From Rufibacter sp. XAAS-G3-1 (GTDB taxonomy: Bacteria; Bacteroidota; Bacteroidia; Cytophagales; Hymenobacteraceae), in NCBI RefSeq assembly GCF_013623775.1, contig NZ_JABFAM010000013.1:62001-126000 (forward strand): 64,000 nt of DNA. The letters are read 5' to 3'. This document shows positions 1-64,000 of the stretch, piece by piece; positions within the stretch are counted from its first letter, which is position 1, and the number at the start of each line of letters is the position of its first letter. Under the pieces are notes generated by a model, which searched no databases, had not been told where the DNA came from, and saw nothing but the letters and a program-made list of their open reading frames with translations. The position numbers were made by a program, and so were the translations under genes.

Positions 1-950
1 ACTATTACATCTTCGCCCCGGCGGGCGGAGTGAGCACGGGCTGGCAACTGGTCTTGCGCTCCAAGAACGTGTACGGCCCCTACGAGGAAAAAATCGTGCT
101 GGACCAAGGCCAGACGCCCATCAACGGTCCGCACCAAGGAGCCTGGGTAGATACCAAGTCCGGCGAGGACTGGTTCTTCCATTTCCAGGACAAGGAAGCC
201 TACGGGCGCGTGGTGCACCTGCAGCCCATGAAGTGGGTGAACGACTGGCCCATGATTGGCGAGGACAAGGACGGGGACGGCAAAGGTCAGCCCGTGCTCA
301 CCTACAAAAAACCGAACGTGGGCAAAACCTACCCCATCATGACGCCCGCTGAATCTGACGAGTTCAACAACCATTTGCTGGGCTTGCAGTGGCAGTGGCA
401 CGCCAACCCGAAGGCCACCTGGGCCTTCGCCTCTAACAAAGGCCACCTGCGCCTCTTCACCGACCAAATCCCCGAGGGCGGCAAAAACCTTTGGGATGTG
501 CCCAACCTGCTGCTCCAGAAATTTCCGGGCGAGACCTTCACCGTTACCACCAAACTTACCTTCAAGCCCAACCCGAAGCTAGAAAACGAGCGCACAGGTT
601 TGGTAGTCATGGGCTTGGATTACGGCTTCGTATCAATTGTCAGCAAGAAAGACGGCCTGTACCTGACCTACAACACCGCCCTCAAAGCGGACAAAGGCAC
701 CCCTGAAAAAGAGCAGATTTTAGGAAAACTGACCGGAAACGAAGTACAGTTTCGGGTGAACGTAAGTCCGGGGGCCAAGTGCCAGTTCAGCTACTCAGAA
801 GACGGGCAGAACTTCAAGAACGCGGGCGCGCCTTTCACGGCAACCGTCGGCAAATGGATAGGGGCTAAGGTGGGATTGTTCGCCATCAGAGAAGACAAAA
901 CCAATGACTCCGGCTTCGCCGATTACGATTGGTTCAGAATCACGAAGTAA
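1..950 (+). CDS. Glycoside hydrolase family 43, C-terminal part (5' end outside window)
   Basis: The reading frame is open from position 3 to the stop at 950, so the gene enters from the left. A GTG at 30 lies inside the coding frame and is not the real start. The first residues (YYIFAPAGGVSTGWQ) and the following RSKNVYGPYE are typical of the end of a GH43 beta-propeller, the family of arabinofuranosidases, xylosidases and galactanases. From about residue 110 of the visible part the protein is a beta-sandwich like the GH43 C-terminal concanavalin A-like domain (DEFNNHLLGLQWQWHANP, then FADYDWFRITK at the end). The propeller catalytic residues are not in view, so substrate cannot be called. 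The genes downstream suggest side-chain removal from pectin, which is inference. The palindrome at 970-998 follows the stop. Confidence 0.9.
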   Translation, partial: YYIFAPAGGVSTGWQLVLRSKNVYGPYEEKIVLDQGQTPINGPHQGAWVDTKSGEDWFFHFQDKEAYGRVVHLQPMKWVNDWPMIGEDKDGDGKGQPVLTYKKPNVGKTYPIMTPAESDEFNNHLLGLQWQWHANPKATWAFASNKGHLRLFTDQIPEGGKNLWDVPNLLLQKFPGETFTVTTKLTFKPNPKLENERTGLVVMGLDYGFVSIVSKKDGLYLTYNTALKADKGTPEKEQILGKLTGNEVQFRVNVSPGAKCQFSYSEDGQNFKNAGAPFTATVGKWIGAKVGLFAIREDKTNDSGFADYDWFRITK

Positions 951-969
951 TAGAAAAGGCGTTTAGGAG

Positions 970-998
970 CCGTTTTAGAGGAAACATCCTCAAAACGG
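970..998. repeat. Palindromic repeat/terminator after the GH43 gene
   Basis: CCGTTTT and AAAACGG arms enclose a GAGG/CCTC inner stem. This is a short member of the 'GTTTT palindrome' family defined at 10438-10487. It lies 20 bases after the stop at 950 and could end that transcript. Confidence 0.65.
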
Positions 999-1076
999 TG
1001 TTCCAAAATTGATGAAGTAAAAGGACTGATGAAGCCATACATTTTGTCCTCCATTTAAAGATGACAAGGCCTAGCT

Positions 1077-1199
1077 GTTCGGGAGTTCTACTCCCGAACC
1101 TATCTGCTGCGGAGTTCTACTCCGCCGGGAACCACGGGCAAAAAAAGGGGAGTGGAACTCCCCGGCAGGTTGCTTCCGGAGTAGAACTCCAGAAGAGCG
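1077..1199. repeat. Compound four-hairpin intergenic repeat, copy 1
   Basis: Four consecutive small hairpins built on the same core (GGAGT, 3-4 base loop, ACTCC): about 1077-1099, 1108-1124, 1147-1163 and 1174-1195. The whole ~123 bp unit recurs at 31096-31222 in the same orientation and at 55677-55799 inverted. No coding potential is seen. Confidence 0.85.
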
Positions 1200-1223
1200 G
1201 GGAGCTGGGGTAATTCTCAGGGA

Positions 1224-1398
1224 GAACTCTCACGCATTCCGTCCCCCTTTGAAGGGGGTAGGGGGATGAAAAAGGCGCATGAGGTACCGGCTGCGTTACA
1301 TGGAAATATGAAGAAGTTGAATCTCAGCAATGCGTATTCAGCAAAAGTGAAACATCCCCCTACCCCCTTCAAAGGGGGGACGGAATGCGTGAGAGTTC
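1224..1398. repeat. Inverted repeat with 45-46 bp arms upstream of the GH28 gene
   Basis: Arm 1224-1268 is the reverse complement of 1353-1398 except for one extra C in the right arm. Each arm contains an inner CCCCCTTTGAAGGGGG hairpin. The 84-base spacer has no recognisable gene. The right arm ends 33 bases before the GH28 start codon, so it sits in the promoter or leader region. With the two repeats above it accounts for most of the 951-1431 gap. Confidence 0.85.
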
Positions 1399-1431
1399 CT
1401 ATTTTAAACTAAGTAACGAGAGTAAAATAAT

Positions 1432-3195
1432 ATGAGCATGAAAAAGGGTTTTTCCAGCAAGTTCCTAATGACGTTGGGTTTGGTAAGTGCGCTCCAGTTC
1501 TCCTGCCAGCGGGAAACGGCTGCACCGGCGGCGAGCGCAACTTCCGGCAGTGCCACCACCGCGGGGGTGAACGTCTCCAACGCCAGCGTAGACGCCACCA
1601 TTTATGAGGGCATTGAGTTTGACATGCCCAAAGTGAAAGAGACCAAGTTCCCCAACTACAGCGTGAGCATTACCAAGTACGGCGCGGTGGGCGACGGCAT
1701 CACCAAAAACACCCAAGCCTTTGCGCAAGCCATTGCTGATGTAGCCGCGAAGGGCGGCGGGCGCGTGGTGATTCCGCGCGGATTGTGGCTGACCGGGCCC
1801 ATCGTGCTGAAAAGCAACATCAACCTGCACGCCGAGGCGGGTTCCATGGTCATCTTCAGCCGGGACTTTGATGATTACCCCGTGGTGGAAACCAGCTTTG
1901 AAGGGCTGAACACGTTTCGGTGCCAATCGCCTATTTCGGGCCGGGATTTAGAAAACATCGCGATTACGGGCGAAGGCACTTTTGACGGCAACGGTGACGC
2001 CTGGCGGCCGGTGAAGAAAAGCAAAATGACCGATGCCCAGTGGAAGAACCTGACCAAAACCGGGGTGCTCAACGCCAAAGGCGATATGTGGTACCCCACC
2101 GAGAACGCCCTGAAAGGCGACACCCAGGGCAGCAACTTCAACGTGCCCGACCTGAAAACCCGGGCCGAATTTGAGGCCATCAAAGATTACCTGCGCCCGG
2201 TATTGCTGAGTCTGGTGAACTGTAAAACCGTGTTGCTGGACGGCCCTACCTTTCAAAACTCGCCGGCCTGGAACCTGCACCCGCTCATGTGCCAGGACAT
2301 CATCATTAGGAACCTGAACGTGCGCAACCCCTGGTACTCGCAGAACGGCGACGGCCTTGATTTGGAGTCCTGCAAGAACGCGCTGGTCTACAACAACACC
2401 TTTGACGTAGGTGATGACGCCATCTGCTTCAAGTCCGGCAAAGACAAAGACGGTCGTGACCGGGGTGTACCTACCGAGAATGTCATCGTGAAAAACAACG
2501 TGGTGTACCACGGCCACGGCGGGTTTGTGGTGGGTAGTGAGATGAGCGGCGGAGTGCGTAATATTCACGTGTCTAACTGTACCTTCATGGGCACCGACAT
2601 CGGGCTTAGATTCAAAAGTACCCGCGGCCGCGGCGGTCTGGTGGAGAACATCTGGATATCGAACATTGACATGGTGAACATTCCTACCCAGGCCATCAGC
2701 TTTAACCTGTTTTACGGCGGCAACTCGCCAGTGCTGGAGGAAGACCAGCGGGCAGGGGATGAAGCGCGGGTAGAGAGACTGGTGCCCGTGACCGAGGAAA
2801 CCCCGTCGTTTAGGAACATCTGGATGCGCGACATCACCGTGTCCGGCGCGGCCGAGGCGGTGGCCCTGCAAGGCCTACCGGAGATGAACCTGCAGAACGT
2901 GAACATCGCGGATTCCTATCTGAAAGCGACCCGCGGAATATCGGCGGTAGACGCCACGGGCATCTCTTTGAAGAACGTGAAAGTGATTACGGAGAAAGGC
3001 CCGGCCCTGACTATTTACAACAGCAAAGACATTCTGGTGCAGGGGCTGTCCTTTAACCAGACCAAGGAACCGGCCGTGAAAGTGCTGGGTCCGCTCACTA
3101 AAAACGTGAAGCTGGAAAGCAAGGATTTCACGAGTGCCGCCACGCAAATCTCTAAAGGAAAAGAGTTGGGAAAGGCGGCCGTTTCGCTGCAATAA
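1432..3195 (+). CDS. GH28 polygalacturonase/rhamnogalacturonase-type lipoprotein
   Basis: A 587-residue right-handed beta-helix enzyme that hydrolyses galacturonan or rhamnogalacturonan backbones. The N-terminus has a lipoprotein signal (about residues 10-25, Cys25 in LQFSC), so it is probably surface- or periplasm-anchored. The entry motif ITKYGAVGDGITKNTQAF is at about residue 80. The GH28 catalytic signatures are in order: NGDGLD (Asp310), GDDAI (Asp328/Asp329), GHGG (His362) and the substrate-binding RFK (393-395). All key residues are present and the length is normal for Bacteroidetes GH28 lipoproteins. The next gene starts 65 bases downstream on the same strand, so the two may be co-transcribed. 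Exo or endo mode and exact polymer cannot be told from sequence alone. Confidence 0.95.
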   Translation: MSMKKGFSSKFLMTLGLVSALQFSCQRETAAPAASATSGSATTAGVNVSNASVDATIYEGIEFDMPKVKETKFPNYSVSITKYGAVGDGITKNTQAFAQAIADVAAKGGGRVVIPRGLWLTGPIVLKSNINLHAEAGSMVIFSRDFDDYPVVETSFEGLNTFRCQSPISGRDLENIAITGEGTFDGNGDAWRPVKKSKMTDAQWKNLTKTGVLNAKGDMWYPTENALKGDTQGSNFNVPDLKTRAEFEAIKDYLRPVLLSLVNCKTVLLDGPTFQNSPAWNLHPLMCQDIIIRNLNVRNPWYSQNGDGLDLESCKNALVYNNTFDVGDDAICFKSGKDKDGRDRGVPTENVIVKNNVVYHGHGGFVVGSEMSGGVRNIHVSNCTFMGTDIGLRFKSTRGRGGLVENIWISNIDMVNIPTQAISFNLFYGGNSPVLEEDQRAGDEARVERLVPVTEETPSFRNIWMRDITVSGAAEAVALQGLPEMNLQNVNIADSYLKATRGISAVDATGISLKNVKVITEKGPALTIYNSKDILVQGLSFNQTKEPAVKVLGPLTKNVKLESKDFTSAATQISKGKELGKAAVSLQ

Positions 3196-3260
3196 ACGCA
3201 AAGGAAAAGAAGGATAGGCCGAGGTTGGTTTACCCTTCTTTCTTACTAAATGGCTCAGAA

Positions 3261-4052
3261 ATGAATAGGAATTTAATGGCGGCATTACTGCTGCTGGTGG
3301 CGGTGTGCGCCATGTCGTTTGCCCCCTTCAAAAAGAAAATCGTGCGTGTGTACCTCATCGGGGACTCCACCGTGGCCGACTATTCTGACTATGACGGCGA
3401 AGATTATATGAACAAGCGCTACCCCGTCATGGGCTGGGGCCAGGTTTTCAAGCCGTTTCTGGTAAAAGACAGCCTAACCAAAGTAAAGCACCTCATCAAA
3501 GCCGATAGTGTTCTTCTGCTGAACAAAGCCCGGGGCGGCCGCAGCACCCGCACGTTTTTTGAGGAAGGCCGCTGGGCGCAGGTGTACAAAGACCTTAAGA
3601 AAAACGATGTGGTCATGATTCAGTTCGGGCATAATGATGCCGCCGTGGATAAGACGGAGCGGTACGTGACCGTTCAGGGCTACAAAGAATTCCTGCGCCT
3701 GTACGTGAACCAGACCCGCGCGAAGGGCGGCGTTCCCATTCTGCTCACGCCGGTCACGCGCAACTATCCCTGGAAAGACGGCAAAATCGGCAACGTACAC
3801 GGCGCGTACCCGCAGGCGGTGAAAGACGTGGCCAAGGAACTGAACGTGCTGCTGATTGATCTGCAGCAACTTTCCATTGATTCGTTCTCGGCCAAAGGCC
3901 AGGAATACGTCACCGCCAATTATTTCATGAACCTGCCGGCGGGCAAGTACAAAAACTACCCCGAGGGGCAGAAAGACAACACCCACTTCCAACCCGCAGG
4001 GGCCCAGGAAGTAGCGAGGTTGGTATTTGAGGGAATGAAGCGGCTGAAGTAA
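3261..4052 (+). CDS. Rhamnogalacturonan acetylesterase (CE12, SGNH hydrolase), copy 1
   Basis: A 263-residue secreted SGNH esterase that removes acetyl groups from rhamnogalacturonan so that lyases and hydrolases can act. Block I is YLIGDSTVAD with nucleophile Ser36. The Gly/Asn blocks are GGRSTRTF and QFGHND, and the catalytic Asp/His block near the C-terminus is DNTHFQPAGA. A signal peptide covers about residues 1-22. The ATG at 3261 is chosen because it opens directly into the hydrophobic signal; an in-frame codon at 3225 would add a 12-residue polar leader. It lies between the GH28 and PL1 genes and has a paralogue at 8678-9442. Confidence 0.93.
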   Translation: MNRNLMAALLLLVAVCAMSFAPFKKKIVRVYLIGDSTVADYSDYDGEDYMNKRYPVMGWGQVFKPFLVKDSLTKVKHLIKADSVLLLNKARGGRSTRTFFEEGRWAQVYKDLKKNDVVMIQFGHNDAAVDKTERYVTVQGYKEFLRLYVNQTRAKGGVPILLTPVTRNYPWKDGKIGNVHGAYPQAVKDVAKELNVLLIDLQQLSIDSFSAKGQEYVTANYFMNLPAGKYKNYPEGQKDNTHFQPAGAQEVARLVFEGMKRLK

Positions 4053-4073
4053 AAGAACTGAAAGAAGGTTTCA

Positions 4074-4109
4074 GTTTCGGGGCCGTTTTCCTGTAAACGG
4101 CCTTGAAAC
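4074..4109. repeat. GTTTT palindrome between CE12 and PL1 genes
   Basis: GTTTCGGGGCCGTTTT pairs with AAACGGCCTTGAAAC around a CCTGT loop. It lies 22 bases after the CE12 stop and 65 bases before the PL1 start, so it may be a terminator or processing site between the two. Confidence 0.7.
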
Positions 4110-4173
4110 GGGAAACCGCTCGCACATAGGCTTTCCCAAAACCACGCAGGTGTACCGTTCACCCAGAAATGAC

Positions 4174-5871
4174 ATGATGAAAAAACTACTCTTGTTGCTG
4201 CTGTGCGCCATGGCGGGGCAGCAGGTAACGGCCCAGCAACTGGCTTTCCCGGGAGCGGAAGGATTTGGGCGGTACACCACCGGCGGAAGGGGCGGGGCCG
4301 TGCTGGAGGTGACCAACCTGAATGACGCGGGGCCGGGGAGTTTACGGGCTGCGGTCAATGCGTCGGGAGCTAGAACGGTGGTGTTCAGGGTGTCCGGTAC
4401 CATTGCGCTGGCCTCCAGCCTGACCATCAAGAATCCCAACATCACCATTGCCGGGCAAACGGCGCCGGGTGACGGCATCTGCCTGAAGAACTATCCTGTG
4501 ACGGTAGACGCCGATAATGTGATTATCCGGTACCTGCGGTTCCGGATGGGCGACGAGGCTAAGCAGGAGGGAGATGCGTTTGGGGGGCGTTTCCACAAGA
4601 ACATCATCATAGACCATTGTTCCATGAGTTGGTCTACCGATGAGTGCGTGTCGTTCTACGCGAATGAGAACTTCACTTTGCAGTGGAGCATCATCTCGGA
4701 GAGTCTGCGCAACTCGGCCCACACCAAAGGCGCGCACGGCTACGGCGGCATCTGGGGTGGCAAAAACGCCTCGTTCCACCACAACCTCATGGCCCATCAT
4801 GACAGCCGCAACCCCCGTCTGGGCGAGGAAGCCGGCAAAGCCTTCGCGCTCACCGACCTGGTGGATGTGCGCAACAACGTGTTCTACAACTGGGCCAACA
4901 ACAGCATCTACGGCGGCGAGGCAATGAACGTGAACATCGTAAACAACTACTACAAACCGGGCCCCGCCACCACCAAAGGCGAGCGCATCATTTCCATCGA
5001 TAAAAACAAAATACCGGGTACGGAGGTGTACGATATCTGGGGCAAGTTCTACATTGACGGCAACGTGCTGGAAGGGAGCACCCGCGCCACCAATGACAAC
5101 TGGACGTACGGGGTCTACAACCAATTCCACAACAGCTACGGCACTGTCTCGGAGGCTGACAAAGCCGCGCTCAGGAAAGACACACCCCACGCCATTGCCG
5201 GCAACGTGACCACCCATTCCGCCCAGGAAGCCTACGAACACGTGCTGGCCAAAGCCGGGGCCTCCCTGAAACGGGATGCCGTGGATGCGCGGGTCATTGA
5301 GACGATCCGGAACAAGACATTTACGGCCGCGGGCTCCAACGGCAGCACCAAGGGGATCATTGACAGCCAGAACGACGTGGGCGGCTGGCCCACGCTGAAC
5401 TCACTTCCGGCCCCGGCCGATACCGACAAAGACGGCATGCCTAACGAGTGGGAAACCAAGAAAGGACTAGATCCGGCTAACCCAGAAGACCGTAACCAGG
5501 ACGCAAACGCTGACGGATACACGAATTTAGAAGAATATCTGAACGGCTTAGTTTTAGCCGCCAATCTGACCAGCTCGCCAGAGTCACAGCAGATGGCCGG
5601 GGAGAAACTGTTTCCTAACCCTTTTACCACTTCCACTACGGTTATATTTGTGGCGAAGCAACGGACGAAGGCACTGGTGAATGTGATGGATACGTCTGGT
5701 AAGCAAGTTGCCACCCTGTTAGATGCCTCCGTGAGCCCGGGAACTCATTCCGTGACTTGGCACGGGACAACCGCAAGCGGGAGCAGACTGCCTGGGGGCG
5801 TTTACTTCATCTCTGTTCAGGTTGGAAGCGAAAAGACAACGAAACGGGTGGCCCTTTTAAACAAGCTCTAA
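4174..5871 (+). CDS. Pectate lyase family 1 protein with type IX secretion domain
   Basis: A 565-residue secreted polysaccharide lyase that cleaves homogalacturonan by beta-elimination. Signal peptide about residues 1-20 (MMKKLLLLLL). The mature start LAFPGAEGFGRYTTGGRGG and the block NLNDAGPGSLRAAV are hallmarks of PL1 Bacteroidetes enzymes. IIIDHCSMSWSTDE is the conserved strand region of the beta-helix. A thrombospondin-3-like calcium segment (DTDKDGMPNEWE...DANADG) lies at about 420-460. The last ~85 residues are a type IX sorting domain (LFPNPFTTSTTV to LPGGVYFISV), so it should be exported by the T9SS and attached to or released from the surface. It is the only protein in the window with a clear T9SS tail. 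ATG 4174 is preferred over an upstream GTG at 4150. Confidence 0.93.
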   Translation: MMKKLLLLLLCAMAGQQVTAQQLAFPGAEGFGRYTTGGRGGAVLEVTNLNDAGPGSLRAAVNASGARTVVFRVSGTIALASSLTIKNPNITIAGQTAPGDGICLKNYPVTVDADNVIIRYLRFRMGDEAKQEGDAFGGRFHKNIIIDHCSMSWSTDECVSFYANENFTLQWSIISESLRNSAHTKGAHGYGGIWGGKNASFHHNLMAHHDSRNPRLGEEAGKAFALTDLVDVRNNVFYNWANNSIYGGEAMNVNIVNNYYKPGPATTKGERIISIDKNKIPGTEVYDIWGKFYIDGNVLEGSTRATNDNWTYGVYNQFHNSYGTVSEADKAALRKDTPHAIAGNVTTHSAQEAYEHVLAKAGASLKRDAVDARVIETIRNKTFTAAGSNGSTKGIIDSQNDVGGWPTLNSLPAPADTDKDGMPNEWETKKGLDPANPEDRNQDANADGYTNLEEYLNGLVLAANLTSSPESQQMAGEKLFPNPFTTSTTVIFVAKQRTKALVNVMDTSGKQVATLLDASVSPGTHSVTWHGTTASGSRLPGGVYFISVQVGSEKTTKRVALLNKL

Positions 5872-6038
5872 GAAAGAAGAATTGGTCTTGCAAAATAAAC
5901 ATAATCGCAATAGCACATGTCAGGACAGAAGGCAAGTGAACACCAGCGGGCAGTGGTTTTGAAATTACCGAACTGGTTCTAAGGTAACGTGGTGTACTTA
6001 TTTGTGCCCCTGCATCAGAATTTTTGATAACAGAGAGA

Positions 6039-8033
6039 ATGAGATCCTTTTTCATAAACCTATCCTCCCGTGCCGCCTTGGCGCTGTTTCCCCTGTTGCT
6101 AGGTGCGGCAGATGTGCGGGCGCAGGTGCTGCCTTTTAAGGCGCAGACGGTGTATAATGCGTACCTGGTGCGGAATCTGCACGAAGTGTATGACCAGCGG
6201 CGCGCGAAACTACACCAAGCCCTTGCGTCTAAAGAAAGCATGCAAGCGTATCAGGCTCAGGTGAAAAAGCAGTACCTGGCTGTTTTGGGGCAGTTTCCGG
6301 AAAAGCAGCCCTTAAACGCCAAAGTCACCAGGCACACCAAGCAGAACGGTTTTAGAATAGAGAATGTACTCTATGAAAGTCGGCCCAACCACCATGTCAC
6401 CGCCAATCTGTACGTGCCGCAGGGCAAGGGGCCGTTTCCGGCGGTGATTCTGATGAACGGCCACGAAATGACGGCCAAAGCCACCGAGTCTTACCAGAAA
6501 ACGGCCCGGCTCTTCGCTGCCAACGGTTTTGTGGTGCTGTCCGTTGATCCGTTTTCGCAGGGCGAGCGCGTACAGCTGACCGACCAAACCGGCAAGTCCC
6601 TGACCCGCGGCTCTACCACCGAGCATACCTTGCTCAACGCCGGGGCCAACCTGGTGGGAACCAGCGTGGCGACTTACATGCTCTGGGACAACGTGCGCGG
6701 ACTGGATTACCTGGAGTCACGGCCCGAAGTGGACAAAACCAGCATTGGCGCTATCGGGAACTCAGGGGGCGGCACCCAGACGGCGTATTTGCTGGCCTAT
6801 GATGACCGCATCAAAGTTGCCGCGCCGTGCAGTTACTTCACCCAAAGAGACCGCTACATAGAGTTGGCCGGTGCCCAGGACGGTTGCCAGTTCCTGCCCG
6901 GGGAAGGCAATCTGGAGATAGCGGATTTCATCATCGCGGCCGCGCCCAAACCAGTTTTGATCCTGGCGGGAGAGAACGATTTTGTAGACCACAGAGGCAC
7001 GCTGCAAGGCTTTGAAGAACTGCAAGAAGTGTATGCCGCGCTGCAACAGCCAAAGAAAGTGAAACTGTTTGTCTGGCCAGACGGACACGGTATTTCGCAG
7101 CCCAAAAGAGAGGCGGCCGTTAGCTGGTTCAGGAAGTGGCTGTACCAAGATGACAAAGCCGTGCAAGAAGGCAACATCGGGTTTTTACCCGAGAAAGAAC
7201 TCCTGGCTACCACTACCGGTCAGGCCACCACAGCCTTCCCCAAAGAAACCACCGTGCAGGCCCTCAACCAGCAGCAATTCCAAAGGCTGGCCGCGCAACG
7301 CCAAGCCTTTACGGCAGAGAAAGACTTGGCAGCCTTGCAGGCGAAGGTCAGAGACGTGATTGGGCTTAAATTAAATACCTCGCCGGTTTTCACCCAGGTA
7401 AGCGGCGAGAGCCAGGGCAAAGGCTACCGGCTGGAGAAGCGGGTCTTGATGCGGAACGGCGAACTGCCCATCCCCCTCCTGGTGTACACGCCCACCGGAG
7501 CAGCCCCGCAGAAGATCGTGATTCGGCTGGCCGAAAAAGGGAAAGCTACGCTCGCCAAGAACGACAGCCTGATTCAGAAAGAAATAGCCGCCGGAAATAT
7601 GTTGGTGTTGGCCGATGTGCGGGGGGTGGGCGAGTCTTTGGATGACCCTAAACTGAACGATCCTAAGTACTGGAGCCATGAATACCGGAACGCGGTGTTG
7701 GGGCTGCACCTCAAACGCCCGTTGCTGGCGCAACGCGTGCAGGATATCTCCACCCTGCTGGATTACCTGAAGGCCCAACCCAATTGGACGAACCTACCTG
7801 TCTTGGCATGGGGAGATGGTTTGTATGGGCCAGTGCTGACGCACGCGGCCTTTCTGGACAATAGAATCAGCCAGGCGAAGATAACCGATGCCATTTGGTC
7901 TTATGAGACCTACGTTTCTAAACCCATTCAGCAGGACATGTACTCTAGTGTGGTGCAAGGCATCTTGCAATTCTATGATTTGCCAGACCTGGTAAACCGA
8001 AGCAATAACCGAATCAAGCACCTATCGTTATGA
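6039..8033 (+). CDS. Secreted two-domain alpha/beta-hydrolase esterase (acetylxylan esterase/CE15-like)
   Basis: A 664-residue secreted protein with a signal peptide (about 1-28). Domain 1 (about 90-370) is a complete alpha/beta hydrolase: strand VILMNGHE, nucleophile elbow GNSGGGTQ (Ser242), candidate acid in GENDFVD (about Asp314) and histidine in PDGHG (His350). Domain 2 (about 400-660) repeats the fold (KIVIRLAEKG, MLVLADVRGVGES), but its expected elbow reads WGDGLYG with no serine, so it looks non-catalytic. Such proteins in Bacteroidetes glycan loci act on esterified pectin or xylan; the exact ester here is unknown. The stop overlaps the start of the VOC gene by 4 bases (ATGA), which implies translational coupling. 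ATG 6039 is chosen over TTG 6024. Confidence 0.85.
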   Translation: MRSFFINLSSRAALALFPLLLGAADVRAQVLPFKAQTVYNAYLVRNLHEVYDQRRAKLHQALASKESMQAYQAQVKKQYLAVLGQFPEKQPLNAKVTRHTKQNGFRIENVLYESRPNHHVTANLYVPQGKGPFPAVILMNGHEMTAKATESYQKTARLFAANGFVVLSVDPFSQGERVQLTDQTGKSLTRGSTTEHTLLNAGANLVGTSVATYMLWDNVRGLDYLESRPEVDKTSIGAIGNSGGGTQTAYLLAYDDRIKVAAPCSYFTQRDRYIELAGAQDGCQFLPGEGNLEIADFIIAAAPKPVLILAGENDFVDHRGTLQGFEELQEVYAALQQPKKVKLFVWPDGHGISQPKREAAVSWFRKWLYQDDKAVQEGNIGFLPEKELLATTTGQATTAFPKETTVQALNQQQFQRLAAQRQAFTAEKDLAALQAKVRDVIGLKLNTSPVFTQVSGESQGKGYRLEKRVLMRNGELPIPLLVYTPTGAAPQKIVIRLAEKGKATLAKNDSLIQKEIAAGNMLVLADVRGVGESLDDPKLNDPKYWSHEYRNAVLGLHLKRPLLAQRVQDISTLLDYLKAQPNWTNLPVLAWGDGLYGPVLTHAAFLDNRISQAKITDAIWSYETYVSKPIQQDMYSSVVQGILQFYDLPDLVNRSNNRIKHLSL

Positions 8034-8428
8034 AATTAGAACACTTCGCCCTGAACGTAGAAGACCCGGTGGGCATGGCTGCTTGGTACGTGGCGCATCT
8101 GGGCCTGCGTATTGTGCGGCAAATGACAGAGGCTCCTTTCACCACCTTCCTCGCAGATGATTCAGGGAAGATCATGGTGGAAATTTACCTGAACCCCGCC
8201 CACCAGGTGCCGCCTTACCGCACCATGGATCCTTTGCTCGTGCATCTAGCTTTTGTGGCTGAGAACCCGTCTGAAGACCAGGAAAGACTGTGCGCGGCAG
8301 GAGCCACTTTGGTCACAGACCAGCATTTAGAAGATGGTTCGCATTTGATCATGTTACGTGACCCGTGGGGTTTGGCGCTGCAACTCTGTAAACGCGGAAA
8401 GCCCATGCTCACCAGATTTGATTGGTGA
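8030..8428 (+). CDS. VOC-superfamily (glyoxalase/bleomycin-resistance fold) protein
   Basis: A 132-residue cytoplasmic protein with the vicinal-oxygen-chelate fold. The N-terminal strand MKLEHFALNVEDP supplies a typical metal-ligand His, VHLAFVAENP begins the second module, and HLIMLRDPWGLALQLCKR is the usual closing motif. Members are lyases, dioxygenases or isomerases, and the sequence does not decide which. The 4-base overlap with the esterase gene makes co-expression nearly certain, so a role in handling a pectin-derived intermediate is plausible but inferred. Confidence 0.85.
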   Translation: MKLEHFALNVEDPVGMAAWYVAHLGLRIVRQMTEAPFTTFLADDSGKIMVEIYLNPAHQVPPYRTMDPLLVHLAFVAENPSEDQERLCAAGATLVTDQHLEDGSHLIMLRDPWGLALQLCKRGKPMLTRFDW

Positions 8429-8677
8429 TTTCTTTCTGTTTTTACCCTGTTTTCTGGATAATGACTCCAAAACGACTATGAAAGCACCAAACAGGAGAAT
8501 GATGGGATGCTGCCGGAAAACAGATGTTTGCCATAAGGAATTTGCGTCTGAGTAACGGGGAAATCGTCCAAAAGGCGCAAAAGCGCTCCTCCTGGAAAGA
8601 ACATCCTTTTTTTGAGCGTGACCATTAACGGAGAAAAAGTAACGCTGCCCAAAGAGGTGGCTTCAAGTTGTATATCT

Positions 8678-9442
8678 ATGAAATTCAAGCTTACTACTCT
8701 TGTTCTAACTCTTTTCAGCCTGGGGCTCATGTCTTTTCTATCTGGAGAGAGAAAGCCCCTCACGGTGTACCTCATTGGGGACTCCACCATCTCCATCAAA
8801 GAAACCCGCTATTATCCGGAAACGGGCTGGGGCATGCCGTTCGTCTACTTTTTCGATTCTACCGTCACGGTGTCTAACCACGCCAAAAACGGCCGAAGCA
8901 CCCGTACCTTCATAGAGGAGAACCGTTGGCAACCCATCTCTGCGGCGTTGAAGGCGGGCGATTACGTGTTCATCCAGTTCGGGCATAATGACGAGGTGAG
9001 CACCAAGAGAAGCTTCACCCCCCAAACCGATTACCGCGCCAATCTGGAGCGGTTCATCTCTGAGACCAGGAAGAAAAAAGCCAATCCCGTACTCCTCACC
9101 CCTGTTGCCCGCCGCAAGTTTGATGCCGCCGATAAAGTAGAGGACACCCACGCGGTGTACTCGGGGATTGTCCGTTCCGTGGCCCAGCAGCAAAAGGTTC
9201 CGCTCATTGACCTAGACCGCAAGAGTCAGGCCCTGTTGCAGCAGTACGGGCCCGAAACTTCCAAGAAACTGTTCAACCATCTTCGGCCCGAGGAGCATCC
9301 CAACTACCCGCAAGGCAAAATGGATGATACCCACTTCAACGAATTAGGCGCCCGCGAAATGGCCCAGATTGTTCTTGCCGAAATCAAAGCCCTCAACCTA
9401 GCGTTAGCCGGTAGAATCGTGCAGCCTCCGGTGAAACCGTAA
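8678..9442 (+). CDS. Rhamnogalacturonan acetylesterase (CE12, SGNH hydrolase), copy 2
   Basis: A 254-residue secreted SGNH esterase paralogous to 3261-4052. Signal peptide about 1-22, block I YLIGDSTISI (Ser36), then GRSTRTFIEENRW, QFGHND and DDTHFNELGA. It lacks the insertion after block I seen in the first copy and diverges in the middle, so the two may act on different acetyl positions or on backbone and side-chain acetyls respectively; that is inference. ATG 8678 opens directly into the signal peptide; an earlier in-frame codon at 8612 is less likely. The ~250 bases upstream contain no convincing gene. Confidence 0.92.
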   Translation: MKFKLTTLVLTLFSLGLMSFLSGERKPLTVYLIGDSTISIKETRYYPETGWGMPFVYFFDSTVTVSNHAKNGRSTRTFIEENRWQPISAALKAGDYVFIQFGHNDEVSTKRSFTPQTDYRANLERFISETRKKKANPVLLTPVARRKFDAADKVEDTHAVYSGIVRSVAQQQKVPLIDLDRKSQALLQQYGPETSKKLFNHLRPEEHPNYPQGKMDDTHFNELGAREMAQIVLAEIKALNLALAGRIVQPPVKP

Positions 9443-9515
9443 AGACCCAGCACCGGCTTATTGCTGGATCTTGCCTGGTCTCTAGCCATCAACCAAAACA
9501 TGCCGGGTTTGCATC

Positions 9516-9552
9516 CGTTTCTAGCCTCTTTTTAGAAAAACAGCCCCCAAAA
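9516..9552. repeat. GTTTT palindrome (degenerate)
   Basis: CCGTTTCTAGCCTCTTTTT pairs imperfectly with AAAAACAGCCCCCAAAAGG. It lies between the second CE12 gene and the LamG gene. Confidence 0.55.
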
Positions 9553-9578
9553 GGAAAGAAATAAACCACCATTAACCT

Positions 9579-10253
9579 ATGAGAAAAACGACCTTTCTGC
9601 TGAGTTGTCTTGTGTCTGTTGTGGTTTCCTCCTGTGTTGCCGTGAAGCCCACCAGATGGGAGATGCATTCCTTGGCCTCCATTGGGGGACATTCTACCCA
9701 GGTGCTGGGGAACCCCAGCACGATACCGGGAAAAGACGGTGCGCCAGCCATTGCCTTTGACGGCGTAGACGACGGCTTGCTCATTGACGCCAACCCTATT
9801 GCGGGGGCCGAGGAATTCACCATTGAGGTGGTCTTTAAACCCAAAGCGGTCTGGCCGGCCAACGTAGAGCAGCGCTTTCTGCATATTGAAGACATGGCCG
9901 TAGGCCAACGCCGCATCCTGCTGGAGCTTCGCCTGAACAACCAAAACCGGTGGTACGCAGACTTTTTCATGCGCACCGAAAAAGCGGCCCTCACCCTCAT
10001 AGATTCCAGTAAAACCCATCCGGTAGGAGAGTGGGCTACCATGACCCTCACCTACAAAGACAAGCAACTGAAAGGCTACGTGAACGGGAAACTGGAGCTT
10101 TCGGGGGAGATAGAGTATCTGCCTATCCCACCCACGGCCAAGACTTCCATCGGAACCCGTATGGACAAACGCTCCTGGTTCAACGGCCAAATCCAAAGCG
10201 TCAGGTTCTGGAAAGTGGCGTTGCAGCCCAAGAAGTATTCTGACATCCTTTAA
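9579..10253 (+). CDS. LamG-domain (concanavalin A-like) lipoprotein
   Basis: A 224-residue lipoprotein with signal and lipobox at about residues 8-19 (VVSSC, Cys19). The rest is one LamG/laminin-G-like beta sandwich: AFDGVDDGLLID opens it, EFTIEVVFKPKAVWP follows, and GQIQSVRFWKVALQP closes it. No catalytic residues are recognisable, so binding of a cell wall polysaccharide or a structural role is most likely. Its position as last plus-strand gene of the pectin group, before convergent fbp, supports an accessory role. Function is inferred. Confidence 0.85.
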   Translation: MRKTTFLLSCLVSVVVSSCVAVKPTRWEMHSLASIGGHSTQVLGNPSTIPGKDGAPAIAFDGVDDGLLIDANPIAGAEEFTIEVVFKPKAVWPANVEQRFLHIEDMAVGQRRILLELRLNNQNRWYADFFMRTEKAALTLIDSSKTHPVGEWATMTLTYKDKQLKGYVNGKLELSGEIEYLPIPPTAKTSIGTRMDKRSWFNGQIQSVRFWKVALQPKKYSDIL

Positions 10254-10437
10254 CAGGATTATGAGGAAGCGTTTTACCTCTGTTTTCTGAAAAAGAGCCC
10301 GAAAACAGCCAGCATAGAATAGACCATTTTGTTTGTGGCGCAAGCAGACGCTTCCGCCACAAAGACCTGCTTGAATTCAATCTTGAAAAACACTAGGCAG
10401 GTAAAAGGAATTATTTGCCCGGCACACGTAAAAACAG

Positions 10438-10487
10438 GGAATGCGTTTTGGGGCTGTTTTTGCAAAAACAGCCCCAAAACGCATTCC
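10438..10487. repeat. Perfect 50-nt GTTTT palindrome; probable bidirectional terminator
   Basis: A perfect 50-base palindrome (arms GGAATGCGTTTTGGGGCTG... and its complement, centre TGCA) between convergent LamG and fbp genes. It is a reference copy of a family found about thirty times here: GCGTTTTGGGGCTGTTTT, 2-5 bases, then AAAACAGCCCCAAAACGC. A degenerate copy lies at 10269-10308. Confidence 0.9.
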
Positions 10488-10511
10488 AATACCTTGAGCA
10501 AGCTAGCCTGT

Positions 10512-11504
10512 TTACAGGGTCATGTACTTCCGGACTTTCTCAATCATTTCTGAAGAGCCAATCACCAGCGGGCAACGCTCGTGGAGGGCGGTTGGGTTCT
10601 TGTCCAGAATCCGTTCAACGCCGTCAGTGGCGGCCCCGCCTGCTTGTTCCGCAATGAAGGCCAGGGGGTTGCATTCGTAGAGAAGCCGCAGTTTACCGGT
10701 TTTGTTTTTGGCCGAACCTGGGTAAAAGTAAATGCCGCCTTTGAGCAGGTTCCGGTGGAAATCTGCCACCAGGGAGCCAATGTAGCGCGAAGAATATTTC
10801 TGCTCTTTGCAGAAAGCCAGGTAATTCTGGATTCCCAGCGGGAAGTTGCTCACGTTGGCCTCGTTGCAGGAGTATTGTTTGCCGTCGGCGGGGATCTTGA
10901 TGTCTGGGTGCGAGAGGAAGAACTCGCCCAGAGATGGTTCATAGGTAAACCCGTTCACGCCCCGGCCGGTCGTGTACACCAACATGGTGGAGGCACCGTA
11001 CAGGATGTAGCCCGCCGCCACCTGCTGGGTTCCTTTTTGGAGGCAATCTTCCAGGGTGCCGTTCTGGCCGCCGTCAGAAAGCCGGCGGTAGATGCCAAAG
11101 ATAGTGCCCACCGGAATGTTGACACTAATGTTGGAGGAGCCGTCCAGCGGATCCATGGCCACAATGTACTTGGCTTTGAGGTTGCCGGTATGGATGATTT
11201 CCTCTTCTTCCTCAGAGACAATCGCGCACACTTCGCCGCCGTTCCGCAGCGCCCTGATGAACCTGATGTTGGCAATCACGTCCAGTTTCTGCTGGTCTTC
11301 GCCCTGCACGTTCTGGGTGCCAATGGCCCCCAGGGAATTTTGGTCGGCCCGGTTTAATTCTCTGCCCACAATTTTGGCCGCCAGCGCAATGTCGCGCAGC
11401 AACTGGGATAACTCACCAGATGCGTACGGAAAGTCTTCCTGCTTTCTCATGATAAACCTATCCAGGGTAGTGCCAACGGGAAGCGCTAAAGCATCATTGT
11501 TCAT
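10512..11504 (-). CDS. fbp: Fructose-1,6-bisphosphatase, class I
   Basis: A 330-residue cytoplasmic enzyme that hydrolyses fructose-1,6-bisphosphate to fructose-6-phosphate, the committed gluconeogenic step. The metal and active-site motifs are complete: SEEEEE (98-103) and DPLDGSSN (118-125), plus [11 protein letters not shown] and the C-terminal GGAATDG. The ATG at 11504 starts the usual [17 protein letters not shown] leader; an upstream in-frame start at 11564 adds atypical residues. Growth on uronic acids feeds carbon in below hexose phosphates and needs gluconeogenesis, so its place beside uxaA is sensible. It ends 25 bases from the 50-nt palindrome. Confidence 0.97.
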
Positions 11505-11561
11505 ATCGTAATCTTTGGGATATAGTAAGGAATAGAGGTGTGACAGATATACGTAAAGGAA

Positions 11562-11627
11562 CAAGGCCCTGTCCCTCTGCCTCAGCTGCCACGCAGAACT
11601 GAAGCGATGGTGAGGGGCAGGGCCTTG
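11562..11627 (-). terminator. Long hairpin between uxaA and fbp
   Basis: CAAGGCCCTGTCCCTC at 11562-11577 pairs with GAGGGGCAGGGCCTTG at 11612-11627 (one mismatch, 34-base loop). It follows the uxaA stop on the minus strand, and TTGTTCCTTT follows the stem in that direction. Confidence 0.6.
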
Positions 11628-11682
11628 CTTATGCTGTGAATTCTAACTGGCTGCGGCCAGCCTCAAATTATGTGGTGCAGGC

Positions 11683-13329
11683 TTATAAAGACACCCCGCG
11701 TTTCCACGGAATGAAATCGTCTTGCTGCAAGGCTTTCTCTTTGGTCTGGATTCTGCCGCTGGCTACTTCAATGATGAAGTCCAGCACGTCTTCGCCCATT
11801 TCTTCAATGCTTTTCTCACCCGTGATCACCGCGCCGGTGTCAATGTCAATGATGTCTGGCATGCGTTGCGCCAACTTGGTGTTAGAGGAAATCTTGATCA
11901 CCGGCGTAATAGGGTTGCCGGTTGGGGTTCCTAAACCGGTGGTGAACAACACAATGTTGGTGCCGGCTCCTACCAGGGCAGTGGTACATTCCACATCGTT
12001 GCCGGGGGTGCACAGCAGGTTCAAGCCTGGTTTGGTCGCGTATTCTGGGTAATCCAAGACGTCTACAATAGGAGAGGTACCCCCTTTTTTAGCGGCTCCC
12101 GCCGATTTGATAGCGTCGGTAATCAAACCGTCTCTGATGTTGCCGGGGCTGGGGTTCATGTCAAAACCAGAACCCACGGCCTCTGCCGAGGCGGCGTACG
12201 CGCGCATCAAAGACGCGAAGCGGTCAGCGGCTTCCTGGGTTTGGCAGCGGTTAATCAATTCCTGCTCCACACCGCAAAGTTCAGGGAACTCAGAAAGGAT
12301 GGTTTTTCCGCCCAAGGCCACCAGTAGATCTGAGGTGTGCCCAATGGCCGGGTTGGCTGAGATACCGGAGAATCCGTCTGACCCACCGCATTCCAGGCCA
12401 ATGGAAAGCTTGCTTAACGGGGCAGGTTGCCTGGTCTGTTTATCGGCTTCAATCAGCCCCAAGAAGGTCTGCCGGATAGCTTTCGACATCATTTCTTCCT
12501 CAGTGCCTTCTTTCTGCTGCTCCAGTACAATCAACGGTTTCTCGAAATTGGGGTTCAGGGCCTTTAATTTATTTTCCAGGATGCTTACCTGCGCGTTCTG
12601 GCAACCCAAACTCAAGACCGTGGCACCGGCCACGTTGGGGTGGTGAATGTAGTCGGCCAACAGGGCGCAGAGCATGTCAGAATCTTGTCTGGTGCCGCCG
12701 CAGCCGCCTTGGTGGGTCAGGAATTTGATGCCGTCTATGTTTTCAAAGATCCGGCGCTGGGCCGGGGCGGTGGCTTTCTGCAAGGTAAGCGTGCCTATGG
12801 CTTCGGTGTTGCCAGATTGGTACAAGTCTACCATCTGCTGCACATACGACTTGTAGACATCGCGCTGGCCAAAGCCCAGTTCATCTAAGAAAGCTTGCTT
12901 GATGATGTCTACGTTGCGGTTCTCGCAGAACACCATGGGAATCACCAACCAATAGTTGCCGGTGCCCACCTGCCCGTCTGGGCGATGGTAGCCCAGGAAG
13001 GTGCGGTTCTTCCATTTAGAGACATCGGGCGCCTGCCAGCCCGTGACTTTGGTTTTGCCGGAAAAACCGTTTACCTGGTGTTGTACGTTAGAAGTAGTCA
13101 AAACCCCGCCTACCGGAATATCATACACCGCTTTGCCCACCAAAGAGCCATACATCAGGATCTCAGCCCCGGCTGCCAGGGGAGTAATGGCGAATTTATG
13201 CTTGGCTTGAACGTCATCCACCAATACAATCTGGGAGCCCTCAAATTCCACGAGGTCGCCTTTTCTCAGATCGGTGAGTGCTACCAGCACATTGTCATTG
13301 GGGTGGATTTTTAAAAACTTTTGTGACAT
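11683..13329 (-). CDS. uxaA: Altronate dehydratase family protein
   Basis: A 548-residue cytoplasmic dehydratase that converts D-altronate to 2-keto-3-deoxygluconate in the isomerase pathway for galacturonate. The N-terminal ~90 residues form the SAF domain (DNVLVALTDLRKGD). The large UxaA domain carries THQGGCGGTRQDSD, SLGCQNAQVS, GLECGGSDGFSGISANPAIG and GTPTGNPITP, which are typical conserved blocks. Length fits the fused form. It gives the surface pectinases above an intracellular outlet. A LacI-type palindrome lies 17-34 bases before the start codon, suggesting uronate- or KDG-responsive control. Confidence 0.95.
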   Translation of the reverse strand: MSQKFLKIHPNDNVLVALTDLRKGDLVEFEGSQIVLVDDVQAKHKFAITPLAAGAEILMYGSLVGKAVYDIPVGGVLTTSNVQHQVNGFSGKTKVTGWQAPDVSKWKNRTFLGYHRPDGQVGTGNYWLVIPMVFCENRNVDIIKQAFLDELGFGQRDVYKSYVQQMVDLYQSGNTEAIGTLTLQKATAPAQRRIFENIDGIKFLTHQGGCGGTRQDSDMLCALLADYIHHPNVAGATVLSLGCQNAQVSILENKLKALNPNFEKPLIVLEQQKEGTEEEMMSKAIRQTFLGLIEADKQTRQPAPLSKLSIGLECGGSDGFSGISANPAIGHTSDLLVALGGKTILSEFPELCGVEQELINRCQTQEAADRFASLMRAYAASAEAVGSGFDMNPSPGNIRDGLITDAIKSAGAAKKGGTSPIVDVLDYPEYATKPGLNLLCTPGNDVECTTALVGAGTNIVLFTTGLGTPTGNPITPVIKISSNTKLAQRMPDIIDIDTGAVITGEKSIEEMGEDVLDFIIEVASGRIQTKEKALQQDDFIPWKRGVSL

Positions 13330-13345
13330 ATCTCTAAAGGTAAGA

Positions 13346-13363
13346 TGTGCAATCGATTGCGCA
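13346..13363. promoter_or_regulatory. LacI-family-like operator upstream of uxaA
   Basis: TGTGCAATCGATTGCGCA is an 18-base palindrome with one mismatched pair and a CG centre, the standard shape for LacI/GalR-family operators. It ends 17 bases from the uxaA start codon, a good position for repression. The cognate regulator is not in the window. Confidence 0.6.
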
Positions 13364-13591
13364 AGATATTAATATTTAGGTAAGATTGAAATAATCTGAA
13401 CCAATTACCGCTAAAAATTAAAGTTTAAGAATGGTGGGCAGGAAATAAGTTTCTGCGTTTCCATATTCGGAAAAATTATCTGTGACAGCCAAAGTTTGGT
13501 TAGCGTCTTATTTACCTGTTTTCTCCGCTTGCGTGCCTGCTCAACAAAGGAGTTGGTACAGCTTCCAAACCTTTCTGGCGGGCAAAAAATT

Positions 13592-13646
13592 CCGTTTCTC
13601 TGTTTCGGGGCTGTTTTTAGGAAAACAGCCCCGAAACAGGGAAACG
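13592..13646. repeat. Extended GTTTT palindrome
   Basis: CCGTTTCTCTGTTTCGGGG and onward pairs with the complement ending GGGAAACGG; arms are about 27 bases with one mismatch. The outer arms (CCGTTTC/GGAAACGG) extend beyond the family core. Confidence 0.85.
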
Positions 13647-13666
13647 GAGAAAATCAGACAGCCCCC

Positions 13667-13733
13667 CAAAGCAATGATTTCACTCGCTCGCCTCTGGCGA
13701 GTGTTCTGGTTTGGTGATCATTATTTTTTCAGA
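13667..13733. repeat. AAGCAATGAT stem-loop repeat, copy 1
   Basis: AAAGCAATGAT at the left matches inverted ATCATTATTTTTT at the right, with an inner ACTCGC/GCGAGT hairpin. A second copy with the same plan is at 38247-38316. Confidence 0.7.
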
Positions 13734-13749
13734 GCAGCCCAGAAATTTA

Positions 13750-14736
13750 TCAGCCCGTTATCTGATCCATGACCCAGGCGGTACGGGCCCCGGATTCGCC
13801 GGTGCTGGGGCATTCTCCCTGGCCGGTAAGCTCTTCCACAATGGTCTGGATAAACGGTTGCTGCACGTGGGGCGGGGGAGGCAGGAAAAACTCTTCGGTT
13901 CCTTTTTTGGTCTCCAGTCTGATGGGTTCGGGCGCAAAAGACGGGAACGTGAGGCGGCCGTTGCTTCCTACCACTTCTATCTCGTCTTTGAACTGCTCAG
14001 GAGCCACCGTAAAACACCAGGTACCGGTGCCTAACACCCCATTCGCAAACTTAAACTGCGCGGTCACCAAATCTTCGGCGGGGTAAAGCCCGGCCTGGTT
14101 GGCGGTTTGCCCCGTGGCGGCGATGATAGGGCCTAACAGATAATCAAGGTAATCTAATTGGTGCGGGGCGAGGTCATAGAAGAGGCCGCCCCCGGCAATC
14201 TCGGGCTGCACGCGCCACGGAAGCTCGTTCTGGTCTAGGTTTTCCTGCACCGGATGGAAGAGCCGGATGTTGACGAACCTCACCACGCCAATGGCCCCAG
14301 CGTCTACCAGTTCTTTCACTTTCAGGAAGGAGGGCAACCGGCGGCGGTAGTAGGCCACAAACAGCGGCACGTTGGCTTGCTGGCAGGCGGCGATCATCTG
14401 CTGGCATTGCGTGTAATTCAAGGCCATGGGTTTCTCTACGTACACGGGCTTGCCCGCAGCGGCTACCTGTAACGTGTATTCTGCGTGCGAACCGGGCGGC
14501 GTGGCAATGTACACGGCATCTACCTCGGGGTCATGGATCAGGGCCTGGGCATTGTCATACCATTTGGGTACCCCGTGCCGCTGGGCGTAGTCTTGGGCCT
14601 TTTCGCCGTTTCGGCGCATGACGGCCACTAACCGGGAGTTAGGTGTTTTCTGGAAGGCGGGGCCGCTTTTGACTTCGGTGACGTCACCGCACCCAATAAT
14701 GCCCCACCGGATGGTTTTGGTTGATTCTTTTGCCAT
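13750..14736 (-). CDS. Gfo/Idh/MocA family NAD(P)-dependent oxidoreductase
   Basis: A 328-residue cytoplasmic dehydrogenase. The Rossmann motif WGIIGCGDVTEVKSGPAF is at the N-terminus, the cofactor/active-site motif YVEKPMALN at about 95-103, and the C-terminal alpha/beta domain carries AGGGLFYDLAPHQLDYLDYL with the conserved catalytic-helix His. It probably oxidises or epimerises a sugar or cyclitol, but the substrate cannot be read from sequence. No signal peptide, so intracellular. It is separated from uxaA by repeats, so co-transcription is uncertain. Confidence 0.92.
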   Translation of the reverse strand: MAKESTKTIRWGIIGCGDVTEVKSGPAFQKTPNSRLVAVMRRNGEKAQDYAQRHGVPKWYDNAQALIHDPEVDAVYIATPPGSHAEYTLQVAAAGKPVYVEKPMALNYTQCQQMIAACQQANVPLFVAYYRRRLPSFLKVKELVDAGAIGVVRFVNIRLFHPVQENLDQNELPWRVQPEIAGGGLFYDLAPHQLDYLDYLLGPIIAATGQTANQAGLYPAEDLVTAQFKFANGVLGTGTWCFTVAPEQFKDEIEVVGSNGRLTFPSFAPEPIRLETKKGTEEFFLPPPPHVQQPFIQTIVEELTGQGECPSTGESGARTAWVMDQITG

Positions 14737-14843
14737 TGCGTTTTTAGCCGGTTTTCTTAAAACCAGCCTCTAAATGTAGGAGGGTTCTGCGGGAAAATGG
14801 TAGAAGAATTGATCTTTTAAGGGGAAAGTTGGCGAAGGGCCGT

Positions 14844-15476
14844 TTAAGGCTGATCTGTCAGAATCACACCAACTGAATTATTGGAGGGACTTACTGCCAC
14901 CTCTTGTGCTTTATAGTCCTGATGAGACACAATGAGCACTAAATGCTTTTTTGGAAGATATAAAAGAAATTCCCCTTGACTGTTGGTCATTGTCTCTGTG
15001 CCCATGCCTTTCACCTTGATAATAGCCCGGGGAACAGCTTTTCCTGCAGTGTCTACAACATGCCCACCCAACCGCCAAGTAGTTTCTGCAGGCGTAGGCT
15101 GGGTTTGCTCAGTAGCAGTCTTTTCTGGTGTGGCAAAGTAATGGTGGTACACCACCTCGGCCACGGCAAACAACAGCACCAGCAGCACGGCGGCCGTCTG
15201 CCAGATGGGCCACAGGAAGGTTTTCCGTTTGCGCTTTTTCTGGGCAAGCAGGTTTTTGAGGCGGCCACGGGTTTCGCGCACCGCTGACTTTACCCGGGCA
15301 GGTTGGGCCAGGGTCATGCCTTCCAGCAGGTCTGAGCAGAGCTCGCAGGAAACCAGGTGCTGTTCCAGTGGGTGGCGGAGGGGAGCGGGGAGTTCACCGG
15401 ATTGGTACTGCCGCAGCATGTCCAGCGATGGATGCTCCTGGGCGTCCCAGTGATCGGGGTGGTTATTCCTGCTCAT
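14844..15476 (-). CDS. Anti-sigma-type protein: zinc finger, one TM helix, carboxypeptidase-regulatory-like domain
   Basis: A 210-residue inner-membrane protein. The cytoplasmic part (1-95) has the HC2-type zinc finger HLVSCELC with an upstream His. One transmembrane helix follows (about 97-115, TAAVLLVLLFAVAEVVYHH). The periplasmic part (about 130-210) is a carboxypeptidase-regulatory/beta-sandwich domain (LGGHVVDTAGKAVPRAIIKVKG, ...SQGEFLLYLP). Its first codons overlap the sigma gene's end by 14 bases, so the two are coupled. The zinc finger should hold the sigma factor, while the outer domain could sense a cell-envelope signal; that sensing role is inference. This domain is more familiar at the N-terminus of SusC/TonB receptors. 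Confidence 0.85.
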   Translation of the reverse strand: MSRNNHPDHWDAQEHPSLDMLRQYQSGELPAPLRHPLEQHLVSCELCSDLLEGMTLAQPARVKSAVRETRGRLKNLLAQKKRKRKTFLWPIWQTAAVLLVLLFAVAEVVYHHYFATPEKTATEQTQPTPAETTWRLGGHVVDTAGKAVPRAIIKVKGMGTETMTNSQGEFLLYLPKKHLVLIVSHQDYKAQEVAVSPSNNSVGVILTDQP

Positions 15477-16050
15477 AGTTTTTGTTTATGTAGTTTTTTA
15501 GGTTCCGTTTGCCGTTCTGGATGTGGCTTTTCACTTGTCCTATCTCATAACCCGTTAGTTCGGCCACTTCTTTGTAGCTCTTTTTCTGCAAATAGAACAG
15601 CTCCACGCACGTGCGTTGCTCCTGGCTTAGTGCATCAAGCCCTTTGGTCAACAGCTGCAGTTCGGGTTCATGGTCAGCAGGATCAGTGGCGTGGGCCAGC
15701 GCGGCTTTCTCTACCAAGGGCAAGGTCTTCTCGTCAATGAGATCGGCGCTGCGCTTTTTCTGGGATCGCAGTAGCATGAGGCAGTAGTTCTTGGTGAGTA
15801 CGTGCAGCCAGCTTTTGAAATTGGTGATCTCGTGCTTGTGCAGTCCCGTGAGCAGTTGCTCAAAGATATGCATGGTGGCGTCTTTGCTTTCGTCTTCGTC
15901 CTTCAGGTACTTCAGGCAAATCAAATACACCATTTCTGTGTACCGCTCAAACAACTGCCCCACCAACTCCACATCACCCGTCTCCCGATACTGCTGTATC
16001 AGTTCCAGGTCTTGCGGGGGCTTGGCGCGGGAAAATAGCTTTAGAAACAT
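15463..16050 (-). CDS. ECF-type RNA polymerase sigma factor
   Basis: A 195-residue sigma-70 family protein. Region 2 spans about residues 15-85 (LIQQYRETGDVELVGQLFERY, FKSWLHVLTKNYCLMLLRSQ) and region 4 about 120-190 (ALSQEQRTCVELFYLQKKSY, EVAELTGYEIGQVKSHIQNG). The ATG at 16050 is chosen because the stretch out to 16158 has no sigma-like sequence. It is followed by its overlapping anti-sigma gene. Targets cannot be predicted from this window. Confidence 0.93.
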   Translation of the reverse strand: MFLKLFSRAKPPQDLELIQQYRETGDVELVGQLFERYTEMVYLICLKYLKDEDESKDATMHIFEQLLTGLHKHEITNFKSWLHVLTKNYCLMLLRSQKKRSADLIDEKTLPLVEKAALAHATDPADHEPELQLLTKGLDALSQEQRTCVELFYLQKKSYKEVAELTGYEIGQVKSHIQNGKRNLKNYINKNYEQE

Positions 16051-16245
16051 GCAGCGGGTGAGTAAGCGGTTCCAAATAAAGGGATAATAACGAACTAGTA
16101 AAACATACCGGTCTGGGCCTTTTCTATTCTTTACCTGTATGATGCAGCCCAAGGGCATAATCCATAAACATGCCCGGGGCTTTTATTGCCTTTATCTCTG
16201 TTGGCAGTTGAAAATGCAGCTTGACAGAGTTAAGAAATGGATTCC

Positions 16246-16282
16246 TGTTTAGAGGCTACTTTTGGAAAACCAGGCCCAAAAC
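16246..16282. repeat. GTTTT palindrome (degenerate)
   Basis: TGTTTAGAGGCTACTTTTGG with AAAACCAGGCCCAAAACA, between the divergent sigma and DUF421 genes. Confidence 0.5.
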
Positions 16283-16356
16283 AAGCAAAGTAGCCCATAG
16301 AAAACGCCGGTTTATTTGAGGTGAAAAGCAGCTACCCAGAAAAACTACCGTATTAA

Positions 16357-16385
16357 TTCGCTTAGAATCAGGGTAACTATGTTTG
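16357..16385 (+). promoter_or_regulatory. Bacteroidetes-type promoter for the DUF421 pair
   Basis: TTCG (16357-16360), 17 bases, then TATGTTTG (16378-16385), which matches the TAnnTTTG -7 box. It argues against a start at 16379 and supports the ATG at 16412. Confidence 0.5.
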
Positions 16386-16411
16386 GTGGCCTGCACGTAT
16401 TGCAGAAGGTT

Positions 16412-17101
16412 ATGAAAAAAGAAGAGATCTATTTTCCCGATTGGCAACGTCTCTTGATTGGAAATACGCCCTGGGAGTTTATGGCCGAGGTGCTCCTGCG
16501 CACCCTGGTCATCTACATTGTCTTGCTGGTGATCCTGCGCTTGATGGGCAAACGCATGAACGCGCAGTTAACCATCTCAGAGCTGGCGGTCATGGTTACC
16601 CTGGGGGGAATCGCCTCGGCCCCCATGCAATTGCCAGACCGCGGAATTCTGATGGGAGTGGTGGCCTTTGTCTGCGCCTTGGTTTTTCAGCGGGGCTTCA
16701 ACCTGCTGGCCTTCCGTCACCGGAAGGTAGAATTGGCTGCCCAGGGCGATGTGAGCTTGATTCTAAGGGAAGGGGTGTTGCAGATAAAACAATTTGAGCA
16801 CTCCCGTTTGTCTAAAGACCAGGTTTTTGCCGCTTTAAGAACCCGCAATATAACGCAGCTAGGCGAAGTGAAACGGTTGTACATGGAAGGGTACGGCTTG
16901 TTCAGTATTGTGAAAGAACCTAACCCCAAACCGGGGCTGGCCATTATCCCGCTCAAAGACAGAACCCTGCTGGAGTCCCTTTCCTCAGATCAAAAACATG
17001 CCGCCTGTACCCGCTGTGGGTATCTGGCCGAGGCCAGCCGGGTGCAAGGCACAGAATGCCCTAACTGCGCCTGTGATGAGTGGGTTCCCGCAACCAAATA
17101 A
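16412..17101 (+). CDS. DUF421 (YetF-like) membrane protein with C-terminal zinc ribbon, copy 1
   Basis: A 229-residue inner-membrane protein. Two to three N-terminal helices (about 20-90) contain the family motif ILRLMGKRMNAQLTISEL. The cytoplasmic domain (GDVSLILREGVLQ..., RLSKDQVFAALR) is typical of YetF/YcaP proteins, whose molecular role is not settled. The C-terminus adds a four-Cys zinc-ribbon-like segment (CTRCGYL...CPNCACDEW) not universal in the family. The ATG at 16412 has an AGAAGG ribosome site. The paralogue starts 15 bases after the stop, so the pair is one operon. Confidence 0.88.
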   Translation: MKKEEIYFPDWQRLLIGNTPWEFMAEVLLRTLVIYIVLLVILRLMGKRMNAQLTISELAVMVTLGGIASAPMQLPDRGILMGVVAFVCALVFQRGFNLLAFRHRKVELAAQGDVSLILREGVLQIKQFEHSRLSKDQVFAALRTRNITQLGEVKRLYMEGYGLFSIVKEPNPKPGLAIIPLKDRTLLESLSSDQKHAACTRCGYLAEASRVQGTECPNCACDEWVPATK

Positions 17102-17116
17102 GACAGAGGTAGAATT

Positions 17117-17809
17117 ATGAAACCAGAAGATATTCAGGTAACAGACTGGCTGCGCATTCTCCTGGGCGAAGTGCCGGGTATTTTTTTATTGGAGATTGTG
17201 ATCAGGGTTGCCTTCATCTACCTGGTGCTCATGGTTTCCATGCGGATCATGGGCAAGCGGATGGCCTCTATGCTGAGCAGAACCGAAATGGCCGCCTTGG
17301 TGTCTTTGGCCGCCGCCAACGGGGTAGCCTTGATGGATCCCTCGCGCGGAATTCTGCCTATTGCCATCATTGCCTTTGTAGTAGTAGGCATACAACGCCT
17401 CATTTCCTGGCGAAGCACCCAGGACGCCAGCTTTGAGGAAACGGTGATGGATGACATGGACATTCTGGTGATAGACGGCACCCTGCAACTGGATATCATG
17501 GAGCGCACCCGTATCACCCGCGACCGGCTCTTTGCCCAGTTCAGACATGAGGATATCTTCAATCTAGGCAAAGTGCAGCGCACCTACATGGAAGCCAATG
17601 GTTCTTTCACCATCATGAAATTCGCAGAAGACCGGCCTGGTTTACCCTTAATACCAGACATTGATCCAGATTTTCTAAAAGAGCAGAAGGTTGCCCCAGA
17701 CACCTTTGCCTGTAAAGGCTGCGGCTTGTTGGTAAAAAGCCAAAGACCACCTCAGCATGACTGTACCAACTGCGGGGCGAATGACTGGAAAGAGGCGGTC
17801 ATTTCCTGA
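17117..17809 (+). CDS. DUF421 (YetF-like) membrane protein with C-terminal zinc ribbon, copy 2
   Basis: A 230-residue paralogue of the preceding gene. Helices lie at about 25-45 and 60-100 with VSMRIMGKRMASMLSRTEMA. The cytoplasmic module DDMDILVIDGTLQLDIMERTRITRDRLFAQ follows, and the same four-Cys ending (CKGCGLL...CTNCGANDW) is retained. Membrane parts differ more than the GKRM motif and the tail, which suggests a hetero-oligomer of two diverged subunits; this is inferred from the tandem arrangement. It converges on the UspA gene with a 24-base gap. Confidence 0.88.
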   Translation: MKPEDIQVTDWLRILLGEVPGIFLLEIVIRVAFIYLVLMVSMRIMGKRMASMLSRTEMAALVSLAAANGVALMDPSRGILPIAIIAFVVVGIQRLISWRSTQDASFEETVMDDMDILVIDGTLQLDIMERTRITRDRLFAQFRHEDIFNLGKVQRTYMEANGSFTIMKFAEDRPGLPLIPDIDPDFLKEQKVAPDTFACKGCGLLVKSQRPPQHDCTNCGANDWKEAVIS

Positions 17810-17833
17810 TTGGCCTTTTCCTTTCCTGTTCGC

Positions 17834-18724
17834 CTACGTTAACCCCTCTTGGAATACCGTTTTCCTGACAGACGCCCGTTGGTTCTGGAAATGGTATGAA
17901 TTGGCGGGCAGCGTTAAGAAAGGCACAAAGGCACGTAGCGCCAGCTCTTTGGTGAAGCTGTGGTGGAACAACTCCTCCAACAAACCCCGGTCTTGGATGG
18001 AAACCGCCAGCAGCTCAATCTGGTTATCCAGTACAAATTCCTTCAGGCCCGCCAGAACATCGTCGTGTTTCAATTGGGAAACACTATACCGGTTCTGGGG
18101 GAAAAGCTTGTTGATTCTGGTGAGCGCCTGGTAGTCAGAAACAATGTTCAGTTGCTTCTCAGATTTAATGTTGATGATGCTTACCTGGGCACCCAGGGAA
18201 GAGGCCAGCGGGAAGAGTTGTTTCAGGTAAGCGGTTTCCTCGGTCTCAAAGTCTGAGGCGTACGCCATGCGGAGAATAGGGGTGAACGTTGCGTGGGCAG
18301 GCACCACTAACACCGGGCAATGTGCGGCTTTGATGAAACTGGAGGTAGTGGTGCCAAGAAAGGTATCCAGCAGATTGCCGGCCCCGTGGGTTCCCATCAC
18401 CACCAGGTCAACCGCCTGTGTTTTCACCAACTCATTCACCAGCGGATTAAGCGAGCCAGACAGGCAAAAAGTAGCCACCTTAAAAGAAGACCCAAACTCG
18501 TTCCTGACGTTCTCCCCTATTTTTTGCAGTTCATCTTCACAGTCTTCTATCAATTGGGCATCCAGAGAAAGCAGGGGCAACCCTTCGGGCATAACGGAGG
18601 CGGGCACTTGAACGGTGTGCACCAAGAGCAGCCGTCCGCCTTTGGGTTGTAAGAGAGAGGCAGCATAAGTAACTGCATTGGCGGCATTCCGGGAGAAATC
18701 TGTGGGAACTAAGATAGTTTTCAT
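17834..18724 (-). CDS. Universal stress protein, two UspA domains
   Basis: A 296-residue cytoplasmic protein. Domain 1 (about 1-140) begins MKTILVPTDFSRNAANAV and contains GTHGAGNLLDTFLGTT, which fits the ATP-binding pattern G-2x-G-9x-G-T, followed by CPVLVVPA. Domain 2 (about 150-290) is degenerate and lacks that loop. Two-domain UspA proteins are common in Bacteroidetes and often respond to low oxygen or stationary phase. Start 18724 follows the family opening; the in-frame leader to 18748 is not conserved-looking. It is divergent from the two-component cluster, 255 bases away. Confidence 0.93.
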   Translation of the reverse strand: MKTILVPTDFSRNAANAVTYAASLLQPKGGRLLLVHTVQVPASVMPEGLPLLSLDAQLIEDCEDELQKIGENVRNEFGSSFKVATFCLSGSLNPLVNELVKTQAVDLVVMGTHGAGNLLDTFLGTTTSSFIKAAHCPVLVVPAHATFTPILRMAYASDFETEETAYLKQLFPLASSLGAQVSIINIKSEKQLNIVSDYQALTRINKLFPQNRYSVSQLKHDDVLAGLKEFVLDNQIELLAVSIQDRGLLEELFHHSFTKELALRAFVPFLTLPANSYHFQNQRASVRKTVFQEGLT

Positions 18725-18770
18725 AAGACCTGAGGGTAAGAGCATCAATGCTTTAGGCAGTACTTGTCTG

Positions 18771-18778
18771 CAAAACTA
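18771..18778 (-). promoter_or_regulatory. Possible -7 box for the UspA gene
   Basis: On the minus strand this reads TAGTTTTG (TAnnTTTG). It is 46 bases before the start codon. No good -33 TTTG is seen, so this is tentative. Confidence 0.3.
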
Positions 18779-18979
18779 GCAGGGCGGGCCAGGCATTGGA
18801 ATGATGCTGGTCAGAACCAGGAATGACTTTGGTCATGCCCGCTCCCCACGGGTAGGCAACCGCCGGTAAAAAGAGGAAGATGGCTTACAGGAAATTACCT
18901 GTTATATTTTGGTGCTAATTTCCTGAAAACACGCTATAAACAGACTTCGTACAAACAGGAGGGTTCTCAATAGTGATAA

Positions 18980-20581
18980 ATGTCATTGAAAGAAGTACCT
19001 TCAGTCTTTACTTTTATAAAATTACTTGATTTGGAAGAACCGTTGCAGCCCTCCCACCACCAAAACGCAGATGACGACCAGGCCCGCCTGAAAGCCATTA
19101 TTGACACCGCCATTGACGGCATCATCACCATTGACCGGCGGGGCACCATTGAAACGGTGAACCCGGCGGCGGCCCGTATTTTCGGCTACGCGCCGGAAGA
19201 GATCATCGGGCAGAATATCAAAATTCTCATGCCGGAGCCCGACCAGAGCCGCCATGACTCTTACCTGGACAATTACCACCACACGGGTGAGCGGAAGATC
19301 ATTGGCATTGGCCGGGAGGTGGTGGGCAGGCGCAAAGACGGCTCCCGGTTCCCGTTCCTGCTCAGCATCAGTGAGGTGAAATTGCAGGACAAAGTCATCT
19401 ACACGGGCATTGTGCATGACATCTCGCAGCAGAAAAAAGCGGAGCAGCAGCAGCGCGAGAGTGAGAACAAGATCAATTCCATTATTCAGGCGGCGGTAGA
19501 CGGCATCATCACCATCAATGACCGGGGCATCATGGAAATGATCAATCCCTCGGCGGCCCGGCTGTTCGGGTACCAGGAAGAGGAGCTTCTGGGCAAGAAT
19601 ATATCGGTGCTCATGCCCGAGCCGGACCACAGCCGCCACGACGGCTACATAGACAATTACCACCGCACGGGGCAGCGCAAGATCATTGGCATTGGCCGCG
19701 AAGTGTCTGGCTTAAAGAAAGACGGCACCGTTTTTCCGCTGTACCTGAGCATCAGCGAGGTGCAACTCACTGACCGCAAGGTGTACACCGGGTTTATCCA
19801 TGACATCACCAAGCAGAAAGTAAGCGAGGAACGCCTGCGCCGCTACGCCGCCGAACTGGAGCGCAGCAACCGCGAGTTGCAGGATTTCGCCTACGTCTCG
19901 TCGCATGATTTGCAGGAGCCGCTGCGCAAGATCCAGGCCTTCGGCGATAGGCTCAAAACCAAGGAGCAGGCCCATTTAAGCGAGCAGGGGCAGGATTACG
20001 TAGACCGCATGCTCAACGCCGCCGTGCGGATGCAGAACCTCATCAATGACCTGCTCACCTTCTCGCGCGTCACCACCAAATCAAAGCCGTTTGAGAAAGT
20101 AGACCTCAACACCATCCTGAACGGGGTGTTGTCTGACCTGGAGATCACCATTGAGAAAACCGGCACCGTGATTGAACGCACGCCGCTGCCCATCATTGAG
20201 GCTGAGCCTACGCAAATACGCCAGTTGTTCCAGAACCTCATCAGTAACGCCATCAAGTTCCGGAAAGAGAATACCACGCCCGTGGTGCGCATTGCCGCCC
20301 GCAACGTGCAGCGCACCGCCCACCTCACGGCCACGCCCGGCGATGAGCACGTGGAGATTGAGGTGGCCGACAACGGCATCGGGTTTGAGGAGAAGTACCT
20401 TGACCGGATTTTTAATATCTTTCAGCGGCTGGAAGGGCAGAAGTACGAAGGCTCTGGCATTGGCCTGGCCATCTGCCGCAAAATAGCCATCCGCCACGGC
20501 GGCGACATTACCGCCCGAAGCACACCCGGCGAGGGTACTAGTTTTATCATCACCCTAGCCACCAGACACCTACAGGAATAG
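18980..20581 (+). CDS. Soluble histidine kinase with two FixL-like PAS domains
   Basis: A 533-residue cytoplasmic kinase without membrane helices. PAS1 (about 35-150) and PAS2 (about 163-280) are close tandem duplicates. Each has LMPEPD.SRHD.Y...TG.RKIIGIGRE, the signature of FixL heme-PAS domains, and each keeps a His (His92, His220) exactly 20 residues before an Arg (Arg112, Arg240), the spacing of the FixL heme ligand and regulatory Arg as I recall them. A coiled linker leads to HisKA (YVSSHDLQEPLRK, phospho-acceptor His309) and HATPase (NLISNAIKF, DNGIGF, GSGIGLAI). The next gene, 13 bases on, is a receiver. Oxygen or NO sensing is inferred from the motif; heme binding is untested. Confidence 0.93.
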   Translation: MSLKEVPSVFTFIKLLDLEEPLQPSHHQNADDDQARLKAIIDTAIDGIITIDRRGTIETVNPAAARIFGYAPEEIIGQNIKILMPEPDQSRHDSYLDNYHHTGERKIIGIGREVVGRRKDGSRFPFLLSISEVKLQDKVIYTGIVHDISQQKKAEQQQRESENKINSIIQAAVDGIITINDRGIMEMINPSAARLFGYQEEELLGKNISVLMPEPDHSRHDGYIDNYHRTGQRKIIGIGREVSGLKKDGTVFPLYLSISEVQLTDRKVYTGFIHDITKQKVSEERLRRYAAELERSNRELQDFAYVSSHDLQEPLRKIQAFGDRLKTKEQAHLSEQGQDYVDRMLNAAVRMQNLINDLLTFSRVTTKSKPFEKVDLNTILNGVLSDLEITIEKTGTVIERTPLPIIEAEPTQIRQLFQNLISNAIKFRKENTTPVVRIAARNVQRTAHLTATPGDEHVEIEVADNGIGFEEKYLDRIFNIFQRLEGQKYEGSGIGLAICRKIAIRHGGDITARSTPGEGTSFIITLATRHLQE

Positions 20582-20594
20582 CCCCATACCGCTT

Positions 20595-21044
20595 ATGAGC
20601 CGCAATAAAAGAACAATAGTGATCCTGATTGCCGATGACGATGCCGAAGACCGCATGCTGGTCAAAGACGCGCTGGAGGAGAACCGCCTGACCAATGAAA
20701 TCCAGTTCGTGGAAAACGGCGAAGAGCTGATAGATTACCTCCACAACCGGGGCCGCTTCACGGATAAAACTTTATTCCCCACGCCCGGCCTCATCTTGCT
20801 GGATTTGAACATGCCCAAAAAAGACGGCCGGGAAGCCCTGAAGGAAATCAAATCTGATGAACACCTGCGCGTGATTCCGGTGGTGGTCTTGACCACCTCC
20901 AAAGCCGAGGAAGACATTCTGCGTACCTATGACCTGGGCGTGAGTTCCTTCATCACCAAACCCGTCACCTTCGCGGCGCTGGTAGACGTGATGAAAACCC
21001 TGACCAAGTACTGGTTTGAGATTGTGGAACTGCCCAAGCCGTAG
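20595..21044 (+). CDS. Single-domain response regulator (Rcp1-type)
   Basis: A 149-residue receiver with no output domain. The acidic pocket is ADDDAEDR (about 13-20), the phospho-acceptor Asp70 lies in LLDLNMPKKDG, and the switch residues are LTTSKAEED and the Lys of FITKP. It most resembles Rcp1-like receivers paired with PAS/phytochrome kinases. It starts 13 bases after the kinase gene and probably acts as the shuttle of a phosphorelay. Confidence 0.95.
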   Translation: MSRNKRTIVILIADDDAEDRMLVKDALEENRLTNEIQFVENGEELIDYLHNRGRFTDKTLFPTPGLILLDLNMPKKDGREALKEIKSDEHLRVIPVVVLTTSKAEEDILRTYDLGVSSFITKPVTFAALVDVMKTLTKYWFEIVELPKP

Positions 21045-21052
21045 TGATTGAG

Positions 21053-21098
<46 letters not shown>

Positions 21099-21125
21099 CG
21101 CATTCTGGTGAAACCTTCCTGCCTT

Positions 21126-21220
21126 TTCTGTCCTCCTGAAAAGGATCTTGTGGGCGAACTGGAGAGACTTGGAATAAGCGCCATTTCCGTTCGCGCACAA
21201 GATCTTTCCAAGATGACAGA
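21126..21220. repeat. GGATCTTGTG inverted-repeat element, copy 1
   Basis: About 95 bp. TCTGTCCTCCTGAAAAGGAT and onward pairs with the complement ending GATGACAGA over ~30 bases. Related copies are at 42755-42901 (interrupted by another element) and 49009-49096. Confidence 0.8.
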
Positions 21221-21368
21221 AAGGGAGTAGTGAAGGATTGTAAACTCTCAAAGAACGTAGAACTGTAGTCATAACGTTTGGCATTGACCTGTTTCTAGCC
21301 CGATTTTCAGAAAACAGGCTTAAAACGAAAATCCACTTGCCGTGCCAAGTGGCCAAAATAGAAACCAG

Positions 21369-22595
21369 ATGTCCGATAAAATTAGAATCTTGTTGGTGGA
21401 TGACGATGAAGATGATTACGTGATCACCCGCGACATCATCCAGGATATTCCGGGCCGGCAGTACCATTTGGATTGGACGGCTTCCTTTGATGAGGCGCTC
21501 ACGCGCATTAGGGAGAAAAAGCACGATGTCTATCTGGTGGACTTTTTCCTGGGGGCGCACAATGGGCTGGAGCTTATCACCAAGGCCGTGGAAGAGGGCA
21601 CCACCGCTCCGTTTATCCTGCTCACCGGCCAAACAGACCGCGAAACCGATGAGAAAGCCATGCGGGCGGGTGCGTTGGATTACCTGGTCAAAGGCACGTT
21701 CAACCCGTATGATCTGGAGCGATCCATCAGGTACAACATTGAGCACGCCAAGAGCCTGGCCGAAATCCAGACCCTGAACGCGCAGTTGGAGCAGCGGGTA
21801 GAGGAAAGAACCCAGGAGTTGGCCGCCGCCATCCAGAAGCTGGAAAACACCAACCGGATCCTCTATGATGCGCAGCTCGATATTGAGAAAGCCCTCCAAA
21901 AGGAAAAAGAACTGAATGAGCTCAAGTCGCGGTTCGTGACCACGGCCTCACATGAGTTCCGGACGCCGCTGAGTACGGTGCTGTCCTCGGCCTCCATTAT
22001 TTCCCGCTACAAAACCACCGAGGAAGACGACAAACGCCTGAAGCACGTAGACCGCATCAAGTCGGCGGTGCAGAACCTGACGGTGATCCTGAATGATTTT
22101 CTGTCCATCAGTCGCATTGAGGAAGGCAAGGTGTACAACATTCCGTCTACCTTCAACCTGGTGTCGTTTGTGAAGGAGAGTGTGGAGGAGATGCAGGCGT
22201 TGGTGAAAGACGGGCAAAAGATTGTTTTCCAACACCAGGGGCCGCAGGAGCTGGTGGAACTGGACAAGCAACTGCTCAAGAACATCCTCATCAACCTGCT
22301 GTCCAACGCAAGTAAATACTCAGGTGAGGGCAAAACCGTTTATCTTTCCACCGCGATTGCCCCGGAGAACGTGACCATCACGGTGCAGGACGAAGGCATC
22401 GGGATTCCGGACCCAGACCAGACGCATTTGTTTACGCCGTTTTTCCGGGCGCAGAACGCCACCAACATTCAGGGCACCGGGCTGGGCCTGAACATTGTCA
22501 AACGCTACGTGGAAGTCATGGACGGCACGCTCGATTATAGGAGCGAACTGGACAAAGGCACCACGTTTACCATCACTTTCCCGCAAACGCTTTAG
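21369..22595 (+). CDS. Receiver-histidine kinase hybrid
   Basis: A 408-residue soluble protein. An N-terminal receiver (3-125) carries DDDEDD and phospho-acceptor Asp58 (LVDFFLG), with the YLVKG switch Lys. A coiled coil (about 125-185) leads to HisKA (TTASHEFRTPLSTVL, His195) and HATPase (NLLSNASKYS, DEGIGIPD, GTGLGL). This order (receiver first, kinase after) fits a relay in which an upstream kinase phosphorylates the receiver and tunes the second kinase. The ATG at 21369 begins the usual receiver strand. The stop is 4 bases before the next gene. Confidence 0.94.
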   Translation: MSDKIRILLVDDDEDDYVITRDIIQDIPGRQYHLDWTASFDEALTRIREKKHDVYLVDFFLGAHNGLELITKAVEEGTTAPFILLTGQTDRETDEKAMRAGALDYLVKGTFNPYDLERSIRYNIEHAKSLAEIQTLNAQLEQRVEERTQELAAAIQKLENTNRILYDAQLDIEKALQKEKELNELKSRFVTTASHEFRTPLSTVLSSASIISRYKTTEEDDKRLKHVDRIKSAVQNLTVILNDFLSISRIEEGKVYNIPSTFNLVSFVKESVEEMQALVKDGQKIVFQHQGPQELVELDKQLLKNILINLLSNASKYSGEGKTVYLSTAIAPENVTITVQDEGIGIPDPDQTHLFTPFFRAQNATNIQGTGLGLNIVKRYVEVMDGTLDYRSELDKGTTFTITFPQTL

Positions 22596-22599
22596 AGCT

Positions 22600-23661
22600 A
22601 TGAAGAAGATACTGCTGATAGAAGACAACCAGGAAATACGGGAGAATACCGCCGAGATCCTTTCCCTTGCCAACTACCGGGTGGTGGAAGCCGAGAACGG
22701 AAAAATGGGCGTGGACCTGGCCCGCAAAGAACAGCCCGACCTCATCATCTGCGACATCATGATGCCCCAACTAGACGGCTACGGCGTACTGCATCTGCTC
22801 AGCAAAAGCCCCGATACCTCCAGCATTCCGTTCGTGTTCCTGACCGCCAAATCTGAGAAGGAAGACTTTAGGAAAGGCATGAAACTGGGCGCCGATGATT
22901 ACCTCACCAAGCCCTTCGATGACCTGGAACTGCTGGATGCCGTGGAGATGCGCCTCAAGAAGAACGAGCTGTTGAAGGCCGAGTTCCAGAAAAACGTGCA
23001 GGGTTTGGATGCCTTCATCCAGGAAGCGAAAGGCTACGAAGACCTGAACAAACTCATCTCAGACGAACGCCGCGTGACCATTTTCAAGAAGAAGCACAAC
23101 CTGTTTCTGGAAGGCAATTACCCCAACGCCTTGTACTTCCTGAGCAAAGGCAAGGTGAAAACCTACAAAGCCAACGAAGACGGCCGCGAGTACATCACCA
23201 ACCTCTACAAAGACGGCGACTTCATCGGGTACCTTGATCTGCTGGAAGAGAACACCTACCGCGAATCGGCCATGGCGCTGGAAGACTCAGAGGTATACCT
23301 CATCCCCAAGGAAGACTTCTTCACGCTCCTGCACCAGAACCGCGATGTCGCCAATAAATTCATCAAAATCCTCTCAGACAACCTCGCCGACCGCGAAGAC
23401 CGTCTCCTGAAGCTGGCCTACAACTCGGTTAGAAAACGCGTGGCCGAGGCCTTGATATTGGTGGAAAAACAGTACCAGCAAGACGGCCACAACGTCACCG
23501 AGATGTCCATCTCCCGCGAAGACCTGGCCAGCATAGTAGGTGCCTCCAAAGAAACCGTCATCCGCACCCTCGCCGACTTCAAAGACGAAAAACTCATTGA
23601 CACCCGCGGCAGCAAAATCTTCATCCTCAACTCACCCAAGCTCGCCAAAATGCGGAACTAG
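22600..23661 (+). CDS. Receiver-CRP/FNR fusion transcription regulator
   Basis: A 353-residue regulator. The receiver (1-120) has IEDNQE, phospho-acceptor Asp52 (IICDIMMPQLDG) and YLTKP. A linker leads to a cyclic-nucleotide-binding-like domain (about 150-270: FKKKHNLFLEGNYPNALYFL, KDGDFIGYLDLLEENTYRES) and a C-terminal CRP-type HTH (about 285-350: MSISREDLASIVGASKETV). No FNR-type cysteine cluster is visible, so control is by phosphorylation or ligand, not a built-in Fe-S centre. It starts 4 bases after the hybrid kinase. In effect this joins a FixJ-like receiver to a FixK-like output. Likely targets are unknown. Confidence 0.94.
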   Translation: MKKILLIEDNQEIRENTAEILSLANYRVVEAENGKMGVDLARKEQPDLIICDIMMPQLDGYGVLHLLSKSPDTSSIPFVFLTAKSEKEDFRKGMKLGADDYLTKPFDDLELLDAVEMRLKKNELLKAEFQKNVQGLDAFIQEAKGYEDLNKLISDERRVTIFKKKHNLFLEGNYPNALYFLSKGKVKTYKANEDGREYITNLYKDGDFIGYLDLLEENTYRESAMALEDSEVYLIPKEDFFTLLHQNRDVANKFIKILSDNLADREDRLLKLAYNSVRKRVAEALILVEKQYQQDGHNVTEMSISREDLASIVGASKETVIRTLADFKDEKLIDTRGSKIFILNSPKLAKMRN

Positions 23662-24071
23662 ATTTTGAATGAATGATTGAGCGATTGAATGATTAAGAGA
23701 GTAGGAAAAATTGGATGACGGATAATAATCCCAAGCAAGTCCATGCAAACCCATGCTTCAAGTTTCTAACTTAGACCATGGGTTTTGGAAGTTTGTAACT
23801 TCCGTTCATTCCTGATCTACTAAATTCGCAAGTTGCAAACTTGCGCTTACCATGGCGCGGAAGTTACTTCTGCGCCATGGTTTCTCAAAAGACCCTGTAG
23901 TGTCTGAAAAACCTACGAGTGTCTCTGCCATGAACCGTTTCAAGTCCATTTTCCACAAACCAGCTCCAAAACTGCTTAACAGATACTGATGTATCTCTTC
24001 CCAGAAACTGACCAACGTCATGTTTCCTGAGGCCGGTTCTGCTGAAATTTGCATGGCAATTAAACAGGAAG
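23662..24071. other. Palindrome cluster upstream of hemA
   Basis: Several nested palindromes with GAAGTT.GTAACTTC-like cores: around 23776-23810, 23828-23844 and the strongest, 23849-23881 (ACCATGGCGCGGAAGTT and its complement). No gene is convincing on either strand. The last 60 bases lead into hemA with AGGAAG just before the ATG. Confidence 0.55.
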
Positions 24072-25340
24072 ATGCAGAATCAATTCAAAGTCCTCACCTT
24101 ATCATACAAGCAAGCTCCCATAGCAGTGCGCGAGGCCGTGGCCTTGAATGAAATTGGGTGCCGGAACCTTCTGGACAAAATCAAGGATTTCACGCAGGCG
24201 CAAGACGTGCTGGTGTTGTCTACCTGTAACCGCACCGAGGTGTATTACGCCGCTGAGAAAGACTGTTCCAAAGAAATCATCAAACTGCTTGCCCTGGAGA
24301 AAGGCTTTATTGCCACCAGTGAGATTGCGCCTTACTTCAGACACCTGACCCAACCGCAGGAAGCGGTGCAACACCTGTTTCAGGTAGCCCTGGGCTTGGA
24401 GTCTCAGGTAGTGGGTGACATGCAGATCATGAACCAGGTGAAGAATGCCTACCAATGGGCCACTGATGCCAACGTGGTAGGCCCGTTCCTGCACCGCCTG
24501 CTCCACACCATTTTCTTCACCAATAAACGGATTGTGAATGAGACCGGCTTCAAAGATGGCGCGGCCTCGGTTTCTTATGCCACGGTAGAGTTGGTGGAGG
24601 AACTGACCAGGAAAATAGAGAACCCCAAAGTATTGATGCTCGGCGTAGGGGAGATTGGCGCGAACGTGTGCGATAACTTCCAGAAGTCTGAGGTGCGCAA
24701 CATCACCATCGCCAACCGCACGCACCACAAAGCCGTTGAACTGGCCCAGAAATGCAACGCCACCGCCATCTACTGGGAAAACGTGTGGGAAGCCATGGCC
24801 CAGGCCGATGTGGTGATCTCCTCAGTACCCGGTGACTGCTTCTTCATCAGCAAAGAGGTGGTAGAGAAAATGGGCGAGCACCGGGCTTCTTTCTTCGTGG
24901 ATTTGTCTATGCCCCGCAGCATTGACAGCGCGCTGGAAGAACTGCCCCACACCCATGTCTACAACATTGACAACATCCGGAACCGCGCCACAGAGGCATT
25001 GGAGCTTAGGTTGGCCGCCATTCCGGCGGTGAAGGAAATCATAGCCGAAGCCATGGCCGAGTTCCAGGCCTGGACCCGTGACATGGGCATGTCGCCGGCG
25101 TTGCAGCAGTTTAAGAATAGATTAGAGGAAATCCGCCAGCGCGAACTGGCCCGCTACGTGAAACAATTGGGCGAGCAAGAAAGGGAACTGGTGGAAACCA
25201 TCACCAAAAACATCCTGAACAAGATTGTGAAAATGCCCGCCCTGGAGCTGAAAGCCGCCTGTCAGCGGGGCGAGTCTGAGGCGTTGATTGAAGGACTCAG
25301 CGCGTTGTTCAACCTGGAGAGGGAAACGGTGGCGGCCTAA
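24072..25340 (+). CDS. hemA: Glutamyl-tRNA reductase
   Basis: A 422-residue cytoplasmic enzyme that reduces glutamyl-tRNA(Glu) to glutamate-1-semialdehyde, the first committed step of heme synthesis by the C5 route. The active-site Cys52 lies in LSTCNRTEVYYA. The Q-E-S-like block LESQVVGDMQIMNQVKNAY is intact, the NADPH domain has MLGVGEIGANVCDNF, and the C-terminal dimerisation domain is complete. It follows a FixL-like/CRP-type signalling group, a suggestive neighbour because the sensor probably needs heme. A strong terminator follows at 25434. Confidence 0.97.
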   Translation: MQNQFKVLTLSYKQAPIAVREAVALNEIGCRNLLDKIKDFTQAQDVLVLSTCNRTEVYYAAEKDCSKEIIKLLALEKGFIATSEIAPYFRHLTQPQEAVQHLFQVALGLESQVVGDMQIMNQVKNAYQWATDANVVGPFLHRLLHTIFFTNKRIVNETGFKDGAASVSYATVELVEELTRKIENPKVLMLGVGEIGANVCDNFQKSEVRNITIANRTHHKAVELAQKCNATAIYWENVWEAMAQADVVISSVPGDCFFISKEVVEKMGEHRASFFVDLSMPRSIDSALEELPHTHVYNIDNIRNRATEALELRLAAIPAVKEIIAEAMAEFQAWTRDMGMSPALQQFKNRLEEIRQRELARYVKQLGEQERELVETITKNILNKIVKMPALELKAACQRGESEALIEGLSALFNLERETVAA

Positions 25341-25433
25341 ACATTACCTCTGCCTTTCTAAGGCAGGGAAGAAAACCAGTAGTGAAATCTGTATCAAAAA
25401 TCACATATAAAATCAAATCAAAGGTTTAGCAGA

Positions 25434-25467
25434 AGGAGGCTGGCAAATTCGCCAGCCTCCTTTTTTT
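25434..25467 (+). terminator. Rho-independent terminator after hemA
   Basis: AGGAGGCTGGC / GCCAGCCTCCT stem with a short AAATTC loop, followed by TTTTTTT. It is 94 bases beyond the hemA stop. Confidence 0.9.
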
Positions 25468-25537
25468 AAGCGTAAGTACCAGATCACCTAAAGCATCTCT
25501 TCCGCAGGAAGAGTCTCATCCCCAGCCCATGTGATGC

Positions 25538-25575
25538 GTTTCTGGCCTCTTTTCCGCAAAAAAGCCCCAAAACGC
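25538..25575 (+). repeat. GTTTT palindrome, left member of an inverted pair
   Basis: These 38 bases are the exact reverse complement of 25720-25757. The two copies could pair over 144 intervening bases. Confidence 0.85.
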
Positions 25576-25719
25576 ATCATTGAGGCTCCCCTCTTCGGGA
25601 CTCATCTTGTAGGGAAAAGATGCTTCCCTGGCTTGTCACCCGACCCGCCAAAATAGAGGAATGGCAGGCTGAGGTGCCTTTCCAGGCTTATCAGAAAACA
25701 GGCTGGGGAAGTAGTTTAA

Positions 25720-25757
25720 GCGTTTTGGGGCTTTTTTGCGGAAAAGAGGCCAGAAAC
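25720..25757 (-). repeat. GTTTT palindrome, right member of an inverted pair
   Basis: Exact inverted copy of 25538-25575, including the same internal mismatches. That points to recent duplication or gene conversion, not independent evolution. Confidence 0.85.
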
Positions 25758-25878
25758 CAGTAAGCTATCCACGACCTCACCGGGGTAGAAGTACCAAGGC
25801 GGCGTCATGCTCGGGGTAAAGTGAAACTCCCGGCGCGACGGGAACCACCAAACGGGCTTGCATGACAGCAATCGCTAA

Positions 25879-25984
25879 GAGCTTGTTTAAATTTCAGGTT
25901 TGCCGACGAAAATGGCCAGAAAAAGGCTTCCGCAGGTTCTTTTTATGGCCGTTTGTAGCGCAAAAATGAAATTTAAACAAACTC
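25879..25984. mobile_element. MITE-like element, copy A (106 bp)
   Basis: Begins GAGCTTGTTTAAATTTC and ends with the near complement GAAATTTAAACAAACTC. It is flanked by the direct repeat TAA (25876-25878 and 25985-25987). No coding capacity. Relatives: 29635-29675, 42777-42828, 44704-44863 and 63572-63731. Confidence 0.8.
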
Positions 25985-26267
25985 TAAGAGGGAAAGATAA
26001 AGAATTCAGGAATTGCTTTCAATGTCTCAGCCGTTGAACTAAATTTCAGTAGAATACTTTATAGCTTTACTCAGGAAAGTATTTTCAAGAATAATTATAT
26101 AATTTGTTTGTGAGTCAGGTATTTTCCAGTTCAATTGTAAAAAGAGACTATAAATCCTTTAATTTTACATGCTTCTGTAATGTTCCTGGCTTGGACTTAC
26201 AAGTGTTTAGGAAAATTCTAGTGGTAATAACTGGTGAGGTAGGTATTCATTCTCTTGTTTCTATCCT

Positions 26268-28283
26268 ATGAGAGTACTTTTATTTCTATTGCTTTTTTTG
26301 CCGGGGCAGGTTTTTGCGCAGGAGAATCCAATGGAACAATTACTGCGGCAGGCGGAAAGCGCCCCTCAAGACACCTCCCAAGTGTCTCTGCTTTGCGACC
26401 TTAGCCGGCAGTACATGCTCACCGATGTGAAAACCGGGATGCAGCATGCCAAAGAAGCCCACGTGTTGGCCAAACGCCTTCGGTTTTCAAAAGGAGAGGC
26501 CCAAGCGATAGGCCTTATTGGAAGCGGACATTTGGTGTTAGGGGAATATGATAAGGCGTTACCGTATTATTATACCGCTCTTAAAATTGCGGAGCAGCTC
26601 AAAGACACCGCCCTGCTGGTGGCCACCTATAATAGTCTAGGCATTCTTTGCTACAAAACCAAAGACGATAGAAGAGCTTTCCAAAACTATGAGTTGGCCC
26701 AAGCCTTTGCCCTGAAAACCAATAACAGGGTAGCCTTGGGAAAGGTGTACAACAACATTGGCAATATCCACGAAGACAATGGCGATTATGCAAAAGCGTT
26801 GGGGTTCTACGAGAAGGCAGCTGCCATTCAGCGGGAAACCGGCGTCAAGAAAAGCTATGCCATTGGTTTACTGAACATCGGCAATGTGTATACTTTGATG
26901 AACAAACCACAGGAAGCCTTGCCGTACTTGTTTCAGGCGCTTCAGATAGACGAGGAGTTGCATAATAACATGAACATGACCGTGACCCTTCACGGCATTG
27001 CAAAATCCTACCTCGCGCTCCGGCAAACAGAAACAGCCCTGGACTATGCCAAAAGAAGTTATGAGGTGGCAAAGAAGACAGAATCTGGCAAGAAGATCAT
27101 CGCCGCGGCCCAACTATTGGCCGAAATCTATGCGTCTAGGAAAGAGTATGAAAAAGCCTATACCTATCAACAGATCTTTGCCCGGCAAAGCGCCAAATTG
27201 GGCATAGAACGGCAGAACCGCACGGCCGCCGAGATAATAGCCAAGTTTGAGAGTGACAAACGGGAATTGGAGAACCTGAAGTTAAAAGCCCAGAGACGCA
27301 TCCAGGCCATTGAAATTGAGCAGCAGAAAGCGGCCATGTGGTTTGCGGGAGTGATCCTGTTTTTACTTTCCATACTGGTGGTCATCCTGTACTTCAGCCG
27401 CAGGCATTTCAAAGTCATGTCAAGGCAACTGCAGGAAGCAACGGATTTACTGCTGCAGAATAACCAAAAGATCACCGCCCAGAAGGAAGAAATCTCTAAG
27501 CAATCTTCTGTTCTGGAGAGAAAGAACCACCAGCTGGACAGGCATAATAGCTTCAAAAGCAAGATTTTCTCCATTGTCACGCATGACCTGCGAACGCCTT
27601 TCAGTTCAATCCAGGGTATTCTGCAACTGGTGCAGAATAGAACCTTCACAGAGGATGAGGTGAAACGCATTTTTGAGTCTCTGGGTAAGAACATGGAGGT
27701 AGTCGTGAGCATGATGGACAACCTTTTGGGCTGGTCTAAAGCCCAGATGCAGGGCTCCTCCTTAGAGTTGCAATCGTTTCAGTTGTATGACTTTGTAGAA
27801 CAGAATTTACAGGTGATGTCTGAGCAGGCCTCGGCCAAGGGGGTGTACCTGGTGAACCGTATTGACAGGCAGGTACGTATCTTCTCAGACAAAGAGCGGC
27901 TGGCGTTTGTTCTGCGTAATCTCTTGGGTAACGCCATCAAGTTCAGTTTTGAAGGGGGCGAAGTGACGCTGGAGATGAGGGAAGAAGAAGCGGGAGTCTC
28001 CCTCATGGTATCTGACACCGGGAAAGGCATATCTGAGAAGCACCAGGCCAAACTGTTTTCTGATAATCGGTTCACCACCCTGGGCACGTCCAAAGAAAAG
28101 GGCACGGGGTTAGGTTTGATGCTGTGTAAGGAGTTGATGGAAAGTCTGGGCGGCGATATTACCGTGCAAAGTGTGGAGAACCAAGGTAGCTCATTTACAA
28201 TTTTCCTGCCCTGTCACGTGCAAAAAATGGAGCAGGAACAGGCTCCGTTTCGGGGAAGGGTAGTAGAGGCTTTGGAAGTTTAA
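26268..28283 (+). CDS. TPR-repeat membrane sensor histidine kinase
   Basis: A 671-residue orphan kinase. Signal peptide 1-18 (cleavage after VFAQ). The periplasmic region (about 40-330) holds about six tetratricopeptide repeats, e.g. GEYDKALPYYYTALKIAEQL and GDYAKALGFYEKAAAI. One transmembrane helix follows (about 357-376, WFAGVILFLLSILVVILYF), then a coiled coil, HisKA (FSIVTHDLRTPFSSIQG) and HATPase (NLLGNAIKFS, DTGKGIS, GTGLGL). This is a well-known Bacteroidetes layout, usually paired with a LytTR or LuxR-type regulator. No receiver is adjacent, so the partner is elsewhere. Confidence 0.94.
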   Translation: MRVLLFLLLFLPGQVFAQENPMEQLLRQAESAPQDTSQVSLLCDLSRQYMLTDVKTGMQHAKEAHVLAKRLRFSKGEAQAIGLIGSGHLVLGEYDKALPYYYTALKIAEQLKDTALLVATYNSLGILCYKTKDDRRAFQNYELAQAFALKTNNRVALGKVYNNIGNIHEDNGDYAKALGFYEKAAAIQRETGVKKSYAIGLLNIGNVYTLMNKPQEALPYLFQALQIDEELHNNMNMTVTLHGIAKSYLALRQTETALDYAKRSYEVAKKTESGKKIIAAAQLLAEIYASRKEYEKAYTYQQIFARQSAKLGIERQNRTAAEIIAKFESDKRELENLKLKAQRRIQAIEIEQQKAAMWFAGVILFLLSILVVILYFSRRHFKVMSRQLQEATDLLLQNNQKITAQKEEISKQSSVLERKNHQLDRHNSFKSKIFSIVTHDLRTPFSSIQGILQLVQNRTFTEDEVKRIFESLGKNMEVVVSMMDNLLGWSKAQMQGSSLELQSFQLYDFVEQNLQVMSEQASAKGVYLVNRIDRQVRIFSDKERLAFVLRNLLGNAIKFSFEGGEVTLEMREEEAGVSLMVSDTGKGISEKHQAKLFSDNRFTTLGTSKEKGTGLGLMLCKELMESLGGDITVQSVENQGSSFTIFLPCHVQKMEQEQAPFRGRVVEALEV

Positions 28284-28890
28284 TCCATTGATACGCTGGG
28301 GCAAGCGTCAACGTATACCCGTTTGCTTATCCGCCGTTTTTGACCTGTTTTAGCAAAACCAGGCTAATATTGGCTCCTTTCTGCGCGTTAGGTCTTTGCC
28401 TGCAACTGGCCGTTTAGTGCCTGGGGATGAGCTGGTGCACGGAATATGCTGATTCCTTGGCTTGGCTGCTTTTTGCGTGGGTGCAGGTGCTGAATTGTTT
28501 CATCTCTGGCGGTATGCGCTCACGGCCGCGAGGCCTCGTCTTCCCCTCTCGCACTGCCCTTTCGGCCTGTGAAGTCTGTCTCTCTTAGTTTTGCTTATCT
28601 ATGACCAAAAGCGAGGCGCGCTCGGGAAAGACTGGAACTGGGAATGCGCATTCCTTTTCCCTGAAAAAACGTATTCCCCTCCTTGGAGGGGTAGGGGTGG
28701 GTTCTGCTTTCCGCACCATTTCTTTCCAAGGCGCATCATCATGAAAGAAGGGTATAAGCCCAGCAGCAGGGCGCAGGCATTCATTTGTGTCCTGCTGCTG
28801 GGCCCTGTTTTTGGTGCCTTTTAGCAAAAACGCACCAGAACCGTCCCACGCACAAACTTGGTTTTGTTTATGGGTGGATGTTATAACAAG
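28284..28890. other. Repeat-rich gap after the TPR kinase
   Basis: GTTTT palindromes at about 28334-28371 and 28805-28842, a long repeat at 28454-28645 shared with 55441-55630, and a CCCCTCC/GGAGGGG hairpin at 28669-28702 shared with 55859-55893. No gene is seen. Confidence 0.7.
28454..28645 (+). repeat. ~190-bp dispersed structured repeat, copy 1
   Basis: Closely similar to 55441-55630 over its whole length, e.g. GCGCTCACGGCCGCG, CTGCCCTTTCGGCCTGTGA and AAAAGCGAGGCGCGCTCGG. GTCTTCCCCTCTCGCGC can pair with the downstream GCGCGCTCGGGGAAGAC. No open reading frame is shared by the copies. It may be a structured RNA or a dead mobile element. Confidence 0.75.
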
Positions 28891-29352
28891 CTATTCATTG
28901 GCCTCGGAAGGATTCTCTTTCCCGAACTCTGAGAAAAGCCAATCCAGTGCAGCCTCTTTGTTTGTGAAGGATTCTAACTTGGTGGACAGGTGTAAGCTTT
29001 CATCGGTGGTAAAGCCATTGAAGATGCGGTGAATATCCATCAAACCAATACTTTCTTTGAGAGATATTCGGGCAAACTTCATCAAGGAGGAGGTCTTCAG
29101 TACAGGCTTCATGGCTCTTAGCACCCAATTCTGATCGGCAAAATCCAGGTAAGGAATCTGCCGGGAATCGCTTAGCCAATACGCGCACTTATTGGTACTG
29201 GAAATAGTGGTTGCCAGTTCAAAAGACTGCCTGAATTGCTCAGTAGTGGGTGGTTTAAGCCATTCCACAAAAATAAATTTCGCCCGCTTGTCCAACTCCA
29301 CCTTTATGTGGTCATCTTGGTGGACAAGCTGTAGTTGTAAGTCTATGTGCAT
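28891..29352 (-). CDS. Uncharacterised STAS/SpoIIAA-like protein
   Basis: A 153-residue soluble protein I do not recognise by name. Predicted alternation of strands and helices: an N-terminal strand pair (IKVELDKRAKFIFVEWL), a strand ending in WLSDSRQIPYLD, and a C-terminal helix LESFTNKEAALDWL. The D(S)R plus F..xEAL.WL plan is also seen in 62200-62613, so both may belong to the STAS/SEC14-like fold used in stress signalling; this rests on pattern only. ATG 29352 is preferred over a TTG at 29424. Confidence 0.7.
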   Translation of the reverse strand: MHIDLQLQLVHQDDHIKVELDKRAKFIFVEWLKPPTTEQFRQSFELATTISSTNKCAYWLSDSRQIPYLDFADQNWVLRAMKPVLKTSSLMKFARISLKESIGLMDIHRIFNGFTTDESLHLSTKLESFTNKEAALDWLFSEFGKENPSEANE

Positions 29353-29698
29353 GGGAAACGTATGTCTCGTTTTGGAGAAATGGATAGAAACCAAAGTGAC
29401 ATTGTTGCCGTCTGTTAAAAGCAAGATATATAAAATTGTGATTATTGGTGCCTGAGTTAACTATTATCTTCGCGTGTTTAGGCCCTATGCCAGATAGCTT
29501 GTTTCCTTTAAGGCCGGAAGTGGCTAACTAATAAAGGGTTAGGTTGAATTAATTTATCTTGAATCCTGCCAAAGGAAACGGAACAGCCAGAACTTGATTG
29601 AATAACCTGCCGTCTGGTGCTATCTTGCAGGTAAGAGCTTGTTTGCAGCGCAAAAAATGAAATGTAAACAAGCTCTAAAAAGGTGATCAACACGGTTT
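29353..29698. other. Leader/promoter region of the GH26 gene
   Basis: A weak plus-strand promoter is possible: TTG at 29445, 17 bases, then TATCTTCG at 29465-29472, a variant -7 box. A short MITE-like copy (29635-29675) sits just before the GH26 start. Nothing else stands out. Confidence 0.35.
29635..29675. mobile_element. MITE-like element, copy B (41 bp, reduced)
   Basis: GAGCTTGTTTGCAG...AATGTAAACAAGCTC with flanking TAA direct repeats (29632-29634 and 29676-29678). Only the two ends remain. It lies 23 bases before the GH26 ATG. Confidence 0.75.
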
Positions 29699-30835
29699 AT
29701 GTATAGAATTACAAACGTTTTACTGGCAGGTGTACTATTGTTAGTGGGGTGCGTGGGCGCGAGGCCCATTGATAAGAAGGCCACTCCAGAAACACGGGCG
29801 CTTTACCAGAACTTAGGCAAGCTCGCTAAGGAACATACTTTGTTTGGGCACCAGCACGCCACCGAGTACGGACATGGCTGGTTTAGCGGCAAAGACAGGT
29901 CTGATGTGAAATCAGTGACCGGCTCGCACCCGGCCGTGGTGGGGGTTGATTTCAGCGGCTTCTCTGGGCGTTCTCCCGAAGCCATCCAGAACGCGAAAGA
30001 AGAAGTAAGGCAAAATGTAATAGACACTTACAACCGGGGCGGGGTCACTACCGCGGCCTGGCATTTCTCCAATCCTGTCTCTAAAGGCGGCTTTTACTGG
30101 GTAGATTCGCTTTCGTTGCCGGCGGTTAGGTACATTATTCCCGGTGGAGAGGCGCACGGGCAGTACAAGCAGATCCTGCGTGGCATAGGCGAGTGGGCGC
30201 ACAGCGTAAGAGGGGCCGATGGGAAACTGGTGCCAATGATTTTCCGGCCTTTCCATGAGTTTGACGGCGGATGGTTCTGGTGGGGCAAACCGCACGCCAG
30301 CCGCGAGGAGTTTGTCGCCCTCTGGCAATTTACGGTGTCTTACCTCAGAGACAGTTTAGACGTCCATCACTTTATCTACGCCTTCTCGCCAGACAATAAA
30401 TTCAACTCAGAAGAAGAGTTCCTGGAGCGCTACCCCGGCGACAAATGGGTGGACATGGTAGGCATGGACAATTACGCCGACCTGGGCCGCGACCGCTACG
30501 CCATTGACACCGCCGCGTATAAGCTGAAGATTGTTTCTGATTATGCCCGCAAAGCGAAGAAACTGGCCGCCTTTACTGAAACCGGCTTAGAGTCCATTCC
30601 CAACCCTAACTGGTGGACTACCACTTTGCTGCCAACCATGCGGAGGTACCCCATGCGGTTGTCTTACGTGCTGGTTTGGCGAAATGACACCCGAAGCCCC
30701 ACCCACTATTACGCTCCATTCCCCGGGCAAGCCAGTGAAAAAGACTTCCTGAGGTTTTACCAAGATCCATACACCCTCTTTGAGAAAGACCTGAAAAGCA
30801 TCTACAAACGGAAAAGGTTCTTAGGTGTTTTCTAG
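29699..30835 (+). CDS. GH26 beta-mannanase-type lipoprotein
   Basis: A 378-residue (beta/alpha)8 glycosidase that cleaves beta-1,4-mannans. Lipoprotein signal with Cys18 (LLLVGC). The GH26 opening LFGHQHATEYGHGW is at about 49-61. The acid/base Glu187 lies in RPFHEFDGGWFWWG and the nucleophile Glu294 in AFTETGLES. Both catalytic residues and normal length indicate an active enzyme. It stands alone, not beside other mannan genes, and is preceded by a reduced MITE-like element. Confidence 0.95.
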   Translation: MYRITNVLLAGVLLLVGCVGARPIDKKATPETRALYQNLGKLAKEHTLFGHQHATEYGHGWFSGKDRSDVKSVTGSHPAVVGVDFSGFSGRSPEAIQNAKEEVRQNVIDTYNRGGVTTAAWHFSNPVSKGGFYWVDSLSLPAVRYIIPGGEAHGQYKQILRGIGEWAHSVRGADGKLVPMIFRPFHEFDGGWFWWGKPHASREEFVALWQFTVSYLRDSLDVHHFIYAFSPDNKFNSEEEFLERYPGDKWVDMVGMDNYADLGRDRYAIDTAAYKLKIVSDYARKAKKLAAFTETGLESIPNPNWWTTTLLPTMRRYPMRLSYVLVWRNDTRSPTHYYAPFPGQASEKDFLRFYQDPYTLFEKDLKSIYKRKRFLGVF

Positions 30836-30886
30836 TTGAGGCTCACTTAGGGAAGTGCGCGCTCCTTTTGAGGAAACCAAAAGAAT

Positions 30887-30926
30887 CCGTTTTGGGGCTG
30901 TTTTTCGTAAATGAGGGCCTAAACGG
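30887..30926. repeat. GTTTT palindrome
   Basis: CCGTTTTGGGGCTGTTTT with the right arm GAGGGCCTAAACGG; 52 bases after the GH26 stop. Confidence 0.7.
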
Positions 30927-31013
30927 CAGGGGCGTAGACATTGGTAGGAACTGCGCGCGCACTACGAGGTCATTAAAAACGGGCGGCATCGCGGAAGCAG
31001 ACAGTTGGAACGT

Positions 31014-31087
31014 ACTGGCGCGAGACTCCGGTTTCGTGACACGGGATGAAGCGAGTCTCCGGGACTCGCCGGGAACCAACAGCAGTA
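31014..31087. repeat. GCGAGACTC two-hairpin element, copy 1
   Basis: Two hairpins (CGAGACTC.GTTTCG and GCGAGTCTCCGGGACTCGC) followed by CGGGAACCA. Other copies: 40104-40188, 48885-48970, 58534-58592 and 60487-60575. Confidence 0.8.
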
Positions 31088-31095
31088 GGGCTCTT

Positions 31096-31222
31096 GCTTG
31101 TTCGGGAGTTCTACTCCCGAACAAGCTTGCCGGGGAGTTCTCCTCCGCCGGGAACCGCAGGCAAAAGAAGGGGAGTGGAACTCCCCGGCAGTAAGCTTCC
31201 GGAGTGGAACTCCGGAAGAGCG
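31096..31222. repeat. Compound four-hairpin repeat, copy 2
   Basis: Same order and orientation as 1077-1199, with the outer stem extended to GCTTGTTCGGGAGT/ACTCCCGAACAAGC. It directly abuts the GCGAGACTC element. Confidence 0.85.
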
Positions 31223-31393
31223 GTTTGGTTTTCTGGGATTTTCAGAAACTAAATAACTAAAGTTGTGATTTATTCACGCCGATGAAACCCCCTCCTCTCC
31301 CTCTGAGGAGGGGAATTCCGCAAAAGGAAGAACAATTCCCCTACCAAACTTTTCTCCCGTCCTGTCGGGGGCAGGATGGGAGAAAAGCGGGTT

Positions 31394-31437
31394 GGTGCGT
31401 TTTAGGTTCGTTTTCCGCAAAACAGGCCCAAAACACC
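31394..31437. repeat. GTTTT palindrome
   Basis: GGTGCGTTTTAGGTTCGTTTT with AAAACAGGCCCAAAACACC; centre CCGC. Confidence 0.75.
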
Positions 31438-31883
31438 ATCCCTGTTCTTCCATCCCGCTCTTTCGGGGTGGAACACCGCAGCAGGCAGCTTCGGCCCGGA
31501 CAGCGACCTCGGCAAAAGTTTCCCCACAAGAGGAGCCTGGGAGGGATGGGTTGAGTAGGGCTATACGTTTGTTCAGTTCCGCTCTTTCGGATGTATCAAT
31601 CCCCGTATCTACCCAACTGGCGCGAAAGGGATTGATAAATCCCCGACTGAGTGGTTCGGGATTGGAAATCCCGACCAGCAACGTTGGTAAAAGTTTCCCT
31701 ACAAGATGAGCTTCAAAGGGGGATGAAATGCATGTAGACCAGGGCGCGGAGACGGCACTTCTTCGGCTAAGTGAATCGCTGTATTCCCGAGTTCAAGTTA
31801 AGGTGAATGTTTGGGGTAGTATTCTTACCGAAGCATGGGAGTAAAAAAAGGCTCCCGGTGCGGATGAATAGGCTAGAGTAAAC

Positions 31884-31921
31884 AAAAAAGGCGGCTGCCC
31901 AAGTGGACAGTCGCCTTTTTT
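31884..31921 (-). terminator. Terminator of the DUF2382 stress cluster
   Basis: AAAAAAGGCG.CTG / CAG.CGCCTTTTTT stem with A-tract and T-tract on opposite sides, so it can work in both directions. It lies 33 bases beyond the 3' end of the last minus-strand gene. Confidence 0.85.
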
Positions 31922-31953
31922 GTTTATAGAGTTGCAGGTAAGACCCGCTTCTT

Positions 31954-33093
31954 CTAGATAAGCGTTGGATCGCTGGTCAGGCTGCCGCGGTCACGGTCTG
32001 TGTCTGTAAAGCCAGCGCCGGTTTTGCCTATGCCCGTTCCGGTGGTGCCGGTAGCAATGCTGGCTAAGCCGCTCCCGGTAGTACCGGTGGTGCCAGTATC
32101 GGAGTTGGAGGCAGTAGTACCGGTTGCGTAAGTACCTGCATTTCCAGTTCCAGTAGTGCCTGGGTTTGAGCCTGGGCTGGTGGTTCCGGTAGTCAGGTTG
32201 TCAACCTCCACCTCCGTAGAACGCAACGTCTCTCTGATCACCTCTTCGCGTTCCTCCACTTCTTTCTCCAGGGTAACCTCTTCCACCACGCGGGCCTCTT
32301 TGCTTACCACGGGGACTTCGGCGTGCTGGGTCAGTTCTATCTCTCCTTCCTGGAAGGTGTTGAGGTCGTTCGCGGTGGCGGGGCGGTCTACGGGGGTTCT
32401 CTCCACCACTACCCGTTCCTCGCGCAGGCGGACATGCTCTTCCACCGGGCGCTCTACCATGCGGCTGCTGACGTGCACACCGCCGGTCTCTACTTCGCGC
32501 TTTCCTACCTCCAGGTTTTCCTCAATGATTGGGATGACGGTGTCGCCCTCCAGAGAGTTGGGCGTGTGGGTGCCTAAAGAGGCATTGTCTGTGGCCGGAG
32601 AGGTACGGCGGCGGGTAAAGCCACGGTCAGAGAAAAGTTCATGGTTATAGAAATCATCCCTATCGGGGTGGTGGCTGGTAAGGGCTGCGCCTGCTCCGGC
32701 GGCCCCGAGGCCCCCAAAGATAGATCGGATGGAGGTCTCATGCGCTTGGTCTATGCTTCCCTCGTGGTAGGTGGGCAGGGAGCGGAGCTGCTCTGCCGTC
32801 ACAGAGGGCAGGATCACATCATCGTCAGATTCATGCAGGTCGGCAATCCCGATGGGGATGAGCACATCGCGTGGCTCCAGATCCAGCGTGCTTCCCTCCA
32901 AGTCCACTACCATGTAGCGCACCTTGCGGGATTGTACGTCAAAGATAAGTTCGTCCACCTCGCCAATGGTGCGGCCTTGCGGGTCTTTCACAGTCCAGCC
33001 TTTGATGTTGGGCTGGTGATCGGCGATCTCGTAGTCACTGCCGCCCAACTCCTGCAAGCGGTTTGTTTGGTTATACTTGTTATCTCTTTCCAT
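31954..33093 (-). CDS. PRC-barrel plus DUF2382 stress protein
   Basis: A 379-residue soluble protein. A PRC-barrel (about 15-110: IKGWTVKDPQGRTIGEVDEL, VRYMVVDLEGSTLDLEPRDVLIPIG) is followed by DUF2382 (about 188-300: VIPIIEENLEVGKREVETGG, RPVEEHVRLREERVVVERTPV). The last ~80 residues are Thr/Gly/Ser-rich low-complexity repeats of the TTGTTG type. DUF2382 proteins (YsnF/AvaK type) are linked to general stress and desiccation, but their activity is unknown. Last gene of the minus-strand group; its start is 72 bases below the OmpA gene's end. Confidence 0.9.
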   Translation of the reverse strand: MERDNKYNQTNRLQELGGSDYEIADHQPNIKGWTVKDPQGRTIGEVDELIFDVQSRKVRYMVVDLEGSTLDLEPRDVLIPIGIADLHESDDDVILPSVTAEQLRSLPTYHEGSIDQAHETSIRSIFGGLGAAGAGAALTSHHPDRDDFYNHELFSDRGFTRRRTSPATDNASLGTHTPNSLEGDTVIPIIEENLEVGKREVETGGVHVSSRMVERPVEEHVRLREERVVVERTPVDRPATANDLNTFQEGEIELTQHAEVPVVSKEARVVEEVTLEKEVEEREEVIRETLRSTEVEVDNLTTGTTSPGSNPGTTGTGNAGTYATGTTASNSDTGTTGTTGSGLASIATGTTGTGIGKTGAGFTDTDRDRGSLTSDPTLI

Positions 33094-33165
33094 GGTGAAG
33101 TAAGGTTTTAAAGGTTGTTAATTCACTTGAGTCTCAGGTCTGATAAGCCTGGGGGAGAGGGCTTT

Positions 33166-33825
33166 CTACTGAGGTCTGCGGGCTACAATCTCCACTCTGC
33201 GGTTTTGCTGGCGACCTTCTTCCGTGGCATTGGACGCTACCGGGCGGGATTCGCCTACCGGGTGAAGAGATACATTGTCTTGCGTGATGTTTCCGTTCTG
33301 CACAAGCCAGGACTGCACGGCTTCGGCCCGCTGTTCGGCCAGCTCTTTGTTGTACGTGGCGCTGCCCTGGGCATCGGTGTAGCCGTAGATACGTACCTGC
33401 CCCCCATTGAAGCGTTTGCCCATGGAGGCGGCTATCTGCTGCAGTTTCTGGATGCCCTGCGGCTGGATGCTGCTTTGGTCGCTTCCGAAAAGGATGGTCT
33501 CGTCCAGGCTGTACACGGCGTAGTCATCGTTTCCGCGCACCTCAATATCCTGGTCGGTTATCTCGTCAAAGGCGGCTACCGGGGCGTCTAAATTAAGGGT
33601 GTTCCAGGCACCGTCATCAGTGCTTGCCCCGGTGTCGGTGCTGCCAGCCGCGTCACCGGTAGCCCCGGCACCAGCGGTAGTTGCCGCGGAAGTGCTATCT
33701 GTGGAAGCCTCCTCCCGGTCACAGCCACGCAGTAAGAAGAATAGGAGCGCCAGTGCTACCAATGCCAGTAAAAGCCACAGCCACCAAGGTCTGCTGCTTT
33801 TGGGTTGAACGTCTAAATCGGCCAT
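33166..33825 (-). CDS. OmpA-family C-terminal domain protein with N-terminal membrane anchor
   Basis: A 219-residue protein. One uncleaved transmembrane helix near the start (about 14-33, WWLWLLLALVALALLFFLL) precedes a Ser/Thr/Ala/Gly-rich linker (38-70). The OmpA-type peptidoglycan-binding domain (about 100-215) shows LFGSDQSSIQPQGIQKLQ, VRIYGYTDAQGSATYNKELA and NRRVEIVARR. The anchor suggests an inner-membrane protein reaching out to peptidoglycan, unlike barrel OmpA proteins. It sits among DUF2382 genes, so may tie the stress response to the envelope; that is inferred. Confidence 0.9.
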   Translation of the reverse strand: MADLDVQPKSSRPWWLWLLLALVALALLFFLLRGCDREEASTDSTSAATTAGAGATGDAAGSTDTGASTDDGAWNTLNLDAPVAAFDEITDQDIEVRGNDDYAVYSLDETILFGSDQSSIQPQGIQKLQQIAASMGKRFNGGQVRIYGYTDAQGSATYNKELAEQRAEAVQSWLVQNGNITQDNVSLHPVGESRPVASNATEEGRQQNRRVEIVARRPQ

Positions 33826-33895
33826 AGTTTTATTTTGTTTTTGTGAGTGAATGGAATGGGAAAATCTGCTGTCTGCGTTAGAGAAGGCAGTATAA

Positions 33896-33925
33896 AGGCG
33901 GCTACCCTACCAAGAATAGCCGCCT
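33896..33925 (-). terminator. Hairpin downstream of the GSP17M/DUF2382 gene
   Basis: AGGCGGCTA at 33896-33904 pairs with TAGCCGCCT at 33917-33925. On the minus strand TTTATA follows. It separates the genes at 33948 and 33825. Confidence 0.7.
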
Positions 33926-33947
33926 CAATGCTTTCATTCAAAAATAA

Positions 33948-34982
33948 TTAGATAGCGGTGGTACGGTCATTGTCCAGGTCTGTGCCTAAACCAGTACCCG
34001 TGCTGCCGGTAGTACCGGTGCCATAGCCAGTACCCGTTGTATTCGTGGTGCCGGTACCGGTGGTACCCGTATTCAGGTTTTCAACGTCTACCTCAGTAGA
34101 GCGTAGGGTTTCTCTGATTACTTCATCGCGTTCTTCTACTTCTTTGCCTAAGGACACTTCTTCTACCACCCGGGCTTCTTTGTTCACTACCGGTACCTCG
34201 GCATGCTCTGTCATCTCAATTTCTCCTTCTCTGAATCCGGCGAAATCAGCCTCAGTTGCCGGACGGTCAACCGCATGGCGTTCTACCCGCACGTGTTCTG
34301 AGCGCAGGCGCAGGTGCTCTTCTACGGGGCGTTCTACGATTCTGCTGCGCAGGCGGGTGCCGCCGGTTTCAATCTCGCGCTTGCCTACTTCCAGGTTTTC
34401 CTCAATGATTGGAATAGAGGTAGCATCTGAACGGGTAGTGTCATTGTAGTCTGAGGTGGTATCCGTTAGGGCGGTGTTGGTGGTAGAGCCGTCGTAGGTG
34501 GAATCGGCGCCGCCGGCATAGGTGGTGTCTGTGCCGCCGGTGTAAGAACCTCCGGAACGGTAGCCATACTCGGTAGCGCGTTGGTCTACGTCAACAGAAC
34601 CGTATTGATCCAGGATCATGGCTGCCCTGCGGGCCTCTTCATCTGACTGGGCATGCACGGTGACAATGCAGTCTGAGTGGCGGGCCACGTTAGAATAGGT
34701 GGTGGCGCTTTCATCGTCATCGCTGAACAATGACCGGAAGAATCCGCCAATGCCGTCGTTGTTGTCATGGTTGGTGGAAGAACCCCCATACGCTCCGGTG
34801 GTACCGCTTCCGCCGTAAGCTCCGGTGGTGCCGCTTCCGTATGACGTGCCGGTAGTAGAACCGGAAGAACTTGCGCTGGAAACGTCAATGTTGTTGTCGC
34901 TGAGCCCCATGTTTCTTAATTCTCTTACTGCTTGCTGGGCTTCTGCTAAACTATCGAAAATCCCGATTACTGTCTGTGCCAT
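33948..34982 (-). CDS. GSP17M/YflT-like domain plus DUF2382 protein
   Basis: A 344-residue protein. The N-terminus (MAQTVIGIFDSLAEAQQAVRELRNMGLSDNNIDV) is the YflT/general-stress-17M ferredoxin-like domain, interrupted by a Gly/Ser/Thr-rich insert (about 38-75). It resumes with RHSDCIVTVHAQSDEEARRAAMILDQYG (about 100-130). DUF2382 spans about 190-300 (IPIIEENLEVGKREIETGG). A short TTGTTG-type tail ends it. The DUF2382 parts of this protein and of 31954-33093 are very similar, which points to duplication. Confidence 0.88.
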   Translation of the reverse strand: MAQTVIGIFDSLAEAQQAVRELRNMGLSDNNIDVSSASSSGSTTGTSYGSGTTGAYGGSGTTGAYGGSSTNHDNNDGIGGFFRSLFSDDDESATTYSNVARHSDCIVTVHAQSDEEARRAAMILDQYGSVDVDQRATEYGYRSGGSYTGGTDTTYAGGADSTYDGSTTNTALTDTTSDYNDTTRSDATSIPIIEENLEVGKREIETGGTRLRSRIVERPVEEHLRLRSEHVRVERHAVDRPATEADFAGFREGEIEMTEHAEVPVVNKEARVVEEVSLGKEVEERDEVIRETLRSTEVDVENLNTGTTGTGTTNTTGTGYGTGTTGSTGTGLGTDLDNDRTTAI

Positions 34983-35044
34983 AGTTTTAATGTGTGTTAG
35001 TGAATGATTGTTAAAAGGTGTTATTATTGAAAATTGATTGAAAA

Positions 35045-35530
35045 CTAGCTTTGGGGAGCCTGGTCAGGAGAGATGCGTTCTACCCGTATCTCTTCTTTTC
35101 TGAGGCTCACCTGCTGCACGTCATGGGTTTGCACTCTGTTTTTGGTGATGTGCAGTTCTTCTACCACCATGAGCCGTTTCTGCACCACCATCACTTCCTG
35201 CACAATGGGAATAATCATGGTATCGCCTTCGTACCGGACGGGCGGCGGCGGTGTGTCTACGTATTCATTGATGGGTACCCGTTGAATGTCATGCTCCTCC
35301 TGGATCAGCGGAATATTTACCGGCACCTCCTGCTCCGTCACCGACTTGATAATGCGCACACTCCCTTTCTCTACCACTTGCTTGTCTAAGTGCACACGCT
35401 CCTCAATAACCGGTATGGTCATAGATTGCGGTGACCCAGAGTTGGCTGTGTTCTGCTGCGGGGAGTTACCGGCTGGGTATGAATTGCCCTCAAAATTTCT
35501 TGTCTGATCCATTTGGCTTTCTCTTTGCAT
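35045..35530 (-). CDS. Stand-alone DUF2382 protein
   Basis: A 161-residue protein consisting of DUF2382 only (about 36-150: IPVIEERVHLDKQVVEKGSV, YEGDTMIIPIVQEVMVVQKR). It is more diverged than the other three and carries two IPVIEE/IIPIVQE half-repeats. An alternative ATG at 35512 (MDQTRNFEGN) has an AGAGAAAG ribosome-site-like sequence and may be the true start. It is followed closely (62 bases) by the GSP17M fusion gene. Confidence 0.85.
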   Translation of the reverse strand: MQRESQMDQTRNFEGNSYPAGNSPQQNTANSGSPQSMTIPVIEERVHLDKQVVEKGSVRIIKSVTEQEVPVNIPLIQEEHDIQRVPINEYVDTPPPPVRYEGDTMIIPIVQEVMVVQKRLMVVEELHITKNRVQTHDVQQVSLRKEEIRVERISPDQAPQS

Positions 35531-35673
35531 AAGTAAACGGGTTAGAAAGGGTGAGGTTTCTAAAAATTTTTAAAAAAAATTGTATTCTTGTTATTTTGAG
35601 ATCTGCTTGGCAATTGCGCATAAACAAAGTTTTAGGTAATATGTTTTCTATAAGTAGTTGTTATTCAAAATAA

Positions 35674-35715
35674 TTTGACAAATAATAAACTGTGTTTGAC
35701 AAATAGTAAACTGTG
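35674..35715. promoter_or_regulatory. Tandem 21-bp repeat, possible regulator site
   Basis: Two adjacent 21-base units, TTTGACAAATAATAAACTGTG and the same with one change. Each contains the near-palindrome TTTGACAAA. It sits ~150 bases upstream of the stand-alone DUF2382 gene; a role as operator is a guess. Confidence 0.4.
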
Positions 35716-36047
35716 TAAGTTGTATATAGTGGAATAATTAAATTATAATCTGCTAAGAAGGGGATAAGGAGTGTAAGTCTTTAATTATAAGTAGTTATTA
35801 AGGAATGTTTGGATTAAAGCCAGTACAAGTGAGAACTACCTCCCCAGACTAAATCCTGTAGGATGGCTTGTCTCCATGACTTGTTTCAAGGGTTCCCACG
35901 CAATCAGGATGACAGGTAGGAGGTGCACCCCCCGTGAGTTAACACCGTCATGAGGAGTGGGCTGGTTCCTTCCGAAAGCTGCTAAAAAGGTTATTTTCTG
36001 GAAAAGCCGCCTGAAATGCCAAGGCGGTCTGTTTTCTTATGCCAAAA

Positions 36048-36100
36048 AAGCCGGGCATGGGGCTGGGCGTGTACGTGTAGGGTTGCCCCATGCCTGGCTT
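36048..36100 (-). terminator. Terminator after the PRC/GSP17M/DUF2382 gene
   Basis: AAGCCGGGCATGGGGC at 36048-36063 pairs with GCCCCATGCCTGGCTT at 36085-36100 (one mismatch). On the minus strand a TTTTTT run follows the stem. It is 12 bases after the stop at 36112. Confidence 0.88.
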
Positions 36101-36111
36101 AAGGAAGAATA

Positions 36112-37377
36112 TCAGAGAGGGGACGAGGACGTGGTAGGAGGAGTGTTTCTTGCAGAGTCGTTCCGGAGGTCATCTATCTGGATCTCTGTTTTGCGGGCGG
36201 TCGCATGGATGATTTCTTCGTGAACCTCCACGTCTTTGCCAATGGTAATCTCTTCAACCACGTGCGCCGCTTTAGAGATAACAGGAACTTCGGCAAACTC
36301 TTTCAGTTCTATAGTGCCTGCCTGGAAACTGTTAAAATGGGCGGCGGCGGCAGAGCGGTCAATGGGCACGCGTTCAATCTGGATGTGCTCTTCGCGAAGG
36401 CGCAGGTGCTCTTCCGCGGGCTGTTCCACCATGTGGCTGTGTACGCGGGTTCTTCCGGTTTCAACCTGCTGTTTGCCAAGGTGAACCTGTTCCTCCATCA
36501 CCGGGATGGAAGTAGAATTGGTTGGGTAGCTTTGCGCAGGAGGAATGTTGGAGCCAGAGGTCTGTTCTACCTGAATGTCCAGTTCAGAGGCCCGGTGCGA
36601 GTCCAGAAGCTGGGCGGCGCGGTTTGCTTCGTCCTGGGAGTACGCGTGCACGACAACCAGGGCATTGCTGTTCTGCATTTTGCCCAGGTGCAGACTTGCC
36701 TCTTGGGGCGTGGCGAAGAGCGAATGAAAGAAGCGCTCAAAGTTGGAGGAGGAATAACCTTCCTGGGTGTCTGACGTGTGCCGGAGGGCTACCTCCATAC
36801 TATCTTTCGGGAAACCGCTGTTCAGCAATTCCTGGGTGACGCGCTGCGCGCTTCCGGCATCGGCAAACAGCCCGATGACGTTTTTGGCCTTCCGGTTACG
36901 GTAAAGATTGTTTTGGTTGAACTGTTCCTGACCATAATAGTCGGGGTTGCCGGGCTGTCTGGCAGGGGATGGGGTGGTGCCGTGTACGTGGTCTCCCACA
37001 AAAATGCGCTGCACCATTCTCTCCGTTTCCTGGCTCAATTTGTTGGTTTCATACCCCGGAAGCGCCTGTAACTTGTCCACCGAGAGGTTGGAGACCGTGA
37101 CCACGTCATCGGCTTCGTGCAGTTCGGCCAAGCCGATGGGGATCAGGATATCGCGCGGTTCCAGATCCAGCAGGTTGCCTTCCAGATCCACAATCAGATA
37201 CCGCACCTTCAGCGCCCCCGCGTCGCAGAGGAGTTCCTTCACCTTGCCCACCAGGTTTCCCTGTGCATCGGCCACCTTCCAGCCCCTGATGTCGGCCTCG
37301 CCTTTGGCTACTTCATATTTGCTGTCACCTAGTTCCTGTAGATGATACGTAGACGCAGCATGTTCTCTTCTTTCCAT
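36112..37377 (-). CDS. PRC-barrel plus GSP17M-like plus DUF2382 three-domain protein
   Basis: A 421-residue protein combining all modules of the cluster. PRC-barrel about 15-110 (DIRGWKVADAQGNLVGKVKE, RYLIVDLEGNLLDLEPRDIL). YflT/GSP17M-like domain about 165-280 (NVIGLFADAGSAQRVTQELL, ALVVVHAYSQDEANRAAQLL). DUF2382 about 292-400 (IPVMEEQVHLGKQQVETG). It lacks the TTGTTG tail. It is first in the minus-strand order and has its own terminator, so is probably transcribed separately. Confidence 0.9.
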   Translation of the reverse strand: MERREHAASTYHLQELGDSKYEVAKGEADIRGWKVADAQGNLVGKVKELLCDAGALKVRYLIVDLEGNLLDLEPRDILIPIGLAELHEADDVVTVSNLSVDKLQALPGYETNKLSQETERMVQRIFVGDHVHGTTPSPARQPGNPDYYGQEQFNQNNLYRNRKAKNVIGLFADAGSAQRVTQELLNSGFPKDSMEVALRHTSDTQEGYSSSNFERFFHSLFATPQEASLHLGKMQNSNALVVVHAYSQDEANRAAQLLDSHRASELDIQVEQTSGSNIPPAQSYPTNSTSIPVMEEQVHLGKQQVETGRTRVHSHMVEQPAEEHLRLREEHIQIERVPIDRSAAAAHFNSFQAGTIELKEFAEVPVISKAAHVVEEITIGKDVEVHEEIIHATARKTEIQIDDLRNDSARNTPPTTSSSPL

Positions 37378-37948
37378 AGAATAGTTCTTATAAGACGTCC
37401 TGTTGACGCGCGTTTTGGTCTCCTTTTCTCAATTCTGGCCCTAAAACAGGAACCCAAATGGCTGCCTGAGTGCCGTTGTATTTTCCTAACCAGTTGAGGT
37501 ACAGAGGTAATAAACGCTTACGTGTGCTTGTGGGAGATGTTGGCGTAAATACTGACTGCCAGATGCCGGGTAGACCGTTCTGCGTTTCTCGCCCGGTTTT
37601 CAAAAAACAGGCGAGAAAGAGGCAGCCGTAGGCGTGTTCCCGTTCTGTTGGGTTTAAAAACAAGAATGTTGTTTTTCTTATTTTTCTAGCTTAAAAAGGA
37701 TAAGAAGCGTTTGCCCGCTTTCAGTTCTGTGGAGCGTATTCGCTGCTCTGTGCTGTCATTAGGCCACCCTTACAACTCGTTTGAATAATACATATTTCGC
37801 TTGGTTGGGCGTCCTGAAAGAATATGTTACAAATCCTTAAAAGCTTGCGTTAAATACTGTATATGCCTGATAATGACATAGTTTGATTTGTTTCTGAATT
37901 AGAAAGTGCTAATTTGAATGACTATATCAGCAATACAACCCTATTTGT
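37378..37948. other. Gap upstream of the stress cluster
   Basis: GTTTT palindromes at 37409-37447 and 37582-37619. 37640-37948 is AT-rich and likely holds promoters for the divergent genes; I cannot point to a clean TAnnTTTG box. Confidence 0.5.
37582..37619. repeat. GTTTT palindrome
   Basis: GCGTTTCTCGCCCGGTTTT pairs with AAAACAGGCGAGAAAG. The inner GCCC/GGGC-type stem changes relative to 10438-10487 while pairing is mostly kept. Confidence 0.65.
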
Positions 37949-38149
37949 ATGAAGAAAAAGATACCCTTAGAGAATGTACTATACATCATTTGTAAGTCAG
38001 ATTTAGTGGCCTGTTCAGATGCTGTTGAGTTTATGAACAGTCTGGACTTCTACCAATACAGCCAGGAAGAGTTAAAGCTGATCAGTGATACCCTCAGTGA
38101 AAGGATCATAATGCAGCTTCGCCTGGATCTAAGGGTTAGCCGGGCGTAG
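37949..38149 (+). CDS. Small uncharacterised protein
   Basis: A 66-residue ORF (MKKKIPLENVLYIICKSDLV...). The sequence looks protein-like: two predicted helices (ACSDAVEFMNSLDFY, YSQEELKLISDTLSERIIMQL) and acidic/basic balance. No known family is recognised. It stands alone in a large gap, with AT-rich DNA upstream as expected for a promoter. Existence is likely but unproven. Confidence 0.55.
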   Translation: MKKKIPLENVLYIICKSDLVACSDAVEFMNSLDFYQYSQEELKLISDTLSERIIMQLRLDLRVSRA

Positions 38150-38863
38150 GTTTAAAAAAGAGCAGCCTGTGTTTAAAGGCACTTTCCATAAAACAAGCCC
38201 AATGCACACATGAGCGGAGGGCAGACGTTGTCCTTGGTAGTCCTAGAAAAGCAATGATTTTACTCGCTCGCTTCCCGCGAGTGTTCTGTGTTAGTATATC
38301 ATTACTTTTCCAGTACTACGCTGTCTTTTCAGGCGGATATCTGCTTAGGGGCGGAAGGCAACGGAACGGCTGCGGAAATTTGGTAGTGGAATGAATGCAG
38401 CCGTGCACCCGGCAGAAGTTATCTTGCAAAGAGGGGGATCGTGCCGCAGGCAGCGTGTTTTCCTGAATCAAGTCTGCCTATAATGGGTGCCCAACTGCCA
38501 GGTTGGTAGGTTTTATCCCCGGAAATGGAGTTTAACCGGTGGCCTGAGTTAGAAAAGCAGTGTTTGAAGGGAGGCGTTGTCTAAAGCAGGTGCCTCAGGA
38601 ATATTCAAGTCAGTGCTGTTTCTGATAATAGGTTTGAGTAGAATAGGATAAATCACAGGATTGTTGAATTTTATGGGAGCGTTCCAGCTTTGGGCGCGTT
38701 TCAATACTGTGCCGATTTAAGTTCTATTTCTGGAAGAAGTGCCATAAACGGATGTAGGTTGAAGTGTACCGGGTAAAAACAAACCAACCGTGCCCTCGTA
38801 CAGATTTGGAAAGAAAGGCTGCTGATTTCAGCTTTCATTGTTTTAACCTAAAACCATCAGATT
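38150..38863. other. Gap with little recognisable content
   Basis: A degenerate GTTTT palindrome near 38166-38205 and the AAGCAATGAT stem-loop at 38247-38316. 38320-38863 shows neither a gene nor a clear repeat. Confidence 0.5.
38247..38316. repeat. AAGCAATGAT stem-loop repeat, copy 2
   Basis: AAAAGCAATGAT ... ATCATTACTTTTC ends with an ACTCGC/GCGAGT hairpin and GTTCTG after it, as at 13667-13733. Confidence 0.7.
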
Positions 38864-39274
38864 ATGTGGCAACCAATTGACAGGCCCATGCACGGCGTTG
38901 CAGATGTGGCCTATATTCCCGCTGTGGCCTCAGCCCCTGAGACAGTGGGCTTTACCGAAGAAGAAACCGCAACCACCCTTTGCCGCGCTATTGCCGGCGG
39001 TACGTTGGTGTCTGCGCTGGTCACCAAAGCTGAATGGGGCGCTGTGCAGGTAATGCCGTACAAGGCGCACCTGGCCATTGATTTCGCCACCAGTGTGTTT
39101 GCATTGGCTGCCCCCTGGATGTTCGGCTTCTCCCAAAACATGAAAGCCCGGAACACGTTTCTGGCCATGGGGCTGGTGGGCTTGGTAGTGGGCGCGCTTT
39201 CCAGACCAGAGGAAATGTCCCCCACCAAGGTAAGAACGCTGAGAAGAAGAGCAGACACCCATCCTGCGTTGTAG
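38864..39274 (+). CDS. Small membrane protein, SPW-repeat-like
   Basis: A 136-residue protein with two or three predicted helices (about 42-55, 70-90, 95-112). AIDFATSVFALAAPWMFGFS resembles the SPW-repeat membrane family (PW.xGF motif). GLVGLVVGALSRPEE begins the tail. Function unknown. The N-terminal ~40 residues look cytoplasmic and unstructured. A perfect 52-nt palindrome begins 28 bases after the stop and probably terminates the transcript. Confidence 0.75.
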   Translation: MWQPIDRPMHGVADVAYIPAVASAPETVGFTEEETATTLCRAIAGGTLVSALVTKAEWGAVQVMPYKAHLAIDFATSVFALAAPWMFGFSQNMKARNTFLAMGLVGLVVGALSRPEEMSPTKVRTLRRRADTHPAL

Positions 39275-39301
39275 CAAGAACAGTTTACCCGTGGAGGTAT
39301 G

Positions 39302-39353
39302 GCGCTCCTGTTTTGGGGCTGTTTTCATGAAAACAGCCCCAAAACAGGAGCGC
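39302..39353. repeat. Perfect 52-nt GTTTT palindrome
   Basis: GCGCTCCTGTTTTGGGGCTG and onward is perfectly self-complementary with centre CATG. It sits directly after the SPW-like gene. Confidence 0.9.
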
Positions 39354-39566
39354 TTTGTTTCAATTCGCCCTCACCGGCAATGCTTTTTTGTATTGGGAGC
39401 ATCCAGGTAAGGACAGGTAGTAAAAGCATTTGAGCCTTGCTTCCCCAAAGCCCCGCAAAAGCTATCCTGCTGGTCACAGGAAAGAAGGAAATGGGTGGGT
39501 AGAGTAGCGTGTTGAACAAGTTTTAATCTGTTGCCGTAAGAGTTAAAAAATCAAACGTTAGAACTT

Positions 39567-39845
39567 ATGAAATCCCTAACCCATACAAAACTTGCTCAGG
39601 CGGTGCTGCTCCTGGTTTTCCCAATGATGGTTAGTTGCTCGGTGTTTAACAGTGGCGGACTGTCCAGTGACCCAATTGTGGCAGAGCAACAACGCCGAGT
39701 GGAAACCCTGAAAGCGGAAGCTGAAAGAGCCGAGCAGGAAACCGAAGACGCTGAAGAAAGAGAAAAAGCCGCCAAAAGCAGACTGAAAGCCGCGCAGGAT
39801 CAATTGAAAGTACTACAGACCGAGTCTAAAAGGAGAGGAGCTTAA
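39567..39845 (+). CDS. Small coiled-coil lipoprotein
   Basis: A 92-residue lipoprotein. Signal and lipobox at about 12-24 (FPMMVSC, Cys24). The mature part (about 38-90) is one Glu/Lys/Arg/Ala-rich coiled coil (EQQRRVETLKAEAERAEQET...). The plan recalls Lpp-like or adaptor lipoproteins, but no specific family is recognised. A hairpin terminator follows at 39896. Confidence 0.8.
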   Translation: MKSLTHTKLAQAVLLLVFPMMVSCSVFNSGGLSSDPIVAEQQRRVETLKAEAERAEQETEDAEEREKAAKSRLKAAQDQLKVLQTESKRRGA

Positions 39846-39895
39846 CCTTGGCCTGCTTCCTTGATTACGGCTAAAAGCCAGTTTATTGGTGAATG

Positions 39896-39942
39896 AAAAC
39901 CCCTGTCGGTTTCTTGTTGTAAGAGAGGCCAGCAGGGGTTTT
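39896..39942 (+). terminator. Hairpin terminator after the coiled-coil lipoprotein
   Basis: AAAACCCCTG at 39896-39905 pairs with CAGGGGTTTT at 39933-39942; 50 bases after the stop. Confidence 0.75.
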
Positions 39943-40021
39943 ATTGCGGGTAACCCATGAAAAGAATGCTGCCCTCGTCCGCTTCCCAAACGCGTGTGCG
40001 TTACGCCTAGCAGCCCGGTGG

Positions 40022-40063
40022 TGCGTTTTAGGGCTGTTTTGCGAAAAAGAGGCCTAAAACGCG
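40022..40063. repeat. GTTTT palindrome
   Basis: TGCGTTTTAGGGCTGTTTT with AAAGAGGCCTAAAACGC; it leads directly into a GAGGTCTTCAAGATATCACAGG hairpin remnant and the next element, forming a mosaic. Confidence 0.8.
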
Positions 40064-40103
40064 AAAACCCGTGAGGTCTTCAAGATATCACAGGTTTAGA
40101 AAC

Positions 40104-40188
40104 AACTGGCGCGAGACTCCCGTCTCGTGACTTGGGATGAAGCGAGTCTCCAGGCTCGCCGGGAACCACCGGCAAGAGGGCGGAACAT
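40104..40188. repeat. GCGAGACTC two-hairpin element, copy 2
   Basis: CTGGCGCGAGACTCCCGTCT and onward, second hairpin GCGAGTCTCCAGGCTCGC, tail CGGGAACCACCGGC. It ends ~80 bases before the NDH-2 start. Confidence 0.8.
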
Positions 40189-40267
40189 CAGATCTTGAAT
40201 TTCCGTCTGGCTTGTAGCGCTTCTTTTGATGCGCTTTGTATGCGATTGTTACGCTTGAAAGAGGATC

Positions 40268-41602
40268 ATGGCAAACTATGCAAGAATTGCGAGTACCGGT
40301 AAACCGAAGGTGGTCATCATTGGCGGCGGTTTTGCGGGGCTGGAACTGGTAAAGTCCCTGAGAAACGCCGATGTGCAGGTCATTCTCATTGACAAGCAGA
40401 ACTACCACACCTTTCAGCCGCTCCTGTACCAGGTGGCCACCGCCGCCATAGACGCCGAATCCATTATTCACCCGTTCCGGAAGGTTTTTGACGGGCAGGA
40501 GAATTTCTTTTTCCGGCTGGCCGAAGTGCAGTGCGTAGACACCGGGCAACAGGTGGTGGAAACCAACATCGGCCTTATCCGGTATGATTATCTGGTCATC
40601 GCCACAGGCGCTACCTCCAACTACTTTGGAGATGTGCAGATGGAGCAGAAGGCCGTTCCCATGAAAAGCGTAAACGATGCCATCAGCCTCCGCAATATCA
40701 TTCTCAGCAACTTTGAGAACTCCCTGCAACTAGACGACCACGAGCAACTGAACAGCCTTATGGACTACGTGATTGTGGGCGGCGGGGCCACCGGCGTAGA
40801 ACTGGCCGGGGCCCTGAGCGAACTCCGCAAGCACGTTTTCCCCAAAGATTATCCCGAACTGGACTTCAAATCCATGGACATCCACCTGATCCAGAGCGGC
40901 GGCGAGTTGCTGAAAGGCATGTCTAAGGAAGCCTCGCAGAAATCACTGCAGTTTTTGGAGGAGATGGGAGTGAAGGTTTGGTTGAACCGAAGGGTAAAAT
41001 CGTATGACGGCTACACCGCTACCTTGGACACCGGCGAAACCCTAATTACCCGCACGCTCATCTGGGCCGCCGGGGTGACGGGAAACCCGGTGAAAGGACT
41101 AAAGCCGGAAAGTATTCTGAAGGGGAACCGGCTGCAGGTAGACGTGTACAGCCGCGTGGTGGGCTATGAAAACGTATTCGCCATTGGCGATATCGCTGCC
41201 ATAGTGACCCCCGAAAATCCGCAGGGGCACCCCATGCTGGCCCAACCGGCCCTACAGCAAGGCAACTTGCTGGGTAAAAACCTGCGCCTGCTTTTCGCCG
41301 GACAGCCCATGCAGCCATTCAAGTACCAAGACCAGGGCACCATGGCTACCATTGGCCGCAACAAAGCCGTCGCCGACCTGAAACTATTCAAGAAAGAGAT
41401 CAAATCGCAGGGCTTCTTTGCGTGGCTTATCTGGATGTTCATTCACCTGGTTTCCATTGTGGGCTTCCGGAACCGGCTGGCCGTGATGCTGAGTTGGGCC
41501 TGGAATTACTTCTCCTATAACTCGGGCAACCGTCTCATTCTTGGCAAAAAGCAGGAGAACATTCCCATCACGGAGACCATTACCCACAAAACGGTTATTT
41601 AG
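40268..41602 (+). CDS. ndh: Type II NADH dehydrogenase (NDH-2)
   Basis: A 444-residue FAD enzyme that passes electrons from NADH to quinone without pumping protons. FAD motif VVIIGGGFAGLELVKSL (about 15-31), then NYHTFQPLLYQVATA, a classic NDH-2 block. NADH motif VIVGGGATGVELAGALSEL (about 173-191). FAD-closing motif NVFAIGDIAA and AQPALQQGNLLGKNL. The C-terminal ~60 residues include a hydrophobic helix (GFFAWLIWMFIHLVSIVGF) for membrane attachment. The ribosome site GAAAGAGG precedes the ATG. It stands alone. Confidence 0.95.
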   Translation: MANYARIASTGKPKVVIIGGGFAGLELVKSLRNADVQVILIDKQNYHTFQPLLYQVATAAIDAESIIHPFRKVFDGQENFFFRLAEVQCVDTGQQVVETNIGLIRYDYLVIATGATSNYFGDVQMEQKAVPMKSVNDAISLRNIILSNFENSLQLDDHEQLNSLMDYVIVGGGATGVELAGALSELRKHVFPKDYPELDFKSMDIHLIQSGGELLKGMSKEASQKSLQFLEEMGVKVWLNRRVKSYDGYTATLDTGETLITRTLIWAAGVTGNPVKGLKPESILKGNRLQVDVYSRVVGYENVFAIGDIAAIVTPENPQGHPMLAQPALQQGNLLGKNLRLLFAGQPMQPFKYQDQGTMATIGRNKAVADLKLFKKEIKSQGFFAWLIWMFIHLVSIVGFRNRLAVMLSWAWNYFSYNSGNRLILGKKQENIPITETITHKTVI

Positions 41603-41979
41603 GCGTTTATTTCCTGGTTAACGTTCACTCGGGAATTCAAAAAGCCTTTGGAGGTAATAAGTTCTCCTTGGGAACACCAACTGCGCCTATCCACGGTAGA
41701 TGCACCCCCTCCAGTAAGGATACCCACTTGAAACAGCAATACGGGCGGGTAGTGAGCTAGACAAGTCCTGAGTTCGCCTTCCAAATAAGCCCCATCTTTC
41801 TTAAGGTTGCATGGAGTTCACTGCCAGCAAGCCTGATCTACTCTGTTGTTTCTGCTATTAGTACAAAACGCAACTGCTTTCTTTTTTCAAAATCAAGATG
41901 CAAGAATGTGATAATTATAGAAACTAATTAAGAAGGGACTCGTTGAAAATATAAAAAGTACAACTAAAATAGAAGAATC
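41603..41979. other. Gap between NDH-2 and the beta-barrel gene
   Basis: No repeat or gene recognised. The last ~100 bases are AT-rich and probably hold the promoter of the outer-membrane protein gene. Confidence 0.5.
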
Positions 41980-42582
41980 ATGAAAAAAACTCTACTAACT
42001 TTCTCTTTAGTGATGGCTGTAGTAGGTAGTGCTATGGCGCAGACCATCACTCGCCCCCAAAGTACCGCCCCGGTGGAAGCTAGCACCATTCAGCAGGGGA
42101 ATTGGCTGATTGGGGCCGGTATCGGCTCTATTGGGCATAACTTCAAATCAGAGACTTTTACGTTTGAGATAGAGCCCCGGGCCGGGTATTTCATCAGCGA
42201 CAATGCCGCTATTGGTACCCAGGTGCAATTGGCCGCCCAAATCTTTGACGGCGGTGAGTTTTTCAGCTACGGGTTAACTCCCTTCATTAGGTACTACTTC
42301 CCCGAAGGAGCGGCCCCTACGCACCGCTGGTTTGGCGAGGCGCTGGTTGGTTTTGCCGGAAGTAACCTGGAAGACGTGGAGGGAGACCGGTTCTTTTCTA
42401 CCGTGTATGGCGTAAGGGCAGGGTATGCCCACTTTGTGGCGACCAACGTTTCTTTGGAAGGAACGCTGAACTTGGTTCGCAGTAAAGCCAATATTGACGT
42501 AGGCTCTGGTACTTCTGGCAATACAGGCCTGTCTCTGGGGGTAGGGCTGCAGATCTACCTTCCGTCACGGGGTGGCAGGTAA
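41980..42582 (+). CDS. Outer-membrane beta-barrel protein
   Basis: A 200-residue exported protein with a signal peptide (1-20, cleavage after AMAQ). The mature part alternates in beta-strand pattern, with Gly/aromatic-rich strands (NWLIGAGIGSIGHNF, IEPRAGYFISDNAAIGTQV, FIRYYFPEG, TGLSLGVGLQIYLP). This fits an eight-strand OMP/OmpW-like barrel. Substrate or role unknown. Monocistronic. Confidence 0.88.
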   Translation: MKKTLLTFSLVMAVVGSAMAQTITRPQSTAPVEASTIQQGNWLIGAGIGSIGHNFKSETFTFEIEPRAGYFISDNAAIGTQVQLAAQIFDGGEFFSYGLTPFIRYYFPEGAAPTHRWFGEALVGFAGSNLEDVEGDRFFSTVYGVRAGYAHFVATNVSLEGTLNLVRSKANIDVGSGTSGNTGLSLGVGLQIYLPSRGGR

Positions 42583-42754
42583 CGTAAGCTTTGCCGCAGG
42601 CAGGCGCCTGTCCATGCTTGGGGCGAATATATTGTACGCGGCAACCTCAAAATGTGGGTATTTTCAACGGCAGTTCTGCGTGAAGCCAATATTTTGGGGC
42701 AAAACTGGAAATCTGACGTAAAAGTAATTTGATAGAGATAATTATCGCCTCTCC

Positions 42755-42901
42755 TTGTCCTCCTGGAAGGATCTCAGAGCATGGTTACATTTCATTTTCG
42801 CTGGCAAACCTCAAATGTAGACAAGCTCTCAGTGGCGAACGGCAATAGCATTGATTTACCGCTTTCTAGTTCGCTCACAAGATCCTTCCAGGAGGGCAGA
42901 A
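42755..42901 (-). repeat. GGATCTTGTG inverted-repeat element, copy 2, interrupted
   Basis: Outer arms TGTCCTCCTGGAAGGATCT and AGATCCTTCCAGGAGGGCA. Without the 52-bp insertion at 42777-42828 and its duplicated TCA, it matches the ~90-bp size and sequence of 49009-49096. Confidence 0.8.
42777..42828. mobile_element. MITE-like element, copy C (52 bp), nested
   Basis: GAGCATGGTTACATTTC to TGTAGACAAGCTC, flanked by TCA at 42774-42776 and 42829-42831. It interrupts the GGATCTTGTG element, which makes the insertion and target duplication directly visible. Confidence 0.85.
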
Positions 42902-42932
42902 TACGATAGCTTCTATTTGTCCGGCTACTTAA

Positions 42933-42988
42933 ACAAAAGCCTGTTTAGGGGCTGTTTTCTAGAAAACAGCCCCTAAACAGGCTTTTGT
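42933..42988. repeat. Perfect 56-nt GTTTT palindrome
   Basis: ACAAAAGCCTGTTTAGGGGC and onward is perfectly self-complementary, centre CTAG. The outer arms differ from other copies yet are fully paired. Confidence 0.9.
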
Positions 42989-43226
42989 CAAATAAACACA
43001 TAGTGGGGGTAAAAAGAAACTGCCGGGGCTAACTTGTACGCTAATCCATTGCACGGTGGGCATTTCATCCTGATATGATCATCGCCCACGGTTTTTGCCC
43101 GAATTCTCTCGCCGTCAAAGGGGCTGTGGTCCATCAATCACCAATTGGTCTTTGAGGTAGGAGCATGCCGCTTCCAACGCGTTTGGATACCTGAGTGCTA
43201 CATTGAATGTCTTTGGCGTGGAAAGA

Positions 43227-43718
43227 TTAGCTGCCTTGGTGAAGCACTTTGAGAGCTTCCTCATTGCCTATTTTGTCGGCCATTTCCAGGGCGGTTAGGC
43301 CGCGGCTGTCTCTGATGGTTTGATCGGCACCGTGCTGGGCCACCAGTTTCATAAGTTCATGACGGCCAAACATGGTGGCGAACATAAGGGCGGTGCCACC
43401 GCTGTAATTCTGGATGTTCAAATCTGCCCCGTGCGCAATCAGGAGTTCGGCAATATCGGCGTAGCCTTTAAAGCAGAGGCCCATTAAGGCGGTGTTGCCG
43501 CTCATGTCCTGGATATTTATATCTGCGCCGGCGTCAAGGAGAACCTTAGTGGCTTCTAAATGGCCTTCATACGAAGCCAGGATCAAGGGAGTAAAACCCC
43601 GTCCGTTTTTAACGTTAACGTCTACGCCCTGGGCGAGCATTTCTTGTATGGTTGCCACGTCTCCTTTGCGGCAGGCGTCAAAGAGTATGTCTTCTGTTCT
43701 GGCTGATGTGAATTCCAT
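43227..43718 (-). CDS. Ankyrin-repeat protein
   Basis: A 163-residue soluble protein of about four ankyrin repeats, e.g. GRGFTPLILASYEGHLEATK, SGNTALMGLCFKGYADIAEL and SGGTALMFATMFGRHELMKL. No signal peptide. It would act as a protein-interaction module, partner unknown. The start MEFTSARTEDILFDACRKGD fits an N-terminal cap. Confidence 0.93.
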   Translation of the reverse strand: MEFTSARTEDILFDACRKGDVATIQEMLAQGVDVNVKNGRGFTPLILASYEGHLEATKVLLDAGADINIQDMSGNTALMGLCFKGYADIAELLIAHGADLNIQNYSGGTALMFATMFGRHELMKLVAQHGADQTIRDSRGLTALEMADKIGNEEALKVLHQGS

Positions 43719-43932
43719 AGTGCTGGTCGGTTGTTTGGTTATGCAATCTTTGCAGTACGTAACCTATAAAAGGTTGAATATGTTTACGGCGTCTGCAAAA
43801 GTACTCCTTCTGGTAGAGAAAGGAAAGTCGCTGCGTTTGCTCCAGCAAAAAGCCCCCGGGAAAACGGCCTTTACTGCGGGATTGACCCGCGGCAGTCTTC
43901 TTGGGGGCTTCGTATTTTAGAAGGGAAGCAAC

Positions 43933-44040
43933 TTAATCTCTTTTAGAATCTCTTTTTTGCTGTTTCTCAGCCCTTTTCTCTTTCAGGGTTTTGGCGGGTT
44001 CCTTTTTTGCTTTCTCTTTGGTGGGTGTTTTTCCGGGCAT
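43933..44040 (-). CDS. Very small basic Lys/Glu-rich protein (35 aa)
   Basis: ATG at 44040 to TAA at 43933: a 35-residue protein starting MPGKTPTKEKAKKEPAKTL and continuing KEKRAEKQQKRDSKRD. It is nearly all charged residues and looks like the small KEKRAEK-type proteins I recall from many Bacteroidetes genomes. Likely disordered or a single helix. The codon pattern is consistent and the start is followed by an uninterrupted frame. Function unknown; nucleic-acid or ribosome association would suit the charge but is a guess. Confidence 0.6.
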   Translation of the reverse strand: MPGKTPTKEKAKKEPAKTLKEKRAEKQQKRDSKRD

Positions 44041-44284
44041 GGTAGTAACGTTTACAGTGAAGTACTAGATTAAAGATAAAGAATTAAACAGATATATAAC
44101 GCATCTGCCAAGATATCTATTGGGCAATCACGCAATGCCTGTGTTTCCGCTCCTTTATACGAGCCGTTTTTGCTTTTTACTTAAATTAAAATAAAGAGAC
44201 CATTCCACCACCTCCAATTAACCTTTTTTCTATAAGATTAGCTTAGAAGGGGTTGGTTTCTCCCTCGTCCTGTCTCTTGATTAA

Positions 44285-44536
44285 TTAGCTAAGCAGCAGT
44301 ACTTTGTTGTTGCGGTAAATGTCAATTCCTACCCGGGTCAGGTGCTTGATACTGATTCTAACCTCGTACTGCGCCGTCTCTCCGTTTTCCTCGCGCTCAA
44401 ACCGGTGGTTCTCGCCCAGCAGGGACTTTTTCTCAGAGACAATTTCGCCGTTGTATTTAATGGTTTCCAGGCCGGTGAAGGAGTTGTCTACTTCTATTTT
44501 AACAGAATCTGAAAGGTGAAGGGTGAGCACGTTCAT
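44285..44536 (-). CDS. Small uncharacterised protein (83 aa)
   Basis: An 83-residue soluble beta-rich protein (MNVLTLHLSDSVKIEVDNSF, NGEIVSEKKSLLGENHRFER, RVGIDIYRNNKVLLLS). The NGEIVSEKKS.LG.NH.F pattern recalls a beta-sandwich found in small Bacteroidetes proteins, but I cannot name the family. The start is clear and the codon use looks normal. Confidence 0.7.
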   Translation of the reverse strand: MNVLTLHLSDSVKIEVDNSFTGLETIKYNGEIVSEKKSLLGENHRFEREENGETAQYEVRISIKHLTRVGIDIYRNNKVLLLS

Positions 44537-44703
44537 AGGGCATGGCTTTTTAAGGGTTCAGAATAGGGCAGAGAGAGATGTGCTTTGATGGCCGAAACCA
44601 GCGTAGTCACTTCTCTGAATATTAGTCTGATCACCTCAAAATTTCTTACAAGAGATGCGCGAATTCTCTACCTGATCTTTTGCTGATAATAGAATGCTTT
44701 TTA

Positions 44704-44863
44704 GAGCATGTTTAAATTTCATCTTTGCGCTGCAAATTGCCATAAAAAGAACCTGCGTTCGCCTTTTTCTCGCCCCGTAGCGCTGCTACGGGGCGAGAAA
44801 AACCCTTCCGCAGAACCTTTCTCTGACAATTTTCGCCAGCAAACCTGAAATTTAAACAAGCTC
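44704..44863. mobile_element. MITE-like element, copy D (160 bp, full-size)
   Basis: GAGCATGTTTAAATTTC to GAAATTTAAACAAGCTC with TTA direct repeats (44701-44703 and 44864-44866). The interior holds CATAAAAAGAACCTGCG and a perfect palindrome CGTAGCGCTGCTACG at the centre. Same length as 63572-63731. Confidence 0.85.
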
Positions 44864-44887
44864 TTAAGCAACAACCTTACGTTGGCC

Positions 44888-44932
44888 TTCCGTTTTTGGG
44901 CAGTTTTTGTGAAAGCAGGGTAAAAACGGAAG
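44888..44932. repeat. GTTTT palindrome
   Basis: CTTCCGTTTTTGGGCAGTTTTT pairs with AAAGCAGGGTAAAAACGGAAG; outer CTTCCG/CGGAAG arms are specific to this copy. Confidence 0.7.
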
Positions 44933-44969
44933 GGTACTCTGGGAAAGAGCCGTAGTGAAAGCGTTGGCC

Positions 44970-45356
44970 TCAGTTGTTCAGGAGTTCTCCTTCGCCCAGG
45001 GGTTCTTCATAGTATCTTCTGGAGACCGTCCATTTAATAGAGGCTATGTTTTCGTTCACCAGCGAGTCTGCGTAGAACTGTTTTTGGGCAGTTGTGTACG
45101 AAGAGACGCTATGTTGCATTTTCAGGTCTGTGAAACACGCCTGGTCTTCTTCCAACAAACGGCCCGCCTTCTTGATCTCTTTCCCAGATTTCATTTTGAT
45201 GACTAGCGTGTAAATGCCGGAGACCTCTTGGCTGAAACACATCTCAAAGGATTTCTGATCCAGAACTTTGAACGAGGTCATTTGGAGGGCATCACCTTTC
45301 CAGTTGGTGCAGCCAAGAAGAGAAAGGAACAGGAAGCTAAGCAGCTTTGCTTTCAT
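44970..45356 (-). CDS. Small lipoprotein, uncharacterised
   Basis: A 128-residue lipoprotein. Signal and lipobox at 3-16 (FLFLSLLGC, Cys16). The mature domain looks like a beta-sandwich (FEMCFSQEVSGIYTLVIKMK) with two further cysteines (CF, ACFTD), possibly a disulfide. No known family recognised. Confidence 0.75.
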   Translation of the reverse strand: MKAKLLSFLFLSLLGCTNWKGDALQMTSFKVLDQKSFEMCFSQEVSGIYTLVIKMKSGKEIKKAGRLLEEDQACFTDLKMQHSVSSYTTAQKQFYADSLVNENIASIKWTVSRRYYEEPLGEGELLNN

Positions 45357-45685
45357 GGTAGGTAAAATAAGGTACGGGCTTTTCTAGCGGGGAGAGCCGC
45401 CGGTGTGGCTTAACAGGAAAGCTGTTGGCAGACGTACGCTAAAAGAGCAGCCCAAAGGTACGGATTACATCCTGTTCTAGGGAGAGTTAGTGGGGCAGCC
45501 CGGGAGTTTGCCCCCAAATAAAAAGCCAGTTGAGGCAGACCGGCAAACGTCTGGCTTAACTGGCTTTCGTAGAAGAACCCTGCTTGCCCACAGCAGCAGG
45601 TAAAAACAAGTGCGAAATGGTTGCTCCCGTTTAGGTAGAGGAGTGAGGCCGAAGCAGGAAAACAAAGAAACTGCTTCTCTGCTGC
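45357..45685. other. Gap with one terminator
   Basis: A strong terminator at 45522-45567; otherwise no recognised content. Confidence 0.6.
45522..45567 (-). terminator. Terminator of the 45686-46018 gene
   Basis: AAAGCCAGTT at 45522-45531 pairs with AACTGGCTTT at 45558-45567, with a second inner stem GCAGAC/GTCTGG. On the minus strand TTTTTA follows. Confidence 0.85.
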
Positions 45686-46018
45686 TTAGCTACGCTCTTC
45701 GGCCTCTACCGGAACAGAGTTCGCGGAGGTGCCGTCTAAAAGGAACGTAATAACGGTTTTTCCGAACCAAAGGCCATCTTCTACGCCGCCTGCCTCAATT
45801 TCCTCAACGGCTAGTTCCAGCATTTTGGTGAGGAACAGGAAACGCTGATGAGATTGGGTTCCTTCAGTAGAAGTCTCCAGCAGGTGCTGAAGCACTTCGT
45901 GGGTTTCCTGGAAAGATGCCAGGATGGTAGGGGTTACTGCTTCGGCAAAGCTGGTGCTTTTTTCCAGGTCTCCTAAAATGTTTCTCAATTCCCGGACAAT
46001 TTCTTCCCTTAATTCCAT
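45686..46018 (-). CDS. Small helical protein, uncharacterised
   Basis: A 110-residue acidic soluble protein, predicted all-helical (MELREEIVRELRNILGDLEK, RFLFLTKMLELAVEEIE). A hydrophobic patch lies near the C-terminus (LWFGKTVITFLLDG). No family recognised. It borders the large empty AT-rich region and has its own terminator, so is expressed alone. Confidence 0.72.
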   Translation of the reverse strand: MELREEIVRELRNILGDLEKSTSFAEAVTPTILASFQETHEVLQHLLETSTEGTQSHQRFLFLTKMLELAVEEIEAGGVEDGLWFGKTVITFLLDGTSANSVPVEAEERS

Positions 46019-47386
46019 AACGTAAAAGTTCTTCTTATAAGCTTAGTTAGGTTTTATACGGCAAAAGCGCCTGTAATTTTATCTCTACAATGATTCTGTA
46101 CTGATTCTTGTAAGTGGCTTGCTGGCTTGCGTGTGCTTTAAGTGCAATTATTTAGTGGTTTTTAAGGCTTTTAATGCTTGGTGGGCAATAATTGCATTGC
46201 TGTCCACTTGATCTTATCCCGCAAGCAAGTGTTTAACTCTGTATTTTCCGTCAAAAGTTTTATAAAAGTACAATATTTTTAACAAGTACAAGCAACGGTG
46301 AATATTATTTTTGCTATTCAGTGAAACCTTTCTTGAAAGGGAAATTTGCGAAGAGTGGCATGTGAATGAATAATCTGTTAGGTTGAGGTTATATGTCTGT
46401 AGACTTGTAATTTATGAATTGACTGCCCTTCTTATGTAATAGAATCACCTAAAATGCTCATAAATGGCACTTGCGTAAGATGAATGAAAGTATTTGCCTT
46501 GCTAGGGGTTATTTTATTGAATTATGCTGAAGCGATAGCTTTCTGTCTGATGACTGACTCAAGCTGAGAATTTTACTTGTAAAACCTTGGAAAAAATTAT
46601 TTTTGACAAGGTTTATAAAATTAAATAATCCTATTAAAGTATTGAATAGGTGCCATTGAGCAGAGGTGCGCCTAGTTTAAGATGGTTGCTTGGTTTTTGG
46701 ATCAAAACAGGTAAGGTGTGAATTAGGTGGATGGTTCATGCAGTAGAAATTGATTGGCCATTTATATTATGATGAAGCAGCTTGTAGTGAAGTGATTTTC
46801 TTCATTGGAAACAGATGAAAGCACTTAGCGCCATTAGTAGAAACAAGGAGGAGTAATTTGATGGAGTAGGAGAATTTGGGAGTGATAACTCCTGAAAGGA
46901 AACAGTAGGGTCTAGCCTACCCGTGCTTTTCAATACCCAACGCTGGTTTATAAAACGATAGATATTGAAAGCGTGCTGACAAGGTTAGTGGTATTCTGGG
47001 GTGTAAGGTGCTTGGGAGAAAGTGGATAAGTAATGATTGCTAACAAAGTTATCAACAATAAGCGAATGAAGGCTGTTTAGCGAATTGGTTTAGCAATGTC
47101 TTGTTGAGTTGGCTTACTTTCTTGATTAGAAGGAGGTGCTGCGTTGGCGTCCAGTGTTGACTTTGAGCAATCTTTAATACCAGCACGTGTTAAACTCCTC
47201 TGTTTTATCAGCCTAACTACTCCCAAACGTTCATGCTCAGCCAGAACGGGGAGGAGGTCTGTTCTGGAATGTTAAGAGAGTTTCCTGTCAGTTCCCTAAT
47301 TTGTAAGTGAGTATTTCATTTATGCCTCGGCACTTAGTTGTAAAACACTCCTTTTCGAGAATGCACAGTATGCTAAAAAACAGTAG
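46019..47386. other. 1.37-kb AT-rich region without genes
   Basis: No ORF, no GTTTT palindrome and none of the other repeats are seen over 1368 bases. It is clearly richer in A and T than the flanks. No tRNA, tmRNA, RNase P or known riboswitch pattern was recognised. It may hold an unannotated RNA, decayed foreign DNA or an extended regulatory region. Confidence 0.6.
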
Positions 47387-47644
47387 TTACTTCGTTAGAT
47401 TATCCTTGCTGACTTTATGAGTGGTCTCAAAATCACCTTTGCGCCACCCCATATTAGATAGATCCGTGTTGATGATATAGGCCCCTGTTTCTGTATCCAA
47501 CACAATGACGCCTCTTTCTCCCACTTCTGTGACAAACCGCGCTCCTTGTCCAGTATTGCCGTTTTTAAAGCTAAAAGCCATGGTCAGCAAGGCGGCACTT
47601 AAAAATCCGATAACGATTGATTTAAGGTCAAACTGGGTTTTCAT
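47387..47644 (-). CDS. Small membrane-anchored protein, uncharacterised
   Basis: An 85-residue protein with an N-terminal hydrophobic segment (about 8-21, SIVIGFLSAALLTMAF). A short exported domain follows (GARFVTEVGERGVIVLDTETGAYIIN). ATG 47644 is preferred because the in-frame extension to 47779 runs through a palindromic repeat. No family recognised. Confidence 0.65.
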   Translation of the reverse strand: MKTQFDLKSIVIGFLSAALLTMAFSFKNGNTGQGARFVTEVGERGVIVLDTETGAYIINTDLSNMGWRKGDFETTHKVSKDNLTK

Positions 47645-47686
47645 AGAGACAACAGTTGTGTTTTCTACATAAAATGTTGCAGCTGG

Positions 47687-47720
47687 TTTTGTGCCTGTTT
47701 TCCTGAAAACAGGCACAAAA
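47687..47720. repeat. GTTTT palindrome (short)
   Basis: TTTTGTGCCTGTTTT with AAAACAGGCACAAAA, centre CCTG. It is 43 bases upstream of the 47644 start. Confidence 0.75.
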
Positions 47721-47777
47721 GGATAGCTCCATAACAAGATAATAAAATGGACAATCGAAACCAAAATACACAGAAGC

Positions 47778-47814
47778 AAAAAGCCCTCTCAACATCCAGT
47801 TGAGAGGGCTTTTC
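47778..47814 (-). terminator. Terminator after tRNA-Arg
   Basis: AAGCCCTCTCAAC / GTTGAGAGGGCTT stem with 5-base loop. On the minus strand it is followed by TTTTTG. It is just downstream of the tRNA gene. Confidence 0.85.
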
Positions 47815-47822
47815 AGGTAATG

Positions 47823-47894
47823 TGGCCGCGCCAGGAATCGAACCTGGATCGAGAGCTTCGGAAACTCCAATACTATCCGTTGTACTACGCGGCC
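47823..47894 (-). tRNA. tRNA-Arg (anticodon CCG)
   Basis: Seventy-two bases folding as a cloverleaf. Acceptor GGCCGCG/CGCGGCC with discriminator A, D stem GTAC/GTAT, anticodon stem GGAGT/GCTCT (with end wobbles) around loop TTCCGAA (anticodon CCG), and T arm CCAGG-TTCGATT-CCTGG. CCA is not fully encoded (CA follows). It reads CGG codons. Confidence 0.93.
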
Positions 47895-48071
47895 CCGTAT
47901 TGCGAGGGCAAATGTAGGGAATGGCAGGCAAGAATAAAAGCCGCCTCTGGCGTTTTTTGGCTGTTTCCACAAAAAGGGGAGGAAAGGAGGGAAGGAAGGC
48001 AAGGCAACTCTAACATTTTCGGCTTGAAACAGTTTAGGAATAAGACACCAGTACATTACAAACAAAGAACT

Positions 48072-48491
48072 ATGAAAAGAGTATACACCGCGGAAGTTAC
48101 CGCCACCGGAGGCCGCAGCGGCCAGGTAAAATCATCAGACGGAATCATTGACATGCCCGTGCGCCTGCCCGAGGGCTTGGGCGGCAAAGGCGGGGCTACC
48201 AACCCAGAGCAGTTGTTTGCGGCGGGTTATGCGGCCTGTTTCCAGAGCGCCCTGCAACTGGTGGCCAGCAAGCAGCAGATCAGACTAGACGAGAATTCGA
48301 CGGTAACCGCTCATGTGGGGTTGGATATGCTGGACAACGGCGGCTACGGGCTGTCTGTGCAGCTAGATGTGAAAGTGGACGGCGTAGAGAAAGCCAAAGC
48401 CGAGGAATTGGTGAAACAGGCGCACGAAGTTTGCCCATACTCCGTAGGAACCCGCGGCAACATAGACGTACAACTAAACGTGCTGGACTAG
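48072..48491 (+). CDS. Organic hydroperoxide resistance protein (Ohr/OsmC family)
   Basis: A 139-residue cytoplasmic thiol peroxidase that reduces organic hydroperoxides. The two redox cysteines are present: AACFQSALQLVA (about Cys58) and VCPYSVGTRGN (about Cys122). The Ohr-type N-terminus (RVYTAEVTATGGRSGQVKSSDG) and the GATNPEQLFAAGYA block agree with the Ohr subgroup. The frame stays open upstream through the tRNA, but the ATG at 48072 is the family start. Confidence 0.95.
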   Translation: MKRVYTAEVTATGGRSGQVKSSDGIIDMPVRLPEGLGGKGGATNPEQLFAAGYAACFQSALQLVASKQQIRLDENSTVTAHVGLDMLDNGGYGLSVQLDVKVDGVEKAKAEELVKQAHEVCPYSVGTRGNIDVQLNVLD

Positions 48492-48810
48492 TTTTCCTAA
48501 TCTGTTTTCAGCAGATTAGGAACCTGTTTAGTAAAGCCAAAGTGAAATACCCTCGCCCTTGCTGCGCAGTTTCACCAGCAGGCGGAAAGGTGCTTGACGG
48601 CTATGGTGAGAACACCAACAAGGCCGGCGGAGTTGTCCAATCTTGTGCTTTACTAAACAGGTTCAAGGCAATACGGGAGCCCTTTGCTGAGGCTCTCGTT
48701 TTTTTAGCTGATGCTGTGAGGCAAAGCATTGGATAAGTATGTATTTGACTCTTGTTACGCAGGAGCCTCGCCCTAGCTCCCACTTCAGCGATAGGGGGAA
48801 CCCCGCTGCT

Positions 48811-48848
48811 GCGTTTTGGGGCTGTTTTGCGGAAAGCAGGCCTAAAAC
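48811..48848. repeat. GTTTT palindrome
   Basis: GCGTTTTGGGGCTGTTTT with AAAGCAGGCCTAAAAC; the right end is shared with the next hairpin (48844-48878). Confidence 0.75.
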
Positions 48849-48878
48849 CTGTGCGGTCTTTAAGACCGCACAGGTTTT
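48844..48878. repeat. GGTCTT hairpin, module of the mosaic
   Basis: AAAACCTGTGCGGTCTT pairs perfectly with AAGACCGCACAGGTTTT. A close relative is CCTGTGAGGTCT/AGACCTCACAGG at 60452-60478, and a broken one is at 40070-40096. Confidence 0.85.
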
Positions 48879-48884
48879 AGGATC

Positions 48885-48970
48885 ACCTGGCGCGAGACTA
48901 TAGTCTCGTGCCTAAGGATGAAGCGAGTCTTCAGACTCGCCGGGAACCACCAACAGGATGGCGTAACAGC
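48885..48970. repeat. GCGAGACTC two-hairpin element, copy 3
   Basis: CGCGAGACTATAGTCTCG, then GCGAGTCTTCAGACTCGC and CGGGAACCACC. Compared with other copies the hairpin loops differ but the stems stay paired. Confidence 0.82.
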
Positions 48971-49008
48971 AGGTACGAAGTAGCGGGACAAATGAAGCTA
49001 TCATTTTG

Positions 49009-49096
49009 TCACCCTTAAAGGATCTTGTGAGCGAGCTAGAAAAGCATTTAGTAAGCGCTACTGCCGTTCGCCACCGAGATCCTCCCAGGAAAAAGA
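49009..49096 (+). repeat. GGATCTTGTG inverted-repeat element, copy 3
   Basis: AAAGGATCTTGTGAGCGAGC ... GTTCGCCACCGAGATCCTCC. It is the uninterrupted relative of 42755-42901 and defines the empty target site there. Confidence 0.78.
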
Positions 49097-49255
49097 GGAG
49101 AGGGAAGAGCTAGTTACTCCTGTCCAGTGGCTTACCTGCTCTCATTGGTTTTCTGGGGCAAGCGGACGCTTGCCCCAGGATTGTACCTAACCAGTGGTGG
49201 AAGATACTGTAGGTGATGGGGTAGTCCAGGATAAGCTGTAGCAGAGGGTAGGGCG

Positions 49256-49298
49256 AAAAAAAGCATCCGGGGAAATTACCCTGGATGCTCTCTTTATA
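49256..49298 (-). terminator. Terminator of the 49346-50158 gene
   Basis: AGAGCATCCAGGG...CCCGGATGCTTTTTTT on the minus strand, 48 bases after the stop. Confidence 0.85.
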
Positions 49299-49345
49299 AG
49301 AAATCTGTTCTGCACAGCCCACTGGTTTTAAAGGGCGGGTGCTGG

Positions 49346-50158
49346 TTATCGGCCGAAGGCCCAGAGTAGGAAATCTGGCATCATTCTGCCCCAGGTAGAC
49401 ACGTCATGCCGACCGCCAATGAGTTCTACGTACTTCACGTCTTCACTTTTTTGGTAGCCTTTTTTGTACAGCTCCAACATTAGGCTGGTGGTGTCATCAA
49501 TAGAGTCAATGATGCCGTTCTGGTTGCGGTCAGATTTTTCGTCCTGGGTGCCGGCTTCAAACCAGAATTTCAGGTTGGGTTTCTCTGGAGTGGAACTCAC
49601 CAGTTTATGGGTGATGCGGTGTTTGTCTGGGAATTCTTTTTTGGCTTCTTTTTTCCGCCACCAGAACGCCCCAGAAAAGGCACCTACCTTAGAGAAAACG
49701 TCTGCATGGCGCCAGGCGATGTCAAAGGCAGAAACAGCCCCCAATGAGAAGCCAATAATAGCGGTGCTGGCGAACTCCTGAAGGCTGGTTTTCTCGTAAA
49801 TGGCGGGCAAAAGCTCCTGTACCACAAACTGCCGGTAGTTTTCGGCCTCAGCGCCTCTCCCTTTGTAATCTGATACGCCAGAAATCCCGAATTCCTTGGT
49901 GCGCTCTCCCGCTTTTATGCCAACGGTTAAGATGGGGGTGATCTGTTTCTTTTTATAGAGAGGCTGCAGAATCTGGTCGTACTGCATGGTGGCAAGATCT
50001 TGTCCGTCATTGACCAGAAGCAAATGCAGAGGCTCTACCACGCCGTCCATGTCGGGTACGTACAGCGTGCATTCCACGTCCCGGTTCAAAAATTCTGATG
50101 TTACCGTCAACTCCTCTACCCTGATACTCACATCAGACACTATATATTCTAAAAACAT
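49346..50158 (-). CDS. Esterase D-like alpha/beta hydrolase
   Basis: A 270-residue cytoplasmic hydrolase of the enterochelin-esterase/esterase D group. Opening strand LLLVNDGQDL, nucleophile elbow IGFSLGAVSAFD (Ser in GFSLG), acid in FEAGTQDEKSD, and His in GGRHDVSTW. A loop DRNQNGIIDSIDD has the spacing of an EF-hand-like calcium site, a known insertion in these esterases. It is divergent from the amidoligase cluster, 150 bases away, and probably shares its control region. It could cleave or load the cluster's product; that is inferred. Confidence 0.9.
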   Translation of the reverse strand: MFLEYIVSDVSIRVEELTVTSEFLNRDVECTLYVPDMDGVVEPLHLLLVNDGQDLATMQYDQILQPLYKKKQITPILTVGIKAGERTKEFGISGVSDYKGRGAEAENYRQFVVQELLPAIYEKTSLQEFASTAIIGFSLGAVSAFDIAWRHADVFSKVGAFSGAFWWRKKEAKKEFPDKHRITHKLVSSTPEKPNLKFWFEAGTQDEKSDRNQNGIIDSIDDTTSLMLELYKKGYQKSEDVKYVELIGGRHDVSTWGRMMPDFLLWAFGR

Positions 50159-50308
50159 TATATTAAAAAAGTATTTGTTACAAACTAAAATAAGGGCACT
50201 TGCGATAAATACTTTCCAAATCTCGGAATATTTTTAACAACAGTACCCTTTTTGGAATATCCTATTGGAAACTTACAACGTAACCATACAGAATTAATAC
50301 TGAGGCCC

Positions 50309-51013
50309 ATGATAGAACAGTATCACAAATGGTATTCGCAGCAATTAAGCCAGGACATGGAAATGCTCGTCTTCGGTGACAGAGGCTATCCGGTTATTCT
50401 CTTCCCCACGTCCATGGGCCGGTATCATGAAAACAAAGACTTCAAGCTCATTGAGTCGGCCGCCTGGTTTGTCAATGAAGGGCTGGTGAAAATCTATTGC
50501 ATTGACTCCGTTGACAAGCAAAGCTGGTACAACAAAGGAATACACCCTGCAGACCGGGTCAGAACCCACATGGCCTATGATCAAATGTTGTACCAAGAAC
50601 TGGCGCCCTGGGCCATGCATGAGACGGAAAAGTCCAAGGTATGTGTGGCGGGCTGTAGTTTTGGCGGCTACCATGCGGCCAACTTCGCCTTCAAACACCC
50701 AGACCGGGTAAGTCATTTATATAGCATGAGCGGCGCCTTTGACATACGGGGGCAACTGGACGGGTTCTTCAATGATGACGCTTACTATAACAACCCCATA
50801 GATTTTGTGCGCCATGCCACAGACCCCGCTTTATGGCAATTGAAGATTATTCTGGGCACTTCTGACCAGGATATCTGCAAAGAATCTAATCTAGTACTCT
50901 CCGCAATATTGAACGGAAAAGGCATTTCCCATTGGCTTGACGTCCGGCCCAACGCAGTCCATGACTGGTCTGTCTGGCGCGAGATGTTTCCGCATTACTT
51001 ATCCCAGATCTAA
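50309..51013 (+). CDS. Alpha/beta hydrolase (esterase-fold), first gene of the amidoligase cluster
   Basis: A 234-residue cytoplasmic hydrolase. VILFPTSMGRYHENKDF opens the fold, the nucleophile elbow is CVAGCSFGGYHA (Ser in GCSFG), the acid is likely in LGTSDQD and the His in NAVHDWSVW. This family is typically seen next to ATP-grasp and carboxylate-amine ligases. The ATG at 50309 fits the family start (MIEQYHKWYSQQL). It starts the five-gene plus-strand run; the next gene is 17 bases on. It may hydrolyse an ester or thioester intermediate or release the product. Confidence 0.9.
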   Translation: MIEQYHKWYSQQLSQDMEMLVFGDRGYPVILFPTSMGRYHENKDFKLIESAAWFVNEGLVKIYCIDSVDKQSWYNKGIHPADRVRTHMAYDQMLYQELAPWAMHETEKSKVCVAGCSFGGYHAANFAFKHPDRVSHLYSMSGAFDIRGQLDGFFNDDAYYNNPIDFVRHATDPALWQLKIILGTSDQDICKESNLVLSAILNGKGISHWLDVRPNAVHDWSVWREMFPHYLSQI

Positions 51014-51030
51014 CGCAAACTCTAAGCACT

Positions 51031-52074
51031 ATGAAAAAAATAGGAATCTTATTCGGGCAGGAAAAAACTTTTCCGCAAGCCTTTGTTGACCGCATCAACC
51101 AAAAGGGAGGAGGAGACATTACGGCAGAATTCGTGCACATTGACAAGGTGATCCAGTCAGAAGGGCCTGGGTATGATGTGATTGTAGACCGTATCTCACA
51201 GAGTGTGCCTTTTTACCGGGCCATGCTCAAGAACGCCGCCATGGCGGGTACGGCTGTTATCAACAACCCTTTCTGGTGGAGCGCAGATGAGAAGTTCTTC
51301 AACAACTCCCTGGCCGTTAGATTGGGTGTTCCGGTGCCTAAAACCGTTTTGCTGCCTTCCTGCCAAATGCCAGATGACACCACCGGCGACTCTTTCCGGA
51401 ACCTGAGTTTCCCACTGGACTGGGACGGCATCTTCAATTACGTGGGCTTCCCGGCATACATGAAACCGTTTGACGGTGGTGGCTGGCGTGATGTCTATAA
51501 ACTACATGACGCCCAGGATTTCTTTGATAAGTATAACCAGACCGGCCAATTGGTCATGATGTTGCAGGAAGAAATCATTTTCGATGATTATTTCCGGTGC
51601 TACTGCATTGGCGGCGAACACGTGCGCATCATGCAATATGAGCCCCGCAACCCGCACCATCTGCGTTATGAGCACGGCAAAGCCCCGGCTTCCAAAGAAA
51701 TTCTAGATCAGGTACGGGACTACGTTATCAAACTGAACCAGTACCTGGGGTATGACTTCAATACGGTGGAGTTTGCCATCAGAGACGGCGTTCCGTATGC
51801 CATTGATTTCTGCAACCCGGCGCCAGACGCAGAATTGACCAGCGTAGGCGAAGAGAACTTTGAGTGGGTGGTGGAGACCGCGGCCAACTATGCCATTGAA
51901 CGCGCCAAAAACCATCGGCCAGAGGCAGACAATCTTACCTGGGGCAAGTTTGTGTCTACGGGCGCAGCCAAGGCCTCTTTATTGGGTGGCCAGGCAGGAG
52001 CGGCAACGCCTATGGCCACTGAAGAGGCATCTGCCAAGCCAGCCAGAAAACCAAGAGCGAAAAAGCTAAGCTAG
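51031..52074 (+). CDS. ATP-grasp ligase (RimK-like), amidoligase cluster
   Basis: A 347-residue ATP-grasp enzyme that would couple a carboxylate to an amine through an acyl-phosphate. Pre-ATP-grasp strand MKKIGILFGQEKTFP, ATP-binding lid region FPAYMKPFDGGGWRDVYKLH, and the metal-binding block NTVEFAIRDGVPYAIDFCNPAPD are all seen. A Lys/Arg-rich tail (PARKPRAKKLS) follows an Ala-rich linker; this tail is unusual and could be an interaction arm. It starts 17 bases after the esterase gene and is followed by the GCS2 ligase in 25 bases. Substrates unknown. Confidence 0.92.
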   Translation: MKKIGILFGQEKTFPQAFVDRINQKGGGDITAEFVHIDKVIQSEGPGYDVIVDRISQSVPFYRAMLKNAAMAGTAVINNPFWWSADEKFFNNSLAVRLGVPVPKTVLLPSCQMPDDTTGDSFRNLSFPLDWDGIFNYVGFPAYMKPFDGGGWRDVYKLHDAQDFFDKYNQTGQLVMMLQEEIIFDDYFRCYCIGGEHVRIMQYEPRNPHHLRYEHGKAPASKEILDQVRDYVIKLNQYLGYDFNTVEFAIRDGVPYAIDFCNPAPDAELTSVGEENFEWVVETAANYAIERAKNHRPEADNLTWGKFVSTGAAKASLLGGQAGAATPMATEEASAKPARKPRAKKLS

Positions 52075-52099
52075 GTTCTATCTATAAATCTCGTGCACT

Positions 52100-53203
52100 A
52101 TGAATGAATTCACATTGGGAGTAGAAGAGGAGTTCATGGTGGTAGACCCTGTAACCAGGGAACTTACCTCTCATGATCAGAAGATTGTTGATGCTGCTCA
52201 AAAAATACACGAAGATCAGGTGAAAGCAGAGATGCACCAGGCGGTAGTGGAAGTGGGCACAAACATTTGCCGGAACACAGATGAGGCTCGGGCCGAGGTA
52301 ACCAAACTGCGGAAAACCGTAGCTACCCTGGCCGGAGAATTGGGGTTGCGTATTGGCGCGGCCGGTACGCACCCTTTCTCGCATTGGCAACATCAGTTAA
52401 TCACCGACCACCCGCGCTACTTTGACATTGTCAATGAACTGCAGGAAGCAGCCCGCTCTAACCTTATTTTCGGGTTGCACGTGCACGTGGGGTTTCAAAG
52501 CAGAGAGATGGCCATGCACATTGCCAATGGCGTTCGGTACTTTTTGCCGCACGTGTACGCCTTGTCCACCAATTCGCCGTTCTGGGAAGGAAGAAACACT
52601 GGTTATAAATCTTTTAGGACAAAAGTATTTGATAAATTTCCAAGAACCGGCATTCCAGATTACTTCAATAGCATAGAGGAATATGACAGCTATATCAAAC
52701 TGCTGGTGAAAACCAACTGCATTGACAACGCCAAGAAGATCTGGTGGGACGTGCGTGTACATCCCTTCTTTGATACCATAGAGTTCCGGATCTGCGACTG
52801 CCCTATGCTGGTGAATGAGACCATGGCGTTTACGGCCATTTTTCAGGCAATCTGCGCCAAACTGTACAAACTGAGAATGCAGAACCTCAAGTTTATCACC
52901 TACAGCCGGGCGCTCATCAATGAAAACAAGTGGCGTGCCGCCCGTTATGGCATTGACGGTAAGATGATTGACTTCGGCCGAGAAGCGGAAGTGAATACCC
53001 GTTCCCTGGTGCTGGAATTGCTGGACTTTATTGACGATGTGGTAGATGAATTAGGGAGCCGCGATGAAATCAACTACGTGCACCAGATTCTGGAACACGG
53101 CACCGGCGCCGACAGGCAATTGGAAGTATATAACAGAAACCAAAGTTTCTCAGATGTAGTAGATTACATTACGTCGCAAACTTTACAAGGCGTTGACGTA
53201 TAA
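52100..53203 (+). CDS. Carboxylate-amine ligase (GCS2/YbdK family)
   Basis: A 367-residue member of the glutamate-cysteine ligase 2 family (glutamine-synthetase-like fold). The N-terminal GVEEEFMVVDP has the metal-binding Glu triplet. Further conserved blocks are AEMHQAVVEVGT, HVHVGF (about 130) and WWDVRVHPFFDTIEFRICD. YbdK-type enzymes have weak gamma-glutamylcysteine activity at most, and their true substrates in such clusters are not known. It would make a second amide bond beside the ATP-grasp enzymes. Confidence 0.95.
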   Translation: MNEFTLGVEEEFMVVDPVTRELTSHDQKIVDAAQKIHEDQVKAEMHQAVVEVGTNICRNTDEARAEVTKLRKTVATLAGELGLRIGAAGTHPFSHWQHQLITDHPRYFDIVNELQEAARSNLIFGLHVHVGFQSREMAMHIANGVRYFLPHVYALSTNSPFWEGRNTGYKSFRTKVFDKFPRTGIPDYFNSIEEYDSYIKLLVKTNCIDNAKKIWWDVRVHPFFDTIEFRICDCPMLVNETMAFTAIFQAICAKLYKLRMQNLKFITYSRALINENKWRAARYGIDGKMIDFGREAEVNTRSLVLELLDFIDDVVDELGSRDEINYVHQILEHGTGADRQLEVYNRNQSFSDVVDYITSQTLQGVDV

Positions 53204-53246
53204 GGGCTCAGAAAGCAATATCTGCTGACAAGCTCTGTTATTGTAC

Positions 53247-53277
53247 TTTCAAATGAAAAGTGCAATTCGTATCTTTG
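53247..53277 (+). promoter_or_regulatory. Candidate internal promoter before the amidotransferase gene
   Basis: TTTC (53247-53250), 19 bases, then TATCTTTG (53270-53277), a match to TAnnTTTG. It lies in the only sizeable gap (97 bases) of the cluster and implies a start site just before ATG 53301. Confidence 0.5.
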
Positions 53278-53300
53278 GGTTTTACGTTTACTCCACCACA

Positions 53301-54128
53301 ATGTCTATAAAAGTTGCGATCCTTGACATGTATGATGGTCATCCCAACCAGGGAATGAAATGCATCAAGGACATATTAAAGAAATTCAGAAAGAATCATT
53401 TCGTTGATTTAACCTATGACGCCTTTGATGTAAGAGGTAAAAGCGAACTGCCAGACACCAGTTACGATATCTACATCTCTACCGGTGGCCCTGGAAGCCC
53501 TACTGAAAGCGAAGGCTCTGAATGGGAAAACAACTATTTCGCCTTCATAGATCAACTGGAAGCCATCAACAATGATCCCAGCCGGTCAGATAAAAAACAC
53601 GGTTTCTTTATTTGCCATTCTTTTCAGTTGATGTGCAGAAAGTACCAGTTAGGGAAAGTAGTCAAAAGAAGATCTACCTCTTACGGCATTTTCCCCATCT
53701 ACAAAACCGAGTATTGGGATCAGGAAGACATCTTCAGCGGGTCAGATGAGACCTTTTACGCCGTAGATTCCCGTGACTGGCAGGTGATTGAAGCAGATGA
53801 GGAACAGTTCAAAAAAATAGGTGCTAAACTGCTGGCCATTGAGAAAGAGCGTAACCATGTGAATCTGGAGCGGTGCATGATGGCCATCCGGTTTAATGAG
53901 TATTTCCTTGGTACCCAGTTCCACCCCGAGGCAGACCCCATTGGCTTGAGAACCTTCCTGTTGGAAGAAGAGAACAAGCAACGGATCATCAATGCCCACG
54001 GCGAGAAGAAGTACAATGATATGATTGAGTTACTGGAGAACCCGGTAGAGTTGGAGCTAACCCGAAAAGAAGTTATCCCCACGTTTCTCCAGAATGCCAT
54101 TAAAAGTATGCAGACCCAGGAGGTATGA
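53301..54128 (+). CDS. Class I glutamine amidotransferase
   Basis: A 275-residue class I GATase-type protein. The opening strand is MSIKVAILDMYDGHPNQGMK. Oxyanion strand YISTGGPGSPTE, nucleophile Cys105 in FFICHSFQLMC, and catalytic His208/Glu210 in GTQFHPEADP form the full triad. It would supply ammonia from glutamine, or cleave a gamma-glutamyl amide. The ATG at 53301 is chosen because a promoter lies just upstream. It overlaps the last gene by 4 bases (ATGA), so the two products are probably made in equal amounts and may form a complex. Confidence 0.92.
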   Translation: MSIKVAILDMYDGHPNQGMKCIKDILKKFRKNHFVDLTYDAFDVRGKSELPDTSYDIYISTGGPGSPTESEGSEWENNYFAFIDQLEAINNDPSRSDKKHGFFICHSFQLMCRKYQLGKVVKRRSTSYGIFPIYKTEYWDQEDIFSGSDETFYAVDSRDWQVIEADEEQFKKIGAKLLAIEKERNHVNLERCMMAIRFNEYFLGTQFHPEADPIGLRTFLLEEENKQRIINAHGEKKYNDMIELLENPVELELTRKEVIPTFLQNAIKSMQTQEV

Positions 54129-55312
54129 TCAAGGAAATCAGGGAGAAGTTTAATGCCGCCTTTACGCAGGAAGCGTACCAGAATCTGTTGGCGGAACTAG
54201 ATAGGCAACTGGGTATCCCACTAGGGTTCAGAGTGGCCGAAACTCCTGTTTTCATTGACCAGGCTTTCAAGCAGAAGCTGATGGCAGCCGGTGATGATCT
54301 GGTCAATACTATCCTCAGAAAGGACTTCAAGCAGATTACAGAAAAATCTATCCCGCAAGAATGGAAGACCGCCCATGAAAATGAGCGGCCTCACTTTCTT
54401 ACCTTTGATTTTGCCGTCTGCCGTGATGCCAATGGGGAATTAACTCCCAAGCTAATCGAACTGCAAGGCTTTCCGTCTTTGTATGGTTTTCAGGCCGAAT
54501 TGGCGAAACAATACCAAAACCATTTCCCGGTCATTGCTAACTTAACGCCTTATTTCCAACAGCAGGGAGAACAGCAGTACCTAGATCTGCTCCGCCAAAC
54601 CGTGGTGGGGCCGCACCAACCCCAAGAGGTAATCTTGCTTGATATTCAGGCAAAAGAGCAGAAAACAGCCGTTGACTTCTTTGTCACAGCCCGTTTTCTG
54701 GGGATTGAGATTGTGGCCCTAGAAGACCTCAAACAAGTAGAGAACCGGTTTTTCTACACCAAAGACGGCGTGGAGTACCCTGTCAAGAAGATCTACAACC
54801 GCTTAATTTTTGACGAGGTAGAAAACAGGGAGGAGGCCTTCAAGAACGTTCCAGACCTGTTGACTACTGATCAGATTGAATGGGTAGGGCACCCCAACTG
54901 GTTTTACCGCATCAGCAAGTACACCATGCCTTTTCTGGAGAGTGAGTTCGTCCCGCACACCACTTTTCTGTCTGAGGTGAAAACCTTGCCCACCAATCTC
55001 TCTGACTACGTTCTGAAACCGCTTTTCTCTTTTGCGGGCCAAGGCGTGATCATAGATGTTTCTGAATCTGACCTCCATTCTGTAAAAGACCCCGAAAACT
55101 GGGTGCTACAGGAAAAAGTCGCCTATGAACCCGTGATCCAAGCCCCAGACGGTTTGGTGAAATGCGAGATCAGGTTGATGTACCTGTGGCCTGACGGCGA
55201 TGAAAAACCCACGCTAGCCATTAACTTAGCCAGGCTAAGCCGCGGCAAGATGATTGGCGTTCGCTACAACAGCAATTTTGACTGGGTGGGTGGAACCGTT
55301 TGTCTTTTCTAG
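54125..55312 (+). CDS. Second ATP-grasp ligase, amidoligase cluster
   Basis: A 395-residue ATP-grasp-type protein, only distantly similar to the first. Visible blocks are RPHFLTFDFAVCRDANGELT, PKLIELQGFPSLYGFQ (acidic metal-type motif), a lid SDYVLKPLFSFAGQGVIIDV and the C-terminal CEIRLMYLWPDGDEKPTLAI. The last residues (SNFDWVGGTVCLF) are hydrophobic. The 4-base overlap with the amidotransferase suggests that ammonia or an amine is delivered to this enzyme. Substrate unknown. It ends the operon; no terminator is obvious within 100 bases. Confidence 0.88.
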   Translation: MIKEIREKFNAAFTQEAYQNLLAELDRQLGIPLGFRVAETPVFIDQAFKQKLMAAGDDLVNTILRKDFKQITEKSIPQEWKTAHENERPHFLTFDFAVCRDANGELTPKLIELQGFPSLYGFQAELAKQYQNHFPVIANLTPYFQQQGEQQYLDLLRQTVVGPHQPQEVILLDIQAKEQKTAVDFFVTARFLGIEIVALEDLKQVENRFFYTKDGVEYPVKKIYNRLIFDEVENREEAFKNVPDLLTTDQIEWVGHPNWFYRISKYTMPFLESEFVPHTTFLSEVKTLPTNLSDYVLKPLFSFAGQGVIIDVSESDLHSVKDPENWVLQEKVAYEPVIQAPDGLVKCEIRLMYLWPDGDEKPTLAINLARLSRGKMIGVRYNSNFDWVGGTVCLF

Positions 55313-55440
55313 TGCCAATATCTCTATTCCTTTCTGCGCTGTAGCTGGCTTCTTAGAGCGGTTGGCAGATGCATGCCTTACGCTGTTGCCTTGGCTTGTC
55401 TGCTTTTGTGTGGGACTAGTAGGTGCATGCCGTTTGCTGT

Positions 55441-55630
55441 TCCCTTGGCTTGTCCGCTTTTCTCGTGGGTGCACGTGCTGTATTGTTTCATCTGCTCCGG
55501 TAAGCGCTCACGGCCGCGGGGCCGCGTCTTCCCCTCTCGCGCTGCCCTTTCGGCCTGTGACGCCTTTTTCGCTTAGTTTTGCCAATCTAGGGCCAAAAGC
55601 GAGGCGCGCTCGGGGAAGACTGGAACTGGG
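55441..55630 (+). repeat. ~190-bp dispersed structured repeat, copy 2
   Basis: Matches 28454-28645. In both places a CCCCTCC/GGAGGGG hairpin follows at some distance (55859-55893 here). Differences between copies fall both in loops and in stems. Confidence 0.75.
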
Positions 55631-55676
55631 GAAAGTAATGGAAGAGTAGTAGTTGGTGGTTAGTATACCCAATCCC

Positions 55677-55799
55677 ACTCTTCCGGAGTTCCACTCCGGA
55701 AGCAACCTGCCGGGGAGTTCCACTCCCTTTCTTTTGCCGTGGCTCCCGGCGGAGTGGAACTCCGCCGCAGACAGGTTCGGGAGTAGAACTCCCGAACAG
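55677..55799 (-). repeat. Compound four-hairpin repeat, copy 3 (inverted)
   Basis: The reverse order of the hairpins at 1077-1199; the GTTCGGGAGT/ACTCCCGAAC stem is now at the right end. Confidence 0.85.
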
Positions 55800-55960
55800 C
55801 AAGGGATATTTTATGTGATTGGCTATCACTGGTTGTATTGCCCTCTTCTCCTTAAAATGCGTATTCCCCTCCTCGGAGGGGCAGGGGTGGGTTCTGTTTC
55901 TCTTCGCAATACCGCGACCTTGTAGCATCTTTAGACCTGCGAGCGTCTCCGCCAGTGCCA

Positions 55961-56000
55961 ATTCTGGCCCGTTTTCCGCAAAACAGCCTCATAACGCATC
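55961..56000. repeat. GTTTT palindrome (degenerate)
   Basis: ATTCTGGCCCGTTTTCCGC with AAAACAGCCTCATAACGC; pairing is imperfect on the outer arms. Confidence 0.55.
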
Positions 56001-56133
56001 ATTGAGGCTGCGGACGAGACTTCTGTGTAAGGTCAGTTATAAGTCAAGGGAGTAGATTTGCGCCATAGGTGCTAGGGTGTAAAGTTTGTAGAGCAGGAGT
56101 TGTTTTTGATGCGTTTTCAAGAAATCAGCTTCA

Positions 56134-56174
56134 AAACGAAGCAGCCTCACCGGGTGGGTGAGGCTGCTTCGTTT
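56134..56174 (-). terminator. Strong terminator of sucC
   Basis: AAACGAAGCAGCCTCAC and GTGAGGCTGCTTCGTTT form a perfect 17-bp stem with a 7-base loop, 18 bases after the sucC stop. Confidence 0.92.
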
Positions 56175-56192
56175 ACGTTTAATGAAGTAAGA

Positions 56193-57389
56193 TTACGCAG
56201 TCGCTAAAACTTCTTTTACTTTCTGGGCAGCATCTTTCAGAAGAACGGCAGAGAATACTTTCAGGCCAGACTCGTCAATGATACGGGCACCTTCCTCGGC
56301 GTTGGTGCCTTGTAGGCGCACAATAATCGGAACTTTAATGTCTCCAATGTTTTTGTAGGCTTCCACTACCCCGTTGGCCACACGGTCGCAACGCACGATA
56401 CCCCCGAAGATGTTGATCAGGATGGCTTTCACGTTAGGGTCTTGCAGGATCAGACGGAAACCGGCTTCCACGGTTTGGGCGTTGGCCCCGCCTCCTACGT
56501 CCAGGAAGTTAGCGGGCTCGCCGCCCGAAAGCTTGATGATGTCCATGGTGGCCATGGCCAGACCGGCACCGTTCACCATACAGCCCACGTTGCCGTCCAG
56601 CTTCACATAGTTCAGGTTGCTTTTGCTGGCTTCCACTTCCAACGGGTCTTCCTCGGCGGTGTCGCGCAGGTCAGCCAGGTCTTTGTGACGGAACAGGGCG
56701 TTGTCGTCCAGATCTACTTTGCCGTCAACGGCCAGAATTTTATTGTCTGAGGTCTTCAACACGGGGTTGATCTCAAACATGGAAGCGTCAGTATCCAGGT
56801 ACGCCTTGTACAGGTTGGTCAGGAACTTGGTGAACTCTTTGAACGCCTCGCCCTGTAACCCGAAGGCAAAGGCAATCTTGTTGGCTTGGAACGGACGAAG
56901 GCCAACCGCGGGGTCAATCCACTCCTTGAAGATTTTCTCCGGCGTGTGCTCGGCTACTTCTTCAATGTCCATGCCGCCCTCGGTAGAGGCCATGATCACG
57001 TTCTGACCTTTGGCACGATCCAATAAGATAGAGACGTAATATTCTTTGGGCTCAGAGTCGCCGGGATAATAGACATCCTGCGCCACCAATACCTTGTTTA
57101 CTTTCTTTCCTTCCGGGCCGGTTTGGTGCGTGATGAGTTGCATGCCAATGATCTGGCCGGCAATCTCTTTCACCTGCTCCAGGTTTTTGGCCAATTTCAC
57201 CCCGCCGCCTTTCCCACGGCCGCCCGCATGAATCTGGGCTTTGATAACGTGCCAGCCAGTGCCGGTTTCCTCGGTTAAACGCTTCGCCGCCGCTACCGCC
57301 TCTTCAGGGGTTTCAGCCACAATGCCTTCCTGAATTCTAACGCCGTAGCGTTTCAGAATGTCTTTCGCCTGGTACTCGTGTATATTCAT
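56193..57389 (-). CDS. sucC: Succinyl-CoA synthetase (ADP-forming) beta subunit
   Basis: A 398-residue TCA-cycle subunit that with SucD converts succinyl-CoA to succinate while phosphorylating [20 protein letters not shown] is the standard start. The ATP-grasp part includes [40 protein letters not shown] is the metal block, and the C-terminal CoA-ligase domain has [13 protein letters not shown] and [15 protein letters not shown]. Full-length. sucD is not adjacent, which is common in Bacteroidetes. Confidence 0.98.
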
Positions 57390-57416
57390 GAGGTTAGGTT
57401 GATGTTTTTAGGTGCA

Positions 57417-57447
57417 CGAAAGTAAGACTTTCAAGGTTCTTTTCAAA
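57417..57447 (-). promoter_or_regulatory. sucC promoter
   Basis: On the minus strand: TTTG (57447-57444), 19 bases, then TACTTTCG (57424-57417), a variant -7 box, ~28 bases before the sucC start codon. The -33 box lies inside the inverted repeat at 57428-57489. Confidence 0.5.
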
Positions 57448-57489
57448 ACAAAGCCGTTGGGGGCTTCGTTTTGAAAAGAACCTTGAAAG
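57428..57489. repeat. Perfect 22-bp inverted repeat at the sucC promoter
   Basis: CTTTCAAGGTTCTTTTCAAAAC (57428-57449, split here as CTTTCAAGGTTC plus TTTTCAAAAC) is the exact complement of 57468-57489, with an inner AAGCC/GGCTT stem. It is not a member of the GTTTT family. It covers the sucC -33 box. Confidence 0.85.
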
Positions 57490-57764
57490 AGTCCTGAGTT
57501 CTGAGTCGCGAGTCCTGAGTCAAAGAGAAATGGTGAAAGTAGGATTTAGCTATAAAAGAGTCTTCCGTTTTTGGCCTAATTTCCAAAAAGGGAGCCTAAA
57601 ACACTTGTCGGCACTTCCTAACTCAGGACTCAGAACTCAAGACTCAGAACTCAGGACTCAGAACTAAAGCCCCAAGACTCAGAACTCAGAACTCTTTTCC
57701 CCGTTACTGCACAACAGCGGCTTATTTGCAAATGCCGCCTGCGTCCGCTTCTTTTGTAGTACCC
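57490..57764. other. Gap with ACTCAGAACTC direct repeats
   Basis: 57491-57520 has AGTCCTGAGTTCTGAGTC-type units; 57617-57692 has five or six ACTCAGGACTCAGAACTC-type units on the opposite strand sense; a GTTTT palindrome is at 57565-57603. The same unit recurs at 58780-58805. Confidence 0.7.
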
Positions 57765-58454
57765 ATGAGTATAGAGAAACCAATTTTGTTAGAGGCCCGC
57801 GGGCTGTTTAAGTCCTACGGAAAGCTTCCGGTCTTGAAAGGCATTGACCTCACCATCGGCGAAGCCGAAGTGGTGTCTATTGTGGGCGCCTCTGGGGCGG
57901 GGAAAAGCACGCTGCTGCATTTGTTGGGGACGCTGGATGCGCCCGATGCCGGTGATGTGTACCTGCACGGGCAGAAAATCTCGGGCATGAGCAACAAAGA
58001 AGTAGCCCGTTTCCGGAACCGCAACATTGGTTTCATCTTCCAGTTCCATAACCTGCTGCCCGAGTTTTCGGCCCTGGAGAATGTGTGCCTGCCCGGCTTT
58101 CTGGCCGATAGGCCCGAGAAAGAAGTAGAGACCCGTGCCCGGGAATTGCTGCAGATGCTGGGCTTGGCCGAAAGGGTAGACCATAAACCTTCTGAAATGA
58201 GCGGGGGCGAACAGCAGCGCACCGCCGTGGCCCGCGCCCTCATCAACTCGCCCAAACTCATCTTCGCCGATGAACCCAGCGGGAACCTGGACTCCAAGAA
58301 CGCCGAGGAACTGCACCAGATTTTCTTTAAACTTCGCGAAGACCTGGGCCAGACCTTCGTGCTCGTCACCCACAACCCCGTTCTGGCAGACATGGCCGAC
58401 CGCAAACTCACCATGAAAGACGGTTTCCTGCTGCAACCCGAAGAGGTGGAATAA
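57765..58454 (+). CDS. ABC transporter ATP-binding protein, LolD/MacB type
   Basis: A 229-residue ATPase. Walker A GASGAGKSTLLHLLG, Q-loop IFQFHNLLPEFSALENV, signature MSGGEQQRTAVARALINSPK, Walker B LIFADEPSGNLDSKNA and the H-loop VTHN are all present. The IGFIFQFHNLLPEF block is typical of LolD, which with LolCE moves lipoproteins to the outer membrane; the MacB family has the same ATPase form. No permease is adjacent, as often seen in Bacteroidetes. ATG 57765 is preferred over 57726. Confidence 0.93.
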   Translation: MSIEKPILLEARGLFKSYGKLPVLKGIDLTIGEAEVVSIVGASGAGKSTLLHLLGTLDAPDAGDVYLHGQKISGMSNKEVARFRNRNIGFIFQFHNLLPEFSALENVCLPGFLADRPEKEVETRARELLQMLGLAERVDHKPSEMSGGEQQRTAVARALINSPKLIFADEPSGNLDSKNAEELHQIFFKLREDLGQTFVLVTHNPVLADMADRKLTMKDGFLLQPEEVE

Positions 58455-58533
58455 TTCTGGTAAAGACACTCGTAGGTCTAAAGACACTGCGAGTTCAGTC
58501 TACTTTCCCATAAACTAGCGTAAATCAATAAAG

Positions 58534-58592
58534 CCTGGCGCGAGACTCCAGTCTAGTGACGCGGGATGATGCGAGTCTCCAGCCTCACCGAA
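58534..58592. repeat. GCGAGACTC two-hairpin element, copy 4 (3'-truncated)
   Basis: CGCGAGACTCCAGTCTAGTG, then GCGAGTCTCCAGCCTCACCG; it breaks off where the CGGGAACCACC tail should start and runs into another hairpin. Confidence 0.75.
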
Positions 58593-58633
58593 AGCAAAAG
58601 GCAGGAAGGTTAATTCCTGCCTTTTGCTTTCGG
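58588..58633 (+). terminator. 20-bp hairpin after the LolD-type gene
   Basis: CCGAAAGCAAAAGGCAGGAA (58588-58607) pairs perfectly with 58614-58633 across a GGTTAA loop. Its right arm is the first part of the tandem repeat. Confidence 0.75.
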
Positions 58634-58744
58634 CCTGTTTTAAGCCAATTTTCTCAATTCCTGCCTTTTGCTTTCGGCCTGTTTTAAGCCAATTTTCTCA
58701 ATTCCTGCCTTTTGCTTTCGGCCTGTTTTAAGCCAATTTTCTCA
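58613..58744. repeat. Three identical 44-bp tandem repeats
   Basis: Units at 58613-58656, 58657-58700 and 58701-58744 are identical. Each starts ATTCCTGCCTTTTGCTTTCG and holds CCTGTTTTAAGCCAATTTTC, a half of the GTTTT family. The unit repeats one arm of the hairpin at 58588-58633. Copy number may vary between strains. Confidence 0.97.
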
Positions 58745-58809
58745 AAACAACCCTAAAACGAGCTAACTTCCTGCCATTTAACTCAGAACTCAAGACTCAG
58801 AACTCCACT

Positions 58810-60039
58810 CTAGCTTACCTGCCGCAGCTTCACCACCACCCACATAGACACCAGCGTGAAAACGGTGGCAATGATGCCCACCGTTCCAAAATGAAGAAGT
58901 TCTGGTGAACCCGGCACGTTGGTGATCACCAACCCAGACAGGAAAGCGGCTAAGCCCGAGGCCAGTTGTTGCACCGATGAATTGACGCTCATAAACGAGC
59001 CGCGCAGCCGTGGTTCTATGCTGGACGTAATCAAAGACATAGCAGGCACAAAGCGCGCCCCGAAAAAGATAAAGAAGAACGTGGTCGCGACAAACGCCTG
59101 CCAGTGCGGCACGCGGCCCAGGTGCGTCACCACCAGAATGGGAATCACCGAAACCAGGGCGGCAAGCATGAACACCTTCTTTTTCCCGAATTTGTCAGAC
59201 AATCTACCCGCCAGCTGGGAGGTCACAACGGTGGCCAGTCCGCCGAAGAGGTAAATGTAGCTCAGCTCAGCTTCCTCAAACCCCACGTTGGCCACCATGT
59301 AGGGGCTCAGGAACGGCACTACCGTAAAACCAGCTAAAGACAGCGTCACCATCAAGGCGAAGGCCCACAGGCAATTGGAACGGCTGAAAATAGTCATCAG
59401 CACTTTTGCGGGGTGTTGCGGAAGGTGCTGCAGCAGGTGTTGGCGCATGGGCGGAAGCATCTTCCAGGTCAGAAGCAACACCAGCACGCTCAGGCCGGTG
59501 AGCAGATAGAAAGGCGCGTGCCAACTGGCGTGGCTGGCCAGGTACAAACCAATGGGGATACCGCCAATGGAAGCCACTGAGAAGGCCGCCATCACTTTGC
59601 CGGTGGCGGCTCCCCGGCGTTCCTCCGGAATAGAATCCCCAATGATAGCCAGCACCAACGCGCCCAGAACACCGCCAAAGGCCCCGGCCAGAATTCGGGC
59701 AATCAGCAGGAAGGAAAACGTGGGAGCCAGGGCGCAGGCAAACGTGCCCAGCGTAAAACCTAAGTAAAGCGCGAGCAGCGCGTCTTTCCTGTCGAACCGG
59801 TCAATAAAGAACGCGCTCAGCAAACCCGAGACCGCCGCACTAAACGTATACGCCGATACCAGAAACCCAAACTCCCTCGGGCTGATTTCAAAAACGCGCA
59901 TCAGTTGCGGGCCCAGCGGCATCATGATCACAAAGTCCATGATGTGCGTAAACTGGATGGCTGCCAGAATAAACAGCAACCATTTTTCGCTCAAGGCGGG
60001 GCCAGCGGCCGAAGGGGTGACAGTAGAAGATGGTGGCAT
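58810..60039 (-). CDS. MFS transporter (DHA1-type efflux)
   Basis: A 409-residue inner-membrane protein with 12 predicted helices. The opening EKWLLFILAAIQFTHIMDFV is typical of the AraJ/drug:H+ antiporter-1 group. Motif A-like loop FFIDRFDRKDALLALYLG, and RLSDKFGKKKVFMLAALVS after helix 6-7. Substrate unknown; sugar-efflux or drug-efflux roles are both known in this family. No regulator adjacent. Confidence 0.92.
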   Translation of the reverse strand: MPPSSTVTPSAAGPALSEKWLLFILAAIQFTHIMDFVIMMPLGPQLMRVFEISPREFGFLVSAYTFSAAVSGLLSAFFIDRFDRKDALLALYLGFTLGTFACALAPTFSFLLIARILAGAFGGVLGALVLAIIGDSIPEERRGAATGKVMAAFSVASIGGIPIGLYLASHASWHAPFYLLTGLSVLVLLLTWKMLPPMRQHLLQHLPQHPAKVLMTIFSRSNCLWAFALMVTLSLAGFTVVPFLSPYMVANVGFEEAELSYIYLFGGLATVVTSQLAGRLSDKFGKKKVFMLAALVSVIPILVVTHLGRVPHWQAFVATTFFFIFFGARFVPAMSLITSSIEPRLRGSFMSVNSSVQQLASGLAAFLSGLVITNVPGSPELLHFGTVGIIATVFTLVSMWVVVKLRQVS

Positions 60040-60181
60040 GTGCTTTCTTAAAGGTGTCCGTCTGCGGGGAACAAAGGCTTTACGAGGCGAAACCCGTGAA
60101 GTTTGTTTAACTTCTATAAAAGCCGGAAAGTAAGCTTAGGTATCTGCCCTTCCGCTTTCACGGAGAGGAGAGCCCCGCTGG

Positions 60182-60223
60182 AGCGTTTTAGGTCTGTTTT
60201 GAGGAAAACAGGCCCCAAACGCT
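60182..60223. repeat. GTTTT palindrome
   Basis: AGCGTTTTAGGTCTGTTTT with AAAACAGGCCCCAAACGCT; a one-base offset in the inner stem. Confidence 0.8.
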
Positions 60224-60326
60224 GAAACCCAAACAGTAGAGGCCAGGCACTGCCTTGTCTCGGGCACGCATTGCTTTCTGCGGTTGGTTTTTTCTGCGGG
60301 GGCAGACATCCTCACATCGCTACAGT

Positions 60327-60362
60327 GTTTCGGGGCTGTTTTAGGGAAAACAGCCCCGAAAC
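60327..60362. repeat. GTTTT palindrome
   Basis: GTTTCGGGGCTGTTTT and AAAACAGCCCCGAAAC pair perfectly around AGGG. The stem is the same as at 13602-13636, where the loop is TAGG. Confidence 0.88.
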
Positions 60363-60451
60363 GGCATGGGCGCAGACACTCGTAGGAGCTACGCACACTA
60401 CGAGGTCTTTGGAGCGGGCGACAGCGCGGAAGCAGGTCGGAAATACGGAAT

Positions 60452-60575
60452 CCTGTGAGGTCTCCAAGACCTCACAGGTTTAGGTAAACTGGCGCGTGAC
60501 CGCAGTCTCGTGACCGAGGATGAAGCGAGTCTCCAGACTCGCCGGAGGCCACCAGCAGGAGTGTGTAACATCCGT
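60452..60575. repeat. GGTCT hairpin plus GCGAGACTC element, copy 5
   Basis: CCTGTGAGGTCT/AGACCTCACAGG hairpin (60452-60478), then CTGGCGCGTGACCGCAGTCTCG, GCGAGTCTCCAGACTCGC and a GGCCACCAGCAGG tail; the same order of modules as at 48844-48970. Confidence 0.8.
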
Positions 60576-60591
60576 TAGGTAAGTACGTAGC

Positions 60592-60900
60592 ATGGCAAAA
60601 CGAATCAGGGAAAAGGAAGAGCGCGCCGCTCCCGTGTGTGCGCTCTGCGAGCGGGAAGTAGGGTTTACCACCTTGCATCATCTGATTCCCAGGGAGGAGG
60701 GAGGCCGGCACGGGCCCACGGCTCCCTTGTGCCAGCCGTGCCATAGTACGGTTCATCTCACGTATAACAACAAAGAGTTGGCCGTGTGCTACAACTCCAT
60801 TCCGGCCCTGCGCGCCTCTGAAGGTCTACAGAGATACCTGCAATGGGTGCGCACCAAACGCTTGGATAAAATCACCAACCGGCGGGGGAAGAGGAAATAG
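60592..60900 (+). CDS. HNH endonuclease-domain protein
   Basis: A 102-residue protein, almost entirely an HNH/McrA-like domain: zinc-binding CALC and CQPC pairs enclose the TLHHLIPREEGG motif, with STVHLTYNNKE after. Such stand-alone HNH proteins are common in Bacteroidetes; DNA cleavage or a structural zinc role is possible. The C-terminus is very basic (RTKRLDKITNRRGKRK). It is preceded and followed by palindromic repeats but no other phage or transposon gene. Confidence 0.9.
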   Translation: MAKRIREKEERAAPVCALCEREVGFTTLHHLIPREEGGRHGPTAPLCQPCHSTVHLTYNNKELAVCYNSIPALRASEGLQRYLQWVRTKRLDKITNRRGKRK

Positions 60901-60910
60901 GAGATAGGTT

Positions 60911-60952
60911 TGCGTTTGAGGGCTGTTTTTGCCAAAACTGCTCTAAAACGCA
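60911..60952. repeat. GTTTT palindrome
   Basis: TGCGTTTGAGGGCTGTTTTT with AAAACTGCTCTAAAACGCA; 10 bases after the HNH stop. Confidence 0.72.
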
Positions 60953-61018
60953 TAAATCACACCATCAATCGTGAACTATTGGCCGCCCTTTTTTACAGCC
61001 ATTCAGCATTGCCCAGAC

Positions 61019-62092
61019 ATGAACCAATATACCTATCTTCCTTTTCCGCAGATAAAAGAGCAGCCCGCCGTGGTGGTAGACAGTTTTCACCCCAATGGAT
61101 TGGTTCTTTCCCACTGGCGGGAAGCGCCCACCCCAGTAGAACTCAGGGAAGATACCAGTGCCGGCATGGTGCTCCAGGCTTTAAAGCAAAACTGGCCCCA
61201 ACTGCAGGCGTATTCTTATGTGACCGCCAACCACTTTGACATAGATGCCTTGGTGGGCGTCTGGGCGCTCCTGAACCCGGAGCTGGCCTTGCAACACGAA
61301 GAAACCTTGCGGCAGATGGCCGTGATTGGCGATTTCAGGGAACTGGATTTAGAGGCTCCTTTCGCCAGAGAAGCCCTAAAACTGGTTTGTTGGATAAACG
61401 TAGAAGAAAAGGCCAGATTTTACCCTCCGTTTGGGGCCGAAGAACTGGAAGAAAACGAGGTAACTGCCTCTATCCCAAAATTCTTATACTTTTTGGGTGT
61501 TTTTGAAAGGGTATTAACAGAATCTGCATTATTCCAACAGGTGTGGGAGCCTGAGTTTAATTTGGTGTTGCAAGGTTATGCCCAAGTTTACGGTAGTGAT
61601 TCAAGAATAATGCAAAATAGTTCCTTGGGGGTGGTCGTGATTGACACCCCGGCCCCCGTTCATTACTACGCGTTGTTCAGCCCAACGGCGGGGCATGATG
61701 TGGTGGTTTCCTGTTACGCAGATAACCGGTATGAAGTGGAATGCAAGTACACCACCTGGGTAGATCTGGATAGTAGGCCCACTTTGCCACGTCCAGATTT
61801 ACGCCCCTTGGCCAAGGTTCTTGCGTCTATGGAGACTTCCGGCTTTACCTGGGTAGCAGATGGCGTGACAGATACCGGGCCTTTGCTTCGGCTGGAGGCA
61901 GAGAAATTAACGAAAGCCCAGCGGTACGGGAACCCCACGGAAAGGCCAATTTATCCGTCAAGTATCAGCAAAAACCTGTTCCTGAAAACCGTGACGGAGT
62001 ATCTGCAAAATACATTTTTAGGAGTGTCGCCTAAGAAGCGCTGGACGTGGGCCGAAGTCAAAACGTTTAATCAGGTAAATAATAAAATTTGA
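61019..62092 (+). CDS. Uncharacterised cytoplasmic protein (DUF6687-like)
   Basis: A 357-residue soluble protein that I match only from memory to the DUF6687 type. Conserved-looking segments are VTANHFDIDALVGVWALLNPE (about 60-80; the HFDIDA motif recalls DHH-type metal sites), MAVIGDFRELDLEAPFAREA, VVVIDTPAPVHYYALF and ECKYTTWVDLDSRPTLPRPDL. No signal peptide or membrane helix. A hydrolase or phosphoesterase-like role is conceivable from the His/Asp cluster, but unproven. ATG 61019 is used; an earlier in-frame start at 60971 would overlap less typical sequence. Confidence 0.75.
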   Translation: MNQYTYLPFPQIKEQPAVVVDSFHPNGLVLSHWREAPTPVELREDTSAGMVLQALKQNWPQLQAYSYVTANHFDIDALVGVWALLNPELALQHEETLRQMAVIGDFRELDLEAPFAREALKLVCWINVEEKARFYPPFGAEELEENEVTASIPKFLYFLGVFERVLTESALFQQVWEPEFNLVLQGYAQVYGSDSRIMQNSSLGVVVIDTPAPVHYYALFSPTAGHDVVVSCYADNRYEVECKYTTWVDLDSRPTLPRPDLRPLAKVLASMETSGFTWVADGVTDTGPLLRLEAEKLTKAQRYGNPTERPIYPSSISKNLFLKTVTEYLQNTFLGVSPKKRWTWAEVKTFNQVNNKI

Positions 62093-62100
62093 TGTTCTGT

Positions 62101-62131
62101 TTTGTGGAATGCACGTCAATCTGTACCTTTG
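62101..62131 (+). promoter_or_regulatory. Bacteroidetes promoter, consensus match
   Basis: TTTG (62101-62104), exactly 19 bases, then TACCTTTG (62124-62131). It is the best match to TTTG-N19-TAnnTTTG in the window and should drive the next gene. Confidence 0.7.
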
Positions 62132-62199
62132 TTGAACTAAAATAATGAAAATTGCCTCTCTCCGGTAACCCCCGTCCAGAAAGTGGCGCCTCTGCAGAA

Positions 62200-62613
62200 A
62201 TGTTTGACGCTGCCATGGTTGTAATCGCCCAAACTCCCTTTTACCTGTTAAGAGTTGATAGGGAGCGGAATAGAATTTTATTGAATCTTAGCGGCTCCTG
62301 GAATTCTCCTGAGGAGGTGCCTTTCTATCTCTTGCATTTAAAAGAAGCCTTAGCTTTCGTAAAGCCTGGTTTTTCTGTTCTGACGGATAGCCGGGTTCTG
62401 GAAGACTATGCGCCCGCCGTACGGCAGCTGCACATTGACGCCCAGAAAATGACGGTAGAGGCCGGAATCTCCCAAGTGGCAGAGGTGCATGAACTAAAGA
62501 ATTCTGTCAACCAAGTCATCATTGCCATTGCCGAGGAGAGCAGAATCCCCCTCAACATCTTTGACAGCCTGGAAGATGCAGATGCCTGGCTCACTGAAAT
62601 CCAGCCCAAATAG
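62200..62613 (+). CDS. Uncharacterised STAS/SpoIIAA-like protein
   Basis: A 137-residue soluble protein. The plan is strand-rich at the N-terminus (FYLLRVDRERNRILLNLSGSW), then VLTDSRVLEDYAPAV and a final helix FDSLEDADAWLTEI. These suggest the STAS/SEC14-like fold, similar in plan to 28891-29352. The start is uncertain: TTG 62152, ATG 62200 and ATG 62215 are all in frame; 62200 is chosen for its distance from the promoter at 62101-62131. Function unknown. Confidence 0.7.
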   Translation: MFDAAMVVIAQTPFYLLRVDRERNRILLNLSGSWNSPEEVPFYLLHLKEALAFVKPGFSVLTDSRVLEDYAPAVRQLHIDAQKMTVEAGISQVAEVHELKNSVNQVIIAIAEESRIPLNIFDSLEDADAWLTEIQPK

Positions 62614-62712
62614 CAAACGCTCCCGCCCATGCTAGTATAACCAAAACGCTATATTCACGTTTTGTAGAGTGACACGCGTGCTCAAAATGAACCATGCTTT
62701 AGCTTTGCAACT

Positions 62713-63567
62713 ATGAAAAAGATTCTCTGCCCCGTTGATTTCTCCAAGACCTCCAATAAAGCGGCTGAGTACGCCGCGCAGATAGCCCAGCGTACCCGCG
62801 CCTCCCTCACATTGCTCCACGTGCTGCATTTGCCCATGATGGACACCACCGAATCTGCCTTGATGGCCAGTCAGGTGCTGGATGAGCAACGCCGCATTTC
62901 CTCAGATAAACTGCATTCCCTGGTTTTGTACCTGCAAAGCATGTTTGATGGGGTAGGGGGGGCTGCTTTCGCCGCTGATACCAAAGTGCAGGAGGCCTTT
63001 TTAGCAGATGCGGTGGAACGGTTGGTGCAGGAAGAAGGCTATGACTTTGTGGTGCTGGGCACTACCGGCGGCGGCAACACCCTGGAAGAAATCCTGATTG
63101 GCAGCAACACTGAGAGTGTTATTTCCCAGGTAAAATGCCCCGTGCTGGCTATTCCGGCCAATGCTGCCTTGCCAGAGATTCACCGCATTGTGTATGCGTC
63201 AGATTACCAGCCCGAAGACACCCGGGCCTTGACCCAGGTGGTGAATCTAGCCCAGGTTTTCCAGGCCGAGGTGGAAGTGGTGCACATCACCAACAAGGCC
63301 GGGTCAGACGGCGGCAAAGACGCCCAGGAATTCATCCAGATGCTAAGAAGCCAGTTCAGCAGTTTCCCTATCCATTTTCAGGAAGTGGAGCACCCAGAGA
63401 AAGAAACCGGCCTCAAAGATTTCCTGAGCCGCACCCAAAGCAATATGCTGGCCATCCTGAAAAAGCGGCGCAATTTCTTCAAAGATCTGTTTGGCATGAG
63501 TCTCGCAGAGAAAATGACCTACCAAACCAAATTACCGCTGCTGGTGCTGCACGCAGACGCTGACTAA
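62713..63567 (+). CDS. Universal stress protein, two UspA domains
   Basis: A 284-residue cytoplasmic protein. Domain 1 (1-145) starts MKKILCPVDFSKTSNKAAEY and has GTTGGGNTLEEILIGSNTE, near the ATP-binding consensus, then CPVLAIPANA. Domain 2 (about 155-280) is diverged. It is a paralogue of 17834-18724. It lies 99 bases after the STAS-like gene, so both could be stress-regulated together. Confidence 0.93.
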   Translation: MKKILCPVDFSKTSNKAAEYAAQIAQRTRASLTLLHVLHLPMMDTTESALMASQVLDEQRRISSDKLHSLVLYLQSMFDGVGGAAFAADTKVQEAFLADAVERLVQEEGYDFVVLGTTGGGNTLEEILIGSNTESVISQVKCPVLAIPANAALPEIHRIVYASDYQPEDTRALTQVVNLAQVFQAEVEVVHITNKAGSDGGKDAQEFIQMLRSQFSSFPIHFQEVEHPEKETGLKDFLSRTQSNMLAILKKRRNFFKDLFGMSLAEKMTYQTKLPLLVLHADAD

Positions 63568-63571
63568 TGAA

Positions 63572-63731
63572 GAGCATGCTTCAACTTTGTCTTTCGTGCT
63601 GCAGACGGCCGTAGAGAGAACCTGCGTTTGCGCTTTTATCGCCTTCGTAGCGCTGCTACGAGGCTCCAAACCCAATCCGCAGAACCTCAGCTTGCCGTTT
63701 TCGCTTACGAATCCAAAATCTAAAGAAGCTC
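63572..63731. mobile_element. MITE-like element, copy E (160 bp, decayed)
   Basis: GAGCATGCTTCAACTTTG to AAATCTAAAGAAGCTC. Same length and centre (CGTAGCGCTGCTACG) as 44704-44863 but with many substitutions, and the flanks (GAA/TAG) no longer match, so it is probably older. It occupies the whole gap between the UspA and EamA genes. Confidence 0.8.
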
Positions 63732-63735
63732 TAGT

Positions 63736-64000
63736 ATGAACACCTTTACCTCTTCCGGCGCTCCGGCCACCGGATGGCTTAAAATCGCGGCCTTTGCCGC
63801 GATTTACATTATATGGGGCTCCACGTACCTGGCCATCGCCTTCGCCATAGAAACCCTGCCTCCTTTCTTGATGGCGGGCCTCCGGTTTCTGCTGGCCGGA
63901 GCTCTTTTGTTCACATGGGCGCGCTTGCGCGGCGAAAAAGCCCCCTCTGTCCTGCACTGGCGCAATACGGCGGTGATAGGTGGCTTGCTGCTGTTACTGG
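63736..64000 (+). CDS. EamA-family (DMT superfamily) transporter, N-terminal part
   Basis: The first 88 codons of a membrane transporter cut by the window end. After a short polar start (MNTFTSSGAPATGWLKI) come helix 1 (AAFAAIYIIWGSTYLAIAFA), helix 2 (PPFLMAGLRFLLAGALLFTW) and the beginning of helix 3. The IWGSTYLAI and R-F-L motifs are typical of YedA/RhaT-like metabolite exporters. Substrate unknown. Confidence 0.9.
   Translation, partial: MNTFTSSGAPATGWLKIAAFAAIYIIWGSTYLAIAFAIETLPPFLMAGLRFLLAGALLFTWARLRGEKAPSVLHWRNTAVIGGLLLLL

Follow-up and report, generated by a model that had tools for sequence, protein, structure and literature searches.

Six neighboring genes in the window, i.e. the whole stretch of 64,000 nucleotides analyzed here, were found to be inherited as one unit in many Bacteroidota, even when they lie scattered, and from this inheritance it is very probable that the set has a single small molecule as its common product. 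The unit consists of a divergent esterase gene (E0) followed by E1, AG1, GCS2, GAT and AG2 on the plus strand (Table 1). The plus-strand genes are separated by 17 (E1-AG1), 25 (AG1-GCS2), 97 (GCS2-GAT) and -4 bases (GAT-AG2, i.e. a four-base overlap), and these gaps, like all coordinates of the five open reading frames, match those claimed in an earlier note on this DNA. Judged by sequence conservation, none of the five is a chance reading frame, because full-length relatives of each occur in tens of the order's genomes. The five-gene set of the note holds as far as these genes form one functional unit, but the sixth gene, E0, was missing from it. E0 is located outside the coordinates given in that note, which nevertheless speaks of "esterases" in the plural. 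In the intergenic region between E0 and E1, matches to consensus promoters did not exceed chance expectation, and the pattern TAnnTTTG was absent. A terminator scan likewise stayed at chance level.

Table 1. Positions of the six genes and of the divergent intergenic region in the window.
Feature	Position	Strand	Length	Assignment
E0	49346-50158	minus	270 aa	PF00756 esterase
E0/E1 divergent intergenic region	50159-50308		150 bp	presumed site of both promoters
E1	50309-51013	plus	234 aa	PF00756 alpha/beta hydrolase
AG1	51031-52074	plus	347 aa	ATP-grasp ligase, RimK/LysX/Ddl fold (AlphaFold model and Foldseek)
GCS2	52100-53203	plus	367 aa	YbdK-type carboxylate-amine ligase
GAT	53301-54128	plus	275 aa	class I glutamine-amidotransferase-like
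AG2	54125-55312	plus	395 aa	ATP-grasp ligase, glutathionylspermidine synthetase/YgiC/glutathione synthetase fold

Two samples were searched for the genes, namely 118 genomes of the window's order and 335 genomes of its phylum. In the order, AG1 and AG2 occurred in the identical 40 genomes, and the 42 strong matches to GAT comprised 39 of these 40 and three others. GCS2 was found in 32, E1 in 37 and E0 in 34 of the 118 genomes, in each case only among the 40 under the thresholds applied, i.e. E 1e-30 as the only setting for E0 and, for E1, a cut of 275 bits that was set after a gap had been seen (the next best scores were 211 bits inside the 40 and 203 outside). At E 0.001, E1 matched 58 of the 118. 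Weak matches were dropped in both samples (order: two genomes for AG1 and three for GAT; phylum: two for AG1, eight for GAT and one for AG2, a fragment in G164), and an additional weak match to GCS2 in G059 was disregarded. The co-occurrence also holds where the genes are unlinked, as in G003, where C1 carries AG1 and, about 90 kb away, E0, and where E1, GAT and AG2 are on C8, C9 and C11, respectively. The whole set is missing from two sister genomes.

Across the phylum sample, AG1 was present in 116 genomes, AG2 in 101 and both in 97, while 74 of the 75 GAT-bearing genomes also had AG1. Exceptions in the two samples were AG2 and GAT without AG1 (G266), GAT without AG1 or AG2 (G024, G040 and G113), AG2 without AG1 or GAT (G257, G328 and G424), and AG1 without AG2 or GAT (G124, G201, G272 and G393). 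Given the frequency of AG1, many Bacteroidota may share a conserved metabolite or modification that depends on this set. The near all-or-none inheritance, the small size of the set and its occurrence in cultured genera (Pedobacter, Mucilaginibacter and Pontibacter) make it testable.

Of 39 relatives, 12 keep all six genes in this order, as do 37 of 80 loci, the latter being the best-scoring of 551 and hence biased to close relatives; among the same best 80 of 551, a divergent E0 upstream of AG1 was seen in 72. Loss of the arrangement in relatives had been named beforehand as evidence against a cluster, and the order turned out to be kept in Pontibacter, Pedobacter and Mucilaginibacter. Comparison of loci also revealed two exchangeable parts. 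An M29 peptidase occupies the slot of GAT, between GCS2 and AG2, in eight loci, and GCS2 and AG2 are replaced by a circularly permuted (CP) ATP-grasp ligase, located after AG1, in all ten loci examined from other families. Such exchanges indicate which steps may be chemically equivalent and thereby narrow the possible role of GAT. GCS2 was found neither in these ten loci nor in any of the eight positive genomes of family f4, so the gamma-glutamyl step would be optional or replaced. Clustering of neighboring proteins gave no seventh shared gene, as no further cluster recurs across lineages; those seen most often (21-23 loci) appear to be flanking genes of particular lineages.

That ligases and hydrolases of recognized families are encoded here, as the earlier note had proposed, was confirmed by Pfam and, for the folds of AG1 and AG2, by AlphaFold models with Foldseek. 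GCS2 scored above every cut-off (PF04107, 208.3 against 21 bits; TIGR02050, 301.3 against 176.4; NF010039, 538 against 371) and matched YbdK (PDB 1r8g) at E 1.1e-63, which on sequence makes it a carboxylate-amine ligase of the YbdK family. AG1, with its Lys/Ala/Pro-rich C-terminal tail, had no Pfam match at E 0.01 and fell below threshold for RimK (TIGR00768, 35.9 bits against a cut-off of 143.4) and LysX (23.9 bits), while Foldseek placed its model near RimK, LysX/ArgX, PsnB and Ddl. Profile comparison gave no sequence relation between AG1 and AG2. The two esterases are homologous, both exceeding the PF00756 cut-off of 22 bits (E0 91.7, E1 38.9). E0 carries the motif G-F-S-L-G (Ser138), His251 and a conserved EF-hand-like loop, DRNxNGIIDSIDD; the nucleophile motif of E1 is G-C-S-F-G.

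For AG2, the whole-chain structural match of its AlphaFold model (pLDDT 89.7) identifies the predicted fold as that of GspS, YgiC and glutathione synthetase. Foldseek returned 20 PDB matches at E <=0.001, with TM scores by query length of 0.45-0.63 and rmsd values of 5.7-12 A, the matches being GspS-like proteins, YgiC, YjfC, glutathione and homoglutathione synthetases, GSS effectors and Cp1B (e.g. 3n6x, 2.0e-14; 7uk6, 1.4e-12; 1m0w, 1.6e-12; 2io7, 9.7e-12; 7uk8, 2.4e-11). A PDB profile search gave YgiC at no better than E 0.036, and there was no match to the curated glutathionylspermidine synthetase families of Pfam or NCBIfam at E 0.01. CP_ATPgrasp_2 (PF14403) reached 16.8 bits, below its cut-off of 32, and the CP-ATP-grasp counterpart itself gave a marginal local match (E 0.059).

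GAT matched PF00117 at 32.2 bits (cut-off 22.8) in a scan of 53256-54125, i.e. with 15 extra upstream residues. Its full triad, already claimed in the earlier note, was borne out, an alignment of 24 proteins showing no variation at Cys105, His208 or Glu210. The M29 peptidase was searched for in 80 genomes of our choosing, i.e. all 41 AG2-positive, GAT-negative phylum genomes together with G027, all four in which AG1 occurs without either AG2 or GAT, 9 of 15 with GAT but not AG2, 15 of 60 with AG2 and GAT, and ten without the set. Fifteen of the 80 matched at E 0.001; nine were counted as the close form at >=527 bits, a cut chosen after the scores had been seen, and the other six scored 35-102 bits. 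This close form occurred in 9 of 42 AG2-positive, GAT-negative genomes and in 0 of 24 GAT-positive ones, an only modestly significant difference (one-sided p 0.012, relatedness ignored); weak matches (35-52 bits) were found in four GAT-positive genomes (G180, G225, G331 and G396). The M29 gene of one genome, G316, lies far from AG2. Two families, f9 and f53, have GAT-positive members plus one M29-positive, GAT-negative member each. Since M29 takes the slot of GAT, the data suggest that the role of GAT is to hydrolyze an amide or peptide bond and not to provide ammonia. The other 33 of the 42 genomes also lack the close M29 form, so that the hydrolytic step would be dispensable or done otherwise.

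Our best model, to which we give slightly less than even credence, is a synthetase/amidase pathway resembling that of glutathionylspermidine. That the six genes form one pathway which builds, and partly dismantles, a short non-ribosomal peptide or amide conjugate is likewise held tentatively, at just under an even chance. With the conserved architecture, the co-inheritance of the six genes, the predicted folds of AG1 and AG2 and the exchangeable parts established, we infer the substrates, bonds, step order and cell location. GCS2 would link an amine to an amino acid, the gamma-carboxyl of glutamate being the most likely site, after which AG1, of the RimK/LysX type, may attach a further residue to a carboxylate. 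AG2 would then cap a carboxylate with an amine, like GspS and E. coli YgiC/YjfC with spermidine. The Cys-His-Glu triad of GAT, replaced in some lineages by the M29 metallopeptidase, would cleave an amide or peptide bond, either in the product or in an intermediate, thus acting as the amidase half, and E0 and E1 may cleave ester or thioester derivatives. A wider proposal, which we consider rather doubtful, is that a large share of Bacteroidota make a conserved small amide conjugate by a modular synthetase/amidase cycle, with a GspS-fold or CP-ATP-grasp ligase and a GATase-fold or M29 amidase, as a second conjugate pathway beside bacillithiol.

In the earlier note, GAT was the supplier of glutamine ammonia, a role so far unsupported. 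A true glutaminase feeding AG2 or AG1, with a primary-amide-capped small peptide as product (e.g. a compatible solute like N-acetylglutaminylglutamine amide, NAGGN), would agree with the invariant triad, the overlap of GAT and AG2, the position of AG2 downstream in 45 of 47 GAT-bearing loci among the best 80 of 551, and that of GAT after the CP-ATP-grasp ligase in 9 of the 10 loci. However, a metallopeptidase in the slot of GAT would supply no glutamine ammonia, 41 of the 101 AG2-positive phylum genomes lack GAT, and no GNAT or asparagine-synthase family of Pfam is matched by any of the six proteins, which leaves this explanation unlikely. Less probable still is that the ligases modify a protein terminus and the hydrolases remove the tag. 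RimK modifies ribosomal protein S6, and both the sub-threshold scores and the structural neighbors of AG1 point in that direction, but the clustered neighbors (open reading frames of at least 70 aa) include no recurrent gene for a carrier or precursor, and the substrates of characterized GCS2 and GspS-fold enzymes are small molecules or peptides.

The synthesis of the main low-molecular-weight thiol, a glutathione analog on whose derivatives the esterases would act like S-formylglutathione hydrolase, would fit the GCS2 and glutathione-synthetase folds, and E0 shows a weak match to that hydrolase, at 20.7 bits far below the TIGR02821 cut-off of 281.7. Against this, the bacillithiol enzyme BshC exceeded its family cut-off in 102 of the 118 order genomes (39 of 40 with the cluster, 63 of 78 without) and in the genome of the window itself. 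Because BshC is present regardless of the cluster, the product is probably not the main thiol, and this explanation is largely rejected as very improbable. Chance neighborhood or general operon drift without shared function, for which one could cite that flanking genes differ between relatives, is refuted by the exact co-occurrence of AG1 and AG2, unlinked cases included, and retains practically no probability.

The synthetase/amidase model has its nearest parallel in E. coli GspSA, YgiC and YjfC, which share the fold of AG2 (2io7, 7uk8 and 7uk6; 13-14% identity over the Foldseek alignment). GspSA, a synthetase/amidase by the PDB title of 2io7, pairs a synthetase with an amide-hydrolyzing enzyme, as proposed here for AG2 with GAT or M29. 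The amidase of GspSA is a fused N-terminal domain, whereas AG2 has no such domain and its partner, a GATase-fold protein or an M29 peptidase, is a protein of its own; the cluster also adds two further ligases and two esterases. Iyer et al. reportedly predicted amidoligase clusters in 2009 (Mol Biosyst 5:1636), and the six-gene unit probably belongs to this general kind. In the fungal E-64 pathway, as outlined in the available text of PMC12568646, the stand-alone ligases Cp1B (ATP-grasp) and Cp1D (an amide bond synthetase) form successive amide bonds without an NRPS. Cp1B (9cjn) is among the Foldseek matches of AG2 (2.9e-10), but Pfam matches to an oxygenase or ANL-type ligase family are absent from all six proteins. 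The NAGGN operon, for which the available text of PMC8070244 lists an asparagine synthase and a GNAT-family protein, has the logic of ligase, amidation and aminopeptidase in common with the cluster, while the protein families differ. No known pathway was found to explain all members, in line with the earlier note, and searches of open-licence papers gave no description of the six-gene set.

An anti-phage defense system was considered and rejected, as each of the six proteins matched 0 PADLOC-DB families at E 0.01. With regard to a plasmid origin, AG1 and AG2 had no plasmid match at E 1e-5; plasmid-borne relatives were found for the CP-ATP-grasp ligase (13 records, 21-27% identity) and for E1 (15 records, 29-37% identity).

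The cluster is a defined, widespread and co-inherited six-gene unit, probably one pathway, with exchangeable modules. Rechecking of reading frames and coordinates gave the five plus-strand genes and the gaps between them as first described, but a sixth member of the unit, the esterase gene E0, lay outside the five-gene unit then proposed. Amidoligase clusters as a concept are already known, as are the enzyme families; no description of the six-gene set was found in the literature searched, which did not take in the key 2009 survey.

Positions of the six genes and of associated features (window coordinates unless a locus is named)
Feature	Position	Strand	Description
E0	49346-50158	minus	esterase gene, divergent from E1
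E1	50309-51013	plus	alpha/beta hydrolase
AG1	51031-52074	plus	predicted ATP-grasp ligase
AG1 tail	51970-52071	plus	Lys/Ala/Pro-rich C-terminus
GCS2	52100-53203	plus	carboxylate-amine ligase
GAT	53301-54128	plus	glutamine-amidotransferase-like, triad Cys105/His208/Glu210
AG2	54125-55312	plus	predicted ATP-grasp ligase
Ohr	47820-48491		peroxiredoxin
GGAGTTCCACTCC group	1082-1190		four matches
GGAGTTCCACTCC group	31105-31213		three matches
GGAGTTCCACTCC group	55685-55792		four matches
GGAGTTCCACTCC lone match	49587
Symporter-AG2, G238	L217:4637-7240
Symporter-AG2, G379	L218:4273-6950
E1 relative and ATP-grasp	L211:5779-7744		Peptoclostridium acidaminophilum plasmid
Three-gene row	L214:2957-7299		Selenomonas ruminantium plasmid pSRC2

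Using Pfam and NCBIfam, E1 was confirmed as a PF00756 hydrolase, GAT as a class I GATase and GCS2, above the equivalog cut-off, as a YbdK-type ligase. AlphaFold models (mean pLDDT 75.7 for AG1 and 89.7 for AG2) and Foldseek are the basis for the proposed ATP-grasp identity of AG1, with structural matches to Ddl, LysX/ArgX, RimK and PsnB, and of AG2, with matches to the putative glutathionylspermidine synthase 3n6x, YjfC, YgiC, the E. coli glutathionylspermidine synthetase/amidase (GspSA) and glutathione synthetases. In Pfam, AG1 had no match and AG2 a single sub-threshold one. Profile comparison detected no sequence relation between the two. E1 is a homologue of E0, at 27% over 161 residues (E 1e-7). 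The AG1 tail varies in length, and some relatives are without it. No signal peptide was evident by eye in E0, which carries at residues about 208-222 a conserved EF-hand-like loop, DRNxNGIIDSIDD, presumably calcium-related.

Of 39 relatives within the order, 12 keep the full gene order E0(-), E1, AG1, GCS2, GAT, AG2, which is also complete in 37 of 80 genome-contig loci, the best-scoring of 551 confirmed stretches. E0 lies upstream of AG1 and divergent in 72 of the 80; in 21, E0, AG1 and GCS2 are the only members within the DNA retrieved, where contig ends stop some loci. The closest named relative among these best 80 of 551 is Rufibacter latericius (L097; GCS2 97%, AG1 84%). Genes flanking the set differ from lineage to lineage. 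Upstream of the cluster here and in L097 lies a peroxiredoxin of the Ohr family (TIGR03561, 181.6 bits), which was not found in the other 79 loci, some limited by contig ends.

Each protein or profile was run against one set of 118 genomes of the order. AG2 was found in 40, and AG1, after two of 42 matches (18-19 bits) were dropped, in the same 40. GAT, with three weak matches out of 45 dropped, occurred in 42, namely 39 of the AG2-positive 40 (missing from G027) plus G024, G040 and G113. All remaining members were confined to the AG2-positive genomes: GCS2 in 32 (absent from all eight positive genomes of family f4), E1 at a minimum of 275 bits in 37 (182-185 bits in G034 and G090, and a match interrupted by a contig end in G110), and E0 at E 1e-30 in 34. 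The genes are unlinked in G003 and other f4 genomes, so physical linkage does not account for their co-retention. At the thresholds used, none of the six genes is present in G030 or G074, two genomes from the family to which the window belongs, whereas the six other genomes of that genus carry the complete set. Fisher's test gave extreme values for co-occurrence, with relatedness ignored.

Among 335 genomes of the phylum, taken to be Bacteroidota from the named relatives, strong matches to AG2, AG1 and GAT were found in 101, 116 and 75, respectively. AG1 accompanies AG2 in 97 genomes and GAT in 74 of the 75. AG2 occurs without AG1 in four (G257, G266, G328, G424) and without GAT in 41, and AG1 without AG2 in 19, 15 with GAT and four without. 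Ten of these 15 were inspected, and all had a circularly permuted ATP-grasp (CP-ATP-grasp) protein of about 450-480 aa immediately downstream of AG1, followed by GAT in nine; E1 was present in eight, and GCS2 was not found within the ten stretches. PF14403 was over its cut-off in one of three such proteins scanned. With AG2 the protein gave a marginal match in sequence (E 0.059), so that the case for treating the two as equivalent is one of position and fold class.

A Peptidase_M29 protein of 339 aa (PF02073, 63.3 and 50.7 bits in the two scanned, cut-off 27) occupies the GAT position, between GCS2 and AG2, in eight loci (L115, L137, L208, L221-L225), and lies upstream of AG2 in G027, the sole AG2-positive order genome without GAT. 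When 80 genomes were searched for its close form, scoring at least 527 bits, it was present in nine of the 42 that have AG2 but not GAT; in all of these nine except G316 the gene is no more than about 1 kb from AG2. None of the 15 with GAT and AG2, nine with GAT without AG2, four with AG1 only and ten without the set had it. Weak matches (35-102 bits) were found in six more genomes, four of them GAT-positive. Members with GAT and with M29 both occur within families f9 and f53. Against an exchange of M29 and GAT counts that 33 of the 42 had neither GAT nor the close form.

The best model follows from the likeness to the synthetase/amidase logic of GspSA, whose PDB title pairs the two activities. 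In the unit, a GspS-fold ligase similarly adjoins a predicted cysteine hydrolase, apparently exchangeable for a metallopeptidase, the halves being separate proteins. GCS2 and AG1 would assemble a short peptide, AG2 would add an amine cap, GAT or M29 would open an amide, and E0 and E1 would act upon esters or thioesters, all substrates being those that we infer. YgiC and YjfC are termed peptidylpolyamine synthetases in PMC12568646. That GAT serves instead as ammonia donor seems to us rather unlikely. Across the order, 102 of the 118 genomes had the bacillithiol synthesis protein BshC above its cut-off: 39 of the 40 that carry the cluster and 63 of the 78 that do not. The genome from which the window comes has it too, and the main thiol is therefore probably bacillithiol, cluster present or not. 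As for a defence system, PADLOC gave no match for the cluster's proteins. AG1 and AG2 had no match among plasmids.

In G238, the frame of a sodium:solute symporter (PF00474, 125.9 bits) lying upstream runs on without a break into AG2; in G379, of the same genus, the symporter frame is broken and its last part is in frame with AG2. This continuity may hint at import of the AG2 substrate. An E1 relative (37%) directly adjoins an ATP-grasp gene on the Peptoclostridium plasmid, placing an esterase/ATP-grasp neighbourhood also outside Bacteroidota, in Bacillota; no protein seen near the two other E1-relative loci inspected, L212 and L213, matched the AG1, AG2 or CP profiles. Genes for a glutamate-cysteine ligase family protein, a MATE exporter and a CP-ATP-grasp protein stand in a row on pSRC2, possibly a related mini-pathway with exporter.

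The short palindrome GGAGTTCCACTCC has 12 window matches at no more than one mismatch, against 0.15 expected, and one group lies shortly after AG2. Within pairs the palindromes are 29 bases apart, and the two pairs face each other; in appearance the groups resemble REP/BIME-type elements.
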